64,000 bases of DNA from NCBI GenBank assembly GCA_003218375.1, contig QHNH01000009.1, positions 62,001 to 126,000 on the forward strand. Reading direction: 5' to 3'. Origin of the DNA: Verrucomicrobiota bacterium. GTDB lineage: Bacteria > Verrucomicrobiota > Verrucomicrobiia > Chthoniobacterales > UBA10450. Positions 1-64,000 of this stretch are shown here, piece by piece (the stretch's first letter is position 1; each line of letters opens with the position of its first letter). Made by a program: the position numbers and the translations under genes. Below the pieces are notes generated by a model. That model was not told the origin of the DNA, did no database searches, and saw nothing but the letters and a program-made list of their open reading frames with translations.

Positions 1-249
1 TTTTTTCGCGAGTGCTTCGCGCAAATAAAAGCCGCCGCCATCGGGATAACGATGCGCGGAATCGAGCGCCGCCCGCATCGCGGCGAGCGCTTTCGGCGAA
101 GGTCCCAGCGGGTTCTCGTTCGAGGCGAGCTTGACGATTTGGTCCGCCTCCGCGCCCAGCTCACGGGCGGTCTCCTCGATCGGTTTTCCCGGCTCGTAAA
201 CGGCCAAGTCGCGCAGTTGCGGATTGGCGATATCCCAGATGGATGACAT
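1..249 (-). CDS. hisC: Histidinol-phosphate aminotransferase, N-terminal part (runs off the left edge)
   Basis: This is the first 83 codons of a fold-type I PLP aminotransferase; the rest lies outside the window. Translation from the ATG at 249 begins MSSIWDIANPQLRDL and continues through KLASNENPLGPSPKA, the hallmark N-terminal HisC motif that binds the substrate phosphate, then HRYPDGGGFYLREAL. HisC converts imidazole-acetol phosphate and glutamate to histidinol phosphate in cytosolic histidine synthesis. Related paralogues, such as Tyr/Phe aminotransferases of the same family, share the SNENP motif, so the exact substrate cannot be fixed from this piece. It is divergent from the LAB_N gene to its right. 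Confidence 0.85.
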   Translation of the reverse strand, partial: MSSIWDIANPQLRDLAVYEPGKPIEETARELGAEADQIVKLASNENPLGPSPKALAAMRAALDSAHRYPDGGGFYLREALAKK

Positions 250-360
250 GCGGGTGGAATGTTAGGTGGATTTCGGAGGATGAACAGATCGCGCTGCCGC
301 AGACAAGTCCAACACAAAAAGCTGGTCGCCCGCGCCGATCTGTCGGAACGTTTCGGCCTT

Positions 361-702
361 ATGAACAGCTTGCAATTCCTCGCCGAGACGAAGGTGCTCG
401 GCATCGCGCTCAATCCATGGAAAATCATCGGATTGAGCGGGAGCCTGATCTTCGGGCTTCGCTTCCTCATCCAATGGATCGCATCGGAACGCGCGCGGAA
501 AAGCGTGATCCCAGTTGGCTTTTGGGAATGCAGCGCGCTCGGATCTTTTTTGACACTTAGTTATTTTGCGATTTACCGGCACGATTCCGTGGGAGTTTTG
601 CAAAGCCTGCTGCCGCTGCCGATCTACCTGCGGAATCTTTACTTTCGCTACACCCATCAAGCGCCGCAGCACCCCGGCAACGCACCACGTCCGCCGGAAT
701 AG
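361..702 (+). CDS. Small membrane protein with lipid-A-disaccharide-synthase N-terminal-like (LAB_N) domain
   Basis: About 113 residues from the ATG at 361, the start that best precedes the domain; an upstream in-frame ATG at 259 would add a low-complexity basic leader. The protein carries the pattern of the LAB_N family: a first helix with GLSGSLIFGLRFLIQWIASE, a Ser-rich turn (KSVIPVGFWECSALGS), a second helix, then the conserved SVGVLQSLLPLPIYLRNL segment. LAB_N domains are found alone or fused to glycosyltransferases and are thought to act at the inner membrane in lipid A or lipid-linked sugar metabolism. The alone-standing form here cannot be tied to one reaction. Confidence 0.75.
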   Translation: MNSLQFLAETKVLGIALNPWKIIGLSGSLIFGLRFLIQWIASERARKSVIPVGFWECSALGSFLTLSYFAIYRHDSVGVLQSLLPLPIYLRNLYFRYTHQAPQHPGNAPRPPE

Positions 703-735
703 ATCCGGCCATTCGCCAGCGCGCGCTTTACCTCG

Positions 736-1953
736 ATGGACCAGATCGATAAACTGGCCGCTTCCATGATCGCCCGCGATCAGATCATTTATCTCGATAA
801 CAACGCGACGACGCAGCTCGATCCAGCCGTGATCGAGGAGATGCTCCCTTACCTGACGGAATATTACGGGAATCCATCGAGCGGCTACACGTTTGGAGCG
901 CAGGTGCGGCGGGCGATCGATCTCGCGCGGGAGCGGGTCGCTGCACTGCTGGGCTGCGAGCCGGGGGAAATCGTCTTCACCAGTTGCGGGACGGAGGCGA
1001 ACAACGCGGCGCTCAATTCCGCGCTCCAGCTCGACCCGGCCCGGCAACATGTTGTGACCACCGCGGTCGAGCATAGCGCGACGCGACGCCACTGCGAGAC
1101 GGTCGCGAAGCGCGGCGGCTCGGTCACGGTTGTGGGAGTGGACAGCGACGGAAATTTGGACCTGGAGGAACTCGAACGCGCGATCACGCCGCAAACCGCG
1201 ATCGTCACGGCGATGTGGGCTAACAACGAAACCGGCGTCCTGTTCCCGGTGGAAAAAATCGCGGAGGTCGCCCGGCGGAAACGCGTCCTGTTCCATACCG
1301 ACGCGATCCAGACCGTGGGAAAGATCCCGATCCGGCTCAAGGACTCGACGATCAATTCGCTCGCGCTTTCCGCGCACAAGCTGCATGGGCCGAAAGGGGT
1401 GGGCGCGCTCTACGTGAACAAGCGCTCTGCCTTCAAACCATCGCTGATCGGCGGAAGCCAGGAGAACAATCGCCGCGCCGGGACAGAAAACGTGGCGTCA
1501 ATCGTAGCGCTGGGAAAAGCAGCGGAATGCGCGGGTGCGGCCCTGGCGGAGGAGAACAATCGCGTGCGCGCGATGCGGGACCGCTTTGAGAACGGCCTGC
1601 GGGAGCGGATCCCGAACACGTTTGTGAACGGCGATCTCGCCGCGCGGCTGCCAAACACAACGAATCTTTCCTTCGCCGGCATCGAATCGGACGCCGCGCT
1701 GGTCATGTTCGATCGGCATCAACTCTGTTGCTCTGCCGGTTCGGCCTGCCGCACCGGATCGCTGGAGGCGTCGTATGTCCTGCGCGCGATGAATCTGCCG
1801 GCGGAGCGAACCCGCGGCAGCATGCGTTTCTCCTTCGGGCGCTTTAATACCGATGCGGACGTCGACAAGGCGCTGGAGATTATTCCAGCCGTGATTGCGA
1901 AGCTGCGTGCGATGGCGCCCGCAACGGTCACGCGCGAACCGGCGGTGGTTTAA
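736..1953 (+). CDS. Cysteine desulfurase (NifS/IscS class)
   Basis: A 405-residue class V PLP aminotransferase that takes sulfur from cysteine for Fe-S clusters or thio-modification of tRNA. Visible motifs are the N-terminal IYLDNNATTQLDP, the cofactor histidine in EHSA near residue 113, the PLP-lysine in LSAHKLHGPKG (K215) and the mobile loop with the catalytic cysteine in CCSAGSACRTGS (C338). Length and loop type fit class I (IscS/NifS), not SufS. The start at 736 has no evident ribosome-binding site; an in-frame ATG at 766 lies directly before the conserved domain and is an alternative. No iscU or other cluster genes are adjacent. Confidence 0.93.
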   Translation: MDQIDKLAASMIARDQIIYLDNNATTQLDPAVIEEMLPYLTEYYGNPSSGYTFGAQVRRAIDLARERVAALLGCEPGEIVFTSCGTEANNAALNSALQLDPARQHVVTTAVEHSATRRHCETVAKRGGSVTVVGVDSDGNLDLEELERAITPQTAIVTAMWANNETGVLFPVEKIAEVARRKRVLFHTDAIQTVGKIPIRLKDSTINSLALSAHKLHGPKGVGALYVNKRSAFKPSLIGGSQENNRRAGTENVASIVALGKAAECAGAALAEENNRVRAMRDRFENGLRERIPNTFVNGDLAARLPNTTNLSFAGIESDAALVMFDRHQLCCSAGSACRTGSLEASYVLRAMNLPAERTRGSMRFSFGRFNTDADVDKALEIIPAVIAKLRAMAPATVTREPAVV

Positions 1954-2756
1954 CGCTGGGCTGCGTGCAAACGGTGCGCCTTGAGTTTTGCGCGCCGACG
2001 GGTGAACACCGTCAAGCCAACCGCTAACACGCAACTGATCGCCGAGGCCGCCGCGGGATTGATTTCGGGCACCGGCGAGAACGAAATGTCGCCGAGCGCA
2101 ATATCCTGGTAACGCGGCGCGCCCGCATTGTTCGAGAAGGTGAAGAACAGGTCGGTAATGACAGCGGCGCCGAAACTGATCGTTGCATTTCCATTTCCGG
2201 AGTTATCCGGTGAGGGACCGTTGCCGGTGAGCGTCTGGGCGAGACCGCTTCCACTCAGATTGATGGTTGACCCGACATTCGTGATAGTCGCCGCAACATG
2301 GGTTCCGTCCGGCGCCAGGCCATAGATCGTGTTGATAATGTCGCTGTTCGTCGTGATATCGATATCGAAGATAGTGAAAGAGACGTTGGCTGCTCCCGGG
2401 TAGACGCCGGTCAAGCTGATTTGCACGGTGACGTCCGAATTTGTAAACAGATTCCCTGCGATCATTAGGGAATTCTCCACCGGGGACAAACCGCCGGTCA
2501 GGGTTTGGTTGATTGTCGGGGTCAAAGTCCCAGTGGTCGGATCATTCGTGAAAACAGGGCCATTGCCTCTTCTCGTAATGTTAATGGTAATGTCGTTCAC
2601 GGCGTCGCCGGTAAGGTCGTAGGAATTATTCAGTGACCCCGGAGTCCACGTGACGGAATCCCAATCCAGGATCAAGGCGTGCGCCAAGGGGCCGGCCAGG
2701 CAAAAGCCGAGGCAAACGGCGGCGATTACGCAAACTCGGCGGGGAAAAACACTCAT
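1950..2756 (-). CDS. Exported protein with PEP-CTERM-like sorting tail
   Basis: 268 residues. An N-terminal signal peptide (RRVCVIAAVCLGFCLAGPLAHA) is followed by a Thr/Asn/Gly-rich beta-sandwich-like body. The C-terminus has the tripartite layout of exosortase substrates: a short VPEIN motif (a PEP variant), a hydrophobic helix (about 20 residues), then a basic cluster RRRAK. Such proteins are normally exported and anchored or released by an exosortase, which is not in this window. The body resembles no enzyme I recognise. It overlaps the end of the cysteine desulfurase gene by four bases, tail to tail. A short extension beyond the basic cluster is slightly unusual. Confidence 0.7.
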   Translation of the reverse strand: MSVFPRRVCVIAAVCLGFCLAGPLAHALILDWDSVTWTPGSLNNSYDLTGDAVNDITINITRRGNGPVFTNDPTTGTLTPTINQTLTGGLSPVENSLMIAGNLFTNSDVTVQISLTGVYPGAANVSFTIFDIDITTNSDIINTIYGLAPDGTHVAATITNVGSTINLSGSGLAQTLTGNGPSPDNSGNGNATISFGAAVITDLFFTFSNNAGAPRYQDIALGDISFSPVPEINPAAASAISCVLAVGLTVFTRRRAKLKAHRLHAAQR

Positions 2757-2851
2757 CTATAATTTCCATAAGCTGCTTCCGGGCCACCTCCCGGGGATTC
2801 TCGCAACAAACCACTGTCTCACCGGTTATTACGGCGTTCGAAGAGGAAGCG

Positions 2852-2882
2852 AAGGCGGCTTTCGGAAACGCCGCCTTTCCCC
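2852..2882. terminator. Stem-loop between the response-regulator gene and the PEP-CTERM-like gene
   Basis: A perfect 8-bp stem (AAGGCGGC at 2852-2859 with GCCGCCTT at 2870-2877) and a 10-base loop. It lies just beyond the stop codon of the minus-strand response regulator at 2907 and before the start of the next minus-strand gene at 2756, as expected for a terminator. On the minus strand the base run after the stem is weak in U, so the intrinsic strength is uncertain. Confidence 0.45.
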
Positions 2883-2906
2883 GTGCCGAAACCTGCCCCC
2901 GAACCG

Positions 2907-3296
2907 TTACGCCAAACTCGCCCGCAGCTCGCTGATCGCGCCGACCAATTCACCCGTCTTGCCGGGTTTATCGATCACCCTATCGACGCGCAAGTCGGCA
3001 TAGCGTTGCCGGTCCTCGGCGCTCAGGGCGTTGGCAAAGACGATGATCTGCCCCGCGAATCCGGCGGACCGCGCCTCCTGGACCAGGCCGAAGCCATCCA
3101 ACCGCGGCATCCGGGTATCGGTCACGATCAACTGGAAATAGTCTGGATCTTCCTCCACCCGGGAAACAGCGGCGCGCCCGTCTGTCGCCACTTCGACATG
3201 ATGCCCGGCGGACTGGAGCGTCTTGGAGAGCATGTCCAGGACAAGGACGTTGTCATCCGCACAAAGGACGCGAAGCGGCTGTCGAGGTTCGATCAT
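2907..3296 (-). CDS. Single-domain response regulator (CheY-like)
   Basis: 129 residues from the ATG at 3296. A longer open frame continues upstream to 3536 but has no receiver-domain content and would overlap the divergent regulator. Receiver features: acidic pair D14-D15 in LCADDN, phospho-acceptor D60 in IVTDTRMP, and the switch lysine K110 in IDKP. There is no output domain, so it likely acts by protein-protein contact, as CheY or Spo0F types do. It is divergent from a second stand-alone receiver gene (3495), separated by about 200 bases that should hold both promoters. No histidine kinase is nearby. Confidence 0.85.
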   Translation of the reverse strand: MIEPRQPLRVLCADDNVLVLDMLSKTLQSAGHHVEVATDGRAAVSRVEEDPDYFQLIVTDTRMPRLDGFGLVQEARSAGFAGQIIVFANALSAEDRQRYADLRVDRVIDKPGKTGELVGAISELRASLA

Positions 3297-3494
3297 GGAC
3301 CTTAGAAAGCCGTGCGGATGGGTTCCAAAATGCGCATCGCTTTTACCAGGATGATAAGCGCCGGGGCGGCTCGTAGATGCCTGAAAAGAGCGCGTCGTGT
3401 CAATGAAAATACTGCGGGCCGCGGCCCCCCGAAGAGAAACGGTGCGCAAAGGTCCGGTCTCGGTTAAGTTGACCCCAAGGACGAAACGATTGCC

Positions 3495-3881
3495 ATGGAA
3501 CGGACAAAGGCCCGCATTCTCCACGTCGACGATCATCAGGACACGCGTTTGATGATGGCCGCGCTGTTACAAGATTGCGGCTACGGCGTTCTCACCGCCG
3601 GCAGTGTGGCCGAGGGGCTCGAGCTGGCGAAGGAGATAAACTTCGATCTCTACATCCTCGATGTCCGGCTCCCGGACGGGACCGGGGTCGAGCTCTGCCA
3701 GAAACTCCGCGAGCTCAATCCGAAGATCCCGATCCTGTATTACTCAGCGTATGGCGATGAGGCCGATCATCAAAGTGCGTTGAAGACTTGCGGCGACGCC
3801 TACCTCAAGAAACCCGTCTGCATCGCCGACATTCAGGAGTCGATCGCGAAGCTGCTAGCGGACGCGGCCAGCGAAAGCTAG
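3495..3881 (+). CDS. Single-domain response regulator (CheY-like)
   Basis: 128 residues, a complete receiver domain. D12 and D13 in LHVDDH bind Mg2+, D56 in LYILDVRLPDGTG is the phospho-acceptor, S84 in YYSAYG is at the switch Ser/Thr position and K106 in LKKP is the conserved lysine. No DNA-binding or enzymatic output domain follows. It lies head-to-head with another single-domain regulator, which suggests joint control, but the two sequences are only distantly alike and the partner kinases are not visible here. Confidence 0.88.
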   Translation: MERTKARILHVDDHQDTRLMMAALLQDCGYGVLTAGSVAEGLELAKEINFDLYILDVRLPDGTGVELCQKLRELNPKIPILYYSAYGDEADHQSALKTCGDAYLKKPVCIADIQESIAKLLADAASES

Positions 3882-3929
3882 ACGCGCTCCTTGCCGGGAG
3901 GATAAGCGCCGCTGGCGGATTCCGCGCGG

Positions 3930-4610
3930 CTAGAACGCGAAATTGATGCCGGTGCGGCCCATGCCGAAATTATTCTGCGAACCCGACACGATGTTCCAAC
4001 TGAAATCCGTGATCCAACCGCAATGCGGTGAAATCCGAACTTCGAACCCGCCGCCGACCTGAGCCATGCTCTTCGTTTTGCTGTTATCGAATTCCCGGCG
4101 CACGATTCCGAGCGGTTGCGTCGGGTCGAGAAAGAAATCATGGCTGCGGCCACCGCCGAAGATTCCTCCGCCGCCGGCCCAGACATACGGCGCCACCCGC
4201 GAGCAGTTCAGCGGAAAACGCACCGTAAAAGTGCCCAAAGCCATACCTACCGCATGTTTATCTTCGGGTCCCCACGTCCGGGTGAAGCCATTGTCGAAAA
4301 TTTCCCGGCTGTTCACGGAGAGGAGCGTCCCCTGCGCGCCAATGCCGAAGTAGCGGTGGAAGAAATACTTCGCGTCGATGCTGCCACCCCAGGCGTGATC
4401 GACTCCGAGATAGGTGTCCTCTCGCCATGAGTTGGCCGTCATCGCGTAAACACCGGAGAGGCTCAGATTAAATTCATTATCGGCGTACCATTGCGGGCAT
4501 TCGGGAACCACCGCGTGGGTGTCCTTGCTGGAATAACGATAGGTTTCGCCCGCAAAAACCGCGGGACCGAGCGCAAGGAGCGCGCCTAAGCCAAAGAGTA
4601 ATTTTTTCAT
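3930..4610 (-). CDS. Outer-membrane beta-barrel protein
   Basis: 226 residues with a classic signal peptide (MKKLLFGLGALLALGPAVFA) and alternating aromatic/polar strands throughout, such as YFFHRYFGIGAQGTLLSV and APYVWAGGGGIFGGG. It ends in INFAF, a terminal phenylalanine as recognised by the BAM machinery. Size and pattern fit an 8-strand OmpA/OmpW-like barrel. The specific role (porin-like, adhesive or structural) cannot be read from sequence. It converges on the response-regulator gene to its left. Confidence 0.75.
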   Translation of the reverse strand: MKKLLFGLGALLALGPAVFAGETYRYSSKDTHAVVPECPQWYADNEFNLSLSGVYAMTANSWREDTYLGVDHAWGGSIDAKYFFHRYFGIGAQGTLLSVNSREIFDNGFTRTWGPEDKHAVGMALGTFTVRFPLNCSRVAPYVWAGGGGIFGGGRSHDFFLDPTQPLGIVRREFDNSKTKSMAQVGGGFEVRISPHCGWITDFSWNIVSGSQNNFGMGRTGINFAF

Positions 4611-4818
4611 CCCATTGTTCCCTTAAAGTGGTTGTTCGAACGGCAACCCCGTGCCGCCGTCCTTTCAAAAAGAAACGGATTGATCGGCTGGAGTGGATGG
4701 GGAGGGTTACAGTTTTTCTAAACAGCTCGCGTTCCGCCTTCCATATCAAAAAAATGCCGGCGTTCAGCGAGTCGGGCCAAACGCCGGCGCATCCTAACTT
4801 CGGAGAAACAACCGCCGA

Positions 4819-5148
4819 TCAATCCTCGTCGAGGATCACACGGTCAACCAGGAGGTTGTCCCCTTCGCCCGTGTAATGGACGTGGACAGGAATCCCGACT
4901 TTGATCCGAGTCCTGACCGTTTCTTCATCCAGGGTGCGGCCGCTCTTGGTCACGTAGGTGACCGTTTTGCCGAACCGGTAGTGGCGTGGCCCGCTCGATT
5001 CCTTGAGCGTGATCATGCTGCCCGGCGTATATTCGGTAATAGTTCCGTCGCTGTCAGTTGTCGTTGTCGTCGTCGTTGTGCTCGATGTTTGCGCCCAGGC
5101 AAACGGAGCCACCAACGCGAGCGCGATGCTGAGTAGTGTCTTTTTCAC
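4819..5148 (-). CDS. Small secreted protein with Thr-rich segment
   Basis: 109 residues starting at a GTG (5148). This start is chosen because a good Shine-Dalgarno-like GGAAAGGGA precedes it and a signal peptide follows directly (KKTLLSIALALVAPFAWA); the longer upstream frame has no such features. After cleavage comes a run of eight threonines, then a compact beta-rich domain ending VDRVILDED. The short conserved-looking domain with the VHVHYTGEGD segment suggests a periplasmic small barrel, but I do not recognise a named family. Confidence 0.7.
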   Translation of the reverse strand: MKKTLLSIALALVAPFAWAQTSSTTTTTTTTDSDGTITEYTPGSMITLKESSGPRHYRFGKTVTYVTKSGRTLDEETVRTRIKVGIPVHVHYTGEGDNLLVDRVILDED

Positions 5149-5306
5149 TGCTAGTCCCTTTCCATTTTGGATTCCCTTGAGGCGATTCGCCAGGAGACAC
5201 CTCCTCGCTCGAGAAGGCGGCGTCCGCTTTCCCTTTGATTCGGATGCCGCGACGCATCCGGTCCCAAATGGACGCTGTTTTATTGCCGCGCGGCGTCCGT
5301 CTGCGG

Positions 5307-5918
5307 CTAATTGCTCTGGGCGATCGCCGCAGTCTTGGAGGGCTCGGCCCATGTCCAGGAATAGAGACTCTGCCGGAACGATCGGTTGAGATTGTCGAAA
5401 ACGGCCTTCGGCGCGGAGAACCGGAACACCAGTTGCTGATCCGGACAATTCACAAAGATAACGCTGCGATAGAAGATCTGGCCGAGCGCCTGGTAGGAGA
5501 CCACGAACTGATAGCTAAGATTTTGGTAGAGGAGGATTATGTTTTCCTGGCGGCTCACCACCGTTGCTCCCTGGCTTCCCGCCGGAAGACCGGCGAGCAC
5601 CTGCTGCTCCAGGGCCTTCACCGCCGCTTCATCAAATTGCAGGACGCCTTTCGTCGGAGCCGACTGGAGAACGCCCTCGGCAAAATTTTGGTCGGGCGGG
5701 GCGACCTGCAATCGAGAAGAATCGCCCCGGCAACTCCAGAGTCGGGGTAATACGATCGAGACGCTCCGTTTATCGTCCTTGAAACTTACTGAGGAATATT
5801 CGGCGCCCTCGGACTGATATCGATTCACCGTTGGCGTGAAATCGATTGCTGCATTCGCTGTGGTAATCACAGCAAGCACCGCGGGAAGGAGAAACACTCT
5901 TCGAACCATGGTTCGCAT
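5307..5918 (-). CDS. Hypothetical exported protein downstream of the prepilin operon
   Basis: 203 residues with a cleavable signal peptide (MRTMVRRVFLLPAVLAVITTANA). The mature part has mixed alpha/beta character, with a middle stretch SQGATVVSRQENIILLYQNL and two cysteines that could form a disulfide. It starts 11 bases after the stop of the PilX-like gene on the same strand, so it may be the last gene of that operon and work with the pilus-like system, but its own sequence names no function. Confidence 0.6.
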   Translation of the reverse strand: MRTMVRRVFLLPAVLAVITTANAAIDFTPTVNRYQSEGAEYSSVSFKDDKRSVSIVLPRLWSCRGDSSRLQVAPPDQNFAEGVLQSAPTKGVLQFDEAAVKALEQQVLAGLPAGSQGATVVSRQENIILLYQNLSYQFVVSYQALGQIFYRSVIFVNCPDQQLVFRFSAPKAVFDNLNRSFRQSLYSWTWAEPSKTAAIAQSN

Positions 5919-5928
5919 CGGGGTCGTC

Positions 5929-7929
5929 TTAGTAAACCTGGTACCAGCGCTGTTGCTGGAGATAGGCGGCGATCTGAAGATTTCCTGGCGGGCCAGATTG
6001 AAACGTATTCATTGCATTGTCTGCGAAATTTGGATCCCAATAGTATTTAGTGGTCTGTGGAGCTTTGTAAGTGTTGCCTGTGCCGGTCCAGGCGGCAGTG
6101 GCCTGCGTGCTTTTGTAAAGCTCGACCATCGAGCCGTAGACGCACATGGTATTGGTTTTCCAGTCTTCCAGGAGGCGAATGAAGTTCTCTCCACCGCCGC
6201 TATAATTTCCGCCGCCACTGGGGACAATCCCGCCGACCAGCGCGGCATTGATTGTTATGTTCGCCGACGCGGGCCGTGAGTTAATGCCCGCGCCCGAGTT
6301 AAGATCGTTCCATCCGGCGGAAAGGACGGTGATGGAATCGCCGATGACAGCGGCGAGCTTTCGCGCGTACCCGCTGGCGTCTGGATCCGTGTAAGTGCCG
6401 CTGTTGGAGGGAACAGCGTCACCACTGTTCGTGGAAGTGTTGTAATTTCCCTTTATGTAAACCGGGTTCGCCGAGACAATCGTGAGGCCGTTAATATTAT
6501 TCGTGTTGCCGCTGTTAGCGGGCAAGCGATAACCGTTGATCAATCGAATCCCGCGTTCCGTCGTCGTGACATTAGCGCCGGTGCCGCCGAGCGGAGACGT
6601 GACGCTTGTGCCATTCGTGGTGGTATCGGCAATGTAGAGCACGCCGTTCCAGCCGGTAAGCGTCCCCGCTTCCGCGGCCGATGTGATCTGGCTGATATCG
6701 ACCGTCGCCAGGCGAACATACGCGTTCTCGCGCTGGTCTTGAATGGCCTGATTGACCGTGATCGCATCCTTGAGAGCCTTGCCCGGGTTGTTGTTCGTCG
6801 CCACCGAAGTGCCGTCGCTCTTTGTCACCGTGATGTTGTTGCTCGAATCGATCAGCACCCGATAGCACGCCTGGCTATAATATCGAACTTGCGCAAGCGC
6901 ATCAGGCGAACTGACGGCCTGCTCGAGGATCTCGTGGTAACTGTCGTTATTAACGCTGCCATCCGCATTATTTAGCGGGATATTCCAGCCAAAAGGCAGG
7001 AAGGCCGAGACCTGCGCCGGCGGCATATCGGATAGAGTCAGAGAAGCATCGCTCTTGGCGAAGTTTGGTTTCGTTGTGCTGCCGCTATGGTAGGTATCGT
7101 TGGGCGAGTATCCATTGACGTACTCCGACGCGTAATCAACCGAGTTCGTAGTCGTGAAGTTACTTGTTCCAATGTAGAGGCCGCTATTGGTGTGAATCTT
7201 TCCGTTGATGGTAAGAGCCGTGGTTGGCTGATACTCCAAATCGTCGTGATAAAACACGGCGAAGGTCCATGGGTTATCGAACTTCTTTTCGAATACGCGC
7301 CGGACTTTCGCGGTCACGTTCCCCGTGCTGCTGGGGACGGTGACGTCTACGGCCGCGAGATAAAAGTAGCTATATTGCCATTTATTGGGCCCGTACGCGG
7401 CTGGCGGTGTGGCGGCCGGTGAAAGAGCGACGTAGCTTTGTGAGCCCCAGGTGGTTTCGTGGAGTGCGTTCTCACTCGAATCCAATTGGATCATCGGATC
7501 GACGGCCTGGATTCGATACTGACCGAGTGTATAACTTGTGCTCGAGGGAAAATTAGTGCTTGGCGGCGTGGGAATAGGATTAGGCGTCGCAGCAGGCGTC
7601 ATGGAAGGAACCGCGGTCGGCGCCGGACCCGGGTTGTAAAGCGGAGTAAAAAAGTAATTCGTCCCGACAATCGTGTAGTCGGTTCCGCCAGAGCCGTTCG
7701 AATAGGATGTCCAGGTGCCGCGGTAAATGTTCCGCCAGCTCGTAAAGAGCATTTCAAGATGGCCATCGGCAATTTCCATCGCCAGGGCGGTCTTGCGACT
7801 ACGCTGGGATTCGCGCGAGATGGTGCCCGTATAGTCAACCGCCATTCCCAGAAGGACGAGCAGGAGGGCCACAACGCTAATGACAACGACAAGGGTGCTG
7901 CCTTGGCGGGAATGATTTCTGAGTTTCAT
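5929..7929 (-). CDS. PilX-like prepilin/pseudopilin, large
   Basis: About 666 residues from the ATG at 7929; the longer frame to 8046 overlaps the preceding gene and lacks a leader. The N-terminus MKLRNHSRQGSTLVVVISVVALLLVLLGMAVDY resembles a type IV prepilin leader (G followed by STLVV and a long hydrophobic helix), but the usual glutamate at mature position 5 is replaced by valine, as in PilX-class minor pilins. A long Ser/Thr/Asn/Gly-rich C-terminal region follows. It begins one base after the stop of the PilW-like gene, so the genes are co-translated. A role in assembling a type IV pilus or type II-like secretion tip is inferred. Confidence 0.75.
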   Translation of the reverse strand: MKLRNHSRQGSTLVVVISVVALLLVLLGMAVDYTGTISRESQRSRKTALAMEIADGHLEMLFTSWRNIYRGTWTSYSNGSGGTDYTIVGTNYFFTPLYNPGPAPTAVPSMTPAATPNPIPTPPSTNFPSSTSYTLGQYRIQAVDPMIQLDSSENALHETTWGSQSYVALSPAATPPAAYGPNKWQYSYFYLAAVDVTVPSSTGNVTAKVRRVFEKKFDNPWTFAVFYHDDLEYQPTTALTINGKIHTNSGLYIGTSNFTTTNSVDYASEYVNGYSPNDTYHSGSTTKPNFAKSDASLTLSDMPPAQVSAFLPFGWNIPLNNADGSVNNDSYHEILEQAVSSPDALAQVRYYSQACYRVLIDSSNNITVTKSDGTSVATNNNPGKALKDAITVNQAIQDQRENAYVRLATVDISQITSAAEAGTLTGWNGVLYIADTTTNGTSVTSPLGGTGANVTTTERGIRLINGYRLPANSGNTNNINGLTIVSANPVYIKGNYNTSTNSGDAVPSNSGTYTDPDASGYARKLAAVIGDSITVLSAGWNDLNSGAGINSRPASANITINAALVGGIVPSGGGNYSGGGENFIRLLEDWKTNTMCVYGSMVELYKSTQATAAWTGTGNTYKAPQTTKYYWDPNFADNAMNTFQSGPPGNLQIAAYLQQQRWYQVY

Positions 7930-7930
7930 A

Positions 7931-8959
7931 CTATTGAGTGATCGTGAGGCGGGAACGGTAGTCCACCTGGGTATCCAGGAGAGAAGCGGTCGCCAGGTAG
8001 CCGCGATTGCTGGACTTGGGATCGCGCGCCGTAAGTTTGACTCCAACGTATTTCGTGTTGGCCGATCCGCTCTTGTTCAACGGAATATAGAACGGCTGCG
8101 GGCTGCTGACATATTTGGCGACAACCGCAAAGTCCTGCCAATACACCGCCGAGCCGCTATACCGTTGCTTGTACAAATGCAGCTCGGCGTCTTCAAAACG
8201 GTAGCGCTGGGCGCCGCCGCTGGTGTAGAGGGCCGGCGTGACCACCAGCGTGCCGGTCGCGCTTGGGACGTAGTTTGCGCCGCTGAGGACATAGCGATCG
8301 TTAAGCCCGCTTACGTAGGTGGCGGTCGTTACGGTATAGAGGCCCTGCGAATCGGGGATGTAAGATCCCTTGCGCACGACGTACATCGTCCGGTCCGTGT
8401 AATAGGTGATCGCATAAGGGGCCCCGTAATCCGGCGCGGTGATATTCGGAGTCGATTGGTCCGCCTTGATGAAAACGTTGCTGTGGTTGGCGGACCCTGC
8501 CGCTGCGACCTTGGTGATGTCTTCCTCGAGACCGAAGAACGGAATGATCAAACGCATGCCTTCCGTTGGTTTCGCTGGGTTGTCCTTGATCATGATGAGC
8601 GAGGCATTGCTGGGGTCTTTCCAGACAAAGTTGGGCCCCGCCGCAATGTTCTGAAAGGAAACCCCCGCCGAGGCCGGAGCGACGCCGCTGACGGGATCTG
8701 AGCTGACAACGCTGAATCCGTTATCGCGCAATTGCGGCACTGAAATCGCGGCATGAATGTCGCGGGTGAGTCGCAGCACTCCCATCCGGGCCTCTTCGTG
8801 GGCGGCATTAACGGCTGTGTTCTTCGCCGAGAGAGTGAGCCCGGCCTGAAGGACTTGGAAGAATGCCAGGCCCAAGAGCATGAGGACCCCGACCGCTACT
8901 CCCATCTCCGCAACGGTGAAAGCGGCCTCGGTAACTTTGTTAAATGGCAAACGTTTCAT
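7931..8959 (-). CDS. PilW-like minor prepilin
   Basis: 342 residues. The N-terminus has a prepilin leader with the processing site in TEAAFTVAEMGVAVGVLML: an Ala before the cleaved Phe, a glutamate at mature position 5, then a hydrophobic helix that anchors the pilin. The body contains an arginine-rich helix (EEARMGVLRLTRDIHAAIS), typical of PilW/GspJ-like proteins. The ATG overlaps the stop of the upstream PilV-like gene in an ATGA, indicating translational coupling. A prepilin peptidase should process it; none is in this window. Confidence 0.78.
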   Translation of the reverse strand: MKRLPFNKVTEAAFTVAEMGVAVGVLMLLGLAFFQVLQAGLTLSAKNTAVNAAHEEARMGVLRLTRDIHAAISVPQLRDNGFSVVSSDPVSGVAPASAGVSFQNIAAGPNFVWKDPSNASLIMIKDNPAKPTEGMRLIIPFFGLEEDITKVAAAGSANHSNVFIKADQSTPNITAPDYGAPYAITYYTDRTMYVVRKGSYIPDSQGLYTVTTATYVSGLNDRYVLSGANYVPSATGTLVVTPALYTSGGAQRYRFEDAELHLYKQRYSGSAVYWQDFAVVAKYVSSPQPFYIPLNKSGSANTKYVGVKLTARDPKSSNRGYLATASLLDTQVDYRSRLTITQ

Positions 8960-9615
8960 TGGTCGGCAGTGCGCATGGTGTCCATCGCGACGACGTAATT
9001 CTTATTTCGAAAACTGTAGCTCACCGTCGCGGTGGCTCTGCGGAGGTTCAGGTTCGTGGTCGCTCCCGCGAAAGTCATGGTCGTTGCGGTATCGGCGACG
9101 GTCGTGACCAAAGTTCCGGTGACGATGACCTGTCCAGAGACCGGATCCTGGTAGATGAACGCCTGCCTGGAGATTGGCTGACCGCTTGCCGTCCGATAAT
9201 ACGGATAATAGGGGTAGTAGGAACTGGTTGTAGCGGGCGTAGCGGTTGGAGCCGCCGTAGGAAAGGCCACTCCCGAGGTAGCCAAGGCATCGAGTTCCGC
9301 CGTGGTCATGACCTCGATCGGAACTTTTCCCAGGGCTGGATTGAAGGTGCCTGAGATATAGGCGGCTGAGACATCGAATGGCTCTTTCGAAAGGACCAGG
9401 TCGATCTGGTTTTGGGCGGCGGTCTGGGCCTCGCTGTAAAGACGTGAGGTCACGGCGTAGGTATTGATGGCGTTGAAGCCGATGTAACAACCCGCCGCCA
9501 TAACTCCAAGGACCGCCAGGGCGATGACGATCTCGACCAGCGTGAAGGCGGCACGCAGGGCGACGGGGCGTGGAACACACCGGTGAGACCGGAACTGGCG
9601 CGAGAGCGACATCAT
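8956..9615 (-). CDS. PilV-like minor prepilin
   Basis: About 219 residues. The start is taken at 9615, because GGAAA lies 5-6 bases before it; ATGs at 9627 and 9612 are alternatives. The prepilin signal is clear: ALRAAFTLVEIVIALAVLG, cleaved before F, with Glu5 present. After the helix come a low-complexity Tyr/Pro stretch (SSYYPYYPYY) and a Thr-rich beta region. It is the first gene of a three-gene prepilin operon (PilV, PilW, PilX types) on the minus strand. Confidence 0.78.
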   Translation of the reverse strand: MMSLSRQFRSHRCVPRPVALRAAFTLVEIVIALAVLGVMAAGCYIGFNAINTYAVTSRLYSEAQTAAQNQIDLVLSKEPFDVSAAYISGTFNPALGKVPIEVMTTAELDALATSGVAFPTAAPTATPATTSSYYPYYPYYRTASGQPISRQAFIYQDPVSGQVIVTGTLVTTVADTATTMTFAGATTNLNLRRATATVSYSFRNKNYVVAMDTMRTADQ

Positions 9616-9720
9616 TATAGTTTCCATAAGCAGGACGCATGCCGATTGTTATGGTTGGCCCCTCGCACATGGGCGCGCATCGCTTCGTCGCCGGTATCAG
9701 TCCTGCTCAGATTCGGAGTC

Positions 9721-10032
9721 ATGATTCAGATGCACTCGCGACCGAAGGAGCAGCGTGAAGCGGTGCGCAATCTCGTGCACCTCGTCCTCATCCGAGACAT
9801 GGGAACCTTCAATCCGGAGCGGTTTAAGGACTGGATCAAAGATATCGACGCGAGGTTTCGCAAAGTCGGGTTGACCCTGTCATTCGAGATCCGTTCGCGC
9901 ACCGTCCATTTCACCATCAAGGAAATCCGCTCGGGGCGAACAGCCTTCAATTTCAGCGCCTCGACGCGCGTCCAATTCGACGATCGCGACGTGGTGATGT
10001 CGGTAGAGGATTTCGCGAAGCCGATGCGGTAA
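9721..10032 (+). CDS. Small hypothetical protein
   Basis: 103 residues from the ATG at 9721; an upstream ATG in frame at 9583 would overlap the prepilin gene on the other strand. The sequence has balanced composition with alternating helix/strand (ERFKDWIKDIDARFRKVGLTLSFEIRSR), no signal peptide and no membrane segment, so it is probably a cytosolic protein. I recognise no family. The antisense frame over the same bases is Arg/Ser-rich and looks like a shadow. Confidence 0.5.
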   Translation: MIQMHSRPKEQREAVRNLVHLVLIRDMGTFNPERFKDWIKDIDARFRKVGLTLSFEIRSRTVHFTIKEIRSGRTAFNFSASTRVQFDDRDVVMSVEDFAKPMR

Positions 10033-10057
10033 GGCAACCCCGCGGTGCCGCCATACG

Positions 10058-10501
10058 CTACCTTTCCGTTCCCAGCTTTAGCCCCAGCATTTCCGCGGCT
10101 TTGCTGGCGGATAAATTCTTTGCTTCTACTGCAACTTCCGCCGGTACCCACTTTGGGAAAGCCACGGCGCTGATCTTGTGCTTGCCCTGCGCCGTATGAA
10201 TCTCGCGAATTGCGCTCAGATCCTTCGGTTCGAATTGATCCCGTAACTTAACTGCCGCCGGCCAGAGGCTGCGATGCACATAGGTCACCTTGCCTCCAAG
10301 TAACCGGCAAACCAGGACCTCTTTCGAAGCGCGTACCGCGCGCGTGCACCGAAAAATCTGCGACGCTTTCCGATGTTTCCACCAGCTTCCCCGGATCGGC
10401 TCGCCCGCGATCGCGGCCGCGAGGCTCGGCGCCGGCCCGCGCGCCGACTCCAGCACGATCCCATTCGCTTTTACAAAGGCGAGTGCTTCCCGCGCCGTCA
10501 T
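10058..10501 (-). CDS. Conserved hypothetical protein coupled to a START-like membrane protein
   Basis: 147 residues. The start ATG at 10501 overlaps the stop of the upstream gene (10498) in an ATGA, which decides the start against a longer frame. The protein begins MTAREALAFVKANGIVLESA, with GEPIRGSWWKHRKASQIF in the middle and a C-terminal half rich in Lys/Ala ending with AAEMLGLKLGTER. It is soluble, with no signal. The RGSWW segment is distinctive, but I cannot name the family with certainty. Confidence 0.6.
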   Translation of the reverse strand: MTAREALAFVKANGIVLESARGPAPSLAAAIAGEPIRGSWWKHRKASQIFRCTRAVRASKEVLVCRLLGGKVTYVHRSLWPAAVKLRDQFEPKDLSAIREIHTAQGKHKISAVAFPKWVPAEVAVEAKNLSASKAAEMLGLKLGTER

Positions 10502-11415
10502 CGGGCGGTGAGCCGGCTCTCTTCCGCCCGGCGCGCAATGGCGCGCAACCACATTCGGCGAATGATGTCGCTCCCCGGGTGGATCAGCCGCCAGTAAATG
10601 CCAAACTGCCGAAGCGCGGCGGGGCTATTTGCGCAGATGCGCGTCTCGGTCGCGATAGTGGATCCTCCATCTTCAGCCGGCGTCACGATAAAATTCATCG
10701 TCGCAAGCACGACACCCGGACGCAAAGTCTTACGAAACAAATCCGGCTCCAGTCGCCCCGATCCTCGCGCTGCCCGCGGGGCGGCAATAACAGTGCCTAT
10801 CACCAGCTCTCGTGGCGCTTCATCCTCGAGCAGAACGAACGTGGTTTGGGTAGCGACATCGAGCAACGGCTTCTGTTCCGGCGCATTCAGGACGCTTTCA
10901 GGCCCCGTCCCGCCGCAGCGACGGATCGCGGTTAAGGTGCGGAAAAGCAGGATCTCATCTGCGCGCACTTCATGGATGGCGGTAAAGACTTTGGCCGGCG
11001 GGGCTGCGACCTTCAGGACATGGCGCTCGCCCACCTGCCACCGCGGCATCCAATCATCCAGCTTGGTGACGTGGTTCGCTGCCTCTTGATCGCGATAGGG
11101 CAGGAACAAAATCCCGACCGCCAAGAGCAAGCCGACGCCCGAAACCATCAAGGCCCTCCGGCGCGTTTGAATGTAGACGAAGCGTGATGGGCGAATGAGT
11201 GAGATCAATCCTGCGAAGAACAACGCAAAACCGAGATAGACAAGGTAAGAGTCGATCATCCCCGCACCGATCGCGACGACCAGAAAACCTCCTGCCATCA
11301 CCAGGACGGCTATTCCGCGCGTGGGGATTCCCAGCCATCGAAGCGGATAGAGGAAGGAAAGCGCTCCCGCCAGCACGAGCGCAAAGCCCGCAACGAACAG
11401 AATCGATTCTAACAT
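10498..11415 (-). CDS. Membrane protein with C-terminal START/SRPBCC-like domain
   Basis: 305 residues. The first ~115 hold four hydrophobic helices in two hairpins, starting MLESILFVAGFALVLAGALS. The remainder (about 125-305) reads like an SRPBCC/polyketide-cyclase fold: a first strand VGERHVLKVAAPPAKVFTAI, central LATMNFIVTPAEDGGSTIATETRI and a long C-terminal helix after FGIYWRLIHPGSDIIRRMWL. Such domains bind hydrophobic ligands; the ligand is not known here. It is translationally coupled to the downstream 147-residue gene. Confidence 0.65.
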   Translation of the reverse strand: MLESILFVAGFALVLAGALSFLYPLRWLGIPTRGIAVLVMAGGFLVVAIGAGMIDSYLVYLGFALFFAGLISLIRPSRFVYIQTRRRALMVSGVGLLLAVGILFLPYRDQEAANHVTKLDDWMPRWQVGERHVLKVAAPPAKVFTAIHEVRADEILLFRTLTAIRRCGGTGPESVLNAPEQKPLLDVATQTTFVLLEDEAPRELVIGTVIAAPRAARGSGRLEPDLFRKTLRPGVVLATMNFIVTPAEDGGSTIATETRICANSPAALRQFGIYWRLIHPGSDIIRRMWLRAIARRAEESRLTAR

Positions 11416-11420
11416 CTTGA

Positions 11421-11525
11421 CTAACTCACCTGTGTAAGGCCGAGCACGATGTCGAACTTCGCGGTCAGCTCACCGATCCGCGAATCCTTGACGGGAAGGA
11501 ATTCGACCGTGACAGCTTCCGTCAT
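11421..11525 (-). CDS. Possible 34-residue small ORF upstream of the START-domain gene
   Basis: The frame reads MTEAVTVEFLPVKDSRIGEL and ends LTQVS with a TAG five bases before the start of the next minus-strand gene (11415). The amino-acid mix is protein-like and the spacing is operon-like, so it could be a small protein, a leader peptide or the remnant of a longer gene. No homology can be claimed. Confidence 0.28.
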   Translation of the reverse strand: MTEAVTVEFLPVKDSRIGELTAKFDIVLGLTQVS

Positions 11526-11563
11526 TTTAATGGAGGGACGGCCGGCGGCCGGCCCTCAAGGCG

Positions 11564-14500
11564 CTATTTCAGGTTGTAAATCTCGACGAGCGCAATGCCG
11601 ATACCGCCGTTCTTGCCGGCGACGATGGCGGTGAATTGTCCCGGCGGCGCCAGCGACGTGAAGATGCCGGATTCCTTCGGATCGGGCAGGGCCAGTCCGT
11701 TGGCGGTGAGTTGAGCCGCCGCGGTCGGGTCGCTCTGCCAATCGTCGTTCGAGATCATGATGGTGCCATTCGCGTTGTGCAACTCGAGGGTCGGATCGGC
11801 CAGCACGTTGCTCAGGCCGATGCCGGATAACGACGGACCGAGAGCGCGCACCGCGATCCGAGTCGGGAGATTGTTTCCCCCGAGAACAAACCCGCCGATC
11901 ATCACTTCGTTGCCGGTCCGGACAAAACCGCGGGTGCTGATGTTCGCCAAAGCGGAATCGACCGCCTGGTTGTTATCATAGACTTCAACCAGACCGATGC
12001 CGGTTGTTTGGCCGACGCCCTTCAGAATGACGGTGTAGGCCGCGGGCGGCAAGGTCGCCAGGATCACAGATTCGCGATCGTCCGTCGGCTGGAAGACCGT
12101 GCCCTCGATCTGCGCCTTCTGCGGACTGTCTTTCCAGTTGTCATTTGAGGTAATCAAGGCGCCGCTCGCTCCATGCAATTCCAGGACCGGATCGTTCAGG
12201 ACCGACGCGGCCGGCAGTCCAGCATTGACCAGCGAAGGCCCGATGCCGCGGAGCACAACCGGCTTGGCGACGTTACCGGTAATGATGAAGCCGCCGATCA
12301 TCACCTTATCGCCGACATCGACGCGCAACCGGGTCGAGATGTTCAAGGCTTGGGCGGGCGTGACGGTAGGTGTAGCTGTCGCCGTAGCCGTCGGCGTGGC
12401 GGTTGCTGTAGGTGTAGCGGTGGCCGTAGCTGTAGCCGTCGGCGTAGCGGTGGCGGTGGCCGTTGCTGTGGCCGTAGGTGTAGCGGTTGGCGTGGCCGTT
12501 GCCGTCGGAGTCGGCGACGGCGTTGTTCCGATAACAGTCAAGGTAAAGCTCTGGTTCACTGTCGCCGTTACGCCATTGTTGGCGCCGATCGTAAACGGCC
12601 AGGTGCCGCCGGTAAGTGGCCCGGGTATGCCGGACAAAGTCGCGGTGCCATTGTTGTTATTCACGAAGGTCACCCCTGCCGGGAGATTGCCAGTGCGCGT
12701 GATCGACATGCTCGAGTTAGTCGGGAACCCGGTGGTCGTGACCGTGAACGTGCCAGGCGAGCCTTCGGTGAAGGTCGTGTGGTCCGCGCTCGTAAACGCC
12801 GGGCCCTGCAACACCGTCAGGGTAAAGCTCTGGGTCGCGTCCGGCGAGATGCCGTTGCTGGCCTTGATCGTGATCGGATAAGTCCCGCCCGTGTTCGCGT
12901 TCGGTGTTCCAGACAAGGTCGCAGTGCCGTTGTTGTTGTTCACGAAGGTTACTGTCCCGGGCAACGCACCCGTTTCCGTAATAACCATGCTCGCGTTCGT
13001 CGGGAATCCCGTCGTGGTAATGGTGAACGTGCCGGCCGTGGCAACCTTGAAGGTCGCGTTGTTCGCGCTGGTGATGGCGGGCGGCTGGCCTACTGTGATG
13101 TTCGCCGTGCCGGTAATGGTGTTAGTCACCGTATCGGTCGCGGTAATGCTCTGGTTGCCGCCCGTGACCAGCGTCGCGCTAAAGGTGTGGGCGCCGTTGT
13201 CCCCGGCCAGGAAGGTGTAGTCCCCTGGCACGGCCGAGCCCGCGCCGGCGTCGGACTTGGTGAAGTGCACCGTCCCACCATAACTGGTGGCGGTGTTATT
13301 GAACTGATCCAGCGCCATGACCGTGAAGTTGAAAGCGTTATTGGGCAGCACGGAGGCCGGCGCTACCAGACCCAGGTGCGTCGCGTTACCGGCACTGACA
13401 TTGATGTTGGCGCTCGTCCCATTGATGCCAGCATTGACCGAGTCCGTCGCCGTGATCGTCTGGTTCCCCACCGTCTTTAACGTCGCGCTCAAGGTCTTAG
13501 TTCCATTATCACCAGCCAGGAACTGGTAGTTCACCGGCAACGCGGCCTGGGCATCGGTGCTCGTGAACTTGGCCGTGCCCAGGTAGCCAGTCGCGACGTT
13601 ATTAGCCGCGTCGAGCGCCGTTACAACAAAGTTAAACGCATTGCCCGCTGTCGCGCTCGCCGGTGCGCTCACTGAGAAATGCGTCGCCGCGCCCGGGGAG
13701 ACCGAGATGTTGCCGCTCGTGCCGCTGATGGCGTTGTTATTGACGTCGGTAGCCGTGAGCGTCTGCGTGCCCGCGGTATTAAGCGTGGCGCTAAACATGA
13801 ACGAACCGGCGTCGCCGGCATTAAAGGTGTGATCACCCGGCAGACTGGCCGCGCCGTCGGTGCTGGTAATGTGCACCTGTGCCGCAAAATTGACGTCGAC
13901 GTTGTTAAACTGATCCAGAGCCGTAACCGTAAAGCCGAAAGAGCTGCCGGACGTCGCACTCGCGGGAGCGACGACCGACAGATGCGTCGCGGTCGCCGCA
14001 CTAACATTGACGTCAGCGTGGCCGTTGATGGTATTAGTGACTGTGTCGGTCGCGGTGACCGTCTGCGTGCCCGACGTCACAAAGGTCACGCCATTCGTGA
14101 AGGTGTGCACGCCGGCATCGGCGAGGGTAAAGGTGTAATCCCCCGGAACGGACGAGCCTGCGCCTGCGTCGGTCTTGGTGAAGTGGACTGTGCCGGTGTA
14201 GTTTGTGTCGGTGTTACCCGCGGTGTCGAGCGCTGTCACCGTGATGGTGAACGGTGAGCCCGCGGTAGCGTTCGCCGGCGCCGTGACCGTGAAGTGCGTT
14301 GCCGGGCCCGCGGTATTAGTCAGCGAGAAATCAGCCGGACCATTATATCCAGTCGCGGTCGCGGTAACCGTATAAGGACCGCCCACGGTGTTACTCGCGG
14401 TAGCATTGATCGTGGCTATGCCGCTCGCATTCGTGGTCGCTGGGTTAGTTCCAGACAGGGTGGCGGTGGGTTCGCTGGCCGGAGCCGTGAAGGTAACGGA

Positions 14501-17500
14501 AACACCGCTGATAAAAGTAACTCCGGACTCAGATACGGTCGCCTGGAGCGGGTTAGCGAAAGCCATTCCGACTATGGTGCTTTGCGGCGTTCCCGCCGTC
14601 GCTGCGATCATGTAGTTCGCCTCAACCGCGCCGATGTCCACTGTAGTATTCACTACGCGCGGGAAACCTGGGCCGCGCTGATCCACCGGCAGTGGCTCGG
14701 CGACGTTTGCATCGTTATCCAAATCGAAGGTGTCCGCGGGCAAGAGCGCGTTACTGCCGTTGTTGATCGCGAGGCCGCCAAGCACAGGCAGATGCGTCTG
14801 AGTCGGACCTCCGTTATTCCCCAGCGTCGTGTTGATTACGGTGCTGGTATCGAGCGTGCCCGTGCCCGCATTGCCGACGATATTGCCGTGGGCTGGGTCA
14901 GTGCTCTTGTCAGTGAGCCCGCCGGCAGTCGCCGAGTCGCCAACTAAGTTGAACGAGCTGGAAGAATTGACTGCGCCTTGGATGTCGTCTGCAGTCGTGC
15001 CTGTGCCGACGAAGTTACCGGCAACGATCGTGTTATTAAGGGTGACCGGCGCTCCACTGGGATTAGAATAGAGACCGCCGGCAGTGCCGCCGTTGTCATC
15101 CGAGTCGGCGCGATTTTGCGTAATGGTGACGTTGGTCAGCGTGGCGTTGCCGCCAAAATAGTTGTAAATCCCGCCCCCATCGGTCTTGCACGTGTTACCG
15201 CTCACCGTGCTGTTAACCATCTCCAGGGTGCCGCCTTCGTTGATAATACCGCCGGTGTGCTGGTCCGCCGAATTGCCACTGATCGTGCTGTCAAGAATCG
15301 TGAGCGTCGCGCCAGACCTGTTGTATATCCCGCCGATAGCGTTGGTAGCGTGATTACTAGAAATGCTGCTGCCGCGGATCGTTAGGGTGCGATTATCAGC
15401 ATTGAAAATAGCACCGCCGTAATCAGCCGTATTCCCGGTGATACTACAGAAGTTCAGCGTGAGCGTACCGTCGCTGGCGATACCACCGCCGTCATCCCCA
15501 ACTACTTTGCCATTAGCGATGGTCAGTCCAGAGATGGTCACCGTCTTTGCAGCCTGGACCTCGAACACACGGCTCGCGTTATTACCGCTGACGGTGATTA
15601 CCGAAGCGCCCGGCCCGGTGATCGTGACGTTCTTATCAACCAACAGCTCGCCAGTTGTCAGCGTGATTGTTCCGGTAAGTGCAGCTTGGAAGTTAATTGT
15701 CGCGCCGTCACAGACGTCGAGCAACGCCTGGCGCAGCGAACCGGCGCCGCTGTCGTTCAGGTTGGTGACCGTGGCCGGATTAGCGCAGGCGAGGACGGTC
15801 TGCGAAACCGTGTTGGAAGTGGAACCAAGGTAATTCGCGTCGCCGTTGTAGGTGGCGGTGATCGAATGCGGTGAGCCGGCTACGGTCAATGTTGAAGTCG
15901 TGCAGGTTGCCACGCCGCTGCTCAACGGCTGGATGCTCGTGCTGCCTTCGTCGCACGTAATCGGCGTCGCCCCATCGAAAAAGGTCGCCGTTCCCGTAGG
16001 TGTCCCGGGAGGCGCCCCCACCGGGCTAACTGTCGCGGTAAAAGTAACTGCGAATCCGTTGGAGGAAGGATTCTGCGATGAGATCAGGTTCGTGCTTGTG
16101 GCCTGCTTGATAACGACCGTGTAGGCCTGTGAACCGGTAGCTCCCACGGTGTCAGTCGCGGTGACGGTGAAGTTATAGGATCCCGGTGTGTTCGGCGTGC
16201 CTGAGATCACCCCGCTGTTGGCGTCCAAGGTCAGCGGCGGCGGCAAGGTTCCGGTAAAGCTGAAGGTCTTCGTCCCCGTGCCGCCACTGGCCGTCTCAGT
16301 CTGGCTATAGGGAGTGCCGACCTGGCCGGCCGGCAATGTCGCTGGACCCACTATGATCGCAGCGTTAATCACGATCTGGTAAGCCTTCGACGTGTTAGCT
16401 CCGAGACTATCGGTTGCCTTGATCGTAAAGTTGAAGGTGTTCGCCACCGTCGGCGTCCCGCTGATTTCGCCCGTGCCGGCATTGAGACTCAGGCCGTTCG
16501 GTAGGCTGCCGACACTCACGGAGTAGGCGATGGCGCCGGTTCCGCCCGTGGTCACGATCGTTTGACTGTAACCCGGGAAATCCTTGGTCCAGGCGGCCAG
16601 CGGACTGTTTGTAGTGAAGGCTATTGCGTCCGCTACCGTGATCGTGAACGCCGTGGTGTCGAAGGTCCCCGCCGTATTCGTGGCCCGGACCATAAGTCCC
16701 GAGAATGTTCCAGCCGTCGTTGGATTGGCGGCAGCCAATGCGCCCGCCGAGCTTAGCGAGAAGCCACCGGGTAGTGCATTACCGACAGACGTATAAGTGG
16801 GCGCCGGGAACCCATTCGCGATAAAGTTATAGCCGGCATAAGCGAAGCCCACCGTTGCCTTGTCCGGCGGCGTCTGGGCACTGAACAACGTCGGCGGAAT
16901 GTGCACTGGCACACTGGTGGCGTTGGTGTTCACCGTGCTGAAGTTGCTGCCGGAAATATTTGCAGTGTTAGTGATGTTCCCGCCGCCAAAGCCGGCGTTG
17001 ACCGTCGCATCGAATTTCATCGTCACGGTGGTGCCGGGATTCAACGTGCCGATGGTTACGGGTAACCCGAGGAAGTGGCTTCCGGTGACACTGCCCGGGA
17101 TAGCACCTTTCGCCTGACCCTTGGACGGCAGACGCCGCTCGCCCTTGGTCAGGAAGCCATACATCAGGCTGTCGCGATCCTTCTCCGCGTAGGAATCCGG
17201 CAGCCCGATCGCATGGCCCATCTCGTGCAGGATGGTCGTGAGTAGGTCGAGATGACCGGCCGGCGCGCCCGCCGGATCGGTGTAGCGGCGGGTGGCGGAG
17301 GTTTCCTTCGCAAAGAGCGATTCGCCCTGGCCGCCGCCATCAATGAACCAACCGTTGCCCCCGGCATTGTTATCAACCCGAATGCGATAACCGTCCGCTT
17401 CGCCCAGATAAATACTCGGCAGGTCGGCGACTTCAAATTTCAACTTCTGGAGCGCGGCAGACTGCTCGGTCGTTAGACCCGTGGCTTCCCAGCGCGCTCG

Positions 17501-20500
17501 CGCCGCAGCGACCACCTGATCCAGTTGACCTTGGGAAACCGCGCCTCGATCCTGAGCTGGAGCTGCCATTTCGGCGACCGCCGCAGGAGCGATAACCGGC
17601 GCGACGACCTTTGCCGCCACTGCGGCGGTTGTTGAATTACTGCCTGCCTTCGCCTTCGGGGAAACCGGGTTCTGTCGTTCGATTCCGCCTGGCGCGAGCA
17701 TCAAGGGCGGCAGGGTGCAATTGACGTTGGTGTAGTTAACGACCGTGCCGGCGCCAGCGGTGACGATCTTGCCCGCAACGGCATCTGTGCTGGCCACGTA
17801 GCTCTCGACGTTTGCGGAGTTCGTCCCGCTGCCGGTTAAGCCCTGGATGTTGAAGGTCGTGTTGGTGTACTGCTCGAGGAAGTAGTCGGCAAATTTTGAC
17901 GCGTTATCTGCGTGAATGTTGTTCTTCGTTACCGTCGAGAAGTTAACGCAGGTGTGGTTAGTCTCACCGCCAGTATTGTTACCTGCGAAGAACCACGTCC
18001 CGGCACTCTTCGCCGTCTGAACAGTGTTACCCTTAATCGTCAACTGCGCCGAGCCACTTCCCGCACGAGCGCCGCCGCGAATGCCATAGTCGAACGCTGT
18101 GGTTGTATTGATGCCGCTACCGGTTCCCTGGATTGTGTTGTTCTCAACATTCGCGATGATCGAACCGTTGCCTTCCTCCACGATATTGATGCCTTGGCCC
18201 GGGTTGTTCGTGATGTTGGTAGCGAGCGTGTTTCCCTTGATGGTTCCCGTCAACGACGCCGTCCCGGTCACCGCGATGTTGATCCCGACGCCCTGCCGAG
18301 CCGTGGCGACGTTATTCTCCAAGTCGAACGTTCCAGCACCAGTCGTAGACGAGATATTGATCGCCGACTGTCCAACACCCCCTCCGGTCGTGCTGGTAAA
18401 AGTGCATCCAGTAATAGTTGCGTCGAAACGCGCCGAAGCGCCGCTCACGTCAACCTGGATACCGTCCGAAGTGTGCGCTCCGGCGTACTCACCGTTGATT
18501 TTTGAATCAAAGGTTGCGCCGTTAACTACGACTTGGAAGTTAGCCGCGACAGAGTTGAAGATGGAGATATGATCGCCGATCACATTTTTGCCGCTATTGG
18601 CAAAGGTGCATCCGTTCTGAATTGTCAGCTTGTCCTTCTCGCTCCCCGCGGCGTTCGTCCCCGAAGCGTTAATGATCGAGACGTTGAACTGGGCGGTGTC
18701 GCTGATATCCACGTTATCCCAGACGCTGTCCTGGCTCGCCGAAGCGAGACCTTTCAGGTGAAACAGATAGATGCCCGACTCCCACACCGCATCGCCGGTA
18801 TTGCTAATGCTGACATTGGTCAGATCCAGATTGGTAACATTGTTTCCATTGATGCCGTGCTGCACGGTGGTGCCGAGGATGATGATGTTACTCAGGTTTA
18901 CATTGACGGCTGCGGACAGGTTTATCGCTCCATTCTCGTCAGTATTCTCGTTGCCGCCGACCGTGCCGTTGGATACCGCACCGTTGGCGTTGTTGGCATT
19001 CAAGAACCTCATCAATGTGAGGTTCACGTTCCGCGCGCCGATAAAGCTCGCCCCTCGAGCGTTAGTGCCCTGAATCGTGCCGCCAGTGCACGTCGGAGTT
19101 GCTACCGTGCAAGAGCCTCCGTTGCCTGTCACCGTCAGGCCGCCGCTCGATCCGGTCGTGTCGAGAATAATGCCGTTTGCGGGTAGCGTGTTATTACCGG
19201 TTACCGAAATGCTGCGGAAGGTCAGGCCGCTTGAGCCGATGGTGGTGTTAGCAACATTGAGTGCCGTGCCTGTCGTCGTAGTGATGGTATTGACCACTGC
19301 GCTGCCCCCAGCGCAATCGTTCGTCGCGCAAACGTTGACGACTCCGCCGTTGGTCGCGGTGAACGCGGGATTTGTCGTGGTCGTCAGGCTCAATCCACCC
19401 CGGAAGGTAATCGTCGCGGTACTGCTCAGGTCGTTATTATCGAGGAAAATGCCGGTGCCGCCGGCAGTCTCGGTGATCGCGGCGGGGAAGGTCACCGACC
19501 CGCCCGTCATGTTCGTCACGTTGACTGAGTGGCCGGCATTGTTCGTGATCGCGCTGGCAATAAAGATTGTCGCATTTCCGCCGCTCACGAGCACATCATC
19601 GCCCGAGACGCCGCTGATCGTGCCGCTGCCGTTGATCGTGAAGGTGCCGGCAACGTTGACAAGCTGAATGCCGATCCCGGTGAAGCTGCTCGTGCCGGCG
19701 CTGTCGATCGTCACGCTGAGCGTGCCGCCGGAATCAGCGCGGAACAGTCCGCCGGTTCCGTTCATCGTTACGTTCGAAATCGTTAACGTCCCGACTGTCG
19801 CAGTCGTGGTATTGGCAATTTTATAGTTGGTCGTGTTTCCGATGGTGAATCCGGTGACCGTGTTGCCGCTCGCCAAGGTGATTGCGTTTGTGGTTCCGCC
19901 GGTTGTAACAAAAGTCGTATTCGTCCCGGCGGTATTAATTACGATCGTGTTGACCGTGAGATTGGCGCCGCTGCCGTAAAGCAATTGGTTGTTCAACAGA
20001 GTCAGGCCGCCGTCGTAGGAAGCGACGGTGTTCTTCACAAAAATGATGTCGCCCGCGGCGTCCGGACCGGTGGCGCCGGAGATATCCGCCAGAGAATTAA
20101 AAGGCCTTGTATTGGAGCCATCTTCGGCGCCATTCGCGCCGGCGTAGGTGCCGTCCACATACCAGACCCGCGCGCCCAGTATGATGCTCACCAGGCCCGT
20201 GCTCGGCAGGCTGTCGGTATCGGTGACCGTATAGCTAAAGGTGTCGGTCAGGTTCTGGTCGCCGGTTTGCGGAGTGTAGGTAAAGGAACCATTGCTGTTG
20301 ATCGTTACGCTGCCGCCCGCGCTGGTCGCGAAAGTGCCGGTCGTAAGAACGAGACTGGCGTCCGGGGTGACGCCATCGATGTCGTGAACGCCGTTCAACA
20401 CCCCGGCGGCCGCGTTGACCACCAACTGGGTGTTGCCCGCCGCGTTGTAGCTATGCGCGATCGCGTTCGGCGAAACTTTGGCCGAGTTACCCACGAAGGT

Positions 20501-20917
20501 AGAATTGGGGTCGACCGTATCCGCGACCTGCACACCGGTCGCATCGCCAGCCGCGGCTGCACTGTTTACCACCGAGATCGTGTAGGTGATCGTGTCGCCC
20601 GGGCGGGCCGAGCTGTCGTTGTTCGGCGGGAAGGCAGCCGACTTCGTGCCCGTCACTCCGACCGGCGCAGCGGTTGCCAACGAAGGCAGGGCGACCATGC
20701 CGGCGAAGGCGAGCGCCAGCGCAAAGGCGCACCGGCGCGCCGGAACATAGGCATTCCTGCCTGTGCGCCCAGCGGACATTTTGTCTGCTGCGTTTGTTAC
20801 AGCGGAGTTTAACTCCGCTGGGCGCACAGACTGAAAGTCTATGTTCCGAATGGTGGCAGCGAGCCTCCAGAAGCGGACGGTCATTCGATCAAGCAGGGAG
20901 GGAAGGTGAGTTTTCAA
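11564..20917 (-). CDS. Giant multidomain surface protein: beta-helices, metzincin-like protease motif, Ig repeats
   Basis: 3117 codons. The frame opens at a TTG (20917); ATGs at codons 12 and 47 are alternatives. The signal peptide core is at residues 64-83 (FALALAFAGMVALPSLATAA). Then follow a DUF11/cadherin-like region (~85-245), a long right-handed beta-helix (~250-1070), a metzincin-type motif HEMGHAIGLPD (H1231, E1232, H1235, D1241) with a Met-turn-like SLMYG, three putative-Ig modules (~1346-1600), a Big_3-like domain, a second beta-helix of CSLREA/choice-of-anchor type (~1709-2100), four tandem ~100-aa Ig-like repeats (~2202-2607), two further Ig modules, a Pro/Thr/Ala linker (~2797-2852) and a duplicated ~130-aa C-terminal domain. 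It is likely a cell-surface or secreted adhesin/scaffold. The N-terminal 24-59 region is encoded by an interspersed repeat. Confidence 0.85.
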   Translation of the reverse strand: MKTHLPSLLDRMTVRFWRLAATIRNIDFQSVRPAELNSAVTNAADKMSAGRTGRNAYVPARRCAFALALAFAGMVALPSLATAAPVGVTGTKSAAFPPNNDSSARPGDTITYTISVVNSAAAAGDATGVQVADTVDPNSTFVGNSAKVSPNAIAHSYNAAGNTQLVVNAAAGVLNGVHDIDGVTPDASLVLTTGTFATSAGGSVTINSNGSFTYTPQTGDQNLTDTFSYTVTDTDSLPSTGLVSIILGARVWYVDGTYAGANGAEDGSNTRPFNSLADISGATGPDAAGDIIFVKNTVASYDGGLTLLNNQLLYGSGANLTVNTIVINTAGTNTTFVTTGGTTNAITLASGNTVTGFTIGNTTNYKIANTTTATVGTLTISNVTMNGTGGLFRADSGGTLSVTIDSAGTSSFTGIGIQLVNVAGTFTINGSGTISGVSGDDVLVSGGNATIFIASAITNNAGHSVNVTNMTGGSVTFPAAITETAGGTGIFLDNNDLSSTATITFRGGLSLTTTTNPAFTATNGGVVNVCATNDCAGGSAVVNTITTTTGTALNVANTTIGSSGLTFRSISVTGNNTLPANGIILDTTGSSGGLTVTGNGGSCTVATPTCTGGTIQGTNARGASFIGARNVNLTLMRFLNANNANGAVSNGTVGGNENTDENGAINLSAAVNVNLSNIIILGTTVQHGINGNNVTNLDLTNVSISNTGDAVWESGIYLFHLKGLASASQDSVWDNVDISDTAQFNVSIINASGTNAAGSEKDKLTIQNGCTFANSGKNVIGDHISIFNSVAANFQVVVNGATFDSKINGEYAGAHTSDGIQVDVSGASARFDATITGCTFTSTTGGGVGQSAINISSTTGAGTFDLENNVATARQGVGINIAVTGTASLTGTIKGNTLATNITNNPGQGINIVEEGNGSIIANVENNTIQGTGSGINTTTAFDYGIRGGARAGSGSAQLTIKGNTVQTAKSAGTWFFAGNNTGGETNHTCVNFSTVTKNNIHADNASKFADYFLEQYTNTTFNIQGLTGSGTNSANVESYVASTDAVAGKIVTAGAGTVVNYTNVNCTLPPLMLAPGGIERQNPVSPKAKAGSNSTTAAVAAKVVAPVIAPAAVAEMAAPAQDRGAVSQGQLDQVVAAARARWEATGLTTEQSAALQKLKFEVADLPSIYLGEADGYRIRVDNNAGGNGWFIDGGGQGESLFAKETSATRRYTDPAGAPAGHLDLLTTILHEMGHAIGLPDSYAEKDRDSLMYGFLTKGERRLPSKGQAKGAIPGSVTGSHFLGLPVTIGTLNPGTTVTMKFDATVNAGFGGGNITNTANISGSNFSTVNTNATSVPVHIPPTLFSAQTPPDKATVGFAYAGYNFIANGFPAPTYTSVGNALPGGFSLSSAGALAAANPTTAGTFSGLMVRATNTAGTFDTTAFTITVADAIAFTTNSPLAAWTKDFPGYSQTIVTTGGTGAIAYSVSVGSLPNGLSLNAGTGEISGTPTVANTFNFTIKATDSLGANTSKAYQIVINAAIIVGPATLPAGQVGTPYSQTETASGGTGTKTFSFTGTLPPPLTLDANSGVISGTPNTPGSYNFTVTATDTVGATGSQAYTVVIKQATSTNLISSQNPSSNGFAVTFTATVSPVGAPPGTPTGTATFFDGATPITCDEGSTSIQPLSSGVATCTTSTLTVAGSPHSITATYNGDANYLGSTSNTVSQTVLACANPATVTNLNDSGAGSLRQALLDVCDGATINFQAALTGTITLTTGELLVDKNVTITGPGASVITVSGNNASRVFEVQAAKTVTISGLTIANGKVVGDDGGGIASDGTLTLNFCSITGNTADYGGAIFNADNRTLTIRGSSISSNHATNAIGGIYNRSGATLTILDSTISGNSADQHTGGIINEGGTLEMVNSTVSGNTCKTDGGGIYNYFGGNATLTNVTITQNRADSDDNGGTAGGLYSNPSGAPVTLNNTIVAGNFVGTGTTADDIQGAVNSSSSFNLVGDSATAGGLTDKSTDPAHGNIVGNAGTGTLDTSTVINTTLGNNGGPTQTHLPVLGGLAINNGSNALLPADTFDLDNDANVAEPLPVDQRGPGFPRVVNTTVDIGAVEANYMIAATAGTPQSTIVGMAFANPLQATVSESGVTFISGVSVTFTAPASEPTATLSGTNPATTNASGIATINATASNTVGGPYTVTATATGYNGPADFSLTNTAGPATHFTVTAPANATAGSPFTITVTALDTAGNTDTNYTGTVHFTKTDAGAGSSVPGDYTFTLADAGVHTFTNGVTFVTSGTQTVTATDTVTNTINGHADVNVSAATATHLSVVAPASATSGSSFGFTVTALDQFNNVDVNFAAQVHITSTDGAASLPGDHTFNAGDAGSFMFSATLNTAGTQTLTATDVNNNAISGTSGNISVSPGAATHFSVSAPASATAGNAFNFVVTALDAANNVATGYLGTAKFTSTDAQAALPVNYQFLAGDNGTKTLSATLKTVGNQTITATDSVNAGINGTSANINVSAGNATHLGLVAPASVLPNNAFNFTVMALDQFNNTATSYGGTVHFTKSDAGAGSAVPGDYTFLAGDNGAHTFSATLVTGGNQSITATDTVTNTITGTANITVGQPPAITSANNATFKVATAGTFTITTTGFPTNASMVITETGALPGTVTFVNNNNGTATLSGTPNANTGGTYPITIKASNGISPDATQSFTLTVLQGPAFTSADHTTFTEGSPGTFTVTTTGFPTNSSMSITRTGNLPAGVTFVNNNNGTATLSGIPGPLTGGTWPFTIGANNGVTATVNQSFTLTVIGTTPSPTPTATATPTATPTATATATATATPTATATATATPTATATPTATATATPTVTPAQALNISTRLRVDVGDKVMIGGFIITGNVAKPVVLRGIGPSLVNAGLPAASVLNDPVLELHGASGALITSNDNWKDSPQKAQIEGTVFQPTDDRESVILATLPPAAYTVILKGVGQTTGIGLVEVYDNNQAVDSALANISTRGFVRTGNEVMIGGFVLGGNNLPTRIAVRALGPSLSGIGLSNVLADPTLELHNANGTIMISNDDWQSDPTAAAQLTANGLALPDPKESGIFTSLAPPGQFTAIVAGKNGGIGIALVEIYNLK
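12362..12522. repeat. Hexamer-type microsatellite encoding a Pro/Thr/Ala linker
   Basis: Degenerate 6- and 12-base units of the form GTNGCN/GTAGGN repeat for about 160 bases and encode an alternating T-A-T-P stretch in the giant surface protein. Such tracts act as flexible stalks between the Ig region and the C-terminal domain and are prone to length change. Confidence 0.75.
13095..14310 (-). repeat. Four tandem ~300-bp units encoding Ig-like modules
   Basis: Within the giant gene, four consecutive modules start with an ATHF/L-type motif (GPATHFTVTAPANATAG, TATHLSVVAPASATSG, AATHFSVSAPASATAG, NATHLGLVAPASVLPN). They share the later signatures VTALD, GDYTF or GDHTF, and TVTATD or TLTATD. Unit length is near 100 codons. 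The DNA copies are similar enough to allow recombination. Confidence 0.8.
20741..20848. repeat. Palindromic interspersed repeat lying in frame at the 5' end of the giant gene
   Basis: A 108-bp element bounded by CGGAACATAG and CTATGTTCCG. Both arms carry CTGTGCGCCCAGCGGA, in inverted orientation, around a nested hairpin AGCGGAGTT/AACTCCGCT. Smaller hairpins (AGGCA/TGCCT and GACT/AGTC) lie in each arm. The length is exactly 36 codons. On the minus strand it reads NIDFQSVRPAELNSAVTN and onward, a phrase I recall from many mis-annotated small ORFs in Verrucomicrobiota, consistent with a dispersed REP/MITE-like family. Confidence 0.75.
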
Positions 20918-21015
20918 GGGGATGTGAAATCAGCAGTTTAAGGACCGGTCGGCGTAGTTTTTAAAGGGAAAGCGGAAACGTGTCCAGATTATTGTTGAAG
21001 TTGCTACGAAATATT

Positions 21016-22023
21016 TCAGGCCTGCGGTTTCAGTTCCGGCGATTGGAAAGCCGTTTCAATCTTCGACGCGCTATCGAACGCTTCCCGCCAGTGGACATCT
21101 TCCAGCAGCGCCGCGTCGATCCAGCCGCGCGTGTCCTTCTTCACCTGCTTGCCCAGCACCACGTAAAGCCAGACCGCGCCGTCCGAATACGATTGGCCGA
21201 AAATCTCCCGAACCCGGTCGAATTCCCCGATTGCCTGCTTCGCCGTCAGGCCGAGCGCCCCTTTGATCGCGCTCGAAATCAGCGGCGTCGCGACCGCGCT
21301 TTTCACGTCATCAGTTCCCGCCAGGGCCGCGAACGCCGGCAGGCCGCGCACAAAGGCGGCCGCGATCGGATACGCCGCTTTCGAAGTCGCCGTCGATTTC
21401 ACCAGCTGCGCCTTCCATTTCACAAAATCTTCGCCTTCCGGCAGCGCCGCCGCCCGCGCGTCTCCCGTTCCGCGCATCGCGACCGCCAGCGCCTCCGGCG
21501 TTTTCGCCGGACGATTCACCAGCTTCAGCTCGCCGGCGCTCACGGCTGCGAGCGGATCGTCGATCTGCTTCGCGATCGGATCGTAGCTGAGCGCATCGTG
21601 CGCGAAGAAGACATTGTCCTTGCTGCTCAACTGCGCGAGCCGCCTCGCGAAATCGCCCGCGGAAAGATTCTCGATCACATGCCCGCTGCCCTGCGCCACG
21701 AACGAAACCGAATTCTCCTTGGCGTAAAACTTCTTGAACGGCGCGCGCAGGAGCGCGTCCGCCGCCTTCATGAAATCGGTCACCTGCACGAGCGCGTGAA
21801 TGCCGGAGCCGCTCTCCGGCCGGAGATGCCCGAGGACGGAAGCGCCGGTCAGCCTAACGACCGAGCTGTAGGTCGAGACGAAATCGAGGAGATGCAGCTC
21901 CGTCGCGTCGAACGAAAGAACGCCGGGCGTTTTCTCGAACGCAAAAAGCGAGCGGGGACGGAGGAGGCCGCCGCACACCAGCAACGATCCGACACGAAGA
22001 AAAGAGCGGCGGTCGGAGATCAT
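21016..22023 (-). CDS. Exported hypothetical protein with Tat-like signal
   Basis: 335 residues. The N-terminus MISDRRSFLRVGSLLVCGG has the twin-arginine pattern RRSFLR before a hydrophobic stretch, suggesting Tat export after folding. The mature part is largely alpha-helical with no cysteine pair or metal motif I can identify; it contains EGEDFVKWKAQLVKSTAT and a helical C-terminus. No named family is recognised. The interval between this gene and the giant surface protein is only about 100 bases, so they could be co-transcribed, this gene being downstream of the repeat region on its right. Confidence 0.65.
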   Translation of the reverse strand: MISDRRSFLRVGSLLVCGGLLRPRSLFAFEKTPGVLSFDATELHLLDFVSTYSSVVRLTGASVLGHLRPESGSGIHALVQVTDFMKAADALLRAPFKKFYAKENSVSFVAQGSGHVIENLSAGDFARRLAQLSSKDNVFFAHDALSYDPIAKQIDDPLAAVSAGELKLVNRPAKTPEALAVAMRGTGDARAAALPEGEDFVKWKAQLVKSTATSKAAYPIAAAFVRGLPAFAALAGTDDVKSAVATPLISSAIKGALGLTAKQAIGEFDRVREIFGQSYSDGAVWLYVVLGKQVKKDTRGWIDAALLEDVHWREAFDSASKIETAFQSPELKPQA

Positions 22024-22129
22024 TTAGTAATTTCGGGACGGACGGGTAAAGCGACTCATTTGAACCACGAGATGGGGTTTTGAGTCAAGCGCGTTTTGTG
22101 AGCAGAAAGTCAGCCACGGCGCCTCCCGG

Positions 22130-22347
22130 CGCCGAAGCTCCAAATTCCAAGCTCCAAGCTCCAGAGAAACACCGAACGCACCTGCGGCGCGTTAAACTCC
22201 AAGCACCAAGCTCCAACATCCAGAGAAACTCCGAGCACCAAGCAACAAACATTAAACCGTCGGCGTTCTTGGAGCTTCATTGTTTGGACCTTCTCTGGAG
22301 CTTGGATGTTGGTGCTTGGAGCTTCCGCCGCAAAAACCTTTGCGGCG
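22130..22347. repeat. Intergenic palindromic repeat cluster (AAGCTCCA family)
   Basis: The 351 bases between 22024 and 22374 contain no credible gene. They carry directly repeated AAGCTCCAA / CCAGAGAAAC blocks on the left and the inverse, CTCTGGAGCTTGGATGTTGG and TGGTGCTTGGAGCTTCC, on the right, so the whole can fold back on itself. A 9-bp hairpin (CGCCGCAAA/TTTGCGGCG) follows at 22326-22347. The open frames across it, rich in L-Q-A-P-S, are repeat artefacts. Confidence 0.7.
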
Positions 22348-22374
22348 ACCGCGTCCTTCGTGTGAGATTCTTCC

Positions 22375-22671
22375 ATGCTGGAGCTGGATAAAGTTGAGTG
22401 CGAACAATTCGCCGCCTGCCTCAATCAGGATTTTGAGATCGTCTTCCCTGACGGGACGCTCCCCCTGAAACTTTCCGAGGCGCACCCGCTCGGCGCCCGG
22501 CCCGAATCAGTTCGCGAGCCGTTCGCTCTAACTTTCCTGGGTCGCGCGGGACTTCGTTTGCCACAAGGCATCTACAAAATGCGCAACGCCACGCTCGGCG
22601 AGATGGAAATTTTCCTCGTCCAGATCGCTGTCGATCAAACCAGAAGCACCTTCGAAGCTGTCTTCAATTAA
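22375..22671 (+). CDS. DUF6916-like small protein
   Basis: 98 residues, no signal and no membrane helix. The C-terminal half with PFALTFLGRAGLRLPQGIY, then LGEMEIFLVQI and a final FEAVFN, matches what I recall of the DUF6916 family, small proteins usually encoded beside phage-tail-collar (MdpB-like) proteins. Here three collar genes lie 1.4 kb to the right on the other strand, separated by a GNAT gene and a transposase. The function is unknown; association with a tail-like or surface structure is inferred. Confidence 0.65.
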   Translation: MLELDKVECEQFAACLNQDFEIVFPDGTLPLKLSEAHPLGARPESVREPFALTFLGRAGLRLPQGIYKMRNATLGEMEIFLVQIAVDQTRSTFEAVFN

Positions 22672-22676
22672 GAGGC

Positions 22677-22890
22677 CTCACACAAAGGTCACAACGGATC
22701 ACAACGGTTTTTAGGCAGGAATCCAATCCTTCCTGTCCCTTTGTGTCCTTTGTGTGAAATCAGGTTCCCCACCGCGGCAGCAGAATTAGGATCTCGCACA
22801 ACGGACACAAAGGAGCACAAAGGATTTCTTTTGGTGCCAGATCACAACTTTACTTCCCTTCGTGTCCTTTGTGACCTTCGTGTGAGGTCC
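22677..22890. repeat. Two inverted pairs of the CACAAAGG repeat family
   Basis: CTCACACAAAGGTCACAACGG (from 22677) pairs with TTTGTGTCCTTTGTGTGA (to about 22758). A second pair runs from GGACACAAAGGAGCACAAAGG (22803) to TTCGTGTCCTTTGTGACCTT and CGTGTGAGG (to about 22890). The second copy overlaps the 3' end of the GNAT gene and encodes its last 12 residues. A further copy is at 25755-25920. Confidence 0.7.
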
Positions 22891-23353
22891 CGTTTCCTCT
22901 CCATTCCATCAACAAATAGACGCCTTTATCCTCAATCTGCTTGAATCCGAGCCGCTGATATAATTGCAGGGCGCGATTGAAACGCTCGACGTGAATCGTG
23001 AGCGACTTGCCAGCTGAACGCGCTTCGTCCCGTAAATCGCGCAGGAGTTCCGTGCCGATACCGCCGCCGCGAAATTCCGGGAGCACCGTGATGTCGACAA
23101 TCCGAATCTCTTTTTCCCAGCGGACGACGTAAAGCCGGCCGATGGGCACGCCGTCGCGCTCGATCACTTGGAACGATGCCCCGGGATAATTGACGGAATA
23201 GTAGGCGGTCTGCGCATCGAACTGCTTCCGGCAAAAAATTTCCTTCTGCTCATCACTCCAACCGGTTGGCGCCAGCTCTTCCGCGCGACTGCTCGCATAA
23301 ACTCGCGCGAGAAATGCCGTGTCCTCCGGAGTTATTGGTCGGAGTGAAATCAT
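22850..23353 (-). CDS. GNAT-family N-acetyltransferase
   Basis: 167 residues from the ATG at 23353 (MISLRPITPEDTAFLARVY); the longer frame upstream reads through a REP element and is rejected. GNAT features: acidic/arginine N-terminal strand, the acetyl-CoA pyrophosphate-binding segment VLPEFRGGGIGTELLRDL (R/Q-x-x-G-x-G/A pattern), then the C-terminal YQRLGFKQIEDKG motif. The substrate is unknown; the enzyme is small and cytosolic. Its last residues, SHEGHKGHEGK, are repetitive and come from a palindromic repeat that overlaps the stop codon, so the native C-terminus was probably MEWRG or close to it. Confidence 0.85.
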   Translation of the reverse strand: MISLRPITPEDTAFLARVYASSRAEELAPTGWSDEQKEIFCRKQFDAQTAYYSVNYPGASFQVIERDGVPIGRLYVVRWEKEIRIVDITVLPEFRGGGIGTELLRDLRDEARSAGKSLTIHVERFNRALQLYQRLGFKQIEDKGVYLLMEWRGNGTSHEGHKGHEGK

Positions 23354-23387
23354 CGTGAATTGCGCGCTTGCCGCGCGAGGTCTGTTT

Positions 23388-23505
23388 GGTGGATCGAGCG
23401 CTCCGCCGCTCGATGGCAATTAAATGCCGGCAAGGCCGGGAAACAACAGGCATCGCGCGTCGGAGCGCGCGATCCACCTAAACGCTCGCGCGCTCGATCC
23501 ACCAC
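23388..23505. repeat. REP/BIME-like element on the 3' side of the RAYT gene
   Basis: A 91-bp unit starts GGTGGATC and ends GATCCACC (23388-23478). It contains hairpins ATCGAGCG/CGCTCGAT (23393-23414) and ATCGCGCG/CGCGCGAT (23452-23473) around a GC-rich centre. A further partial unit, CGCTCGATCCACC on this strand, runs to about 23505 and forms the last codons of the transposase. It is the same family as 23943-24031. Confidence 0.8.
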
Positions 23506-23996
23506 GGCCAGTTCTCAGCTTTCGCGCACAGACCAGCCACGACCGGATTTTGCCGAATGTAATTGATCTTGGCCGAGAGCTGTTCGCCGCGCTCATCGTC
23601 TCGCAATCGATGGTCGAAATACCCCTCCTGCCAGATGATTCCGTGCCTGTGCGATTGGAAATGCTTCCATCCGCCAATGGCTCGGCTCATGGATTCATCC
23701 CTTTGGAACGACAGCAGCGCGCGGAGATGATCGGGCATCAAGAGGAATGCCGTGGTGTACCAGCGATACTCTGATTCATAATACTTCGCCGAGTCCAGCA
23801 ATGACTCGGCAATCGATGGCGTGGTCAGCGCTGCTTGTTGCTTCTTGCGATCAATCGCGATGCGGATGTGAAAGAGAGCGCCAGGTTCCACCCAATCGGG
23901 CACGCCATGGTAAAGTTTGGCTGGAAATCCGCGGTAGAGAATGGTGGATCTAGCGCTCCGACGCTCGATGTTTGTTCGACGCGGCTTTGCCGCCAT
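23478..23996 (-). CDS. REP-associated tyrosine transposase (RAYT, Y1_Tnp family)
   Basis: 172 residues. RAYTs are single-strand HUH endonucleases related to IS200/IS605 TnpA and are linked to spread of REP palindromes. Visible family features: the opening GVPDWVEPGALFHIRIAI, AFLLMPDHLRALLSF at the HUH position, the GWKHFQSHRHGIIWQEGYFDHRLR segment and the catalytic-tyrosine helix KINYIRQNPVVAGL, then ENWPWW. The HUH motif reads D-H-L-R, so the second histidine is arginine (codon CGC) and activity is doubtful. The ATG (23996) and the final codons lie within flanking REP sequences. An internal GTG at the GVPDW motif is an alternative start. Confidence 0.82.
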   Translation of the reverse strand: MAAKPRRTNIERRSARSTILYRGFPAKLYHGVPDWVEPGALFHIRIAIDRKKQQAALTTPSIAESLLDSAKYYESEYRWYTTAFLLMPDHLRALLSFQRDESMSRAIGGWKHFQSHRHGIIWQEGYFDHRLRDDERGEQLSAKINYIRQNPVVAGLCAKAENWPWWIERASV

Positions 23997-24031
23997 TATT
24001 TGTCATCGCGCGACGGAGCGCGCGATCCACC
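23943..24031. repeat. REP/BIME-like element on the 5' side of the RAYT gene
   Basis: An 89-bp unit starts GGTGGATC and ends GATCCACC, with hairpins AGCG/CGCT (one mismatch further out), GCGGC/GCCGC and ATCGCGCG/CGCGCGAT. It matches the unit at 23388-23478 in ends, order and spacing and lies in the same orientation. The RAYT start codon is inside it. Confidence 0.8.
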
Positions 24032-24056
24032 TACATCACGTCACTCGTCACTCCCG

Positions 24057-24578
24057 TTATGTCCTCGGCGGAAAGACGCCTTGCAACGCGATGCAGAAAC
24101 TCAGGGTCAGGTACGGCTGCATGTTGTTGTGCGGCTGGTCGCCGCCCGTGGGCGCCAGGGCCTGATCGGACATTGCGACGATGGGCAGCCCGGCGGGGGG
24201 GAGATACGTATTCGCGGACCCGCGCGCGATCGAATTACCGGACGGAGTTTTGCTGTTCGCCGGTAAATTCGCAGCCATGAAGTTGTGTGGGTGCGATGGC
24301 ATCTCCGACTCGAGCAATGTCACAAACTGCGTGCCGCCCGTTTCTCCCAGATCATGGAGGGAAAGGCCCGGTCCCTGGCCGGGATGCATCGGCGCGTTAC
24401 CCTGCATGTTCGGTAAGGCGAAGTTCGACTTTCCGTCGCCACCGTAGGTGGTCCCGAGGAGCGAGAAGAGCGCGGTGTTTTGCGACAACGGCAGGAGCTG
24501 GCCATCGCAAAACGCCCAGCCTTTGGGAGCGAAGTTGAAGGGGAAAATTCGAATTTCAGCTACGAATGGGTCTGCCAT
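24057..24578 (-). CDS. Phage tail collar (MdpB-like) protein 3
   Basis: 173 residues from the ATG at 24578, preceded by a good AAGGAG ribosome site. It has the microcystin-dependent-protein/tail-collar layout: an N-terminal collar with FAPKGWAFCDGQLLPLSQN, LLGTTYGGDGKSNFALPNMQG, a histidine-bearing middle (GGTQFVTLLESEMPSHPH) and the C-terminal signature NMQPYLTLSFCIALQGVFP. Such proteins form receptor-binding tips of phage tails and are also found in many genomes as stand-alone triplets. It is the third gene of a three-gene tandem, 10 bases after the second. Confidence 0.88.
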   Translation of the reverse strand: MADPFVAEIRIFPFNFAPKGWAFCDGQLLPLSQNTALFSLLGTTYGGDGKSNFALPNMQGNAPMHPGQGPGLSLHDLGETGGTQFVTLLESEMPSHPHNFMAANLPANSKTPSGNSIARGSANTYLPPAGLPIVAMSDQALAPTGGDQPHNNMQPYLTLSFCIALQGVFPPRT

Positions 24579-24588
24579 AATGTTCTCC

Positions 24589-25092
24589 TTAGGTTGGGGA
24601 CGGGAAAATCCCGAAGAGCGAAATGATGAAATCGACGCACAGATACGGTTGAAAATTCGTATGCGGCTGGCTCCCACCTGTGGGCGAAATCGATTGCGCC
24701 GCCAGCGGTGTGTTGCCCGCTCCCGGACGATATAAATCAGGCACGGTCGGTGTCGCGAGGACAGTGCCTTGGGGCGTGGTTTGTGAAGCTGTGGCCGACG
24801 ATGCCAGCATCGGATGGGAGTGAGCCGGGATCTGGTTTACCGTCAGCGTGATCTCTTCCGCGCCTCCGGTTTCAGCCAAAGTGAAACCATTCCCTTGATG
24901 GATTGGCAAGCGACCCCGCAGATCCGGCAGCGCGAACGTGGATTCGCCGTCGCCCCCATACGTGGTGCCGATCAGCTGAAACAACGTTTCGTTTTCCGAG
25001 ATCGGCAGCAATTGCCCCTCGCAAAACATCCAGCCAGCGGGCGCAAAGTTGCCCCCGAACATTCTGATTTCACCGACGTAAGGTTGTGCCAT
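24589..25092 (-). CDS. Phage tail collar (MdpB-like) protein 2
   Basis: 167 residues starting MAQPYVGEIRMFGGNFAPAG. It has the same layout as its neighbours: GWMFCEGQLLPISENE, LIGTTYGGDGESTFALPDLRG, then NQIPAHSHPM, PTGGSQPHTNFQPYL and a final FIISLFGIFP. It is the most divergent of the three paralogues, which suggests subunits of one structure with different roles and not a recent duplication. Spacing to both neighbours is about 10 bases, so the three form an operon. Confidence 0.88.
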   Translation of the reverse strand: MAQPYVGEIRMFGGNFAPAGWMFCEGQLLPISENETLFQLIGTTYGGDGESTFALPDLRGRLPIHQGNGFTLAETGGAEEITLTVNQIPAHSHPMLASSATASQTTPQGTVLATPTVPDLYRPGAGNTPLAAQSISPTGGSQPHTNFQPYLCVDFIISLFGIFPSPT

Positions 25093-25101
25093 GATTTTCT
25101 C

Positions 25102-25611
25102 CTAAGTTTGCGACGGGAAGATTCCCTGGAGCGCGATGCAAAAACTCAGCACCAAAAACGGTTGCATGTTCAAATGGGCCTGGCTGCCGCCGGTGTTACT
25201 CACCGTGGCGGCATTCAGGGCGACCAATTGGGATGGCGCAGCGTAGATCTCCGCCGGGCCGGCACAGAGAAGATTCCCGGTGGGTATGTTGGTGCCGTTG
25301 GGATCGCTGCTGGTCGACGTTCCATTCACGACATGAACGTGGGTCGGCAATTCTGCAATCGAGAGAGTGTGCGCCTGCTCGCCCCCTTTTTCGCCCAGAG
25401 TGAATCCCTGACCCATGTGAATCGGGACATTTCCCTGAAGGTTCGGCAGGCCAAAGTTCACGCGTCCGTCGCCGCCGTAGGTGGTGCCGAGGAGTGAAAA
25501 GAGCGCCTGGTTCTGATTGATCGGCAACAGTTGCCCGTTGCAGAGCGCCCAGCCTTTCGGCGCGAAAACGAAACTCATGATTCTTATTTCGGAAAGGAAA
25601 GGTTCAGCCAT
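25102..25611 (-). CDS. Phage tail collar (MdpB-like) protein 1
   Basis: 169 residues starting MAEPFLSEIRIMSFVFAPKG. It carries the collar motif GWALCNGQLLPINQNQ, LLGTTYGGDGRVNFGLPNLQG, the histidine segment AELPTHVHVVNG and the C-terminal NMQPFLVLSFCIALQGIFPS. It is the first gene of the three-gene set on the minus strand. In other genomes such triplets accompany DUF6916 genes, and a DUF6916-like gene is found at 22375. Whether it is a phage relic or a cell-surface module is not decided by sequence. Confidence 0.88.
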   Translation of the reverse strand: MAEPFLSEIRIMSFVFAPKGWALCNGQLLPINQNQALFSLLGTTYGGDGRVNFGLPNLQGNVPIHMGQGFTLGEKGGEQAHTLSIAELPTHVHVVNGTSTSSDPNGTNIPTGNLLCAGPAEIYAAPSQLVALNAATVSNTGGSQAHLNMQPFLVLSFCIALQGIFPSQT

Positions 25612-25754
25612 GGTGGGTAATTCGGTTGAGGTTTAGCGAGGGACCGTCAGGCTAGCGATTTGAGGATGCAGGGATCAAGGAGGTTAAATAGGGGTTAGGG
25701 AGAGTGTTCTAAACGCCCGCGCCAAATCCTGTCCAGCTTTTTTTTGGGAAAAAA

Positions 25755-25920
25755 TCTCACACCAAGGTCACAAAGGATCACAACGAGTGGGGACGGGATA
25801 AATTGGAAACCAGGAATTCAGGAGAGCGGATTTATTCCTTTCCTTTTTCCTGGCTTCCATATTTAGACCCACTTCTAAATTTCTTTTCCTTCGTGTCCCT
25901 TTGTGACCTTTGTGTGAGAC
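25755..25920. repeat. Inverted CACAAAGG-family repeat in a 318-bp gene-free gap
   Basis: CTCACACCAAGGTCACAAAGG (from 25756) pairs with CCTTTGTGTGAG at the right end (to 25919), and the right arm also holds TTCGTGTCCCTTTGTGACC. Between the arms an inner inverted pair, GGAAACCAGGAATTC and TTCCTGGCTTCC, extends the fold. It is the same family as 22677-22890. The rest of the gap (25612-25754) shows no gene. Confidence 0.65.
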
Positions 25921-25929
25921 TCTCCGCCC

Positions 25930-26508
25930 ATGAATTGGAAAGAGCTGAAGGCAAAATTGACGCATCCCCATCGCCCCCCGCCGCGGCCGGTCCGGCATCT
26001 CGCGCGGCTCGCCTTCATCGCGTTTCTCCTCACCTTCGTGATCTCGCGCGTCTGCGTGATTCTCATCATGACGCGCCGAATGCCGAACCTGTTTTTTCAC
26101 GCGGGCGGCACCCACGTTCATCATCTCAATTACGGGATCTTTCTTCTTTCGTTCACCGCGGCGGTGCTGCTCTTCGCACCGTTCCCTCGGGAGAAACGCG
26201 GGCTCTGGGCGCTTCTCTACGGTCTGGCGATGGGGCTCACCTTCGACGAATTCGGGATGTGGTTAAACCTCGGCGGCAGTTACTGGCAGCGGGCCAGTTT
26301 CGACGGCGTCATTGTCGTGCTGACGGCCTTTGGCCTGATCGCGTTCGCGCCGCGGTGGGAGCGGGTGCGCTCCCATCATTTCGTCACCGGCGGCGTGCTC
26401 CTCCTGGTGGTGGGATCGTTCTATCTGATTCTTTTCAAATCCCTCCGGCACGCCAATGAGATGCTTATGCCGAAGCTGATCGAGATCGAACAATCCGGGC
26501 CGCGCTAG
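25930..26508 (+). CDS. Integral membrane protein of unknown function
   Basis: 192 residues with about five hydrophobic helices: LARLAFIAFLLTFVISRVCV, LNYGIFLLSFTAAVLLFAP, LLYGLAMGLTFDEFG, VIVVLTAFGLIAFAP and VTGGVLLLVVGSFYLILF. A histidine-rich turn, GGTHVHHLNYG, after helix 1 and FDEFGMW in helix 3 could bind a metal, a pattern seen in several small membrane proteins, but no named family is certain. The N-terminal 25 residues are basic and proline-rich, so presumably cytosolic. Confidence 0.65.
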   Translation: MNWKELKAKLTHPHRPPPRPVRHLARLAFIAFLLTFVISRVCVILIMTRRMPNLFFHAGGTHVHHLNYGIFLLSFTAAVLLFAPFPREKRGLWALLYGLAMGLTFDEFGMWLNLGGSYWQRASFDGVIVVLTAFGLIAFAPRWERVRSHHFVTGGVLLLVVGSFYLILFKSLRHANEMLMPKLIEIEQSGPR

Positions 26509-26520
26509 GCGCTGAGCCAG

Positions 26521-26605
26521 TGCGAGGATAGAGGATGGAGAATAGAGGATAGCGAAGAATTAGCCGTTCCATCCTCTATCCTCCATTCTCCATCCTCGCT
26601 TTCGG
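26521..26605. repeat. Inverted repeat (GAGGATGGAGAATAGAGG family) overlapping the 3' end of yidD
   Basis: The left arm GCGAGGATAGAGGATGGAG (26522 on) is inverted in CTCCATTCTCCATCCTCGC (right arm ending near 26601), separated by about 20 bases. The right arm supplies the stop codon and last residues (ARMENGG) of yidD. A smaller hairpin (TCGGAACGG/CCGTTCCGA) follows at about 26603-26626, within yidD. The two converging genes share this element, which could also stop transcription. Confidence 0.65.
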
Positions 26606-26860
26606 AACGGGATCTTCCGTTCCGAATGGCACCCACGGCATGCAACGAAAAAGCCGCGACGTCGTTAACCAAAGGCCTTTCGGGAAACCGTGCGTCTGCA
26701 TCGCTTGCTCGGAATAAACCGAGCAGGTGGGATCGAAACGGCAGCGGATATAACGCTTGCCCCATGATTGCAGGAACAAGCGGTAGCCTTTGATCACGAT
26801 GGTTTCGTAAAGAACCACCGAGATCTGTTTGCTCGGCGGCCGCATCCAATCGCACAGCAC
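26576..26860 (-). CDS. yidD: Membrane protein insertion efficiency factor YidD
   Basis: 94 residues from a GTG at 26860. The family core is plain: LYETIVIKGYRLFLQSWGKRYIRCRFDPTCSVYSEQAM then HGFPKGLWLTTSRLFRCMPW, including the cysteines of RFDPTCS and RCMPW. YidD is a small amphipathic protein at the inner membrane that assists YidC. The frame stays open upstream with a hydrophobic WIFRIAAIVFAAAV, but a terminator-like hairpin lies there, so the GTG start is preferred. It is not beside rnpA or yidC here, the usual neighbours. The last residues come from a repeat. Confidence 0.85.
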   Translation of the reverse strand: MLCDWMRPPSKQISVVLYETIVIKGYRLFLQSWGKRYIRCRFDPTCSVYSEQAMQTHGFPKGLWLTTSRLFRCMPWVPFGTEDPVPKARMENGG

Positions 26861-26890
26861 CGCGGCCGCGAAAACAATCGCCGCGATACG

Positions 26891-26928
26891 GAAAATCCAG
26901 CGGCGCCGTTTGTTTACGACGCCGCTGG
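26891..26928 (-). terminator. Stem-loop downstream of the small PLDc_N-like gene
   Basis: A perfect 9-bp stem, CCAGCGGCG (26897-26905) with CGCCGCTGG (26920-26928), and a 14-base loop. On the minus strand it is followed by ATTTT. It lies about 47 bases past the stop of the 26975-27307 gene, so it fits an intrinsic terminator between that gene and yidD. Confidence 0.45.
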
Positions 26929-26974
26929 ATAAGGCAGTCGCGACGGAGCGCGATCTTCCGTTTGGCAGAAAGTC

Positions 26975-27307
26975 CTAGGCGCTCGGTGCGCCGGGAATCG
27001 TTTTCGGCCGCGTCGCCAAGTGCACAATCAGGCCGACCAGCGGAATCAACCAGCCGAGCACGACGACAAGCGTCCGATTCGGGGACTGGCGGCGCGCCGA
27101 GTCCTTCATGATCCAGATGGCGATCCAAAGCCAAATCGCGATGCCTATCAGCATCGGTATCATCGCAACGCCGCATGCGCCCGCCACCAGGCCGGCAGCT
27201 TCTTTGTCGCTTAGTTGAGTGGGCGTGGAGCTATCGCTCGGCGAAGCCTGGGCGAGGATCGTTGCCGCAGTGAAAAACAGTGGAATCCCGGAAATAAGTC
27301 GCTTCAT
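26975..27307 (-). CDS. Small membrane protein, phospholipase D N-terminal (PLDc_N)-like
   Basis: 110 residues. It has an N-terminal signal or anchor (MKRLISGIPLFFTAATILA), a Ser/Thr/Pro spacer, then two transmembrane helices (MIPMLIGIAIWLWIAIWIM and TLVVVLGWLIPLVGLIVHL) joined by the charged loop KDSARRQSPNR and ending with RPK. The two-helix hairpin with I-W-I-x-K-D-A/S and a GLI-x-H-L-x-x-R-P tail is the typical PLDc_N pattern. These act as membrane anchors; a specific role is unknown. Confidence 0.65.
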   Translation of the reverse strand: MKRLISGIPLFFTAATILAQASPSDSSTPTQLSDKEAAGLVAGACGVAMIPMLIGIAIWLWIAIWIMKDSARRQSPNRTLVVVLGWLIPLVGLIVHLATRPKTIPGAPSA

Positions 27308-27400
27308 GGCGGCTTGATTACTGGTTTTCGCCAGAGTGTGTCAACGGAATTCCCAAGTTTTTTGCAGCGCCCGCGCGAACAAAACCCCGCGTTCGCGACC

Positions 27401-27916
27401 TCACGGCTTCGACAGGCTGTGGCTCAGGCTGCTCAGCGCCGCGAGCCCGCCGAAAAACAGAACCCACACCACCCAAATGCCGATCGCCGCATAACCAATG
27501 ACCAAACCGCTCAGAGCGAGGCCATGTCCTTCCAGTTCCGGGTTGGCTTTGATTTTCGAAAGGGCGAGATGGCCGCAGACCACACCGGCGACTGCCGAGG
27601 CGAGAAATAAGCCGCAACAAAATCCAAATATCCCCAGGCCGCCGAAGACGAGCGCCATGATCGCAAGCGGCTCGGTCTTTTTTTGCGGGACCAAGGCGAT
27701 GGGAACACCCGACGCCGGCGCGGAAGAAATCGGCAGTGCGCTGGCCGGGGCCGCGGCAGCGACGCCAGGTACCGTGGAGAGAGCGGCCCAACCGGCCGCC
27801 CCTTCGTACCACGCCTGGTCGGACAGGCGGAGCGTGCCCGCGGCGAGCTGCCGGTTGACCTCTTCCAGCGAAAAAATTCCCAGCTGTTTTCCATCGCGAG
27901 CGACATGAATTTGCAT
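27401..27916 (-). CDS. GYF_2/DUF4190-type membrane protein
   Basis: 171 residues from the ATG at 27916; the longer frame to 28036 runs into the divergent promoter. Residues 1-50 (MQIHVARDGKQLGIFSLEEV then AGTLRLSDQAWYEGAAGWAAL) form a GYF_2 domain, a small fold that binds proline-rich or membrane-protein tails. After an Ala/Pro linker come two hydrophobic helices with the intervening HLALSKIKANPELEGHGLAL, the mark of DUF4190. The pair GYF_2-DUF4190 is common in Verrucomicrobiota and Planctomycetota. It diverges from the DUF4436 gene. Confidence 0.75.
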   Translation of the reverse strand: MQIHVARDGKQLGIFSLEEVNRQLAAGTLRLSDQAWYEGAAGWAALSTVPGVAAAAPASALPISSAPASGVPIALVPQKKTEPLAIMALVFGGLGIFGFCCGLFLASAVAGVVCGHLALSKIKANPELEGHGLALSGLVIGYAAIGIWVVWVLFFGGLAALSSLSHSLSKP

Positions 27917-28059
27917 AAGACAACTCTGTTGAACGCGGCTGAAAATCTCAAGCCGAATCGAAACTCGCCGCCGCTGGCGCCACCTGCACGAGCAGTGAAA
28001 GAAACGCTTGTCAGAGTTCGCCGCGCTGGCCAGCATCCAAACTTCGAGGAGTCCAAAAC

Positions 28060-28956
28060 ATGGAAGAAACTACCAAATCAAAGAAGCCATTGATCGTCGG
28101 CCTTGTCCTGCTGCTGATTTTCGCCGGCGCTTACATTTTCGTTCTCACCAAGTACAAAAGCGAAGGTGAGAACCGCGCCGCCTTTCTCGAGGCGGACACG
28201 CAAAAAGCCGGCGAGAACCGGATCGATGTCAGCGGCCGGATCGTGACCGCCGATGTAATGAAAGGCGACGTCGTAGTGCGCCTCGAGTTCACCCCGAAAG
28301 GTTCGTTCCTGTCCGCGGACGGCACCACCCTCGCGCGCGATCTCGAGCTCTATGTCGCCAGCGCGACCGGCAAGAACGTGCACGAATTCAAGAAAGGGAA
28401 ACGGATGAGTCCGATCGAAGCGGTGGTCGAGATTTATGAAGGCGAGCCGATGGATTATCCATTCGACACCCACACGGCCGAACTCTCGTTTTTCTTCGAA
28501 CCGGCGGTGAAGAGCGGCGAGACGGGTGGAAACGAATCGATCCCGGTGGCGGTAGAATTGCGCGGATCGGTGGCCGGCCTGCGGATGGATACGGAATACG
28601 CGAAGGAGAACGCGCCGGATCACACCGTGATCGACATCAGCATCCAGCGCGCGACGACGGCGGTTTTCTTTTCCGTGTTCATCATGATCGCGATGTGGGC
28701 GCTGGCGTTTGGCGTTCTCTGCCTGGTCTTTCGCGTTTTCGCCGGCCATCGCAAGATCGAGATCTCGATGTTCTCATTCCTGGGCGCGCTGCTCTTTGCG
28801 TTTCCAGCGTTGCGCAACAGCCAGCCGGGAACGCCGCCGATCGGAACCTTGAGCGATTTCCTCGCGTTCTTCTGGGCGGAAGTGATTATCGCGCTCTCGT
28901 TGCTCGCCGTCGTCCTACGCTGGCTGGTCCGCGGCCCGGGCGGCGAAGCGAAGTAG
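28060..28956 (+). CDS. DUF4436-family membrane protein
   Basis: 298 residues. One N-terminal helix (IVGLVLLLIFAGAYIFVL) precedes a ~160-residue extracytoplasmic beta domain with YPFDTHTAELSFFFEP, a motif of DUF4436 proteins. Three C-terminal helices follow: AVFFSVFIMIAMWALAFGVL, ISMFSFLGALLFAFPAL and FWAEVIIALSLLAVVLRWL. The function of the family is unknown. It is transcribed away from the GYF_2 gene and toward the SIS gene, 39 bases away, so the latter may be in the same transcript. Confidence 0.8.
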   Translation: MEETTKSKKPLIVGLVLLLIFAGAYIFVLTKYKSEGENRAAFLEADTQKAGENRIDVSGRIVTADVMKGDVVVRLEFTPKGSFLSADGTTLARDLELYVASATGKNVHEFKKGKRMSPIEAVVEIYEGEPMDYPFDTHTAELSFFFEPAVKSGETGGNESIPVAVELRGSVAGLRMDTEYAKENAPDHTVIDISIQRATTAVFFSVFIMIAMWALAFGVLCLVFRVFAGHRKIEISMFSFLGALLFAFPALRNSQPGTPPIGTLSDFLAFFWAEVIIALSLLAVVLRWLVRGPGGEAK

Positions 28957-28995
28957 CGACGTTTCGCCCGACGGCGGCGATGGCCTAACGAATAG

Positions 28996-29631
28996 ATGAA
29001 CGCGCGTCCATCATCGCTTATTGAGCGATATCCTATTCTGCGCCCGTGCGAGAAAGATCTCAGGGCCGCCTTCGATCTTTTGGCGACGGCCTACAAAAAC
29101 GGAAGCAAACTGCTCGTGTGCGGGAATGGCGGGAGCGCGGCGGACAGCGAGCACATCGTCGCCGAGCTAATGAAAGGTTTTTTGAAACGCCGGCCGATTT
29201 CCGCAGAGGACGCAGCGAAGCTTGAAAAGTCGAGTGGCGCAACGGGCAAGGCAATTGCCACACGTCTCCAGGGAACACTCGCCGCGATTTCCCTGCCGTC
29301 CCAGATGTCGCTGCTCACCGCGACGGCGAACGATGGCGCTTTCGACATGGTCTTCGCGCAACAGGTTTACGGGCTCGGGCGCCCCGGCGACGCGTTGCTC
29401 GCCATCAGCACCTCGGGAAACTCAAAGAACGTTTGTAACGCGGTCATCGTCGCGAAGGCATTCGGGCTAAAATCGATCGCGCTGACCGGGCGCTCGGGCG
29501 GCGAGCTCGCGCCACTGGCCGATGTCGCGATCAAAGTTCCATCCGACAACGTCGCCGAAATCCAGGAGCTGCATCTGCCGGTTTACCACTGGCTCTCGAC
29601 CAAGCTGGAAGCGGAGTTCTTCAAAAGCTGA
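28996..29631 (+). CDS. SIS-domain phosphosugar isomerase, GmhA-like
   Basis: 211 residues with a SIS fold close to sedoheptulose-7-phosphate isomerase: CGNGGSAADSEHIVAELMKG (phosphate-binding serine motif plus the metal-ligand histidine), SQMSLLTATANDGAFD, then ISTSGNSKNV and LTGRSGGELAPLADVAI, and the C-terminal helix IQELHLPVYHWL carrying the catalytic Glu/His. A 25-residue insertion after KRRPIS is unusual for GmhA. It could be the first enzyme of ADP/GDP-heptose synthesis or act on another ketose phosphate. A second, more distant SIS isomerase is at 34674. Confidence 0.8.
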   Translation: MNARPSSLIERYPILRPCEKDLRAAFDLLATAYKNGSKLLVCGNGGSAADSEHIVAELMKGFLKRRPISAEDAAKLEKSSGATGKAIATRLQGTLAAISLPSQMSLLTATANDGAFDMVFAQQVYGLGRPGDALLAISTSGNSKNVCNAVIVAKAFGLKSIALTGRSGGELAPLADVAIKVPSDNVAEIQELHLPVYHWLSTKLEAEFFKS

Positions 29632-29679
29632 AATTTGGATCTCTATTTCAGTGTTTCAGACTTTCAGCTTTTCAGCGTT

Positions 29680-31653
29680 TTAAATGACTCTCTCATTCCC
29701 GCCATCGACGGGAATCTGCGCGCCGGTCGTTTTCGCGAAAACCGGCCCGCATAACTCCGCGACCAGCTCGCCCACGTCGCTGCTCCGAACTTCAGTCTTG
29801 AGAATGTTGTTCCGCTTGTATTCCTCAACCGACATTCCGTAACTCGCCGCGCGCGCTTTCAAGACGTCATCGGTCCAGATTCCCGTATCGAAGACCGCGT
29901 TGGGATGAATCGTGTTCACGCGAATTCCGGCCGCGCCCCATTCGAGTGCAGCCACGCGTGCGAGCTGGGTGAGCGCGGCCTTCGACGCCGAGTACGCCGC
30001 CGCGCCCGGCCCGGGAGCGGCCACATTTTTCGAACCAATCACGACGACGCGGCCGCCGCGCGGCGCCAGCTTGAGCAGCGGATAAGATTCGCGCAGCAAC
30101 GTCAGGTTCGCGTCGAGATTCACGGCGAAGACGCGGCGCCATTCAGCGCTGGCGAGCGATTCAATCGGCGTGCCGGCGGGAAAGACGCCCGCGTTCAGGA
30201 TCAACATGTCGAGGCCGCCAAACGCACGGACCGTTTTCTCCAGAGCAGAGCTGATCGCGTCCTCCGAAGTCACGTCGCATTGGACGCCGAGATAGTCGGG
30301 TCGCCGTTGGCCGTTTGGAATTACTTGCGGATCGATATCCAGACCGACAACCGCCGCGCCCCGTTTCAGCAACGCGTCGACACAGGCTTTTCCAATTCCC
30401 GACGCGGCGCCCGTGACGCATGCGATCTCACCGGCGAACATCGGCGGGGTTCCGCCGCGGCGGAGCTTCGCCTGCTCGAGGTCCCAGTATTCGAACTCGA
30501 AAAGCTCTTCTTCGGAAAGCGCGCGATAGCCGCCGAGCGCTTCCGCGCGCGCGATCACATCGATCGTGTGCGAGTAAAGATCGCGTGCGATCGCGGCTTC
30601 CTTGGCGGAACGGCCAACGGTCGTTAGGCCAAATTCCGGATCGAGGATTACGCGCGGGGCCGGATCGAGCATTGTCTTCGTTTCTTTCGCGTGGCGGATG
30701 TGGCGCGCGAAGTATTCGCGATACGCAGCTGCATATTCCGCTACCGCGCGACCGAGCATGGGGAGGCGCTTGGTGCGCAGGATATGGTCGGGAGTGACAG
30801 GACCGCGCTGCGAGATTTCGCGGAGATTGCTGGCGCGGGCGAAGGCGAGCGCCTTTATCTCGGAAGAAGTGGACATCACGACGGGAAACCCGGCGCTCCA
30901 CGCGATCGCGCGGCGGAGCTCCGCAACATGTCCTATGTGACCTATAGGACCTATGTCGTTAGGCTGCGGCAGCTCCCAGGCGCCGTGTTCTTTCAGGTAA
31001 CTCTCCGCGCGCTCCACCAGCGAAATCATCCGCGCGTACGATTCCTCCGCCGTGGCGCCGAAGGAAAACAAGCCATGCTTGAGCAAAACCATCCCGATCG
31101 TCGACGGCTTTAGCTCCGCCTGAATCTTCCGCGCACAAACGCGAGCCAGCTCAAATCCCGGCATGACGTACGGCACGACAATGACATCGTCGCCGTAGAG
31201 TTCGCGCACGCGCGCTTCGCCTTCGTCCGTGTTCGTGATGGCAAGGAGCGCGTCGGCATGGGTGTGATCGACGAACTTGTGCGGAATGACCGCGTGCAAA
31301 ATCGTTTCGACCGATGGCGCCGGCGCGCCCGCGCGGGTCGCGTTTGCCGCCAGCTCGTTCACCATTTGCGGATCGGACAAGCTCTCCAATTGCGCGAGCT
31401 TCAAAAGGGGCGTCATTCGCACCGGCGTGAAACCATTCGCCTTGATCGTTTCCAGATCCCAGCCGCTGCCTTTGACGTAAATAATTTCCTCCTCTTCGCC
31501 GACAACGTTGCGCTCGCGCACTTTTACCGAAGTGTTTCCGCCGCCATGAAGCACGAGGGTGTCGTCCCGGCCGAGGAGGCGCGAGCTGTAGACGCGCAGC
31601 TCCAGGTCGGAGTTACATTTCGCCGCGTCAGCGGGTTCCCAGAGATTTTTCAT
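29680..31653 (-). CDS. Bifunctional rhamnulose-1-phosphate aldolase / short-chain dehydrogenase
   Basis: 657 residues from the ATG at 31653; a longer frame runs back through a palindromic repeat into the transaldolase gene. The N-terminal half is a class II aldolase: HGGGNTSVK near residue 40, the zinc site HTHADALL and the third ligand region LLKHGLFSFG. The C-terminal half (about 420-657) is an SDR: CVTGAASGIGKACV for NAD(P), LNAGV, then YSASKAAL as catalytic YxxxK. Such fusions cleave L-rhamnulose-1-P to DHAP and lactaldehyde and oxidise the aldehyde. Placement at the end of a heptose/polysaccharide operon suggests possible use on another sugar. Confidence 0.85.
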   Translation of the reverse strand: MKNLWEPADAAKCNSDLELRVYSSRLLGRDDTLVLHGGGNTSVKVRERNVVGEEEEIIYVKGSGWDLETIKANGFTPVRMTPLLKLAQLESLSDPQMVNELAANATRAGAPAPSVETILHAVIPHKFVDHTHADALLAITNTDEGEARVRELYGDDVIVVPYVMPGFELARVCARKIQAELKPSTIGMVLLKHGLFSFGATAEESYARMISLVERAESYLKEHGAWELPQPNDIGPIGHIGHVAELRRAIAWSAGFPVVMSTSSEIKALAFARASNLREISQRGPVTPDHILRTKRLPMLGRAVAEYAAAYREYFARHIRHAKETKTMLDPAPRVILDPEFGLTTVGRSAKEAAIARDLYSHTIDVIARAEALGGYRALSEEELFEFEYWDLEQAKLRRGGTPPMFAGEIACVTGAASGIGKACVDALLKRGAAVVGLDIDPQVIPNGQRRPDYLGVQCDVTSEDAISSALEKTVRAFGGLDMLILNAGVFPAGTPIESLASAEWRRVFAVNLDANLTLLRESYPLLKLAPRGGRVVVIGSKNVAAPGPGAAAYSASKAALTQLARVAALEWGAAGIRVNTIHPNAVFDTGIWTDDVLKARAASYGMSVEEYKRNNILKTEVRSSDVGELVAELCGPVFAKTTGAQIPVDGGNERVI

Positions 31654-31669
31654 CGCGCTTCGCAGAGTC

Positions 31670-31707
31670 CCTTCTCCCTGAGGGAGAAGGTTGGGATGAG
31701 GGTCTAC
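31670..31707. repeat. Short palindromic repeat between the transaldolase and aldolase/SDR genes
   Basis: CCTTCTCCCTGAGGGAGAAGG is a near-perfect hairpin followed by TTGGGATGAGGG, ending at the transaldolase stop codon. In minus-strand translation it reads PHPNLLPQGEG, a phrase I know as the signature of a widespread intergenic palindrome. It could attenuate transcription inside the operon. Confidence 0.65.
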
Positions 31708-32429
31708 AACTTGAAGCCCGCGGCGACGGCGTCTTTGTGAAACATCCGGACGGTATCGAGCGATAGCTCCGCCAAATCCATTCCGCCGAGTTTGGCGACT
31801 TTGTCGAGAATGTCGTGCGGCACGGTAACGATGTCGCAGCCGCACTGGGCCGCCTGGAAAATGTTCAACACCTCGCGCACGCTCGCCCAGAGAAGTTCCG
31901 CCTGCGGCAAATCTCGCAGCATCTGCAGCGAGTCTTTCATCAAAGGCACCGGATCCACGCCCGTATCGGCGACCCGTCCGGCGAAAACGGAAACGACACA
32001 CGGGATCTCGCGGTTCACCGCTTTGGCAACGCCTTGCACCTGCTCGCGGGTGAGGATCGCCGTGATGTTCAGCTTCACTCCTTCCGCGCAAAGCTCCGTG
32101 ATGAGAGGCAACGCGGAATCGCCGCATGTATTCGTAATCGGAATCTTCACGTAGACGTTCTCCTGCCACTTTCCGATCATCAGCGCCTGCCGGCGCATCT
32201 CGGGAAACTCGTCGGAGAAAACTTCGAACGAGATCGGTTTCTCTTTCACCACCTCGAGCACCTCTCGCGCAAATTTCTCATAGTCGGCAACGCCGACTTT
32301 GCGCATCAGCGTCGGATTCGTCGTCATCCCCTGGATGTAGGGCTTCGCGTTGAGCGAAGCGATGCCTTCACGATCCGCGCCGTCCGCGAAAATCTTGATT
32401 GGCAAATCGACCAATACCTGTGAACTCAT
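31704..32429 (-). CDS. Transaldolase-family protein (FSA/TalC type)
   Basis: 241 residues from the ATG at 32429. Motifs: an N-terminal strand KIFADGADREGI, then IQGMTTNPTLMRKVGV, a transaldolase family hallmark (T-T-N-P-T/S), SFEVFSDEF, the Schiff-base lysine in VYVKIPITN, LNITAILTREQV, VSVFAGRVADTGVDP and the C-terminal CDIVTVPHDIL. Length fits the short FSA-type class. Enzymes of this class transfer dihydroxyacetone units; in this operon it could make or consume sedoheptulose-7-phosphate, the entry substrate for heptose nucleotides. It starts 12 bases after the upstream gmhB stop. Confidence 0.85.
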   Translation of the reverse strand: MSSQVLVDLPIKIFADGADREGIASLNAKPYIQGMTTNPTLMRKVGVADYEKFAREVLEVVKEKPISFEVFSDEFPEMRRQALMIGKWQENVYVKIPITNTCGDSALPLITELCAEGVKLNITAILTREQVQGVAKAVNREIPCVVSVFAGRVADTGVDPVPLMKDSLQMLRDLPQAELLWASVREVLNIFQAAQCGCDIVTVPHDILDKVAKLGGMDLAELSLDTVRMFHKDAVAAGFKL

Positions 32430-32440
32430 GCGGCTGGACG

Positions 32441-33022
32441 CTAGTCCCGAGTCGCCGATCGGGACAAGTGGTTTTGCAGAATAATCGCGACCGCTTCGCG
32501 AAAGCTGGTGACGGTAAACTCCGGCTTTTCGCGCAATTGTTCGCGATAACCGTGGTCGATGAAAACGGCGCGGCAACCGGCGGCATGCGCGCAATCGATG
32601 TCGCGCCAGCGATCGCCAATAAGGAAGCTGCGCTTCAAGTCGATACCGTGCGTGGCAGCGGCGCGCAGCAACATACCGGGCTTCGGTTTTCGGCAATCGC
32701 ATGGTTCGCCGTGGCTGGCGCCGGCATGGAAACAAACCTCGATCCCGTCGAGAATCGGGAGGTCCGCGCGCAGTTTAGCGTGGATCGCCTGGACTGACTC
32801 GCGGCTCTGGGTGCCGCGTCCCACGTCCGGTTGATTCGTGACCACGATCAAAAGAAATCCGGCGTTCTTCAATTGCAGGCAGCCTTCGGCAACGTCGGGA
32901 TAAAGTTGGAATTCACCGAGATTCGCGGGAGGAAAGGGGAGTCCATCGCGGACAACGGAACGGTTCAACACGCCGTCGCGATCCAGGAAGACGCAACGGT
33001 TTATCGCGGCGATCAGGGACAT
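32441..33022 (-). CDS. gmhB: D-glycero-D-manno-heptose 1,7-bisphosphate phosphatase (HAD family)
   Basis: 193 residues. HAD-IIIA motifs are present: VFLDRDGVLNRS (nucleophile and acid/base aspartates), VVTNQPDVGRG, the zinc-binding loop CFHAGASHGEPCDCRKPKPGM (first Cys, His and the later Cys pair), and LIGDRWRDIDCAHAAG. These are diagnostic of GmhB. The enzyme removes the C7 phosphate of heptose-1,7-bisphosphate, giving heptose-1-P for nucleotidyl transfer. It lies between a membrane glycosyltransferase-like gene and transaldolase, in the same strand set as the kinase and nucleotidyltransferase of the pathway. Confidence 0.9.
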   Translation of the reverse strand: MSLIAAINRCVFLDRDGVLNRSVVRDGLPFPPANLGEFQLYPDVAEGCLQLKNAGFLLIVVTNQPDVGRGTQSRESVQAIHAKLRADLPILDGIEVCFHAGASHGEPCDCRKPKPGMLLRAAATHGIDLKRSFLIGDRWRDIDCAHAAGCRAVFIDHGYREQLREKPEFTVTSFREAVAIILQNHLSRSATRD

Positions 33023-33049
33023 GCAATCAAGGATCGTAATTCGGAACGC

Positions 33050-34561
33050 TCACGAAACGAATGTGGTGGTCCCGCCGTCCTCCGGCATTCGTTGGGCGAT
33101 GCTTTCAGCGTCACGTATCCGGGGGCGACTGTTCGCCACGGATCGGTGGGGTTCAATAAAGCGGCCGAGATAGATCGCGATGACCAACAAAGTGGCGAAA
33201 GAGATTGGCTGAAGATAGCGCACAGTGTGGCCTCCAAATATGGTCGAAACGAGGAGCGTGACAGTTATGTGAACAAAAAGCAGAAAGGCGCATCCTCGCG
33301 TCGGCCGAAAAGCCACCGCAAGAGCCGCAGGCAATGGCGCCAATAAGATCAGGAAGTAATATGGCCAAGCCGCTACGGACCACTGTTGAAGAAAGCTCTC
33401 CGTCTGTTTTTTTGTATCGATTGCAAGATGAAAGCGTGAAGCGAGTAGGTCGCGCTGGTCCTCTTTCGGTGGATTGTTAAACCCGAAATCGGATCTCGCA
33501 GACGCCTTCATCGCAGCCGCACTCCAGTAGTCGGAATAAACGCGCCACCCTAGGTTCAGGACCGCCAGCGGATTCCGTCGCAGCGCGTTCATCGCAGTTT
33601 CCCGCGCGATTCTTTCGGCACTGGATCGTTCTGGATGGAGCGTCGAGAATCTGTCGATCAGGTATCCGGGGCTGAAGCGTTGGCCGGCCCTGAAATTCAA
33701 GTCCTTCAGGTGAAACTCGTCGCCCTTTCTAATCACATCCGCGAGACCGGGATCGGGCGAGTCTTCCGGCTCCAGGACCGGCGACAAAATTGCGAGCTGG
33801 ATGATCCCAGCTGCGTGCAAATACGCCGGCGGGCGATGAGAAATCCATCCATTTGTTCGCTTGTAGCCTTCGTGTAGCACAAACATCAGAAGCACACTGA
33901 TCAACAAATGACTTCCAAGTCTGCCGAAAATACGGAAGACGACTGCCCGCTCGAAGCCATGCCGAAATGTGCGCCAGACAGCCGGTGAGAATGCGATCAC
34001 CGGCAGTAAAACTGTATCAAGCTGCACGAGGAGGAGATAACTCATTCTGAAACCGATCAGCAGAACAGAAACCACCTGGACCAGGACAAGGTTCCGGAAG
34101 CGCCGGTCCCGAAGATATAAAAATGACTGGTAGAGAACGAAAGCGTATAAGCCGAGACTAATGGCTTCGGTCATGACATAGCGTTCGTAAAGCAATTGAA
34201 GGGGATCCAGCGCGCAGAGAAATCCCGTTACGAAAGACCAGCGCGCCGCCAGCCCGAAAACGAACCGGCAAATCAAAGCGCTCCCGACGGCTGCCGCGGC
34301 ACTGATGAGGAGCTGCAGGACAAGAAGTGAAGTCAGGCTCTGCGTCCAGACGGAAGACCAACGAATGACGTACCCGTAGAAATACGAGCGCGCCTCCGGT
34401 ATCCAATCGGTGAGGGCCGTCTGAATGTAACTCCAGGAATCGCCCAGCAATAGCTTCGGGGTCGGGTCGATGGCAAAGAGCGCAAGCTTGAGAAGCAAAA
34501 TGGACACACAAAACAGGAGCCAGCTCTCGTGTTCGCGGGGACGATGCGAGTGGTCGTTCAT
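33050..34561 (-). CDS. Multispanning membrane protein, GT-C glycosyltransferase-like
   Basis: 503 residues with about ten hydrophobic helices, starting after a short basic N-terminus (WLLFCVSILLLKLALFAI). The first loop has LLLGDSWSYIQTALTDW, matching the acidic loop (D-x-x-x-Y) in which GT-C enzymes bind lipid-linked sugar donors. A hydrophilic segment near residues 270-370 is followed by further helices. A role in transferring or flipping a sugar during cell-envelope glycan assembly is inferred; no family name can be assigned with confidence. Confidence 0.6.
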   Translation of the reverse strand: MNDHSHRPREHESWLLFCVSILLLKLALFAIDPTPKLLLGDSWSYIQTALTDWIPEARSYFYGYVIRWSSVWTQSLTSLLVLQLLISAAAAVGSALICRFVFGLAARWSFVTGFLCALDPLQLLYERYVMTEAISLGLYAFVLYQSFLYLRDRRFRNLVLVQVVSVLLIGFRMSYLLLVQLDTVLLPVIAFSPAVWRTFRHGFERAVVFRIFGRLGSHLLISVLLMFVLHEGYKRTNGWISHRPPAYLHAAGIIQLAILSPVLEPEDSPDPGLADVIRKGDEFHLKDLNFRAGQRFSPGYLIDRFSTLHPERSSAERIARETAMNALRRNPLAVLNLGWRVYSDYWSAAAMKASARSDFGFNNPPKEDQRDLLASRFHLAIDTKKQTESFLQQWSVAAWPYYFLILLAPLPAALAVAFRPTRGCAFLLFVHITVTLLVSTIFGGHTVRYLQPISFATLLVIAIYLGRFIEPHRSVANSRPRIRDAESIAQRMPEDGGTTTFVS

Positions 34562-34584
34562 CGATTAGCTATTGGCATAGAACG

Positions 34585-34672
34585 AATGCTACCCGATGGG
34601 GCATCCGGTCGATTATGTTTCCAGGAACGCGATGGGAACTGTTCGCGTTCTCGAGGCCGCGCGGCGCGCCGG
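34585..34672 (+). pseudogene. Remnant of an NAD-dependent sugar epimerase/dehydratase
   Basis: In the 112-base gap between the isomerase gene and the membrane protein, the plus strand encodes YPMGHPVDYVSRNAMGTVRV followed by LEAARRAG. This is the typical alpha-helix of extended SDR epimerases (…N-x-x-G-T-x-x-V-L-E-A-A-R-R-A-G…). The similarity stops at both ends, with no nucleotide-binding motif or catalytic residues, and the fragment is opposite in strand to its neighbours. It looks like debris of a deleted gene. Confidence 0.45.
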
Positions 34673-34673
34673 G

Positions 34674-35270
34674 TTACTTCGTGCTCTCCCATTTCGTCTG
34701 CGCGGTTTTCAGCGCGGGATGAGAGACGAGCAAATGCCATACGACGGCTTGGAACGCTTCCGAGTGCGGCGTGGTGTTCGTCGGGTTCACCGTGGGGATG
34801 ATGATGCAAACGTCAGCGACCCGGGCGGTGTAACCGCCGTCGCGACCGACGATGCCGAGCACGGATGCGCCGCGTTCTTTCGCCAGCTCCAACGCGGTCA
34901 CCAGATTCGGGCTCACGTTCTTTTCCGCGTTGCCGCCGCCGACTGAGAAAACGAGAAGCGCGTCCTTATCGTTCAGGCGACTCCCCTTGAGCCACTCCAC
35001 AAAAACGGTCGTCCAACCTTCATCATTCGTCCTCGCGGTCAGCTCGGAGACGTTGTCGGTCGGCGCATAACATTCCATCCCGGCGATCTTCCGGAAATCG
35101 TTCACGGCATGGGACGCGTTCGCGGCGCTGCCGCCGACACCGAGAATAAATAGTCGGCCGCCGCGCGACCGAACGTCGGCCAGAAGCGCGACCGCGCTTT
35201 CGCAGAGCGCCGGGTCCAGCTTCGCGACGATGTCCGCGGTCTCGCGCAAATGTTGTTCCGAGTAACTCAT
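34674..35270 (-). CDS. gmhA: SIS-domain isomerase, sedoheptulose-7-phosphate isomerase-like
   Basis: 198 residues. SIS motifs: RLFILGVGGSAANASHAVNDF, then ELTARTNDEGW, VFSVGGGNAEKNVSPNLV and SVLGIVGRDGGYTARVAD, ending with SEAFQAVVWHLLV. This form is typical of the isomerase that accompanies heptose-7-P kinase and guanylyltransferase. The predicted reaction is conversion of sedoheptulose-7-P to D-glycero-D-manno-heptose-7-P. Its ATG overlaps the stop of the nucleotidyltransferase in ATGA. It is clearly different from the other SIS enzyme at 28996. Confidence 0.82.
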   Translation of the reverse strand: MSYSEQHLRETADIVAKLDPALCESAVALLADVRSRGGRLFILGVGGSAANASHAVNDFRKIAGMECYAPTDNVSELTARTNDEGWTTVFVEWLKGSRLNDKDALLVFSVGGGNAEKNVSPNLVTALELAKERGASVLGIVGRDGGYTARVADVCIIIPTVNPTNTTPHSEAFQAVVWHLLVSHPALKTAQTKWESTK

Positions 35271-36001
35271 GGGCTAACGGACAGTTGCTGGCTCCGGAGC
35301 ATCGCGTCAAGCTCGACGAGACCTTCGGGCGAACCGATCTCGTAGAAACGCTGCTCGACCTCGAAGCCCGCCAGTTCGTTCCGGGAAATCAGGTCGCAGT
35401 AGACATCCGCGAGGTCGAAGGCTTTTCCGTCGGGCCAGGGCGCCAAGGCAGTCGAGTCCAGAATCCCCAGGCCGTAATCGATGTACCGCATCTCGCTTCT
35501 TTGCTCTTTCTTGCTGTAGCTTTTGATCGCGCCATCCTGGAACCAGACGTTGCTCGTGTCCCAGCGGCCTTCGTTTCGATATACCGTCATCAGCCCCAGC
35601 TTCCTGCTGGCGCTGAAAGCTTGCGCCGGCGCGGCATAGTCGATCGGCAGGTAAGAGTCGCCATATAAGACCAGGAAACGCTGACCCAATAAGAGCTGTG
35701 CCTTCTTGAGTGCCCCTCCCGTTCCCAACAGTTCGGGCCCATCAAAGGAGTAACTTAGTTCTACTCCAAAGTTGCGACCGTTCCCGAACTCCTGCTCGAT
35801 CATCTCGCCACGATAGCCCACGCATAACACGACCTTCCGAATACCGGCACTTTGAAGGAGCCGTAGCTGATGCGCGAGAAAAGGCTGGCCTGCGACAGTG
35901 ATAAGGGCCTTCGGTATTTTCTCCGTGGCCGGCCGGAGACGCGTGGCCAATCCGCCGGCAAGGATCGCTACTGGCCAGCTACCGAGGTTTTCGCGGCTCA
36001 T
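35267..36001 (-). CDS. hddC: Sugar-phosphate nucleotidyltransferase (heptose-1-P guanylyltransferase-like, HddC)
   Basis: 244 residues. The nucleotidyltransferase signature is at the N-terminus: AILAGGLATRLRPATEKIPKALITVAG (G-G-x-x-T-R-L-x-P…K-P), then a second motif FLVLYGDSYLPIDY with the metal aspartate and the C-terminal FDLADVYCDLI plus EIGSPEGL. Length and context next to a GHMP heptose kinase point to HddC, which makes GDP-D-glycero-alpha-D-manno-heptose; other NTP-sugar activities cannot be excluded. It is coupled by ATGA overlaps on both sides. Confidence 0.8.
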   Translation of the reverse strand: MSRENLGSWPVAILAGGLATRLRPATEKIPKALITVAGQPFLAHQLRLLQSAGIRKVVLCVGYRGEMIEQEFGNGRNFGVELSYSFDGPELLGTGGALKKAQLLLGQRFLVLYGDSYLPIDYAAPAQAFSASRKLGLMTVYRNEGRWDTSNVWFQDGAIKSYSKKEQRSEMRYIDYGLGILDSTALAPWPDGKAFDLADVYCDLISRNELAGFEVEQRFYEIGSPEGLVELDAMLRSQQLSVSP

Positions 36002-36978
36002 TGATTGAGCACTCGAGTTCCTTCAAAATCGAACCGGAACCGGACTTCGGTCAATCCCTTCTCACGCATCGCGTGGCGAAGCTTCACCTTGTCGCCGGCG
36101 TAGAACATCAGGAATCCACCGCCGCCGGCGCCGATGACCTTTCCGCCGAGCGCGCCGTTGGCCATCGCGCAATCGTACCAGGCGTTGATGTCGTTGTTGC
36201 TCATTCCTTTCGAGCGCTCCTTCTTCCGCTGCCAATGCGCGTCCATCAGCCGCGCGAATTCCTCCAGGTTACCCGCCTCGAGCGCCTTCTGGCTTTGTTT
36301 GCCGAGGTCCTTGATAAAATGAAGGTTCTCCATCATAGCCGTGTCGGCCTTCTTACTCTTGTCGTCCTGTTCCTTGAGAATCGCCGACGCCGCGCGCGAG
36401 TAACCGGTAAAGAAGAGCAACAGGTTGTCCTCGAGGTTGAACAAGGTCTCCTCGGAGATCTTCAACGGCGCCGCTTCCACGCGGCCGTCCGGCATGAAGC
36501 GGAAGGAGGTAATGCCGCCATAAGCCGAGATGTATTGGTCCTGCTTCCCGATTGGTTCGCCCAATTTCTCCAGCTCGATGCAGCAAGCTTGCTCGGCCAG
36601 CTCGGCGGGATGAACCAGGTTCTTCTTCAAGGCATGGAAAGCCTTTAGCAGCGCCGTTGTGAAACTCCCCGACGAGCCGAGCCCGGTCCCTGCCGGAATA
36701 TCGGCCATGCTCGTGATCTCGAGGTTACGCTCATGAATGTCGACTAGCTTTAGCGCCTCGCGGATAATCGGATGTTTGATGTCATCGATGGTCGCCGCTT
36801 CTTCCAAGCTCGAATACTTCAGGAGAAAGCCTTCTACGAACCGGCGGTGGACATTGATATAAACGTACTTGTCGATCGCGGCCGCGATGAGGAACCCGGA
36901 ATGTTCCCGGTAGTAGGATGGCAGGTCAGTGCCGCCGCCGCCCAATGAGATGCGAAGTGGTGAGCGGGTGATAATCAT
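35998..36978 (-). CDS. hddA: GHMP-family kinase, heptose-7-phosphate kinase-like (HddA)
   Basis: 326 residues. GHMP motifs: MIITRSPLRISLGGGGTDLP at the N-terminus, the phosphate-binding loop PAGTGLGSSGSFTTAL near residue 95, and the C-terminal GGKVIGAGGGGFLMFY. The start and length match the HddA/FKP-kinase branch that phosphorylates D-glycero-D-manno-heptose-7-P at C1. It is located between methyltransferase and nucleotidyltransferase genes with four-base overlaps at each side, so the set is translated together. Confidence 0.83.
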   Translation of the reverse strand: MIITRSPLRISLGGGGTDLPSYYREHSGFLIAAAIDKYVYINVHRRFVEGFLLKYSSLEEAATIDDIKHPIIREALKLVDIHERNLEITSMADIPAGTGLGSSGSFTTALLKAFHALKKNLVHPAELAEQACCIELEKLGEPIGKQDQYISAYGGITSFRFMPDGRVEAAPLKISEETLFNLEDNLLLFFTGYSRAASAILKEQDDKSKKADTAMMENLHFIKDLGKQSQKALEAGNLEEFARLMDAHWQRKKERSKGMSNNDINAWYDCAMANGALGGKVIGAGGGGFLMFYAGDKVKLRHAMREKGLTEVRFRFDFEGTRVLNQ

Positions 36979-37754
36979 GACGATGCTTTGCGGGCTGTAG
37001 CTACTACTTGCCAGCCGAAAGGTGAGTCGAGAAGATTAGCATGAAAAAGGACCCGGAACACTTTCATCGCGAACCTAGCCATGCCGGAGGGCGCTCCTGT
37101 GGGTCCTGTCTGAGCATCCTGCACCAGGCGACCGCCGCGACCGACAATCAATAGCCGGTACAAGTTGAAGAAGGGGAAGCCGGCGAGGTAAGTCCGTTCA
37201 ACAGAATAGCCTGCCTGTTCGAGCATCGAACGGATTTTGAGGCGGTCGAAATGTTGCCGGTGTCCTATATGGCGGTCAAAGGCCGACATCGGTCCGCCCG
37301 GCACGGTCACAATCAAACGCGCACCCGGTGCCAGATAATCCCGCGCTCGTTTTAGAAACGCGACCGGATCGTCGACGTGTTCCAGCACTTCCGAGCAAAC
37401 GGCATGGGTGGCCCAATTCGTAAACTCGTTCAACGACGCGGGCGGCGCAAAAATGTCGGCCACGAGAAAGGTCGCCGGCGGCACTTTCCGCTTGGAGATC
37501 GCGACACCTCTTTCGCTAAGCTCGGCGCCGACAAACCGCGCCCCGGGCAGGAGCGGCTCCAGCTTCTGCACCAGGTCGCCCTGGCCGCTACCCAGGTCGA
37601 AGAGCTGCATCGCTCCCTTGCCGGCATCTTCGCAAAGCAAGCGCGCGATGATTTCATGCCGCATCCATTGCGCCGGGTTCTCCGCGGCGGACTGGGCGTA
37701 ATGCTCCCAGTGCGCGTCCCAGTCGTCCTGCGAAGCCCGGGTTTGGTCAGACAT
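36975..37754 (-). CDS. SAM-dependent methyltransferase
   Basis: 259 residues. Class I methyltransferase core: motif I LFDLGSGQGDLVQKL near residue 55, an acidic strand end GAELSE, then CSEVLEHVDDP and a motif like RLIVTVPGGPM. The C-terminal part has a short hydrophobic segment (FPFFNLYRLLIV). The N-terminus SQDDWDAHWEHYAQSAAENP is of the type seen in methyltransferases encoded in O-antigen and capsule clusters. The substrate is probably a sugar of the same glycan. It overlaps the upstream methyltransferase gene by eight bases. Confidence 0.82.
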   Translation of the reverse strand: MSDQTRASQDDWDAHWEHYAQSAAENPAQWMRHEIIARLLCEDAGKGAMQLFDLGSGQGDLVQKLEPLLPGARFVGAELSERGVAISKRKVPPATFLVADIFAPPASLNEFTNWATHAVCSEVLEHVDDPVAFLKRARDYLAPGARLIVTVPGGPMSAFDRHIGHRQHFDRLKIRSMLEQAGYSVERTYLAGFPFFNLYRLLIVGRGGRLVQDAQTGPTGAPSGMARFAMKVFRVLFHANLLDSPFGWQVVATARKASS

Positions 37755-38364
37755 TCTCGCGCCGAGCTACCGCGAAAAGGTTAAGGCCGAGTTTATGATA
37801 ACGCAGTTTGATCAGGCTTGGCTTAAAGCCGGCCCGGACCAGAAGCGGCCAGAGATCGCGTTTGTCGTAATACATTCTGTGATCGTCCATCTCGACCTTC
37901 GGACTAAGCCCGAGCCGGAACGCGGAGAACTCGAGAAAGGTCTTCCCGCGCCAGGTCGGGACGTTAATGAGAAGGACTCCCGAAGGTTTCAGTAAAACTC
38001 GAACAGCCTTGATGACCAGAAGCGGATCGCGCAGATGCTCCAGGACCGAGATCAGCAAGACGGCGTCGAACGTTTGGCCGGCGAGTTGCGGCAACGCCTC
38101 TTCGATTGTTCCTTCGTGAAACGTGAAATTCGGCAAACTTGCCAGCTCCGGGGCAAGTTGAAAATCCACGCCAGTTCCGTGCTTCAACCGCGGACTTAGC
38201 GCCGTCAACTGGGCGGCGCGATAGCCACAGCCTAACTCTAATACTTCCAGATCGGATCGATTCGGCAGCTCGCGCGCGATCGCCCGTTGAGACAACCAGA
38301 CTCCGACCCGGTCTACGAAGCTTAGCTTCTTTTGTCCGTAGGATTCGTGTGTCCGATCGTTCAA
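37747..38364 (-). CDS. SAM-dependent methyltransferase
   Basis: About 205 residues from a TTG at 38364, whose TTGA overlaps the stop of the upstream GT2 gene, the same overlap style seen elsewhere in this operon. An ATG at 38418 in the same frame is the alternative and would give a 58-base overlap. Motif I is VLELGCGYRAAQLTALSP, followed by GVDFQ, VLLISVLEHLRDP and PSGVLLINVPTW, then a histidine-bearing HRMYYDKRDLW segment typical of Methyltransf_11/23 types in glycan clusters. The substrate is unknown. Confidence 0.8.
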   Translation of the reverse strand: MNDRTHESYGQKKLSFVDRVGVWLSQRAIARELPNRSDLEVLELGCGYRAAQLTALSPRLKHGTGVDFQLAPELASLPNFTFHEGTIEEALPQLAGQTFDAVLLISVLEHLRDPLLVIKAVRVLLKPSGVLLINVPTWRGKTFLEFSAFRLGLSPKVEMDDHRMYYDKRDLWPLLVRAGFKPSLIKLRYHKLGLNLFAVARRENV

Positions 38365-39566
38365 AGCCTGTGCTCCGGCGCAACTCGTTGCGCCATTTCC
38401 AGTAAGAGAGTGAAGCAAAAAGTCTGAAAGCCCACGATAATAAGGAGCAGCCCGAAGATGGCGGGATGTGAAATCTCGAACAGCCGGAATTCCGAGTTCA
38501 GGTACTGGTAGACCAGCGTGCTGAGAAGAACTATGCCGACAAGTACGCAGCCAGCCGATAGGAGCATGCCGCGATCGTAGCTCAGGATTTGCCGCAGCCG
38601 TTTCAGCGACTTGGGTCGCAGGCCGTGCATGACTCTCGCCAATACCCCAATTTGAATCGAGCTATAACCAAGGGTCACGCAGGTAACTCCAAAGAGCAGC
38701 CAGTATAGACTAAACCCGACACCGCCGATCGTAATCGGTCCCATTGCCAAAGCGCAGGCGATCAGTGCGCCGACAGCGGTAAGCGCGATGCCCGGCTTTA
38801 GCAGGAAGGAATCGGGCGTGTAGACCAGCATTACCTTCAGGTTCAGCCAGCCCGCGATCCAGGGCGACAACCAGCCCATCCGGCGATGATGACTGAAACG
38901 TCCTTCGCGGTCCTTGTAGAACTTTACCGGCACTTCCGCGGTCATCAGTTTTAGGCGCGCGGCTTTCAACACCATCTCGCTCGCGTATTCCCATGATTGC
39001 GATTTGAGATCGATTCGTTCCAGCGCAGAGCGAGTCAAACCGCGCATGCCGCAATGGATGTCGGAATAACGGCTGCCATAAATCCGATTCAAGATCCAGG
39101 TAGTTAGCGGCGTTCCGAAATAGCGGTGCAGGCCGGGCATGGCTCCTTTCTCGATGCTGCCGCGAAACCGGCTGCCCATGACAAACTCGGCGCCTTTGCG
39201 GAACGCTTCCACGAACGGGGATAACTCACGGAAGTCGTAAGTCAGGTCAGCGTCGCCCATGATGATCCATTGGCCGCGAATGTAAGGAGTCGCGTCGATA
39301 TAAGCGCGGCCCAATCCTCGCTTCGGTGTGCGAAGCACTTCGCCGCCATGCGCCAAGACAATGTCGGGCGTCTTATCAGTCGAGCTATCGACGATCAGGA
39401 TCTGGCCGCTGGCGCCAGCTTGCTTGAGGCCCTGTTTACACCAATCCACAAACTCGCCAACGGTGATCTCTTCGTTCAAGGAAGGAACCACTATGCTTAC
39501 GTCAACCGGGCCTGCTTCCGCGCCCGCCGGCATCAGGTGTTCGATCGCGCCGGGCTGCTCAGGCAT
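38361..39566 (-). CDS. Family 2 glycosyltransferase with C-terminal membrane helices
   Basis: 401 residues. The N-terminal ~230 form a GT-A fold: VSIVVPSLNEEITVGEFV, LIVDSSTDKTPDI, IIMGDADLTYDF with the metal DxD, and MGSRFRGSIEKGAMPGLHRY, a motif of polyprenyl-phosphate sugar transferases (DPM/ArnC-like). About four helices follow (for example PGIALTAVGALIACALAMG). Such enzymes usually charge undecaprenyl phosphate with a sugar for later transfer by GT-C enzymes, several of which lie in this window. It overlaps the epimerase stop by eight bases. Confidence 0.87.
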   Translation of the reverse strand: MPEQPGAIEHLMPAGAEAGPVDVSIVVPSLNEEITVGEFVDWCKQGLKQAGASGQILIVDSSTDKTPDIVLAHGGEVLRTPKRGLGRAYIDATPYIRGQWIIMGDADLTYDFRELSPFVEAFRKGAEFVMGSRFRGSIEKGAMPGLHRYFGTPLTTWILNRIYGSRYSDIHCGMRGLTRSALERIDLKSQSWEYASEMVLKAARLKLMTAEVPVKFYKDREGRFSHHRRMGWLSPWIAGWLNLKVMLVYTPDSFLLKPGIALTAVGALIACALAMGPITIGGVGFSLYWLLFGVTCVTLGYSSIQIGVLARVMHGLRPKSLKRLRQILSYDRGMLLSAGCVLVGIVLLSTLVYQYLNSEFRLFEISHPAIFGLLLIIVGFQTFCFTLLLEMAQRVAPEHRL

Positions 39567-40545
39567 GCTTTAGTTCCTCTAGCATTGCCTTCATCGCATC
39601 CTCGACCGCTTTAGCCGACGAACGCTTTGCTCTCCAGCCGAGGGCTTTGATCTTCGAGCAATTGAAGCGCACAACGGGAACGTCGCCCTTCCAGCCGCGA
39701 TTGCCTCCGGTGAATTCATACTTCGTTTCACCGGGAGTAAGACCGCTTACTTTGACCGCGAGATCGGCGATCTCGGCGACCGTAATGTAATCGTTCGTCG
39801 CCACGTTGAACATACTGTACCTATCTCGAGTCCATTCGTCGGCGCGACGAATCGCGGCCAGGACATCCTCGACGTGGATATAGCTCTTCTTTTGGGTACC
39901 ATCCCCAAGGATTCGGAGCCGGGTGGGATCGGCCTTCAAGCGCCGAACAAAGTCGTAGCCAACGCCATGAGTCTGGCGCGGGCCGACGACATTGGCGAAG
40001 CGAAAGGCGCGTCCAGCCAGCTCGAACATGTGGCAGTAAGCCGCGATAAGACCTTCACAGGCAAGCTTGCTGGCGCCATAGGTCGAGATCGGAATGCATG
40101 GACCGTAGTCCTCGGCAAACGCGACCCGCGGATTTTCGCCGTACACTCCGCTGCCGGAGGTGTAGATAATCTTGCGCACGCCGTTTACGCGCATGGCCTC
40201 GAGGACGTTTTGGGTAAGATAGGTGCCTTCCCAGAAGTCGATGTCCGGCTGGGTCACGGCTTTTGCTATGTCCGGATTGGCCGCGAGGTGAAAGACCGTG
40301 TCGGAGCCAACCATGGCGGAGGCCACGGCGCCCACGTCCTTCAAGTCCGCCTCTACCACTTCAACGCGAGGGTCGTTCGTGCTTTCCTTGATGTACGACA
40401 GCTGTCCCGACGTGAAGTTGTCGAAGATAACGACGCGTTCGGTCGCGCTGTCTTTCAAGAGCGACGCGACCAAATGGCTGCCGATGAAACCCGCGCCGCC
40501 GGAAACGAAAACGCGCTTCCACTCATGGAGAAAATTGGTCGGCAC
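39559..40545 (-). CDS. NAD-dependent epimerase/dehydratase (nucleotide sugar)
   Basis: About 328 residues from a GTG at 40545; the longer frame to 40650 would overlap the YfhO-like gene and adds non-conserved residues. Extended SDR features: RVFVSGGAGFIGSHLVASLL for NAD, an acidic EADLKDVGAV, FHLAANPDI, IYTSGSGVYGE and the catalytic STYGASKLACEGL (Y-x-x-x-K). It resembles the UDP-glucose 4-epimerase and GDP-sugar epimerase groups. In this operon it may act on the heptose or hexose nucleotide to be built into surface glycan. Confidence 0.88.
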   Translation of the reverse strand: MPTNFLHEWKRVFVSGGAGFIGSHLVASLLKDSATERVVIFDNFTSGQLSYIKESTNDPRVEVVEADLKDVGAVASAMVGSDTVFHLAANPDIAKAVTQPDIDFWEGTYLTQNVLEAMRVNGVRKIIYTSGSGVYGENPRVAFAEDYGPCIPISTYGASKLACEGLIAAYCHMFELAGRAFRFANVVGPRQTHGVGYDFVRRLKADPTRLRILGDGTQKKSYIHVEDVLAAIRRADEWTRDRYSMFNVATNDYITVAEIADLAVKVSGLTPGETKYEFTGGNRGWKGDVPVVRFNCSKIKALGWRAKRSSAKAVEDAMKAMLEELKHA

Positions 40546-40580
40546 GACCGACAATGCTGGCGCGCCGGGCAGTGTCAACC

Positions 40581-43061
40581 TCAGGCGTGCAGCTCGTTGC
40601 CGGTGAGATTTGTCATGGGCCGCGCCCGGCGAAAGCTCACTATCAGCCAAAGGAGCAGGAGCAACGATCCAATCGCAGCCATTACTAATGACAGGGTGAA
40701 ATGGCGGGGCCAGTAGGAATAAGAAATGACGTGCTTGCCCGCGGCCGGAATTTTCACTCCGCGAAAGGCGTGATTGACGCGGAAGTAATCAACCGGCGCG
40801 CCGTTCAACGTCACTCGGAAATCGCCGGGAACATACGCCTCAGTCAGAACAGCAACGCCCGGAGCGGGTGCGTCGACGGTGAAGGTCGTGGTGTTGTTCG
40901 TCAGGCGATAGTCGTGAGCAGGGATGGCGGCGGCTGGCGCAACGGCCGTTCGTTCCACGTCCGGAACGGTGGCGTCGCCTGCCTGGGCGGCGGCAAACGG
41001 ATGGGAATCGGCTTGGCGCAAGAGATCCAGAAATTGTTCGACGCGATCGTAGCTTTGGAGGGCGCCGACAAAAAAAGCTCGCGGCCATTCACCTTCATTT
41101 TGCAAAACGTCGAGATCGAAGCGAGGCCGTTCCACCGCGTTCATGTCCGGACGCTGGCGCGGCGGCATATCGAGAAAATACCGGACGTTCAGCAGATTGT
41201 AGAGCGGTCGCGGCCTGGGGTTCGCGCGCTCGACGATCCAGCGCCAGCTCCATTCCTGCCGAACGCCCGCGGCGGTGAGAAGCTCATGGTAGTAGGGATT
41301 CGCGAGCGGGTCCGGGCCGTAGATCGATTCCAAGCCGAAGATCCCATTCACGCCCGGAAACAAAACGCTGCCAAACCCGACGGTGCGGAAAACGCCCGGC
41401 TGTTTCTGGATGAAGTCGATCGCGGCGGATGGTTCTCCGAAATCGATTCGGGGCGGGGGATTGACGACGAAATCGTCGATCTGCCTGACGCCGGTATGTA
41501 GTTGGAAACCGTGCCGCCAGTGCAGACAAAGCAGACAGAGCACGGCCAGGGGGATGGCGGCGCGGCGGAAGAGAGACTGACAAACAATCGCGCGGACGAG
41601 CCAGGGCAACGCGAGGAGCGCGAAGAAGAGTGCGATCGCATAAGCATAGAAGAACTTGTTGCCGGACGCCTGCTCGGGCAGCGCGAAATCATTTGGAATG
41701 CGCTGGGTCGCGTGGATAAAGCCGAGCCAGGCGCCGAAGAGGATGAGCAGTGCGAGAACGAGGAACGCGTAATCCAGCTTCCAGTTACGGCGCGCGCACC
41801 GCCGGACAAAATAACTAAGCCCAAATCCTGCCAGGACAAACAGCTCGATAAGGAGCACGCAGGAAAAGGTGTTATCGATATGCCAGATGTTCTTAACTAT
41901 CGGGATTTTTTCAATCACTCCCGACGGAACGACGCCAAAGACCAGTGAAGCGGAGCAAAGCGCGCTGACGGCTATCGCAACAAAGACGCGGTCGCGGATG
42001 AGGCGCCGGAGATAGACGAGCGCAAGCAGGCAGCCGAGGAGGACGAGAAAATTCGTAGACGGATTGGTGATGAGCCAATTGGGGTTAAAGGCGCGATAGA
42101 AGATGTCGTCGAACAAGCCGATGAGCAGGCCCGGCTGGATCTGATAAGCGTGGACCGCTTCCTTGTAAGGCACGTAAGCCTTTGGCAGCGCTTCGAAAAA
42201 GGTAAGCCAGATCGGCGCCGCGATGAGTAGGAGCGCAACGCCGCCGAAGCCAAGGTGGACCAGTTTTCTTATTCTAAAAGCTGTCGTAGTCAGCAGGAAG
42301 ACGAGGAACCCGCAACCGTGGAGACTCACGAGTAGCATGTAAGCTTCCTTGGCTGTGCCGCTGTTTAGTTCCGCCCAGCTCGCGAGAAGCAGGCCCGCGG
42401 TCCAGCCGACGGCCGAGCGAACTGTGGCCGCTCGCGTTATCTCAAGCCAGCAGGCAAGCAACCACGGGGCGTAACAAACGCTGAAGAAAGCCGGATGGTT
42501 AAAGCGATAGGCGAAAAACCCAATGAACCCCGAGGAAAAGGCGAGGAGCAGTGCCGTGGGCAGATGTCGACAAGAGGCATAAACCGCAAGGCCCAGGCCA
42601 AAACAAAAGAGGACTTTGGCCAGGAGAAACTTGAGGTCCCACGCCCACGCTTCGCCGGCCGCGAGCACGACCAGGGTATGTAACGGATCGCCGAACATCG
42701 ATTGCCCCTGGCCGAGCAGAGTCAGGCCGCACGAGTTGTAACGGTTCCAGAGCGGTAGCTCACCGTCCCGGAATAACGCGCGACTTTGGATGAACGAGTT
42801 CGGCACATCGTGCCACATAATGGCGCCCGCGTCCGAGCCCTTGAAGTTCTCGGTCTCAGTTTCGTCGTGACCGGGCAGGGAAGGAATCCCCGGATAAAGC
42901 ATCGGAACGTTGTTGGCTGACACAAAGCTGCGGCCGAAGAAGACGATCGGATAACAACTGATGAGGACGCTGAGGATGGCGGCGGCCAGAATGGCCCGCC
43001 GTGGATGGCGTTTCGCGGCTTCGACCAACTGCCTGGAAAAAGTAGTTCGCTCTGCGGACAT
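40581..43061 (-). CDS. YfhO-like large membrane protein
   Basis: About 826 residues from the ATG at 43061; the frame remains open further upstream but without conserved content. It has a dozen or more hydrophobic helices. Early on there is an extracytoplasmic loop with WHDVPNSFIQSRALFRDGEL and PLWNRYNSCGLTLLGQGQ, the hallmark of YfhO/GT-C-like proteins, then a C-terminal extracellular beta domain and a last helix before the end. YfhO proteins are believed to glycosylate envelope polymers using lipid-linked sugars. It is the first complete gene of the minus-strand polysaccharide operon. Confidence 0.82.
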   Translation of the reverse strand: MSAERTTFSRQLVEAAKRHPRRAILAAAILSVLISCYPIVFFGRSFVSANNVPMLYPGIPSLPGHDETETENFKGSDAGAIMWHDVPNSFIQSRALFRDGELPLWNRYNSCGLTLLGQGQSMFGDPLHTLVVLAAGEAWAWDLKFLLAKVLFCFGLGLAVYASCRHLPTALLLAFSSGFIGFFAYRFNHPAFFSVCYAPWLLACWLEITRAATVRSAVGWTAGLLLASWAELNSGTAKEAYMLLVSLHGCGFLVFLLTTTAFRIRKLVHLGFGGVALLLIAAPIWLTFFEALPKAYVPYKEAVHAYQIQPGLLIGLFDDIFYRAFNPNWLITNPSTNFLVLLGCLLALVYLRRLIRDRVFVAIAVSALCSASLVFGVVPSGVIEKIPIVKNIWHIDNTFSCVLLIELFVLAGFGLSYFVRRCARRNWKLDYAFLVLALLILFGAWLGFIHATQRIPNDFALPEQASGNKFFYAYAIALFFALLALPWLVRAIVCQSLFRRAAIPLAVLCLLCLHWRHGFQLHTGVRQIDDFVVNPPPRIDFGEPSAAIDFIQKQPGVFRTVGFGSVLFPGVNGIFGLESIYGPDPLANPYYHELLTAAGVRQEWSWRWIVERANPRPRPLYNLLNVRYFLDMPPRQRPDMNAVERPRFDLDVLQNEGEWPRAFFVGALQSYDRVEQFLDLLRQADSHPFAAAQAGDATVPDVERTAVAPAAAIPAHDYRLTNNTTTFTVDAPAPGVAVLTEAYVPGDFRVTLNGAPVDYFRVNHAFRGVKIPAAGKHVISYSYWPRHFTLSLVMAAIGSLLLLLWLIVSFRRARPMTNLTGNELHA

Positions 43062-43071
43062 CGAAGACGAA

Positions 43072-43218
43072 TCAGGGCGCGATGATCGGCTCCAAACGCG
43101 CGCGCAAGCGTAGACCGGCTGATCGAGGCGAAAGTAAAGACTCGATTTCTGACTGCGCCCACTGGGCACGCGCCCGCGCTTCCTCCGGGCGTTCCTCCTT
43201 TGTCTCAGCCATTTTCAT
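43072..43218 (-). CDS. Possible 48-residue small ORF upstream of the YfhO-like gene
   Basis: The frame starts MKMAETKEERPEEARARAQW, preceded in the opposite overlapping frame by the end of a decayed glycosyltransferase (ATGA overlap at 43218), and ends 10 bases before the YfhO start. Its charged helical content and gene-like overlaps suggest it was once a gene of the operon, but no family is known. Confidence 0.3.
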   Translation of the reverse strand: MKMAETKEERPEEARARAQWAQSEIESLLSPRSAGLRLRARLEPIIAP

Positions 43219-43330
43219 AGTTCGACCAGTACGCCTTTCTCGCGATCCATAAAGTCGAGCTTTCTGGAACAATTGGCCGCGATAACGGGTTTGGCCATAA
43301 GCATTGCTTCTGCCAATCCAAAATCGGTGG
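43215..43330 (-). pseudogene. C-terminal remnant of a family 4 glycosyltransferase
   Basis: On the minus strand the frame ending at 43215 reads TTDFGLAEAMLMAKPVIAAN, then CSRKLDFMDREKGVLVEL and stop. This is the characteristic GT4 segment in which the E-G-F-G…A-E-A-M…K-P-V-I-A motif binds the donor, followed by N/G-L-D-F-M. A stop codon lies a few codons upstream and no further homology is visible, so only the last ~36 residues survive. It is the upstream edge of the minus-strand operon. Confidence 0.55.
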
Positions 43331-43583
43331 TCCAAAATCGAGGCTAGGCGCCAAAGCGGGGCCGTCAATATCCAGAGGTGCGGGTTCGAAAGCGGGCGGG
43401 CTCGAGGCGCGCTGGCCGCGCGATCGAAAGCGAAGCATGCGCGCCCGCTACTCGCCTGAGATTGTGCCACAAGCGCTGGAGATTTTTCTTTGATTTTTGT
43501 CTTGACGCTTTTGGGCCGGCCTGTCTACCCTTGCCTTTCCTTTCAGCCCCCAAACTGCAACCGTCCTCTAACACCATACCTCA
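43331..43583. other. Gene-free interval before the first beta-helix gene
   Basis: These bases contain no convincing gene. A GC-rich part (43380-43450) has several CGCGC and GCGGGC repeats. The last ~100 bases become more A/T-rich (tttttctttgatttttg near 43483-43500) and probably hold the promoter for the downstream beta-helix gene. Confidence 0.4.
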
Positions 43584-43598
43584 ATGCTCAAAAACCAT

Positions 43599-44525
43599 AT
43601 GCACACATCCAAAACTGTTCGGCTCCTCTTCAGCGCTGCAATTCTCGTCGGCTTTTCGACCGCCGCCTTCGGCCAGGCCACCCGCACCTGGGTTTCCGGG
43701 GTCGGTGACGACGCGAATCCATGCAGCCGCACCGCTCCGTGCAAGACATTTGCCGGCGCGATTTCCAAGACGGCCGATAAAGGTGAGATCTCGGTTCTCG
43801 ATCCCGGCGGCTTCGGCGTAGTTACGATCACAAAGGGCATCACTATCAATGGCACTGGCACACTGGCTGGCATCCTGTCCGCCGGTTCACCGTCCGCTGT
43901 CACTATCAATGATATCAACGCCGCCGTGCCAAATTCGTCGGTCGTCATTCTTCGTGACATCTCGATGAACGGCGCCGGCACCGGCACAAGCGGCGTGCGC
44001 TACCTGAGCGGCAAGACATGTATGGTGGACCACTGCTGGATTTACGGGATGACTTCGCGCGGCATCGACGTCGCCAAGACCGCGGATGGAAACCTGAAGG
44101 TCATCAACGGCTCGGTCATTGAGAACGTCGGCGAGGACGGAATCCATCTTACCACTACCGCCGGCATCGTGGTGGCTGTGGTCGATAATGCCTCGATTAT
44201 GAATTGCGCCGGGGACGGAGTGGAAGCTGTGACGAATATCCGCGGCGAACTGACTCGCTCGAACGTGTCGATCATGGGCGCTAACGGCGTTCTTCTCAGC
44301 GGTTCCAACACCCAGTTCAATCTGGACGATGACCTCATTGCGCACTGCAACACCACTGGCCTCCGCTCGAGCGCCGGGGATTCCATTCGGGTTTCGGACA
44401 GTATTATCGCCAACAATAATACCGGATTGAACGCGAACGGCGGCACGATCGATTCCTTCCAGGGCAATTCCCTGATCGGCAATCCCACCCCTGGTTCCTT
44501 CAGTTCGACGACGAATAAACAATAG
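43599..44525 (+). CDS. Exported right-handed beta-helix protein (paralogue 1)
   Basis: 308 residues from the ATG at 43599, which aligns with the paralogue downstream; an ATG at 43584 is also in frame. The signal peptide ends VGFSTAAFGQ. The mature protein starts with the shared block ATRTWVSGVGDDANPCSRTA, PCKTFAGAISKTADKGEI, typical of these Verrucomicrobiota/Planctomycetota proteins, then consists of repeats with D/N-G-I, V-x-N and GDGVEAVTN turns of a parallel beta-helix. No catalytic residues of pectinases are visible. Possibly a surface or secreted polysaccharide-binding protein. Confidence 0.8.
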   Translation: MHTSKTVRLLFSAAILVGFSTAAFGQATRTWVSGVGDDANPCSRTAPCKTFAGAISKTADKGEISVLDPGGFGVVTITKGITINGTGTLAGILSAGSPSAVTINDINAAVPNSSVVILRDISMNGAGTGTSGVRYLSGKTCMVDHCWIYGMTSRGIDVAKTADGNLKVINGSVIENVGEDGIHLTTTAGIVVAVVDNASIMNCAGDGVEAVTNIRGELTRSNVSIMGANGVLLSGSNTQFNLDDDLIAHCNTTGLRSSAGDSIRVSDSIIANNNTGLNANGGTIDSFQGNSLIGNPTPGSFSSTTNKQ

Positions 44526-44547
44526 GGCCAACCTGGTTTCGATTCTG

Positions 44548-44590
44548 GACCCAAGTGCGCGGAGATCGCGCACTTGGGTCTTTGCTTTTG
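44548..44590 (+). terminator. Strong intrinsic terminator of beta-helix gene 1
   Basis: A perfect 14-bp stem (44548-44561 with 44567-44580), a 5-base loop GAGAT and then TTTGCTTTT. It lies 23 bases after the stop codon and is the strongest terminator seen in the window. Confidence 0.88.
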
Positions 44591-44708
44591 GGGACGCAGG
44601 GGTTGCCGACGAACGCGCCGCACAGTTGTCTTGACCGGCTTCTCCCAAACCGGCTACTCTCGTAGTTCTAACCAAAGCAGTTAAACAACCTCAACTAAGA
44701 AAGACCCT

Positions 44709-45629
44709 ATGAACAAATCCAGCGCATTTCGTTTCATTTTCACTACCCTCCTCGTCGTCGGCTTTTCGGCCGTCGCGTTCGGCCAGGCCACTCGCACCTG
44801 GGTGTCCGGTGTCGGCAACGATGCCAATCCATGCAGTCGCACCGCTCCATGCAAGACATTCGCCGGGGCGATCTCCAAAACCGCGACCGGCGGCGAGATT
44901 TCCGTCCTTGATCCCGGCGGCTTCGGAGCGGTCACGATCGGAAAGGGCATCACGATCAACGGTACCGGCACGCTCGCCGGCATCCTGAACAGCCTCGGGG
45001 TAAACGGCATTGTCGTGAACGCCCCGGCAACGGACACGGTGATTATCCGGGAGATCTCAATCAACGGTGCCGGCACGGGCGCCAATGGCATTCGTTATCT
45101 CGCCGGAAAGACCTTGATGGTCGATCACTGCTGGATTTACGGCCAGAATAACGCCGCCACGAGCCGCGGAATTGACGTAGCGCTGGGCGCCAATGGCACT
45201 CTGAAAGTGATTAATAGTGTGATTGAGAACGTCACCGAAGACGGCATCCACCTCAATGCCACTGCCGGCCTCGCGGTCGCCGTCATCGATAACAGCACCA
45301 TCATGAATTGCGGCCAGGACGGAGTCGAAGCCGCCGCGAACGTGCGCGGGGACCTCACTCGCTCCATCGTTGCCGTCGCTGGCGCGAATGGCGTCTCAGC
45401 GAGTGGCGCTAACACGCAATTCAATATTGACGATACGACCATTGCGCACTGCACCACCACTGGCCTCCGCTCGAGCGCCGGTGATTCCATTCGCGTTTCG
45501 GATTCCATGATCGCCAATAACAACACTGGCATCAACCCGAACGGCGGCGCCATCGACTCGTTCCAGGGCAATTCCTTGATGGGCAATCCGACTCCTGGTT
45601 CCTTCAGCTCAACGACGAATAAGCAGTAG
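44709..45629 (+). CDS. Exported right-handed beta-helix protein (paralogue 2)
   Basis: 306 residues with signal peptide MNKSSAFRFIFTTLLVVGFS ending AVAFGQ. The sequence is strongly similar to the preceding gene along its length: ATRTWVSGVGNDANPCSRTA, PCKTFAGAISKTATGGEI, the repeated DGIHLNATAG and the identical ending GNPTPGSFSSTTNKQ. Middle parts differ in loop lengths. The two genes are tandem duplicates with separate terminators and about 180 bases between them, suggesting separate expression. Confidence 0.82.
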   Translation: MNKSSAFRFIFTTLLVVGFSAVAFGQATRTWVSGVGNDANPCSRTAPCKTFAGAISKTATGGEISVLDPGGFGAVTIGKGITINGTGTLAGILNSLGVNGIVVNAPATDTVIIREISINGAGTGANGIRYLAGKTLMVDHCWIYGQNNAATSRGIDVALGANGTLKVINSVIENVTEDGIHLNATAGLAVAVIDNSTIMNCGQDGVEAAANVRGDLTRSIVAVAGANGVSASGANTQFNIDDTTIAHCTTTGLRSSAGDSIRVSDSMIANNNTGINPNGGAIDSFQGNSLMGNPTPGSFSSTTNKQ

Positions 45630-45650
45630 CGCTGCGCCTTCGCCGCGATG

Positions 45651-45690
45651 AGACCCAACTGCCTCCCCCGCGCAGTTGGGTCTTGCTGTT
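45651..45690 (+). terminator. Intrinsic terminator of beta-helix gene 2
   Basis: A 12-bp perfect stem (45651-45662 with 45672-45683) and the following TTGCTGTTT. It lies 21 bases beyond the stop codon. The stem contains the same GACCCAA core as the terminator of the first paralogue, so it was probably duplicated with the gene. Confidence 0.82.
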
Positions 45691-45737
45691 TCCTGGATCG
45701 GCGATTGAGTTGAGGGACAGACTAGCAAGTTGAAGAA

Positions 45738-46505
45738 TTGACTCCGTCGACTCCATTTACTGCCCACAACATCGTTCTCGACGATGGTTCCGAAACAAAG
45801 CCAGGCGGCCAGGAGCCAGCACTGGACTGGTGGTTTGACGCCGCCCGCCGCTGTTTGTCAGCACTTTATCCGGATGGGTTCGGGAATCTGCGGATTGCCG
45901 ATCTCGGTTGTCTGGAAGGCGGATTCACCGTTAAGTTTGCACGTCTGGGATTCGCTGAGGCGATCGGATTTGAGGTGCGCCCAAGCAACTTCGCGAATTG
46001 TATGTTCGTGAAGCAGGGTCTCACGCTTCCGAATCTTCACTTCGTTAACGATGATGTCTGGAACCTGGAGAAGTATGGCCCATTCGACGTGATTTTTTGC
46101 AGCGGTGTCTTGTATCACTTCGACCGGCCCAAGGCGTTTCTCGATTTACTGGCGAGAATGACGCTTCGTGTCGCGATTATTCATACCCATTACGCGACCG
46201 TTGCACCGATCGCCGCTTACCAACTATCGGACTTAGATGAAAATGAGGGCTTGCCTGGCCGGTGGTTCCAGGAGCCGGGATCGTGTTCGGACCACAAATG
46301 GGCCTCGTGGACGAATGAGCGCTCTTTCTGGGTTCAAAAGGAATACTTGATCCAGGCTATCCACGATGCCGGCTTTCCCATGGTGTTCGAGCAGTTCGAC
46401 CACTTTGGCCCAGATATCGCCGGCGAATTAACCGCAGCCTCGCCGAAGCATGCTAATCGTGGAATGTTCGTTGGCGTTAAAGACCAAGCCAAGGTTAACC
46501 TGTGA
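45738..46505 (+). CDS. SAM-dependent methyltransferase
   Basis: 255 residues starting at a TTG (45738); no in-frame ATG lies upstream of the core. Class I methyltransferase motifs: RIADLGCLEGGFTVKFARLG, then FVNDDVWNLEKYGPFDVIFCSGVLYHFDRP for the substrate side. The C-terminal half with HTHYATVAPIAAYQ and WASWTNERSFWVQKEYLIQA is of the type found beside glycosyltransferases. It is coupled to the next gene by a GTGA overlap and so probably modifies a sugar transferred by that enzyme. Confidence 0.8.
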   Translation: MTPSTPFTAHNIVLDDGSETKPGGQEPALDWWFDAARRCLSALYPDGFGNLRIADLGCLEGGFTVKFARLGFAEAIGFEVRPSNFANCMFVKQGLTLPNLHFVNDDVWNLEKYGPFDVIFCSGVLYHFDRPKAFLDLLARMTLRVAIIHTHYATVAPIAAYQLSDLDENEGLPGRWFQEPGSCSDHKWASWTNERSFWVQKEYLIQAIHDAGFPMVFEQFDHFGPDIAGELTAASPKHANRGMFVGVKDQAKVNL

Positions 46506-47551
46506 ACAGCCAGCAGCCGGGCCCGCTAATCAGTGTCGGCATGCCCGCTTACAATGCGGAGCGATACATTGGCGCGGCTATCGAAAGCATCCTTGGCCAG
46601 ACCTTCCAGGATTGGGAGCTGGTCATCGTCAATGATGGGTCGACCGACACCACCTTAGAGCGGATTCGTTCTTATAAGGATCATCGGATTAAATGCTTTA
46701 GCCAGGACAATTCCGGCCCTGCCGTCGGCTACAACCGGGCTCTCGCGGAGAGCCGCGGCCATTATTTCGCGCTGCTTAACGCGGACGACGTTTGCCATCC
46801 GGACCGGCTCGAATACCAATTCCAGTCTTACTCGACCGGAAGCCGCCGGATCCTTTTTTCCACGCCCGATTTCATTGACTCCGAAGGCAAGCCAATGTCG
46901 GGCGATCATTTTCTAACTGGACGATTCCGGGCCGATTCTTACACGCCCGCTCAAACCCTCGAGCAGTTCTTTTTCCACGGAAATTTTCTCTGTACCCCCA
47001 CGTTGTTTGCCGAACGTGACGTGCTTCTTGAAGCCGGACCGTTCAATCCAGCGCTATTTAACCTGAATGACTTCGAACTTTGGATTCGTCTGGTAAAAAA
47101 GTACCCCCTGTGCCCGGACCCCAGACCGGTCATTCAATATCGAATTCACTCACGTAATCTCTCTGCCCCGCCCCGCGAGGCCGCGGACTTGCGCCGTGCG
47201 GTACGGTTTCACAACGAAAATTACCTGGTGATGCGGAATTTTTTCGATGGCGTTTCTTCGGCCTTGTTTAAGGAAGCCTTCGCACACCGATTAATCCGAT
47301 CGACCTGCGAGACAGATTTGGAAAGAGAGTGCGAGCAAGCGTTTCTCTACCTGAAGGTACCTGATCGGCGCGTCCAGCTGATCGGCATGGAAAAACTGGC
47401 TCGTCTCCTCGCTAGCCCGGACGGTGAAACGGTTCTCAACGAGTCCTATGGCTTTACGCCATTCTCCTTCGCCAACGGACCACTCGCGGACGTCGACATC
47501 GAGAACCTGATACCAAAGGGGTTGTTCCTCGATGACCGCGCCAAAGCCTAG
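46502..47551 (+). CDS. Family 2 glycosyltransferase
   Basis: 349 residues from a GTG overlapping the stop of the upstream methyltransferase. GT-A motifs: LISVGMPAYNAERYIGAAIE, LVIVNDGSTDTTLERI and LLNADDVCHPDRLEY, with the D-D metal site, then FNLNDFELWIRLVKKYP as acceptor-side motif. It is soluble without membrane helices. It converges on the membrane GT gene at 47640-49706 and likely adds a sugar to a surface glycan or glycoprotein. Confidence 0.87.
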   Translation: MNSQQPGPLISVGMPAYNAERYIGAAIESILGQTFQDWELVIVNDGSTDTTLERIRSYKDHRIKCFSQDNSGPAVGYNRALAESRGHYFALLNADDVCHPDRLEYQFQSYSTGSRRILFSTPDFIDSEGKPMSGDHFLTGRFRADSYTPAQTLEQFFFHGNFLCTPTLFAERDVLLEAGPFNPALFNLNDFELWIRLVKKYPLCPDPRPVIQYRIHSRNLSAPPREAADLRRAVRFHNENYLVMRNFFDGVSSALFKEAFAHRLIRSTCETDLERECEQAFLYLKVPDRRVQLIGMEKLARLLASPDGETVLNESYGFTPFSFANGPLADVDIENLIPKGLFLDDRAKA

Positions 47552-47639
47552 AAAGCCGTTCTACCGTGCGGACGCCTTCGTAAGACGGTCGAGGACGAAT
47601 GACAAGCATGCGCGGAGAAAATACGCCTGGCTATGTCTC

Positions 47640-49706
47640 TCAGGGTGCTATCGCAAACGAATATGTAGGAGATGATCGGAACGCAGTCCGATCCGGATTA
47701 AGAATATGCACCGTCAGAACATGGCTACCTGCAGAAAGTAGGTAAGCGGGCAAGCGGAAGACGAAGCCTGACGATTTTAGGGCGGGGTTACCAAAATAAA
47801 ATGCCACATCGGGACGGGAAGATCCATAAGACGCCTTGAAGACTTGATCGTCAATTCTTACTTGCACGCCTCCCGCAGGAGACTTCCCCCAAGTCGCCCA
47901 ACCGGATATTGTGAGGCCGTCGGCCGCGTGGGTCTGAATTTCGACATCGCTACCTTGCAGGACTGATTCGTTTATAACTTCGAGATTTAAATCGGCAGGG
48001 ATTGACTCGGCAACCAAGGACGAGTTGACCCGCTCAACCTTAACATTCGGGCGAACAATGGCCAATTCGATTGGATCAATGAACTCAAAACGGGCACAGA
48101 AATCGTCGAAAGCTTCGCTCACGGGCCGCTGGCCGCCCGATTCGAGGACACAGATATGGTCCCAACAGGTGGCTTCGTATTGATCTGCCGCAATCTCGCG
48201 AATTTTCGTCTGCAAATCCGGCATCGTGGGTACTATGGCAAAGAGCTTGCCTGTCGCGTGGTCAATGCGACGAAACGGAATAGCCGCATAACTCATCGTT
48301 CCGATGGTAATCACTTCCTTCACCACCTCATTGTTGTGCAGGTAGTATGGATCAATTACCTGGAACCACCCGCTACTCCAAAACCTGGTGTCGCCAAAGC
48401 CGACGACGATGTCGTTCCCGGTCGCGCGGCTTGAGACATGAGAATAAGCACTGCGGAGGTCGACCGGAACCTCCTTTGGGTTGTGACTATAGAGCGCCCA
48501 TAAAGGAGCCGCGGTTAACGCTGTTAGTGTGGCCGTCACACCAAATCGAACAACAAATCCAGACATCCCTGCTGCCTGCAGGGGAAGGAGAGAAGCTATC
48601 AGCATTCGAACCCCTGCAGCCAGAGCCAGGATTCCAGCCGCAACCAGAGCAAGATACGCGGGCGTGACAAACTGCAGGTAGCGAGTAGAAAAAAGCAATC
48701 CCTCACCACTGCTCAGGGCCATCGCGAGCAAAATAGGTAGCCCGATCCAAAGCAAACAGAGCGCGGCTCCGCGCGGGAACCGGAAAAAAGCATACCCGAG
48801 ACCCAGGAGTGCGAACCCACCGATAACGTAAACCGTTGCGTCATCCCCCAAACCAATACAGTAACCGAACATGCTGCGTAACGCATGCGCGTTGAGAACC
48901 AGCCTGCCACGACCGACAAAACTGTGGGCGCTCACAAATTGTTGGAAGCGAATGTAGAATTGAAGGACGGGTAGGAATGCCAGTCCGATAACTCCGGCAC
49001 TTGCTGCGGCCAAACCTAGTCGAGCGAAGGCCCGGCGCGCTGGTCTTATCGCTTCACGAGAAAAATAGGTCTTACAAATATCGAACAGAATCCAACCGCT
49101 GGCAAAGATTGCCCATCCCATGGCATTCGTTGCAGCCATAAAGTGATTGTAGAGCTCCAGGATTACTGCGAGAGAGAAAAGGCCCCAGTATCTAACCGAA
49201 TTTGTCCGAAGTGCTTTATGAAGTGCAAACGCCGCGACGACAGCAAGCAAAACAAATAATGAATAAGCGCGCATCTCCTGACTGTATTGGATAAGCCGAG
49301 GCCAGAATGCGGCCAGGCATGCGGCGATCCAAGCCGCGCGCTCTTCAAAAACCTCGCGAACAAACAGAAAAGTCGCACCTACTGCTGCGACGCCAAAGAT
49401 TACCGGCGACATTCGCAGCTGCCATGCATCTGCATCGAAATGCGTAACGATATGCAGATGGGTGATCAACAAGGAGAGAAGCATTTGATCGACCGGGGCC
49501 GCGCCGCTCCGGATGCGATTCCAAGGATGATCGGACGCGCCGTATTGCCAGGCTTCGTCGAGCCAGAGACTATAAGCATTTAGCTTGTAGAGCCTAAGAA
49601 CTAGCGCGCCCAACAACAGGAGCCAGAAAAGAACTCGACGTCGCTCCCTCAACCATGCGGAGAAAGATTTCGCTTTCGGCGAACCAATGGCGGACGACAT
49701 CGACAC
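47640..49706 (-). CDS. GT-C membrane glycosyltransferase (ArnT/PMT-like)
   Basis: 688 residues with a dozen hydrophobic helices. The first extracytoplasmic loop contains NAYSLWLDEAWQYGAS, the acidic motif of GT39/ArnT-type enzymes, and LIQYSQEMRAYSLFVLLAVV follows as the second conserved segment. The last ~180 residues are a soluble, probably periplasmic beta-rich domain ending SPTYSFAIAP. The donor is expected to be a polyprenyl-phosphate sugar. The interval beyond its start (49707-49932) shows no gene. Confidence 0.8.
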   Translation of the reverse strand: MSMSSAIGSPKAKSFSAWLRERRRVLFWLLLLGALVLRLYKLNAYSLWLDEAWQYGASDHPWNRIRSGAAPVDQMLLSLLITHLHIVTHFDADAWQLRMSPVIFGVAAVGATFLFVREVFEERAAWIAACLAAFWPRLIQYSQEMRAYSLFVLLAVVAAFALHKALRTNSVRYWGLFSLAVILELYNHFMAATNAMGWAIFASGWILFDICKTYFSREAIRPARRAFARLGLAAASAGVIGLAFLPVLQFYIRFQQFVSAHSFVGRGRLVLNAHALRSMFGYCIGLGDDATVYVIGGFALLGLGYAFFRFPRGAALCLLWIGLPILLAMALSSGEGLLFSTRYLQFVTPAYLALVAAGILALAAGVRMLIASLLPLQAAGMSGFVVRFGVTATLTALTAAPLWALYSHNPKEVPVDLRSAYSHVSSRATGNDIVVGFGDTRFWSSGWFQVIDPYYLHNNEVVKEVITIGTMSYAAIPFRRIDHATGKLFAIVPTMPDLQTKIREIAADQYEATCWDHICVLESGGQRPVSEAFDDFCARFEFIDPIELAIVRPNVKVERVNSSLVAESIPADLNLEVINESVLQGSDVEIQTHAADGLTISGWATWGKSPAGGVQVRIDDQVFKASYGSSRPDVAFYFGNPALKSSGFVFRLPAYLLSAGSHVLTVHILNPDRTAFRSSPTYSFAIAP

Positions 49707-49932
49707 TAGCTAGTCTGTACCTGTATCTGAGTCAACGCGATGGCCTGTCTATTCGTTCCTATGCTCGTTTGGCACCTCTGCCAAGGCATGTAGGAGCATC
49801 GTTTCGTAGGGGACGCGCCACGCGCTTCCGTGTTAATCTTTACAATCAAATTGATGCCATAATATTTCCTGGCCCATTCGCTTCTTCTTTGGCTAGGTCG
49901 GGCGATCGCTGCTCGATCCAGGTCTCAACTTT

Positions 49933-51168
49933 TCATTGCAATTCCGCCAGCAGCTCGTTCGCCTGCGAAAGGGTATCGGCATAAACCGGATCCCATGGTT
50001 CAGGGGAGTACGGGGCTAGGAACGAGAGCACTCGTTGCGACTCACTTTCATCCGGCCAATGCTGCCGGATAAGACGCGCGATTCCCGCGGCTGCCGAATA
50101 ACGGCCGGCGCGAAGTTGTTCGTGCATCAGATTTATTAACGGCCCGGTTTGAGGTGACGCCGCCGTGGCGAGTGAATCCAACCACAAATCGCGGGACAAG
50201 TGGCGGCCAAGCGGCGGTTCGCTACCTGGGGTCGTTTCTTGGGGTCCTTCGACGAGTGCTCGGGGGACCGGAAAGAGCGCCGAGCGCGCAAGATGGAGCA
50301 GGGCGGGCCGAGGGAGCGACCCCACATACTTGGGTCGCTGTCGCGGCCGTGGCCATTCGTAGCTCCTCCCGGTGATTTGTTCGTACTGCCGCACCCACCG
50401 TTTCCAGTTTGCTTCGGCTTGCTCGACTGGAGAATTTGTAGCCACGCCGTGATGCAATTGGTGAAAGGTGGCCTCGCCAAGCAAGTGAACCAGCTCGGCC
50501 TTGGGCAGCTCGACGGCGCGACGAAAAACATCATGGTTTACAAGGCCGCCTCCAGGTTCGTCAAAGCGTTCGTCGAAGCCCCCGACTGTGTTCCAGGACC
50601 GGCGAGACATGAACAGGGCGTTGGATTCCGCGATCGGTTGGAGCCAGCCGTCAATGGAAGATTCGTCAGGCGTCCCAATCTCGAAGAGGCGGTAGCCGTC
50701 CCTTGGCCACTCAATTTTCGCCAGCAAGGCATCTTCGCGTTCCTGATTGTAGCCGTGACGAATCGCCCACCGCTGAAAGTCGAACCCCAAATACCAGCCA
50801 ACCGTAGCGACAACCGAGCGTTCGAAAAGCGTTGCCGCATGCCGAGCGAAATGGAGCAGCCCCGGCGTGACAATCCTCGCTCCATCGATCATTACCCCTA
50901 TGATGTCGTGCTGCGCTTCTGCGAGGCCTCGATTCACCGCCTGCGCCGGCGAAGGCGAAGCCGAATCAAGCCGAACGAGCCGAAAATTACCGGAAAGCTT
51001 CCGCAGGACTTGAGTGTCGAATGGAGGACTCGACCCGTTATCGACCACGATGACCTCGTAGTCGTCGGCGCCGATGTAGCACTGGTACTCCGCGGAGAGC
51101 GAAAACAGCGTCCGCGGGGCCTCCCGGTGCATGTTGAAGACGACTACAACCAATGAAATTCTCGGCAT
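49933..51168 (-). CDS. Family 2-type glycosyltransferase with long C-terminal extension
   Basis: 411 residues. The N-terminal half is GT-A like: ISLVVVVFNMHREAPRTLFS, EVIVVDNGSSPPF, VMIDGARIVTP and ESNALFMSRRSWNTVGGFDERF, and the motif FHQLHHGVAT is near residue 240. The last ~130 residues are helical with a repeat-like region (LRAGRYSAAAGIARLIRQHWP), as in TPR modules. The first D-x-D is not textbook, but the overall pattern is that of sulfotransferase-adjacent GT2 enzymes in glycan islands. Confidence 0.72.
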   Translation of the reverse strand: MPRISLVVVVFNMHREAPRTLFSLSAEYQCYIGADDYEVIVVDNGSSPPFDTQVLRKLSGNFRLVRLDSASPSPAQAVNRGLAEAQHDIIGVMIDGARIVTPGLLHFARHAATLFERSVVATVGWYLGFDFQRWAIRHGYNQEREDALLAKIEWPRDGYRLFEIGTPDESSIDGWLQPIAESNALFMSRRSWNTVGGFDERFDEPGGGLVNHDVFRRAVELPKAELVHLLGEATFHQLHHGVATNSPVEQAEANWKRWVRQYEQITGRSYEWPRPRQRPKYVGSLPRPALLHLARSALFPVPRALVEGPQETTPGSEPPLGRHLSRDLWLDSLATAASPQTGPLINLMHEQLRAGRYSAAAGIARLIRQHWPDESESQRVLSFLAPYSPEPWDPVYADTLSQANELLAELQ

Positions 51169-51377
51169 CGCTAAGAGTTGAGCTTAATGTCGTGAACGTT
51201 CTCGCCGGATGTCTACGGGAAATTGGGAACTGGCGCAGGCTGTTCTGGCCGGTGTTCCAGACATTGGTGCCGGATTTGCCCAGAACCCAAGGCAGTCGCT
51301 GACCGCGCACGACGGCGTCGCGGTGGCCTTCCTAGACGCCGCACCCGGCCCGTCGCCTTGGTGGCCGGAAAAATAGC

Positions 51378-51414
51378 TATAATTCGGTTGCAAAAATAGC
51401 TACGCGTAGCTATT
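51378..51414 (+). promoter_or_regulatory. Perfect 20-bp palindrome and -10-like box upstream of the large fusion gene
   Basis: A perfect palindrome centred on ACGCGT spans 51395-51414 (half-site AATAGCTACG), just 12 bases before the ATG at 51426. The half-site AATAGCTA recurs at 51373-51380, overlapping a consensus TATAAT (51378-51383). The arrangement fits an operator over a promoter; the region is distinctly more A/T-rich than its surroundings. A cognate regulator is unknown. Confidence 0.45.
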
Positions 51415-51425
51415 ACACATGCCCG

Positions 51426-54400
51426 ATGTCCCTTCCCGCCTTCCGTGTGCGCCCGTACGCCCATCCAAAATATCGATTCGTTGTGCGCGCCAAGATCGGC
51501 GGGAAATGGAAGCGCCGGTATTTTACGACTGAAGCTGACGCTGACGCCTTCGCTACGCAACAAAACCGCCCTCCGGCAGATGTGTCCCCGCGCGGCAACG
51601 GCGCCGGCGAAGATTCTGCGAGTTCTCTCGAACTCGTTCATCCCCACAAGCCCGCGGGGAGATCGCAGAACGGCCTGGTTGAGATAATCTCGCCCGAGTA
51701 TCGCGGGCCGCGAATCGAACGCTACTTTGGCGACCATTGGAGCATGCATTTGCCTTTTGCTTACGAACTCATGCGGGAATTTCGCCCGCGGGTTTTTGTC
51801 GAGCTCGGTGTGTGGAAAGGCGAGTCATATTTCACGTTTTGCCAATCAGCCCTCGAAAATAACGTCGCGGTCAAATGTTACGGGGTTGATTCCTGGCGCG
51901 GCGACGTCCACATGGGCAAGCTGGACGCGACCCTGAGGGGCGAGGTCGAAAAATACAATCAAATTTACGCTGACTTCTCCGAGTTGAAGGGGAAAACGTT
52001 TGAAGAGGCGGTCGGCGATTTCGAGGACAAATCAATTGATCTGCTTCACATCGATGGGGCGCACAGATACGAAGATGTGCAGCGTGATTTCAAATCGTGG
52101 TTGCCGAAACTATCGCCTGTCGGGGTTGTTCTTTTCCACGACATCGCCGTCCGTGGGCGCGGGTTCGGCGCTTGGAAGCTTTGGCAGGAAATAGCAACAG
52201 GGGGCAATTCTTTTGTCTTCGAGTTCGGCCATGGTCTGGGCGTTTGGAAAAGGACGAAAATATCGGAGCACGATTGCCCATTTCTTCGGAGGCTCTTTGT
52301 CGCCACCGATGAAGAGCGAACCCTCATTAACCGTCATTATGCGACGGCAGCTTCCGCGCTCGCGCTCTGGGAATCGCAAAAAGCGACAGAGTCCTCTTTG
52401 CGTGTCGCGGATGAGCAGTTCCAGGTTGCCGATGCGCAAGTCGACGGGCTCAGGCAGGAAATAGCGAAGCTGGAACACGCCGCCGAAGAGAGCCGGGCGC
52501 GAGCGGAGCAGGTCTCCACCGAGTTGGAGGCAGCGCAAGCCCTGGAACGCGAGCAGCACACGCGAACAAAACTGGATGCCGAACGACTCAAGTCTCGCGA
52601 AACAGAGATTTTGAATCTCCGGGAAACGATTGCAGGCTTGCGGCAAGAAACCCAACGGCTGGCGACCGACGTGCAGAGCGAGCGCTCGCAAGGCGCACAA
52701 CGTCTTCGTAATCTCGCCGAGCAAGAGAAAACTGCGGCGCGCGCATTGGAAAAGACAAGAAAGGCCCTGGAAGAGAGCCACGCCAATACGAGGCGCCTCC
52801 TCGCCTCCTTGAAGATTTGGACGTCTCGGACCCGGGGGGCGCGCGCTTATAAATCTCGATTAGAGCGACGTCTCAAGAAACTTTCCGACGACCTCTTCCG
52901 AACCGGACTGGCTTTGCGCAAGGGCGACGAGGCGCTGCCGGCAATCTTTGACTTAATCTCGGCGGACATTGATCGGATACGTCGCCCCCCGCTTTGGTGG
53001 AAAGGCATGGAGTTGCTGGGTCTTCTTCGCTTTGCGCCGCGCGGTGCGCTAAGAACGGCTGCGGATCGCCGCGCTATCGCTGCCGAGCTCAAGGCCGGAC
53101 TGAAGGAAATCCGCAAAGCATTATCGTGTGAGACGATTGCCCCCGAGGACGCGGCCTTGGATATCCGGCGACTTTTCGACCTGCGCCAGCGCGCGAACGC
53201 AATTGTCAGCTCGCTTAGGTTCTCAAATACGATTAGTCGCACATCGCCGCCCTCGATCTCCCTCTCCTGGACTCGGCGAAGTGCAACGAAGCCTTCTCGA
53301 AAGCACGCTTCTGCTGTCCTCTTCGACGCTACCTGGTACCTTGGCGAGTACCCCGATGTTGCGGCCACAGACGTCGACCCGTTGACCCACTATCTCAGGT
53401 GGGGTGTTGACGAGGATCGCAATCCCAACGCGCTTTTTGACACTGCGTGGTATCTCGCGCGCAACCCAGACGTGGCCGCCGAAGGCGTCACTCCTTTGGA
53501 GCATTATTTGACATGCGGGGCGCGCGAGGGCCGCGATCCTGGCCCGCTTTTCAGCACCACTTGGTACTTGAAGCAAAACAGCGATGTCGCCGCAACCGGC
53601 GTTAATCCACTGCAGCATTATCTGGAGCACGGCATTGGGGAAGGCCGGAACCCACATCCGCTTTTCGATACAGCCTACTATTTAACTCAGGCACCTGAAG
53701 CAGAAGGGGCAAACCCCGTGGAACATTACCTAAAAGGAGCCTGGGATGTCAGTCCCCACCCACTCTTCGACGCAAAGTGGTACCTGGAGCAGAATCGTGA
53801 CGTTGCTAACTGGCCGATTGCTCCCTTGCTCCATTACCTCGAGACCGGCTCCCGCGAGGGACGCGACCCCCATCCATTGTTCGACACCTCCTGGTATCTC
53901 GATTGTAACTCGGACGTGCGCGAGAACCGTCTCAATCCGCTCGTGCATTACGTCAGCGTCGGCGGCAAGGAAGGCCGCGATCCCCATCCCCTCTTCGACT
54001 CGTCGTGGTATCGAACGAAAAACTCCCAGGCTTGTCCGCCCGGATTAGACCCGCTTACCCATTACCTAACGGAAGGGGTCCGGCAAGACCTGGATCCCCA
54101 TCCCCTCTTCGATACGTCCTGGTACCTTCGGGAAAATAGCGACGTGGCCGCTTATGGAATGAACCCGCTGGTCCACTTCCATATCGCGGGGGGCGTCGAA
54201 GGCCGCGATCCCCATCCGCTCTTCGACTCGTCGTGGTATCTCGATAGGAATCCGGAGGTACGTCAGGGCGGGATGGATCCCTTAACCCACTATCTCTCGG
54301 CAGGCGCTCGGGAAGGCCGCGATCCCCACCCATTATTCCAAGGTAGCTACTACGAGGAGCAAAGACGCGCGCTCCAATTTTCTCCGATCGAGTTGTCGAC

Positions 54401-57065
54401 AGCGCCGAAAGCCGCTTCGGCGTCGCGCACCGGGTGTCAAGCGAAAGGCGACAAAGGCGTCGTCTATGCTTTTACGAGTATTTGTCTTAACTATGTTCCG
54501 AAGGCGATCGTGCTCGCCAGGACCCTCAAGGAGCACAATCCCGCAATCCGTTTCTGTGTCTTGGTCAACGATCGCATCCCGGAAGGCGCGCTCGCTCCGA
54601 TCGATGTCTTCGACGAAGTGATCACTATCGACAAGCTCAGTATTGCGGACAAGCCGTCGTGGATTTTTCGCCATACCGTCGTTGAGTTGTGCACCGCCGT
54701 AAAAGGTTACTTCATGGTCGATTTGCTTGAGCGTGAAGAATGCGCCGCCGCCTTTTATTTCGACCCGGATATCGTTTGTTTTTCATCCTTGGATGTGTTG
54801 AAGGAAAAGCTTTCCAAGGCTTCTATCCTTCTTACTCCGCACCTGACCGATCCGGAAGTCTCTACAGAGGCGATCCGAGATAATGAAATCTGCGCCTTAA
54901 AGCACGGCGTCTACAACCTCGGATTCCTTGGCCTGCGTCCTTCACCCGAAGGTTGCCGCTTTGCCCGGTGGTGGCGAGATAGGTTGCGCGACTTTTGCCG
55001 GGCTGATATTGCCGGCGGCCTCTTCACCGACCAGCGGTGGGTGGATCTGGCGCCGGCGCTCTTTCAGGAAGTCGATATAGTTCGCCACCCGGGATGTAAC
55101 GCGGCCACTTGGAACCTCACTAACCGTAACATTGAGGGCGACTTTACGAGCGGTTTTACGGTTAACGGCGAGCCCTTGGTCTTCTATCACTTCTCCGGCT
55201 TTGATAGTGGCGCTCAAGGTGCCATGCTCGATAAGTATGGCGGGGAAATGCCGGCCGCGCAGCTCCTTCGAAAATGGTATATCCAGGAGACAACCAAGTC
55301 CGGCGAAGCACATTTCAGCCATTTCCCTTGGACCTTGGCTTCATTCAGTAACGGCGAGCCGATCTCCGACGCGCACCGCATCCTCTACCGTGATCGGATT
55401 GATTTGCAGAAGGCGTTCCCCAATCCGTTTGACGCGAGCAAGCTCGGTAACAGCTACTACTATTGGTACCAAAGCGAAGTGTTGGGCCGGCCGATCGAGC
55501 ATGACGGCACGGGTTACAATCCGCTGGTCGAATTCATCGAAGCTAAGCCCCCTCTGCAACCCAACCCATTCTTTCATTCTGCCTGGTATCTGCAGCAGAA
55601 CCCAGATGTGGCCGCCGCCAGCATTAATCCGCTATTACATTTCGTTGTATCGGGCGCCGCGGAGGGGCGACGGCCTAACCCGGGTTTCTATCCCGCATAT
55701 TATCGGAGGGAGCTCCCTCCCAATGAGCGTTCCGAGAATCCGCTTACCCATTACGTCCTTCGCGGGCAGAAGGAGAATCGCCGCACCGATCCTCGCTATC
55801 ATCCCATTGCCGATGCGCCCCTCCGCGATCGCATCCGAATATGGGCTAGGTCAGGTCCGCCCTTGATCCTTCTGGTTAGCCATTATGGCGGAGGTGGCAC
55901 GGAAAAGCACTTGCGAGACCTGACCGAGTCCACTCAGAACAAGGCAAAGTTCATCCGACTTACTCCGGGACACGACGGTTTTGTCCGGCTCGCTACCGGC
56001 CAGGACGATCTTCCAGTCGCCTTGACGTTCGATCCAGCCGACCAATTTCAGCAACTGGTCGAAGTGCTGCAGGAGTGCGCCCCGCAGCGAATCCACATTC
56101 ATCACATTCTCGGCAATGAAGAGTATCTGGCCGCGCTCGTGCGCGAACTGAAGCGCACATTCGACTTCACGATTCATGATTACTACGTCCTCGCGCCAAG
56201 CCCACATTTGATTGGACCTGATGGGCGCTATGTCGGAGACGATCTCGACGCCCACGAGAATGAATTGCTGGCCGCCTCCATCGCGCCGCGAAAGCCTTCT
56301 AGCCTGGTTGAATGGCAACATGCCCACAGTTGGTTAGTGACTGATGCCGATCGCGTCATAGCTCCCTCACATGATGTCGCCAGCCGTTTTTCCCGCTTTT
56401 TTCCTCTTCTCGATCCAATCGTCGCCGCTCATCCCGAAGCCAATCCCGCTCCCCGCAAAGTGACGGTCCGAGCGTTGACATCGGCCAGCATTTTTCGAGT
56501 GGCAGTTCTAGGTGATCTCTTGCCGCACAAAGGCAAGAATATCATCCTGGAGTGCGCAACGCTTGCGCGGGCGCGCGGAGACAAGGTCTCCTTCGAGCTT
56601 ATCGGCGACCCCTACGGCGACGCGAGTCTTCTGGATGAAGCGGGGATCTGGGTGAGCGGTCGTTACGACGATGACGACGTGCAGGCTTTGCTGAAACAGC
56701 GCCGGCCTCACCTTATTTGGTATCCGGCCCTTTGTCCGGAAACATTTTCTTACACGCTCTCCATTGGCCTCGAGAGCGGCATCCCTCTTGTAGTGACGGA
56801 TCTTGGTTCTTTGCCGGAACGCGTTACTGGTCAACCGTGGACCTGGATTCGTCCGTGGCAATTTGAAGCTTCGGACTGGCTGGCTTTTTTCCTCCGAATC
56901 CGAGAAGAGAATTTTCTCTCACGGGTCGGTCCAAAAACGGAAGCCAAACGCACTCAGGCCGGGAGTAGCTTCTATTACACTGACTACCTCGCTGTTCTGA
57001 AAGACGATCAAACCGAGATTGAGCGAATACGGCGTGCTGACCTGCCGATAACACTCGCCCGCTAG
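51426..57065 (+). CDS. 1879-aa fusion: methyltransferase, coiled coil, 38-aa repeats, GT8-like and GT4-like domains
   Basis: Order: residues ~1-45 form a small integrase-Arm-like module (YRFVVRAKIGGKWKRRYFTT), ~95-290 a class I methyltransferase (FVELGVWKGESYFTF, LLHIDGAHRYEDVQRDF, VVLFHD), ~310-490 a Glu/Arg-rich coiled coil, and 632-970 nine 38-residue repeats of the type LFDTSWYLxxNxDVxxxGxNPL-HYL-GxxEGRDPHP. From ~1011 comes a GT8-like domain (VYAFTSICLNYVPKAIVLAR, FYFDPDIVCF as DxD-like site), then ~1338-1460 two or three more repeats, and ~1476-1860 a GT4-like domain (LILLVSHYGGGGTEKHLRDL, VAVLGDLLPHKGKNIIL, LSIGLESGIPLVVTDLGSLP). It is presumably cytosolic and assembles or methylates a glycan. 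The gene continues into a GT-C gene 22 bases on. Confidence 0.85.
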   Translation: MSLPAFRVRPYAHPKYRFVVRAKIGGKWKRRYFTTEADADAFATQQNRPPADVSPRGNGAGEDSASSLELVHPHKPAGRSQNGLVEIISPEYRGPRIERYFGDHWSMHLPFAYELMREFRPRVFVELGVWKGESYFTFCQSALENNVAVKCYGVDSWRGDVHMGKLDATLRGEVEKYNQIYADFSELKGKTFEEAVGDFEDKSIDLLHIDGAHRYEDVQRDFKSWLPKLSPVGVVLFHDIAVRGRGFGAWKLWQEIATGGNSFVFEFGHGLGVWKRTKISEHDCPFLRRLFVATDEERTLINRHYATAASALALWESQKATESSLRVADEQFQVADAQVDGLRQEIAKLEHAAEESRARAEQVSTELEAAQALEREQHTRTKLDAERLKSRETEILNLRETIAGLRQETQRLATDVQSERSQGAQRLRNLAEQEKTAARALEKTRKALEESHANTRRLLASLKIWTSRTRGARAYKSRLERRLKKLSDDLFRTGLALRKGDEALPAIFDLISADIDRIRRPPLWWKGMELLGLLRFAPRGALRTAADRRAIAAELKAGLKEIRKALSCETIAPEDAALDIRRLFDLRQRANAIVSSLRFSNTISRTSPPSISLSWTRRSATKPSRKHASAVLFDATWYLGEYPDVAATDVDPLTHYLRWGVDEDRNPNALFDTAWYLARNPDVAAEGVTPLEHYLTCGAREGRDPGPLFSTTWYLKQNSDVAATGVNPLQHYLEHGIGEGRNPHPLFDTAYYLTQAPEAEGANPVEHYLKGAWDVSPHPLFDAKWYLEQNRDVANWPIAPLLHYLETGSREGRDPHPLFDTSWYLDCNSDVRENRLNPLVHYVSVGGKEGRDPHPLFDSSWYRTKNSQACPPGLDPLTHYLTEGVRQDLDPHPLFDTSWYLRENSDVAAYGMNPLVHFHIAGGVEGRDPHPLFDSSWYLDRNPEVRQGGMDPLTHYLSAGAREGRDPHPLFQGSYYEEQRRALQFSPIELSTAPKAASASRTGCQAKGDKGVVYAFTSICLNYVPKAIVLARTLKEHNPAIRFCVLVNDRIPEGALAPIDVFDEVITIDKLSIADKPSWIFRHTVVELCTAVKGYFMVDLLEREECAAAFYFDPDIVCFSSLDVLKEKLSKASILLTPHLTDPEVSTEAIRDNEICALKHGVYNLGFLGLRPSPEGCRFARWWRDRLRDFCRADIAGGLFTDQRWVDLAPALFQEVDIVRHPGCNAATWNLTNRNIEGDFTSGFTVNGEPLVFYHFSGFDSGAQGAMLDKYGGEMPAAQLLRKWYIQETTKSGEAHFSHFPWTLASFSNGEPISDAHRILYRDRIDLQKAFPNPFDASKLGNSYYYWYQSEVLGRPIEHDGTGYNPLVEFIEAKPPLQPNPFFHSAWYLQQNPDVAAASINPLLHFVVSGAAEGRRPNPGFYPAYYRRELPPNERSENPLTHYVLRGQKENRRTDPRYHPIADAPLRDRIRIWARSGPPLILLVSHYGGGGTEKHLRDLTESTQNKAKFIRLTPGHDGFVRLATGQDDLPVALTFDPADQFQQLVEVLQECAPQRIHIHHILGNEEYLAALVRELKRTFDFTIHDYYVLAPSPHLIGPDGRYVGDDLDAHENELLAASIAPRKPSSLVEWQHAHSWLVTDADRVIAPSHDVASRFSRFFPLLDPIVAAHPEANPAPRKVTVRALTSASIFRVAVLGDLLPHKGKNIILECATLARARGDKVSFELIGDPYGDASLLDEAGIWVSGRYDDDDVQALLKQRRPHLIWYPALCPETFSYTLSIGLESGIPLVVTDLGSLPERVTGQPWTWIRPWQFEASDWLAFFLRIREENFLSRVGPKTEAKRTQAGSSFYYTDYLAVLKDDQTEIERIRRADLPITLAR
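53319..54340 (+). repeat. Nine tandem 114-bp units encoding 38-residue WYL-NPDV repeats
   Basis: Each unit encodes a helix-turn motif starting LFD-x-x-WYL and ending HYL-x-x-G-x-x-EGRDPHP. Nine full copies run in a row, one of them shortened (LFDTAYYLTQAPEAEGANPV), with a degenerate tenth. The DNA of units 5-9 is the most alike (for example GACCCCCATCC and CTCTTCGA cores). Similar modules recur in two copies between the GT8- and GT4-like domains (about 55565-55790). Confidence 0.82.
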
Positions 57066-57087
57066 CGTTGAACACGAACGTTACGAC

Positions 57088-58548
57088 ATGAGCGAGCGAG
57101 CCTATCGTCTTGCGGTTTTATTCGCCATCGCGTTTGCGTTCGCTCATCTGATTTCCCTGCCAATCGGCATAACCTACGATGGCTTCCAATACCTTGACGG
57201 AGCCGATGTCCTCGGCAGTTCGCGTTTTCCAGCTGATTGGTATCGGAACCGAACCCCTCTTTATCCTTTAGCATTAAAAGCTTCCTTCGTTTTCTTTGGC
57301 CAGCAACCGCTTGCCGCGATGTTTGTTTCCACGGTTATGGGCTTGGGCGCGACGTTACTTTTTGGGCGCGTGGCACGGTCCCTGGCGGGCGCGTGGGGTG
57401 GTGCGGCCGTCGTGATTGTCATAAGTCTTTTCCCGACCGGTGTTGCCTATCAGCACCTTATCCTTACCGAGACTGGCACCTCTTTCTTCATCGCCCTGCT
57501 TATTGCCGTAGCGCTTCAAAAACCCAAAACAGAGCGCGCCGCCTGGACACAGGCTCTTTTGTTTGGCGGCGTGTTGGCAACAGGGTATTACTGGCGCCAG
57601 CTCCTTCTCAACCTCGCACCTGTGGCAGCGGCGCTCTGGTTCATGCGCAATTGGGCGTTTGTCCGCGAGGGAGGCTTGTTTCGTCCCCGCGGCCTAGGCC
57701 GAATGGCGCTCGCACCCCTTCTTATCCTCGTAGCCCCGCTTGTTATCTCACACCTTTGGGATCCATTCACCGATCGCGCCGGGCTGGCCGAAATAACCAT
57801 GCGGCAGGGCATTATCCGCCAGGCTCTTTTAGCTCCATCGGATCCGGTAGTCGGCGAGAATAAAGCTGCTTATATAAGTGCTGTTCGCGAGTCGGTGTCG
57901 GAAGGGAATTTTTTCTCAGGCATTCGAAATGATTTATTCGATCCTTTGTTCGACCGCCTTTTTCGTGATCGCCCCATGGGAACGGGCGACACTAAACGGG
58001 TTTTTATGTCCGGCATCCTCCACTATCCTTCGCGCTATTTGGGCGGGGTCGCGCGCACCGCCCTTCTTTTTATCGGAGCTAAGGCCACCGTGAATGAGAA
58101 CCGCATCTTCCGAACGCAAATCCTGTCGCCCACCTGGCCCGGAGCAAAGATCGGTGACGGCCCTCCGAATGTCCAAGATCACATCAAGCAGCAATTCCAG
58201 CAGTTCACTACTTCCTCCGCGGTGTTGCAGCTTCTCTGGCATCTCTGTCCCCTTTACGATTTCCTGCTCCTGATCGCCAACGTCGTTGCGATTATGGCGT
58301 TCCCGTATGCCTTGCTTACTCGCAACTACGAGGGCATGGCCCTGGCGGCTTTCCCCATGGTTTACCTTGGTTTGTACGCGGTCATTTTGGCTTCTATCGA
58401 TCGTTTCGCGATGCCGGCCTATCCTGCGACCCTTGCTATATTGATCATTTTCCCCGTTCTTATCTCACAACGCTTTCGTAGCAGACGCGCTGTTCCACAA
58501 GGCGAACCAAACGCTATCGCCGTCGCCGCGGCCCGGAATCAATCTTAG
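57088..58548 (+). CDS. GT-C-like multispanning membrane protein
   Basis: 486 residues with about ten hydrophobic helices. The first loop has [20 protein letters not shown], an aspartate-tyrosine motif of lipid-linked-sugar GT-C enzymes, and [13 protein letters not shown] follows. A large hydrophilic part around residues 250-370 is followed by closing helices ([35 protein letters not shown]). The gene follows the giant fusion by 22 bases and is probably in the same transcript. No name is certain; a role in adding or exporting a glycan component is inferred. Confidence 0.68.
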
Positions 58549-58591
58549 GACGGCCGGCCTCTCGCCCGTATATTATCCACCTGTAACTCTA

Positions 58592-59281
58592 ATGAAAGTG
58601 TCGATCGTCATCCCCTGTTACAATGAGCGGGGAACCATTGAAGAGATCGTCCGCGCCGTCCGCGCCGCACCGGTTGGGGACATGCAGATTATTGTCGTCG
58701 ATGACTGCTCTACGGATGGGACGATCGACCTGTTGCGAAACGCAGTGGCCGGCCTTGTCGACCAAGTCATTTACCATCCGGTCAATCGTGGAAAGGGCGC
58801 CGCCTTGCGCAGCGGTATTCAAGCCGCGACAGGAGACGTGGTCCTCATCCAGGACGCCGACCTGGAGTACGATCCGGCCGAATACCCGCTCCTTCTCGCG
58901 CCTATTATCAGCGGAAAAGCAGACGCCGTTTTCGGTTCGAGGTTTGTGGGTGGCGGCCCTCATCGTGTTGTCTACTTCTGGCACATGATTGGTAACAAGC
59001 TCCTCACGCTTTTGTCCAACATGCTTACCAACCTTAACCTTACGGATATGGAGACCTGTTACAAAGCTTTCCGCAGTTCCGTAATCAAGGCAATGCCCTT
59101 GAAAGAAGACCGTTTCGGCTTTGAACCGGAAGTGACGGCGCGGCTGGCCCGAGCCGGCGCCCGCATTTATGAAGTTGGTATTTCATATAGCGGCCGAACG
59201 TATGCTGAGGGCAAAAAAATAAATTGGCAGGACGGGGTTCGCGCCATCTATGCGATCCTCAAGTATAACCTGGGTAGTTGA
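58592..59281 (+). CDS. Family 2 glycosyltransferase, dolichol-phosphate-mannose-synthase-like
   Basis: 229 residues. GT-A motifs: [51 protein letters not shown] with metal Dx[19 protein letters not shown], then [17 protein letters not shown] and [15 protein letters not shown]. These are strongly typical of the DPM1-like soluble subgroup that attaches a sugar to polyprenyl phosphate. It is probably paired with the preceding GT-C gene: this enzyme makes the lipid-linked sugar and the GT-C protein transfers it. Confidence 0.9.
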
Positions 59282-59375
59282 TGGACGGCCCGCGACGCGG
59301 CTGAATTTGTTCCTTTCATTTGCGTCATCCGGCACAATTGATTGCAGAAAGAAAATCGCAGCCCTAACTTTCAGT

Positions 59376-59978
59376 ATGAACTTCGTCTTGATGAAATATT
59401 GCCGGCGGCTCTTGGCCGTTCTGATGATATTGGTGGTGGCGGCTTGTCGTCCCGAAGAGGCAAACGGTCCCAGTTCTTCATCCAATAAGGATGCTAAAGC
59501 GACGCCGGTTGCCTCAGGTACACCCAAGGCGTTCTTGTCCCAAGAGCAACTCCAGGCTGCTTTCGCGGCTTCCTCCGACATCCTGTTCGCAGCCAAGGAC
59601 CAGGCGGCCCTCCAAAAATTCAAGCCGCTCCAACAGGTTGAGGTTATCGAGTCGCCTCAAGGCTTGTCCGTTAAGGCAACCGGCATCGATCCATCCCTGA
59701 CCGTGCCGGAGTTTCCGTTGAAGCCTTGTATCGTAAAGATCGAGATCTCGAGTCCGGCCGAGACAAACGTTCAACTCTTTTATCTCATTGCAGGACAACC
59801 GGGATACGACGAAAACCACTCCGTGGTGGCGCATCTCAAGGCGGGCACGAACGTGGCCTATCTTCACATCGATGAGCCTACTTTAGCGGGCGGGTGGCGG
59901 TTAGATCCGGGCGACGTGCCTGGAAATTATCTCCTTCAGGGCTTCGAGGTTCGCGCGAAAGCCGTTCAGGCCCCATGA
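59376..59978 (+). CDS. Lipoprotein of unknown function
   Basis: About 200 residues from the ATG at 59376 (59391 is also possible). The N-terminus KYCRRLLAVLMILVVAAC ends in a lipobox (V-A-A-C), so the protein is likely lipid-anchored. A Ser/Ala-rich linker, a Gln-rich helix (LSQEQLQAAFAASS) and a beta-rich domain follow; FYLIAGQPGYDENHSVV is part of a sandwich-like fold. It sits between glycosyltransferase and methyltransferase genes, so a role in envelope glycan export or attachment is possible. Confidence 0.7.
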   Translation: MNFVLMKYCRRLLAVLMILVVAACRPEEANGPSSSSNKDAKATPVASGTPKAFLSQEQLQAAFAASSDILFAAKDQAALQKFKPLQQVEVIESPQGLSVKATGIDPSLTVPEFPLKPCIVKIEISSPAETNVQLFYLIAGQPGYDENHSVVAHLKAGTNVAYLHIDEPTLAGGWRLDPGDVPGNYLLQGFEVRAKAVQAP

Positions 59979-60046
59979 AAGGCGATATGGGGAAAAGCAG
60001 GGATTGACGTGCCCTCGCCGCAGCCCATCTTTCAGCCGAGTCGTCC

Positions 60047-60805
60047 ATGAAGCCGCCAAATCCCAGCAAATCGACGGAGCTAACCTTTGACGATTTCCGG
60101 AAGCGAGCGGCGGACGATTCCCTCTCGCAATATGAGAAGATCGGCTTTCCCGATTCCTATCGCGAAGGCAAGGAGGATCTTATTTTTGCGGACGTCCGCC
60201 GGAAATTGACCAATCTGGAAAAGCAGGGGCAGACCATTCTCGACATCGGCCCCGGATGCAGCGGGCCCGCCTTCTCCTTGATCGAGTGGTGTCGCCAGCA
60301 CAGGCACCGCCTGGTGCTAATTGATTCCCAGGAAATGCTGAGTCGGCTTCCGGACGAAGCTTTCGTTGAAAAATTCTCGGGTAAGTATCCCGCGGAGTGC
60401 GGCGACATTGTTGAGAAATATTGCGGTCGCATCGACGCCGTTATTTGTTACAGCGTGCTCCATTACGTTTTTGTAGAGACGAACCTCTTTGACTTCCTTG
60501 ATCATTCCCTCAGTCTGCTGGCCGACGGAGGCGAAATGCTTATCGGCGATATACCAAATCAATCCCAGCGAAAACGTTTCTTCAGCTCCCGTAATGGGGT
60601 GAAGTTTCATCAAGCCTTTACCGGCACGAACGAGAAACCGGAGGTAAGCTTTAACTCCGTGGAAACAGGCAAAATAGACGATAGCGTGTTGATTGGTATT
60701 ATTCTGAGGGCTCGCGCCGCTGGCTACGACGCGTATCTGCTGCCCCAGCCCTCGGACCTTCCCATGGCAAACCGGCGCGAAGATATTCTGATTAAGAAAC
60801 CTTAG
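60047..60805 (+). CDS. SAM-dependent methyltransferase-like protein
   Basis: 252 residues. Motif I is TILDIGPGCSGPAFSLIEW near residue 67, followed by LVLIDSQEML, DAVICYSVLHYVFVETNL and GGEMLIGDIPNQSQR. The first 50 residues (FDDFRKRAADDSLSQYEKIG) are charged and probably form the substrate cap. It lies six bases before the NeuD-like gene and is part of a five-gene cluster. The substrate may be an amino or acyl-modified sugar. Confidence 0.8.
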   Translation: MKPPNPSKSTELTFDDFRKRAADDSLSQYEKIGFPDSYREGKEDLIFADVRRKLTNLEKQGQTILDIGPGCSGPAFSLIEWCRQHRHRLVLIDSQEMLSRLPDEAFVEKFSGKYPAECGDIVEKYCGRIDAVICYSVLHYVFVETNLFDFLDHSLSLLADGGEMLIGDIPNQSQRKRFFSSRNGVKFHQAFTGTNEKPEVSFNSVETGKIDDSVLIGIILRARAAGYDAYLLPQPSDLPMANRREDILIKKP

Positions 60806-60811
60806 CGGCCT

Positions 60812-61459
60812 ATGGAGAAGAAACATAAACTTCTGCTTCTTGGAGACAGCGCCTTTGCCGAAATTGCTTTCGAATACTTTCAACACGATTCCGATTACGA
60901 GGTCGTTGCCTTCTGCGTTGAGAAGCAATTCATGAAAAGGAACTCCCTCTTCGGGCTTCCAGTGGTCCCGATGGACGAAATGGAAAGCCGCTACGCTCCG
61001 GCGGAGCACAGTTTTTTTGCGGCGAACGTCTACACCCAAGGCAATCAGTTGCGAACGCGACTTTACCAGGCCGCCAAGGACAAGGGCTATAAGCCAGCCT
61101 CCTATATTAGTCCCCATGCTTTCGTCTGGAGGAATTGCAAAGTGGGCGAGCATTGCTTCATCTTCGAGAACAACGTCATCCAGCCATTCGTCACGATTGG
61201 GGACAACGTTGTCCTATGGAGCGGAAACCATATCGGTCACCACTCGACAATTGGCGCGAATTGCTTTATTTCCTCCCACGTCGTTGTTTCGGGCTTTTGC
61301 CGAATCGGAGAAGCTTGTTTTATGGGAGTAAATTCGACGGTCTCGAACAATACCAACATAGGCAACAAGTGCGTCGTCGGTGCGGCCGCCCTCGTCTTGA
61401 GCGATGTCGAGGATAACCAGACGGTCGTTGGGATCTGGAAGAAAAAGAAGGCAACTTAG
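60812..61459 (+). CDS. NeuD-like sugar O-acyltransferase (hexapeptide fold), copy 1
   Basis: 215 residues. The N-terminal KLLLLGDSAFAEIAFEYFQH is the Rossmann-type segment of PglD/NeuD acyltransferases. The C-terminal half is a left-handed beta-helix with hexapeptide repeats (VGEHCFIFENNVIQPFVTIG, DNVVLWSGNHIGHHSTIGAN) including the catalytic H in NHIGHHSTIG. Such enzymes acetylate amino sugars using acetyl-CoA. The related gene at 62278 has the same architecture, and a methyltransferase lies between them. Confidence 0.88.
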   Translation: MEKKHKLLLLGDSAFAEIAFEYFQHDSDYEVVAFCVEKQFMKRNSLFGLPVVPMDEMESRYAPAEHSFFAANVYTQGNQLRTRLYQAAKDKGYKPASYISPHAFVWRNCKVGEHCFIFENNVIQPFVTIGDNVVLWSGNHIGHHSTIGANCFISSHVVVSGFCRIGEACFMGVNSTVSNNTNIGNKCVVGAAALVLSDVEDNQTVVGIWKKKKAT

Positions 61460-61470
61460 GAGGAACAAAG

Positions 61471-62229
61471 GTGGCAAAGGCAGGTTATAAGAACGTCGTT
61501 CGCGGCTCGAGCGAGGAAGTGGAGGCCCGCAAGCAGTTGTTGGATCTCTTTAAGCAATCTCCAATCCCGGACGACGAAATGCTGGTGAACCTCGGACTGT
61601 ATTTGCGAAGCACTCAGCTCGCGAAGATCCTTTATCTCGATGAGCTCTATCAAAGAATTGTAAAGCTTCCCGGAATCATCGTGGAGTTCGGCGTCTGGTG
61701 GGGGGCCAATCTCGCACTGTTCGAATCTTTCCGCAGCGTGTATGAACCGTACAATTGGACACGAAAGGTAGTAGGCTTCGACACGCTCAAGGGTTATCCC
61801 TCGATTGCGCCCAAGGACGGCAGTTCAGCCTATGCCAAGATCGGCGGCTACACCGTCAGTGAAGGTTATGAAGCATATCTCAGCCGGATGCTGGATGCCC
61901 ACGAAGCGGACAACGTCATGTCTCACCTGAAGAAATATAGCCTCGTCAAGGGCGACGTCCTTGAAACAGTTGATGGTTACTTTGTCGACAATCCCGAGAC
62001 CATAATCGCGCTCGCCTACTTTGACTTGGCGCTCTACGAGCCGACCAAGAAATGTCTGGAATCGATCAGACCGCATCTGATGCGCGGCAGCGTCATCGCG
62101 ATGGACGAGTTAAACTCGCACGACTTTCCGGGCGAAACTATCGCCTTAAAGGAAGTCCTTGGACTAGACAAATGTCAGATTTTGCGCTCCCGCTTTTTGC
62201 CTGATCGGTCTTATCTCATCATCGAATAA
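61471..62229 (+). CDS. TylF/MycF-type sugar O-methyltransferase
   Basis: 252 residues from a GTG at 61471 with AGGAGGAAC before it. Features of the TylF family: LYLRSTQLAKILYLDELYQ, IVEFGVWWGANLALFESF, VVGFDTLKGYPS, then a metal-binding YFDLALYEPTKKCLESI and GSVIAMDELNSHDFPGET. TylF/MycF methylate deoxysugars of antibiotics, and bacterial relatives in glycan clusters methylate surface sugars. It is placed between two NeuD-like genes, so methyl and acyl groups may decorate the same glycan. Confidence 0.85.
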   Translation: MAKAGYKNVVRGSSEEVEARKQLLDLFKQSPIPDDEMLVNLGLYLRSTQLAKILYLDELYQRIVKLPGIIVEFGVWWGANLALFESFRSVYEPYNWTRKVVGFDTLKGYPSIAPKDGSSAYAKIGGYTVSEGYEAYLSRMLDAHEADNVMSHLKKYSLVKGDVLETVDGYFVDNPETIIALAYFDLALYEPTKKCLESIRPHLMRGSVIAMDELNSHDFPGETIALKEVLGLDKCQILRSRFLPDRSYLIIE

Positions 62230-62277
62230 GGTGCTTTTCCTTTTTGGGACCAGCAGTCGCGACGCCTAACAGACACC

Positions 62278-62946
62278 GTGAGTAGGAAACGATTGGTGCT
62301 CATTGGTGATAGCGTTTTCGCACAAATTGCCTGTGAGTTCTTTCAGTTCGACTCGGATTATGAGGTGGTGGGGTTCTCAGTCGAAAGTCGATTCCTGACC
62401 CGCCAGGAGCTGTTCGGGCGACCGATCGTTGCCTTTGAGAACCTGCCGGATCTTTATCCCCCCTCAGATCACTATGCGTTCGTTCCTATTGTCTTTACCC
62501 AGTTCAATCGGCTTCGCACCCGACTTTACTGTGAGTGTAAGATTAGGGGATATCGAATGGCCTCTTACATTAGTTCCGCCGCGCTGGTTCGCCCGCACAG
62601 CAAAATCGGCGAACATTGCTTTATCTGTGAGGACACGGTCATCCAGCCCTTCGCCGAAGTGGGCCATAACGTTGTTATCTGGAGTGGTAACCAGATCTGT
62701 CATCGCTGCCGGATCGGTGATAACTCATTCCTATTACCAAATTGCGTCGTCTCCGATGGCGTGACATTCGGAGAAAACGCCATTGTCGGCGCGAATGTCA
62801 CCGTTATGTCGGATCGCACAATCGGTAAGGACTGTTATCTCGGCCCGGCTACATTAATCGACGCCGATCTACCCGACGGATCTGTCCTTGAGCGGACACC
62901 TACCGGGAGCGCGCCGGAAATTCCGATCGAAAAGCCGATCCCATGA
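62278..62946 (+). CDS. NeuD-like sugar O-acyltransferase (hexapeptide fold), copy 2
   Basis: 222 residues, starting at a GTG (62278). It is similar to the protein at 60812 from beginning to end: RLVLIGDSVFAQIACEFFQF, SDYEVVGFSVESRFLTRQEL, then IGEHCFICEDTVIQPFAEVG and HNVVIWSGNQICHRCRIGDN. The catalytic histidine region reads QICHRCRIGD where copy 1 has HIGHHSTIGA, which may reflect a different acyl donor or sugar. It overlaps the next gene by ATGA. Confidence 0.86.
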   Translation: MSRKRLVLIGDSVFAQIACEFFQFDSDYEVVGFSVESRFLTRQELFGRPIVAFENLPDLYPPSDHYAFVPIVFTQFNRLRTRLYCECKIRGYRMASYISSAALVRPHSKIGEHCFICEDTVIQPFAEVGHNVVIWSGNQICHRCRIGDNSFLLPNCVVSDGVTFGENAIVGANVTVMSDRTIGKDCYLGPATLIDADLPDGSVLERTPTGSAPEIPIEKPIP

Positions 62947-63857
62947 CTTGGCGCAAAGGTGGCCTGATTTACGTTCCCGATGGCACGCTCGCGTGGGCAA
63001 AGGCCGGCGCGCAACTTCCCACGGCCGAGCTAATCAATCCGGACGTTATTCGCGTATATTATGTTTCAAAGGACCGCGAAGGCTTTGGCCGCATCGGTTC
63101 AGTTGATTTGGACGCGCGCTCCCCTAACCGCGTCCTCGCGGTCGTGCCTGAGCCGGTCCTTGACCTCGGAGAGTTGGGGGCGTTTGACGATTCCGGGGTC
63201 GCGCCCAGCACGTTGGTGCGAGTTGGAAGCCAGCGATTTCTTTACTATCAGGGATTCCAGCGATCGGAAAGGGTGCCATACCTTACCTTTACCGGCCTGG
63301 CCATCGCGGATACCAACTCCGGCGGTTTCAAGAAAGTCTCTCGCGTCCCAATTATGGATCGGACCGATGAGGAGCCGTTCATACGCAGCACCTGCTCTAT
63401 CCTTTGCGAGTCCGGGCTTTGGAAGATGTGGTACGTCTCGACAGTCAAATGGACGAAGGACGAGAACGGCCTGCACTATATTTGCGTTATCCGATATGCC
63501 ACCTCTGGAGATGGTCTCTGCTGGCAGACGCATCCTCATATTTGTCTCGAACCCGACTTCCAGGATGAATACGCAGTCGGCCGACCATCGGTCATCCGGG
63601 ACCGCGACGGTTATCGGATGTGGTATTCCATTCGCTCTTTTCGCCGGCTTTATGTAATCGGTTACGCCGAATCTGAAGACGGCATCCATTGGCAGCGAAA
63701 CGACGCGGCCGCGGGGGTCGAAAAATCGGGCGACGGATGGGATTCGGAAATGGTCTGTTATCCTTTTGTCGTAGATATAAACGGCGAACGCGTTATGTTC
63801 TATAATGGCAACGGCCGTGGCATAACTGGATTCGGCTACGCGGTTTTGGTCCGTTAA
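62943..63857 (+). CDS. Five-bladed beta-propeller glycosidase-like protein
   Basis: 304 residues with the repeated blades of GH43/GH32/GH68-like or GH130-like enzymes: VIRVYYVSKDREGFGRIGSV, FLYYQGFQ, MWYVSTVKWTK, IRYATSGDGLCWQ, GRPSVIRDRDGYRMWYS, GYAESEDGIHWQ. The W-Y-S and SxDGxxW pattern is common in this fold. There is no signal peptide, so it is presumably cytosolic. In glycan clusters such proteins may process or bind nucleotide-linked or polymer sugars. The catalytic acids cannot be fixed by eye. Confidence 0.72.
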   Translation: MTWRKGGLIYVPDGTLAWAKAGAQLPTAELINPDVIRVYYVSKDREGFGRIGSVDLDARSPNRVLAVVPEPVLDLGELGAFDDSGVAPSTLVRVGSQRFLYYQGFQRSERVPYLTFTGLAIADTNSGGFKKVSRVPIMDRTDEEPFIRSTCSILCESGLWKMWYVSTVKWTKDENGLHYICVIRYATSGDGLCWQTHPHICLEPDFQDEYAVGRPSVIRDRDGYRMWYSIRSFRRLYVIGYAESEDGIHWQRNDAAAGVEKSGDGWDSEMVCYPFVVDINGERVMFYNGNGRGITGFGYAVLVR

Positions 63858-63889
63858 ACCGCGCTTTGGGAAAAATTTTGAGGCAAATT

Positions 63890-64000
63890 ATGAGCACTGA
63901 CGAATTGAAATCCTACGGCGTCCGGCAGGCCACAGCACTTCAGTCGGACGTAGATCGGTTTCGGGAAGAGATCGTGATCAATGGCTTCACGGTAGTGCCC
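63890..64000 (+). CDS. Phytanoyl-CoA dioxygenase-like protein, N-terminal part (runs off the right edge)
   Basis: The first 37 codons begin MSTDELKSYGVRQATALQSD and continue with VDRFREEIVINGFTVVP. The phrase F-R-E-E/x-x-x-x-G-F-x-V-V-P is the usual N-terminal helix and strand of PhyH/SyrB-like Fe(II)/2-oxoglutarate oxygenases. The conserved H-x-D and distal H are beyond the window. It may hydroxylate a sugar or lipid of the same cluster. Confidence 0.55.
   Translation, partial: MSTDELKSYGVRQATALQSDVDRFREEIVINGFTVVP

Follow-up and report, generated by a model that had tools for sequence, protein, structure and literature searches.

The giant gene and its neighbourhood

The window, that is, the whole 64-kb stretch of DNA that was analysed, carries on its minus strand the gene for a giant secreted protein of a soil bacterium. 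The gene and its recognizable parts are as follows.

11564..20917, minus strand: giant secreted protein of 3117 aa, with a TTG start and in-frame ATG codons at residues 12 and 47
20666..20737, minus strand: signal-peptide-like hydrophobic stretch, residues 61-84, read off the sequence alone
20477..20620, minus strand: DUF11, first half, residues 100-147 (profile positions 9-54 of 114, 28.2 bits)
20183..20434, minus strand: Big_9 Ig-like domain, residues 162-245 (Pfam)
17714..20170, minus strand: right-handed beta-helix, about residues 250-1068 (from an alignment with the relative L060; edges approximate)
17681..17710, minus strand: PPLMLAPGGI motif, residues 1070-1079, directly past the beta-helix; putative cleavage or latency segment
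17537..17680, minus strand: variable Ala/Pro/Val-rich linker, residues 1080-1127
17096..17536, minus strand: metzincin domain, about residues 1128-1274, with HEMGHAIGLPD at 1231-1241 and Met at 1252
16916..17077, minus strand: DUF11, second half, residues 1281-1334 (profile positions 62-109 of 114, 27.5 bits)
15794..16354, minus strand: He_PIG (residues 1522-1603) and Big_3_5 (1613-1708), both Ig-like (Pfam)
14618..14827, minus strand: choice-of-anchor Q domain, residues 2031-2100 (NCBIfam)
11564..12370, minus strand: two-unit C-terminal domain without a Pfam match, with 82 match places in the genome, partial ones included

When the whole protein was compared with Pfam, He_PIG, Big_3_5 and Big_9 scored above their cut-offs and DUF11 was returned as two stretches at 20.4 bits (cut-off 24.6). 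The two-unit domain at the C-terminus is possibly a sorting or anchoring domain. It lies in the same open frame as two of the three M10 proteases that pass the cut-off in this genome (L001 and L002), and just downstream of the third (L003), in other frames.

A 111-base palindrome (20738-20848, minus strand) runs in frame through the signal-peptide region of the giant gene, contains an in-frame ATG and folds as RNA at -67 kcal/mol. It has at least 79 matches in the genome, on both strands and spread over about 40 places, with 40 of the 81 candidates scored. Close to it lies a Y1-type transposase gene (23478-23996), which by its look we take to be of the REP-associated kind.

The tail-collar genes, the acetyltransferase gene and the DUF6916 gene listed below make up a conserved set at 22366-25632.

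25105..25614, minus strand: tail-collar (PF07484) protein A
24592..25095, minus strand: tail-collar (PF07484) protein B
24060..24578, minus strand: tail-collar (PF07484) protein C
22850..23419, minus strand: GNAT acetyltransferase (Pfam), from an ORF cluster with members in 19 of the 27 loci examined
22375..22668, plus strand: DUF6916 (PF21880) protein (Pfam)

The likeness of the three neighbours to known tail-collar domain proteins is a family match to PF07484, at 92-102 bits. Neighbourhoods were compared at 27 hand-picked loci, namely the window, 24 metzincin loci and two loci (in G380 and G271; that of G520 was excluded) at which the giant is encoded by two genes. Collar genes stand near the giant gene in 22 of these, amounting to 65 ORFs that are mostly in tandem: three in each of 21 loci and two in L058, which lies at a contig end. 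None was present in the stretch examined at L041, L043, L048, L050 and L056, some of these stretches being short. Orientation varies: at L055, L057, L068 and the two-gene loci the collars are either divergent or lie downstream. The genome of the window has exactly three collar matches, all at the giant-gene locus, and at least three occur in every one of the 11 genomes with a split DUF11 (below), compared with any collar at all in 45 of the other 373 genomes of the class. Tandem collars also adjoin other secreted-looking proteins, by eye, in L169, L170 and L172, and in L170 and L172 these are sets like the collar, GNAT and DUF6916 group of the window; the collars are therefore not tied to this giant alone. 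Those of L170 adjoin what appears by eye to be a relative of the protein encoded at 21016-22023 in the window, no such giant was seen near the collars of L171, and the collars of L173 look by eye to be of another type.

The embedded metzincin

The first-pass annotation had read a metzincin-like site, with zinc ligands and a possible Met-turn near residue 1231, between the beta-helix and the Ig-like regions of the giant protein. That placement was right, as judged by Pfam and a matching model of L060, and the ligands and Met-turn are present, conserved and set in a predicted metzincin fold. HEMGHAIGLPD begins at residue 1231 (17227..17195 in the window) and SLMYG at residue 1250 (17170..17156). 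In six frames of the 64 kb the extended motif HExxHxxGxx[H/D] occurs once, here, and the six other HExxH strings found in a six-frame scan all lack the extension.

Conservation was assessed in a domain alignment (A3) of 61 sequences, comprising 49 of 80 fetched loci, 11 further loci (L026-L036, with L037 and L038 excluded) and the window; of the 31 fetched loci left out, eight were duplicates, near-duplicates or cut copies and the other 23, mostly cyanobacterial, had long inserts or an unusual layout. All 61 rows retain HExxH and 59 retain the Met; at the third-ligand place there is Asp in 44 rows, His in 13, Gly in three and Thr in one. Given that one of the two fetch patterns behind most of these rows includes HE[M/L]GH, the conservation of HExxH is in part a product of selection by the pattern itself. 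HExxH is found in 79 of the 80 fetched loci, and the remaining one (L061) is cut and ends before it. The third ligand is Asp throughout the 30-row group that holds the window domain, and changes between Asp and His occur eight times on the family tree, both by a quick tree with a weak backbone. The close relatives L062 and L063 differ in this ligand, His versus Asp, and a homologue from the same genus (L028) has some 15 additional residues following GWYVS within the domain, which may be a further inserted repeat.

The model of the window domain built on the 61-row alignment has a mean pLDDT of 91.8 and a pTM of 0.87. In the VIA structure comparison its top-ranked matches were MMP-11 (Z 9.8, rmsd 2.9, 114 residues aligned), snapalysin 1kuh (Z 9.8, rmsd 2.6, 107 aligned) and karilysin (Z 9.7, rmsd 3.2, 114 aligned). 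Foldseek gave no match at E <= 0.001; its first nine rows were all MMPs, the best being MMP-12 at E 6.9e-3. The domain profile run against PDB sequences had karilysin on top (5.7e-4) and snapalysin next (0.002), and Peptidase_M10 (PF00413) scored 16.3 bits against the giant protein and 21.7 in the genome search, with a cut-off of 24. There was no M7 model among the matches of the Pfam scan of the giant protein.

By its zinc motif, Met-turn and predicted fold, the domain at about residues 1128-1274 is a metzincin, and chance occurrence of HEMGHAIGLPD is ruled out by conservation and the predicted fold. Membership of the matrixins (PF00413/M10A) or of a serralysin-type family was considered and rejected. 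The comparison with these folds by structure prediction that the first-pass annotation proposed does return a metzincin fold, with Asp as third ligand in place of the His of those families; the domain is not a matrixin, since it scores below the Pfam cut-off and its third ligand is Asp. It resembles the matrixins (M10A, including karilysin and MMP-11) in fold and in having them as its best Pfam and best PDB profile match, but differs from them in the score and the ligand just named and in the linker, where no PRCGxPD was seen. PRCGxPD is the cysteine-switch motif, and latency of that kind was dropped because no switch was seen when the linker was searched by eye. Snapalysin has Asp as third ligand and is a free, secreted enzyme. 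The likeness to it (MEROPS M7; 1kuh, 4hx3) lies in the metzincin fold (Z 9.8), in HExxHxxGxxD and in a Met about ten residues on; however, the window domain is internal to a giant protein and has conserved GWFxD and GERRLP stretches of its own, whereas snapalysin is described in PMC3890501 as a small enzyme.

The module occurs once in this genome and in six of eight members of the genus; it was absent from the other 50 of 58 relatives, which lie outside the genus. Within the class, 13 of 384 genomes carry it at E <= 1e-6. When one genome per species was scanned and the best 80 of 90 relatives were used, it turned up in Verrucomicrobiota, Acidobacteriota, Planctomycetota, Pseudomonadota, Cyanobacteria and others, in giant proteins of many kinds and at varied positions; one carrier, Brevifollis gellanilyticus (L047), is in culture. 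In 20 of 79 relatives, most of them planctomycetes, no more than 60 aa separate the metzincin from the stop, although the frames of L101 and L114, which count among the 20, may be broken. At L055 (Mesorhizobium) it stands at the protein end, beside three collar genes and without a second DUF11 half, and at L035 it stands alone, just past a signal-like leader. Searches of viral contigs gave one and three weak relatives. Twenty plasmid records (H1-H20) from cyanobacteria, rhizobia and others carry partial matches to the module; their names include 'Ig-like domain-containing protein', 'polymorphic membrane protein' and one 'peptidase S8/S53', with no metalloprotease name among them in a gene table that is incomplete.

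The two halves of DUF11 and the genes that separate them

Scanned as pieces, the two DUF11 stretches of the window protein each exceed the cut-off of 24.6 (28.2 and 27.5 bits) and cover complementary ranges of the profile; in the genome search they scored 23.3 (first half, under the cut-off) and 26.9 bits (second). Joined, they form one DUF11 stretch over positions 9-109 at 52.5 bits. Joined halves pass the cut-off in eight of ten proteins, with L027 at 17.9 bits and L029 without a match, and most halves of relatives taken singly stay below it or give no match. In the window protein some 1,130 residues separate the halves, and these hold Big_9, a tailspike-like beta-helix, a short conserved motif of the PLLFAPGGV type, the metzincin and, before it, the variable linker. 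In 12 of 14 proteins 55-57 aa separate the HE of the zinc motif from the second half; the spacer is longer in two Acidobacteria proteins (88 and 104 aa). L050 keeps both halves and the metzincin and has, by eye, Ig-like repeats in place of the beta-helix. Judging from the profile matches, an insertion of about 1,130 residues most likely interrupts a single Ig-like DUF11 domain, and the metzincin forms the C-terminal edge of that insertion. A model of DUF11 packing in the whole unit, made on the relative L060 and not on the window protein, has a pTM of 0.63 with low confidence in the second half.

The beta-helix within this insertion was likewise modelled on L060, and that predicted fold matched tailspikes and polysaccharide lyases or epimerases with Z up to 24.6, the best match being a cyanophage tailspike at that value; the likeness to phage tailspikes and polysaccharide lyases is thus one of predicted right-handed beta-helix fold, in the relative L060. 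The core of the PLLFAPGGV-type motif, which was picked after the sequences had been inspected, occurs in 32 of 78 upstream regions, where shuffles gave 5.3. It is also present in L063, whose upstream domain is by eye a different one.

Two profiles were used to follow the arrangement across genomes, A5 for the N-terminal architecture, from metzincin-bearing proteins only, and A6 for the second DUF11 half, from 16 proteins, several of them within the sample; both were built largely from proteins of the surveyed set. Some A5 match occurs in 84 of the 384 genomes of the class, and among the matches listed it is near-complete in 11 (assembled from pieces in G005 and G007), the others listed covering mainly the Big_9 part. 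A6, at E <= 1e-5 in the same 384 genomes, picks out exactly the 11 with a near-complete A5 among the matches listed. Weaker second-half matches in a sample of the phylum (G450, G474, G538) and an extra one in G007 were considered as new splits, but these DUF11 domains proved to be unsplit. The same holds for the domain matched in G458, and the insert of that protein lies in another of its DUF11 domains.

In nine of the 11 genomes the metzincin and both DUF11 halves share one open frame, that of G006 running off its contig. In the other two, G380 and G271, there is no metzincin at this place and the halves are on two genes. The N-chain of G380 runs to just past the beta-helix (..GGVACPTP) and is followed by a gene that encodes a signal-like leader and the second half; in G271 the N-chain stops at ..CPRPLLPTP and three collar genes intervene before the leader and second half. 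A third case, G520, belongs to another class and came from a sample of the phylum in which nine of 387 genomes gave a match; here the N-chain ends ..SPCMTPP and is followed by leader and second half. As read by eye, each of the three N-chains terminates where the beta-helix ends, and in each C-chain the second half comes directly after the leader. A six-frame scan of the stretches fetched for these three loci found no HExxHxxG. When the pairs encoded in trans were joined in order, DUF11 scored 32.4, 30.5 and 27.8 bits, compared with 23.1, 23.2 and 20.3 when the halves were swapped. Elsewhere in its genome G271 has a distant metzincin (28.6 bits with the A3 profile, His ligand, 407-aa frame) and a marginal one, and G380 has a marginal match (17.6 bits, same profile); that profile found no metzincin in the G520 genome at E <= 0.01.

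The tally is nine cases in one piece with the protease, three on two genes without it and none of any other combination of this architecture, for which a Fisher test by hand gives 1/220, or 1/35 with families counted once (4 versus 3). The nine fused genes represent few families, five of them coming from one genus, and the two-gene cases number three. This tally is support and not proof, given that the sequences are related, few and drawn from two samples.

In L202 (G569) and L203 (G458), unrelated DUF11 domains contain inserts of some 200 aa at this same loop, each in a single ORF with no HExxHxxG by eye. Inserts at the same loop in unrelated domains indicate that this loop is a natural insertion site, and DUF11 may be a general host for inserted domains. 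Such single-ORF, protease-free inserts also mean that a split in DUF11 does not in itself require a protease.

Proposed self-cleavage and the alternatives

The first-pass annotation had suggested self-cleavage or processing of the surface layer, and there is reason to think that the protease may act on the chain that carries it. Three relatives without a metzincin at this place encode its flanks as two genes, split just before it, which suggests self-cleavage. On the reading we prefer, and to which we would give an even chance, the metzincin cuts its own chain and the two resulting chains stay clasped by the split DUF11 as a processed surface fibre. Secretion would come first, followed by a cut made by the embedded, active-type metzincin in the flexible linker near the PLLFAPGGV-type motif, between beta-helix and protease. 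The N-chain product would comprise the first DUF11 half, Big_9 and the tailspike-like beta-helix, and the C-chain product the metzincin, the second DUF11 half, the Ig tail and the C-terminal domain, with the split DUF11 holding both chains in one assembly through strand complementation. In this way a one-piece gene would finally yield the pair of chains that is encoded directly in the two-gene versions. The computed basis for this mechanism consists of the fold, the conserved catalytic residues, the complementary DUF11 halves and their co-occurrence, and the two-gene versions without a metzincin. Catalysis itself, the cleavage site, the association of the two chains and the surface location of the giant protein we infer.

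The protease-free DUF11 inserts of G569 and G458, together with the distant metzincins in the two-gene genomes, weaken the self-cut and clasped reading, and a universal self-cutting role for the module is disfavoured because the end-placed metzincin of 20 of 79 relatives leaves no second chain to separate. The fuller version, in which a surface fibre of self-cut, clasped chains is the secreted partner of the three collars and the GNAT and DUF6916 set, a set that several phyla share, is judged rather less likely than not.

It might also be supposed that this is an ordinary secreted digestive protease mounted on a surface scaffold, with targets outside the protein, a beta-helix that binds or cuts polysaccharide and a placement that is incidental. 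The spread of the module over many giant proteins, positions and phyla, its terminal place in a quarter or so of relatives (20 of 79) and the resemblance of the beta-helix to tailspikes and polysaccharide lyases or epimerases would all accord with such a role. However, the place of the metzincin in the split-DUF11 group is nearly fixed, and it is missing wherever the chain already consists of two genes; a digestive role is judged rather unlikely.

The conserved neighbours, with collars at 22 of 27 and the GNAT cluster at 19 of 27 loci examined, raise the further prospect of a protease that acts in trans on partners, whether other giants or collar-linked factors, and not on its own chain. The distant metzincins elsewhere in G380 and G271 leave room for this, but the loci of these two genomes retain three collar genes with no HExxHxxG, and we regard action in trans as improbable.

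The weakness of single halves in several relatives and the uncertain whole-unit model could also mean that the DUF11-like stretches are not one domain, and that the chain came to be divided between two genes by neutral chance, at a linker that is flexible. Against this stand the complementary profile ranges, a gain on joining that depends on the order of the halves, and the co-occurrence of A5 and A6 in the same 11 of 384 genomes (for A5, among the matches listed), so that little credence is given to it. That the metzincin is a catalytically dead structural module is very improbable indeed: four of 61 rows have neither Asp nor His at the third-ligand place, but HExxH is present in 61 of 61, an Asp or His third ligand in 57 and the Met in 59, with Asp in every row of the 30-row group of the window.

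Self-processing modules are familiar from large secreted proteins and from the GAIN-type two-chain adhesion proteins, in which autoprocessing yields two chains that remain associated. Those proteins use other folds and chemistries, whereas here a metzincin stands beside a split Ig-like domain. The metzincin fold and the idea of self-processing are thus already known; in the open-licence literature, as far as its partly available texts extend, no description was found of this domain, of DUF11 with proteases or of the collar set, nor of the arrangement as a whole.

The analysis reveals a metzincin module that here falls under the Pfam matrixin cut-off, with relatives in Verrucomicrobiota, Acidobacteriota, Planctomycetota, Pseudomonadota and Cyanobacteria, as well as a conserved collar-gene neighbourhood around the giant gene. 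An anonymous giant surface protein becomes a testable machine, with a predicted site, a two-chain product and natural protease-free controls. If the self-cut and clasped reading is true, it would represent a new way of building a surface fibre, in which a metzincin cuts its host chain and a split Ig domain clasps the pieces together.

Follow-up and report, generated by a model that had tools for sequence, protein, structure and literature searches.

A 108-nt palindromic repeat, here termed element A, has been inserted into the n-region of the signal peptide of a giant exported protein. It makes up 36 in-frame codons, i.e. codons 24-59 of a 3117-codon open reading frame on the minus strand of the window (the whole 64,000-nt stretch of DNA that was analysed). 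Taken together, the results described below make it probable that a RAYT (REP-associated tyrosine transposase; REP, repetitive extragenic palindrome) moved this solo copy into the n-region, and that in-frame inserts of element A and of RAYTs are tolerated at permissive sites of coding genes.

Element A is a multicopy palindrome with a conserved four-hairpin fold

The host genome (G000) comprises 3.96 Mb in 52 contigs and is 97.8% complete. It contains 40 scored copies of element A with identities of 78-100%. A covariance model search, in which 150 first-look candidates were scored and the result of which may be exceeded by the true number, recognised at least 79 distinct places, one of them a 79-nt fragment and at least 78 of them near-full-length. 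An exact 20-mer of the element was also found in contigs of soil-type Verrucomicrobia MAGs, which makes a verrucomicrobial host very probable. The places in G000 mostly adjoin genes or fall between genes. The ends of the element are CGGAACATAG (read inward), where one phase has a TAG stop, and CTATGTTCCG (read outward), where one phase has an ATG. According to a heuristic gene call, the CATAG end supplies the TAG stop codon of the flanking gene in about 25 of the 79 places, a type of donation that has already been described for REP termini (PMC3733652). In some cases, this end stops two converging genes at once.

The two inverted repeats of the window copy, I1 and I2, are 87-88% complementary, and the predicted fold of the sense strand has an energy of -79.9 kcal/mol (z = -6.3). 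Thirty copies were aligned, and 97% of the cells are paired by a fold that consists of four local hairpins plus an inner and an outer stem. For this fold, 14 pairs have changed on both sides, a value that was reached by none of 500 shuffles, and slid controls gave values of 2-5. A single long hairpin with paired arms was rejected as the conserved fold, as it has only 3 double-sided changes compared to 14. The covariation indicates that the nucleic-acid fold of element A was selected, as expected if the element is handled as single-stranded hairpins. The idea that the element evolved to be specially free of stop codons was also discarded, because the difference between its open-frame fraction (0.38) and that of shuffles (0.31) is too small.

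The modal length of element A is 107 nt. The window copy alone has an added base in mini-hairpin 4, i.e. GGAATGCC versus GGATGCC-type sequences at the other places (at least 79 in all), and this base makes it 108 nt long. The added base fits a repair of the reading frame after insertion, but it could also predate the insertion. No target duplication was recognised at the flanks of the window copy (CCACCATT / GCGCGCC), and the flanks of other copies were judged by eye. GTAG or CGTC end tags mark the REP super-families of Di Nocera 2013 (PMC3733652). By reading, GTAG, CTAC, CGTC and GACG were all found to be absent from the 108-bp sequence. Element A is thus RAYT-associated in a wide sense (TIRtron-like) and is neither a GTAG nor a CGTC REP. 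An Rfam scan of the window matched no family, and a search of viral contigs with the N-terminal protein sequence gave no match.

The earlier note on this DNA had described an in-frame palindromic repeat of 36 codons with inverted ends and nested hairpins at residues 24-59. Sequence, coordinates and frame proved to be as described, the nested hairpins number four and are backed by covariation among the copies, and the many further genomic copies show that the repeat is multicopy and far above chance. The features are compiled in Table 1.

Table 1. Features of the window and in-frame copies of element A elsewhere in G000
Feature	Position	Strand	Support or remark
Element A copy, 108-bp palindromic repeat	20741..20848	-	In frame in the giant gene
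Outer stem, 5' side in gene sense (CGGAACATAG)	20839..20848	-	Inverted repeat and covariation
Outer stem, 3' side (CTATGTTCCG)	20741..20750	-	Inverted repeat and covariation
Mini-hairpin 1 (ACTTTCAGT)	20830..20838	-	Covariation at all three pairs
Hairpin 2 (CAGCGGAGTTAAACTCCGCTG)	20800..20820	-	Covariation
Hairpin 3 (CAGCAGACAAAATGTCCGCTG), with ATG47 inside	20770..20790	-	Covariation
Mini-hairpin 4 (GCAGGAATGC), extra base absent from all other aligned copies	20751..20760	-	Covariation and alignment
Giant exported-protein gene, 3117 aa, TTG start	11564..20917	-	He_PIG, Big_3_5, Big_9, weak DUF11
TTG, codon 1	20915..20917	-	Conserved as TTGAAAA in G001, G003, G007
ATG, codon 12	20882..20884	-	Similar ATG in orthologue G005
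ATG, codon 47, in frame within the repeat	20777..20779	-	Candidate start of the earlier note
Hydrophobic core of the signal peptide (FALALAFAGMVAL)	20687..20725	-	
Upstream non-coding block	20932..20990 (approximate limits)	-	Common to G001, G003, G007 (inspection)
335-aa gene upstream, synteny anchor	21016..22023	-
In-frame element A, NuoL	C52:101005
In-frame element A, aconitase (acnA)	C27:73859
In-frame element A, amidohydrolase	C3:90849
In-frame element A pair, CarB	C52:6037 and 6757

Insertion into the n-region and choice of the start codon

With the 335-aa upstream gene as an anchor, five syntenic giant-gene loci were found in the genus, including that of the window. Two of them are empty sites. 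The n-region of G003 begins with TTG AAA ACT CAC C... and is devoid of the repeat, and G001 reads TTG AAA ATC AAA GCT CAA CTG ACC..., giving MKIKAQLTALALLGVMVMPSFAIAA. In the remaining two congeners, G005 and G007, the same interval is taken up by another palindromic repeat (element B, GGAGGGACGACC...CCCGTCCCTCC), likewise in frame. Element B is multicopy in G000, G001 and G005 and has few copies in G007. Thus, the residues encoded by element A do not recur in the orthologues, and the empty sites uphold the earlier view of a repeat residing in frame in the N-region of an exported protein. The joints of the insertion are not exactly readable because the n-regions have diverged. The element B in this interval of G005 holds further nested palindromes. 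A paralogue in G005 (C30) has a signal peptide and first mature residues (SGTKAAAFPPNNDSSAR) that closely resemble those of the window protein, which suggests exchange among paralogues. The non-coding block upstream of the giant gene is a possible promoter or leader.

Four of the five syntenic loci (G000, G001, G003, and G007) have the TTGAAAA start. In G001, no usable start other than this TTG exists. In G007, the stretch from the conserved TTG to the signal core is free of further in-frame ATG, GTG and TTG codons, so that the repeat of G007 must be translated, barring an unusual start. As the TTG upstream of the repeat is conserved, the repeat lengthens the n-region of the signal peptide. 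Judged from these sequence comparisons, TTG1 is most likely the ancestral start of the giant gene.

The earlier note had surmised that the repeat may supply the start codon. ATG47 within the element would then be the working start of the giant protein, and the upstream TTG frame would be leader RNA only. ATG is a stronger start codon than TTG, the n-region would have 18 residues with a net charge of +4 instead of the 64 residues counted from TTG1, and in other species long 5' REPs often fall outside the true ORF (PMC3733652). Yet these points have to be weighed against the retention of TTGAAAA in four of five orthologues, its role as the sole usable start in G001 and G007, and a frame that is open from TTG1 through the insert; moreover, ATG47 is buried in a strong predicted stem and lacks an obvious Shine-Dalgarno motif. 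ATG47 is therefore not favoured over TTG1, and its use as the working start is less likely than not. A role of ATG47 as a secondary or replacement start in G000 is possible, and donation of the start codon of the giant gene by element A is possible but less likely.

Solo copies of element A inside other genes

Five insertions of element A were found within coding sequences of G000, i.e. in the giant gene, nuoL, acnA, an amidohydrolase gene, and as a pair in carB. All five are in frame and have the same entry phase (RNI or RNM at the start); with a probability of one in three for each, the chance of this outcome is about 0.004. Congeners do not have such a repeat at the matching points of NuoL, aconitase and the amidohydrolase. 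No second close copy of the interrupted genes was found at high identity in G000, the assembly of which is 97.8% complete. The copy at C2:78260 is located in the n-region of a CrtC-domain protein and represents a second case like that of the giant gene. Four further N-terminal repeats (C25:61630, C1:39088, C19:34353, and C22:86093) were set aside, as each of them is followed by a normal start or signal and is thus probably located 5' of the true start.

These in-frame copies also bear on the view that element A is a 5' RNA control structure, i.e. a hairpin leader or attenuator that is kept for regulation, with an incidental coding frame. The strong fold, the covariation and the preference of the copies for gene ends would be compatible with such a function. 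However, the covariation is common to all copies wherever they are located, and thus reflects the element and not the giant gene. In addition, a hairpin is missing from two orthologues, the hairpin of two others is unrelated to element A, and the in-frame copies in NuoL and aconitase are no leaders. A regulatory leader is thus unlikely.

Complete RAYTs reside in frame inside housekeeping genes

The two element A copies in carB flank a complete RAYT with the motifs MPNHVHALV and YIARNPEKAGL. This REP-RAYT-REP unit is in frame with carB and forms a single open frame of 1347 aa with it. In the NCBIfam scan, carbamoyl-phosphate synthase is split into two stretches with REP_Tyr_transpos between them. 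The score of the carB RAYT against NF047646 is 65.3 bits (E 5.5e-18), under the cut-off of 80, and the metH RAYT of the same genome exceeds this cut-off with a score of 84.1. As in carB, metH and recG of G000 each contain a RAYT in frame. A Y1_Tnp gene in the window (23478-23996, minus strand; 23 bits, at the Pfam cut-off) was also considered as the source of the repeat. It is distant and standalone and has no adjoining copies of element A, and the carB RAYT is favoured.

A profile was built from 14 in-frame RAYTs and searched over 61 genomes of the family, some of which are near relatives. The genomes analysed are drafts, mostly metagenome-assembled, in up to several hundred contigs. The clade has 94 members, of which 79 are part of open frames of 436-1619 aa and 15 of frames of 156-260 aa. 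Y1 transposases with lower scores are nearly all encoded in short frames. The 79 long-frame RAYTs are all accounted for by ten recurrent sites, which are distributed over nine housekeeping genes, and the host frame is open in each case. The approximate numbers per site, some of which depend on assignments made by reading, are about 29 for recG, about 23 loci for carB, about 7 and about 5 for sites 1 and 2 of metH, 4 for alaS, 3 each for tsaC and mqnA, 2 for valS, and 1 each for thrS and clpB. The metH gene of G011 contains two RAYTs. For the 15 short-frame members, tblastn of the flanks found none of the nine host genes beside them; hence, no out-of-frame clade member was seen in these genes. 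Three RAYT hits have stop codons or gaps (G071:C190, G061:C270, and G061:C120). Phylum-wide, a close relative is present in 115 of 388 genomes, and about a third of the matches listed belong to frames with a length of 400 aa or more.

The occupancy is patchy, e.g. carB is occupied by a RAYT in two of the eight genomes of the genus. G005 and G007 have small solo in-frame hairpins in the carB linker where other species have a RAYT. One of these hairpins (CGGAACACAGACTGCAAGTCTGTGTTCC) resembles half of element A.

Residence in essential, conserved genes resembles that of inteins and self-splicing introns, and the inserts might accordingly be removed from the RNA or from the protein. However, an Rfam scan of 11 loci matched only tRNAs and revealed no group I intron ribozyme or other intron family, and NCBIfam and Pfam scans of the insert-bearing host frames found no self-splicing (Hint) or intein domain. 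Furthermore, RNA splicing needs no open frame, yet the frames are always kept, and the solo inserts of about 36 codons are shorter than known inteins. Splicing of either kind is thus very improbable.

Movement, selection and tolerance of the inserts

The distances between RAYTs are not correlated with those between the host genes (RecG, Mantel r 0.14 with a null maximum of 0.29; CarB, r -0.02). Between G000 and G005, for instance, 11% of the residues in the RecG flanks differ, compared to 49% in the RAYTs. The recG RAYT of G000 is nearest to one in another genus, from which it differs by 18%, and the respective RecG proteins differ by 29%. As the relationships of the RAYTs do not track those of the host genes, the elements move, and vertical inheritance together with the host gene is unsupported by the distances for RecG and CarB. 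On the RAYT tree, the site labels are clustered, with 19 changes versus 49.5 in shuffles, which shows that RAYT lineages are mostly faithful to one site.

Apart from G000, most of the genomes sampled from one other genus are also rich in element A, and the congeners of G000 have almost none. The carB RAYT of G000 and the mqnA RAYTs of G066, G074 and G078 group together in a supported clade, and all four genomes hold many copies of element A. In G066, this RAYT is flanked by two copies. A member of this clade was not detected in five genomes that are rich in element A (G010, G028, G034, G061, and G076). Mobilisation of element A by a carB-type RAYT is suggested by this co-occurrence, which is a correlation and not proof.

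The RAYTs inside genes are under purifying selection, with dN/dS values of 0.06-0.17 where dS is measurable. The CarB insertion site corresponds to a loop in the region of residues 470-487 of the E. coli protein, the RecG site is a short stretch before the VVIGTHAL motif (RecG entry 1gm5), and the NuoL site falls in a stretch of variable length in the solved NuoL. Survival without special splicing would be explained by permissive sites, by the elimination of out-of-frame insertions from essential genes, and by the discarding of the signal peptide. The draft state of the genomes and the few RAYTs with stops or gaps might suggest that the interrupted genes are in decay or products of misassembly, and in frame by accident. 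This is hardly credible in view of the open host frame in 79 of 79 long-frame RAYTs from many genomes and at ten sites, the purifying selection on the RAYTs, and the lack of any other close copies of these essential genes in a genome that is 97.8% complete.

Comparison with known systems

REP/RAYT systems (TnpA-REP; REPtrons, TIRtrons) have been described (Di Nocera 2013, PMC3733652; Nunvar 2010, PMC2817692; Quentin 2018, PMC6006769), and REPs inside ORFs are known, including examples in Opitutus terrae of the Verrucomicrobia (PMC3733652). Like REPtrons, the present system has short, dispersed, multicopy palindromes that are mostly found at gene ends, donate TAG codons and are in some cases located inside ORFs, and palindromes flank a Y1/HUH transposase gene with the HUH and catalytic Tyr motifs. 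Unlike REPs, element A is about 107 bp long, folds into four hairpins and lacks a GTAG or CGTC tag, and, unlike the REPtrons in the literature that was searched, whole REP-RAYT-REP units are in frame in housekeeping genes at recurrent sites.

Rickettsia palindromic elements (RPE) are found in frame in protein genes, including N-termini, and proteins with RPE-1 were reported to be expressed (cited in PMC3733652). Element A resembles them in its in-frame residence in the giant gene, NuoL, AcnA and the amidohydrolase. The likeness is one of behaviour; the phylum is different, and the present system has its own transposase, which is itself in frame in genes. With inteins, the RAYTs share the in-frame location in conserved essential genes, common sites across lineages, patchy occupancy and discordant trees; in contrast to inteins, the enzyme is a HUH single-strand transposase, and insertion is at permissive loops and not at active-site motifs. 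IStrons (IS200/IS605 with a group I intron) also place a Y1 transposase element into genes without evident loss of the host gene, but here Rfam indicates no intron and the reading frame is kept. Like MITEs, element A is small and has inverted termini, a high copy number and no gene of its own; however, no target duplication was recognised, and the fold with several hairpins and the link to a RAYT point to the REP type.

A model for in-frame residence and its implications

We propose that a REP-like, palindromic mobile element gave rise to the repeat of the window, which would be a solo and non-autonomous copy. The parent unit is probably the carB REP-RAYT-REP of the same genome. Based on the known biology of RAYTs and IS200/IS605, element A would have moved as hairpin-forming single-stranded DNA that was cut and joined by the RAYT. 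One copy would have entered the giant gene downstream of the ancestral TTG start and ahead of the sequence for the signal-peptide core, and it would have become or stayed in frame, possibly aided by the one-base gain that is unique to this copy. It may be tolerated as its sole effect would be a longer n-region, which would be cleaved off as part of the signal peptide. Elsewhere, copies of element A and whole RAYTs would persist in frame at length-variable loops and linkers of coding genes, where the frame, the sites and the lack of a second close copy are observed, and the inserts would form additional loops or domains of the translated host proteins. One RAYT clade may have taken in-gene residence as its main habitat in the family.

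With somewhat less assurance, we lean towards a more general view, in which this RAYT clade has an intein-like life. REP-RAYT-REP units in essential genes (recG, carB, metH, aminoacyl-tRNA synthetases, and others) would be translated together with the host protein, be maintained by purifying selection and reach identical sites when they move from genome to genome, and solo palindromes would seed in-frame peptides throughout the proteome.

In-frame palindromes as such are already known from RPE and from REPs in ORFs. In the literature that was searched, which did not include most of the subscription literature, we found no description of RAYTs that reside in frame in housekeeping genes, and their novelty is thus provisional. 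One survey dropped unexpectedly long Y1 proteins as fusions or annotation errors (PMC6006769), and therefore in-frame RAYTs may have been overlooked.

The giant gene is a clear example of coding sequence that derives from a repeat, in this case at the N-terminal end of an exported protein, and some of its orthologues have empty sites. Residence in indispensable genes is otherwise credited to inteins and self-splicing introns. The results suggest that some REP/RAYT elements may persist hidden in frame in genes that the host cannot lose. It can now be tested how a transposase enters essential genes without death of the host, whether RAYTs home to their sites, and how mobile palindromes give rise to new protein loops and domains.
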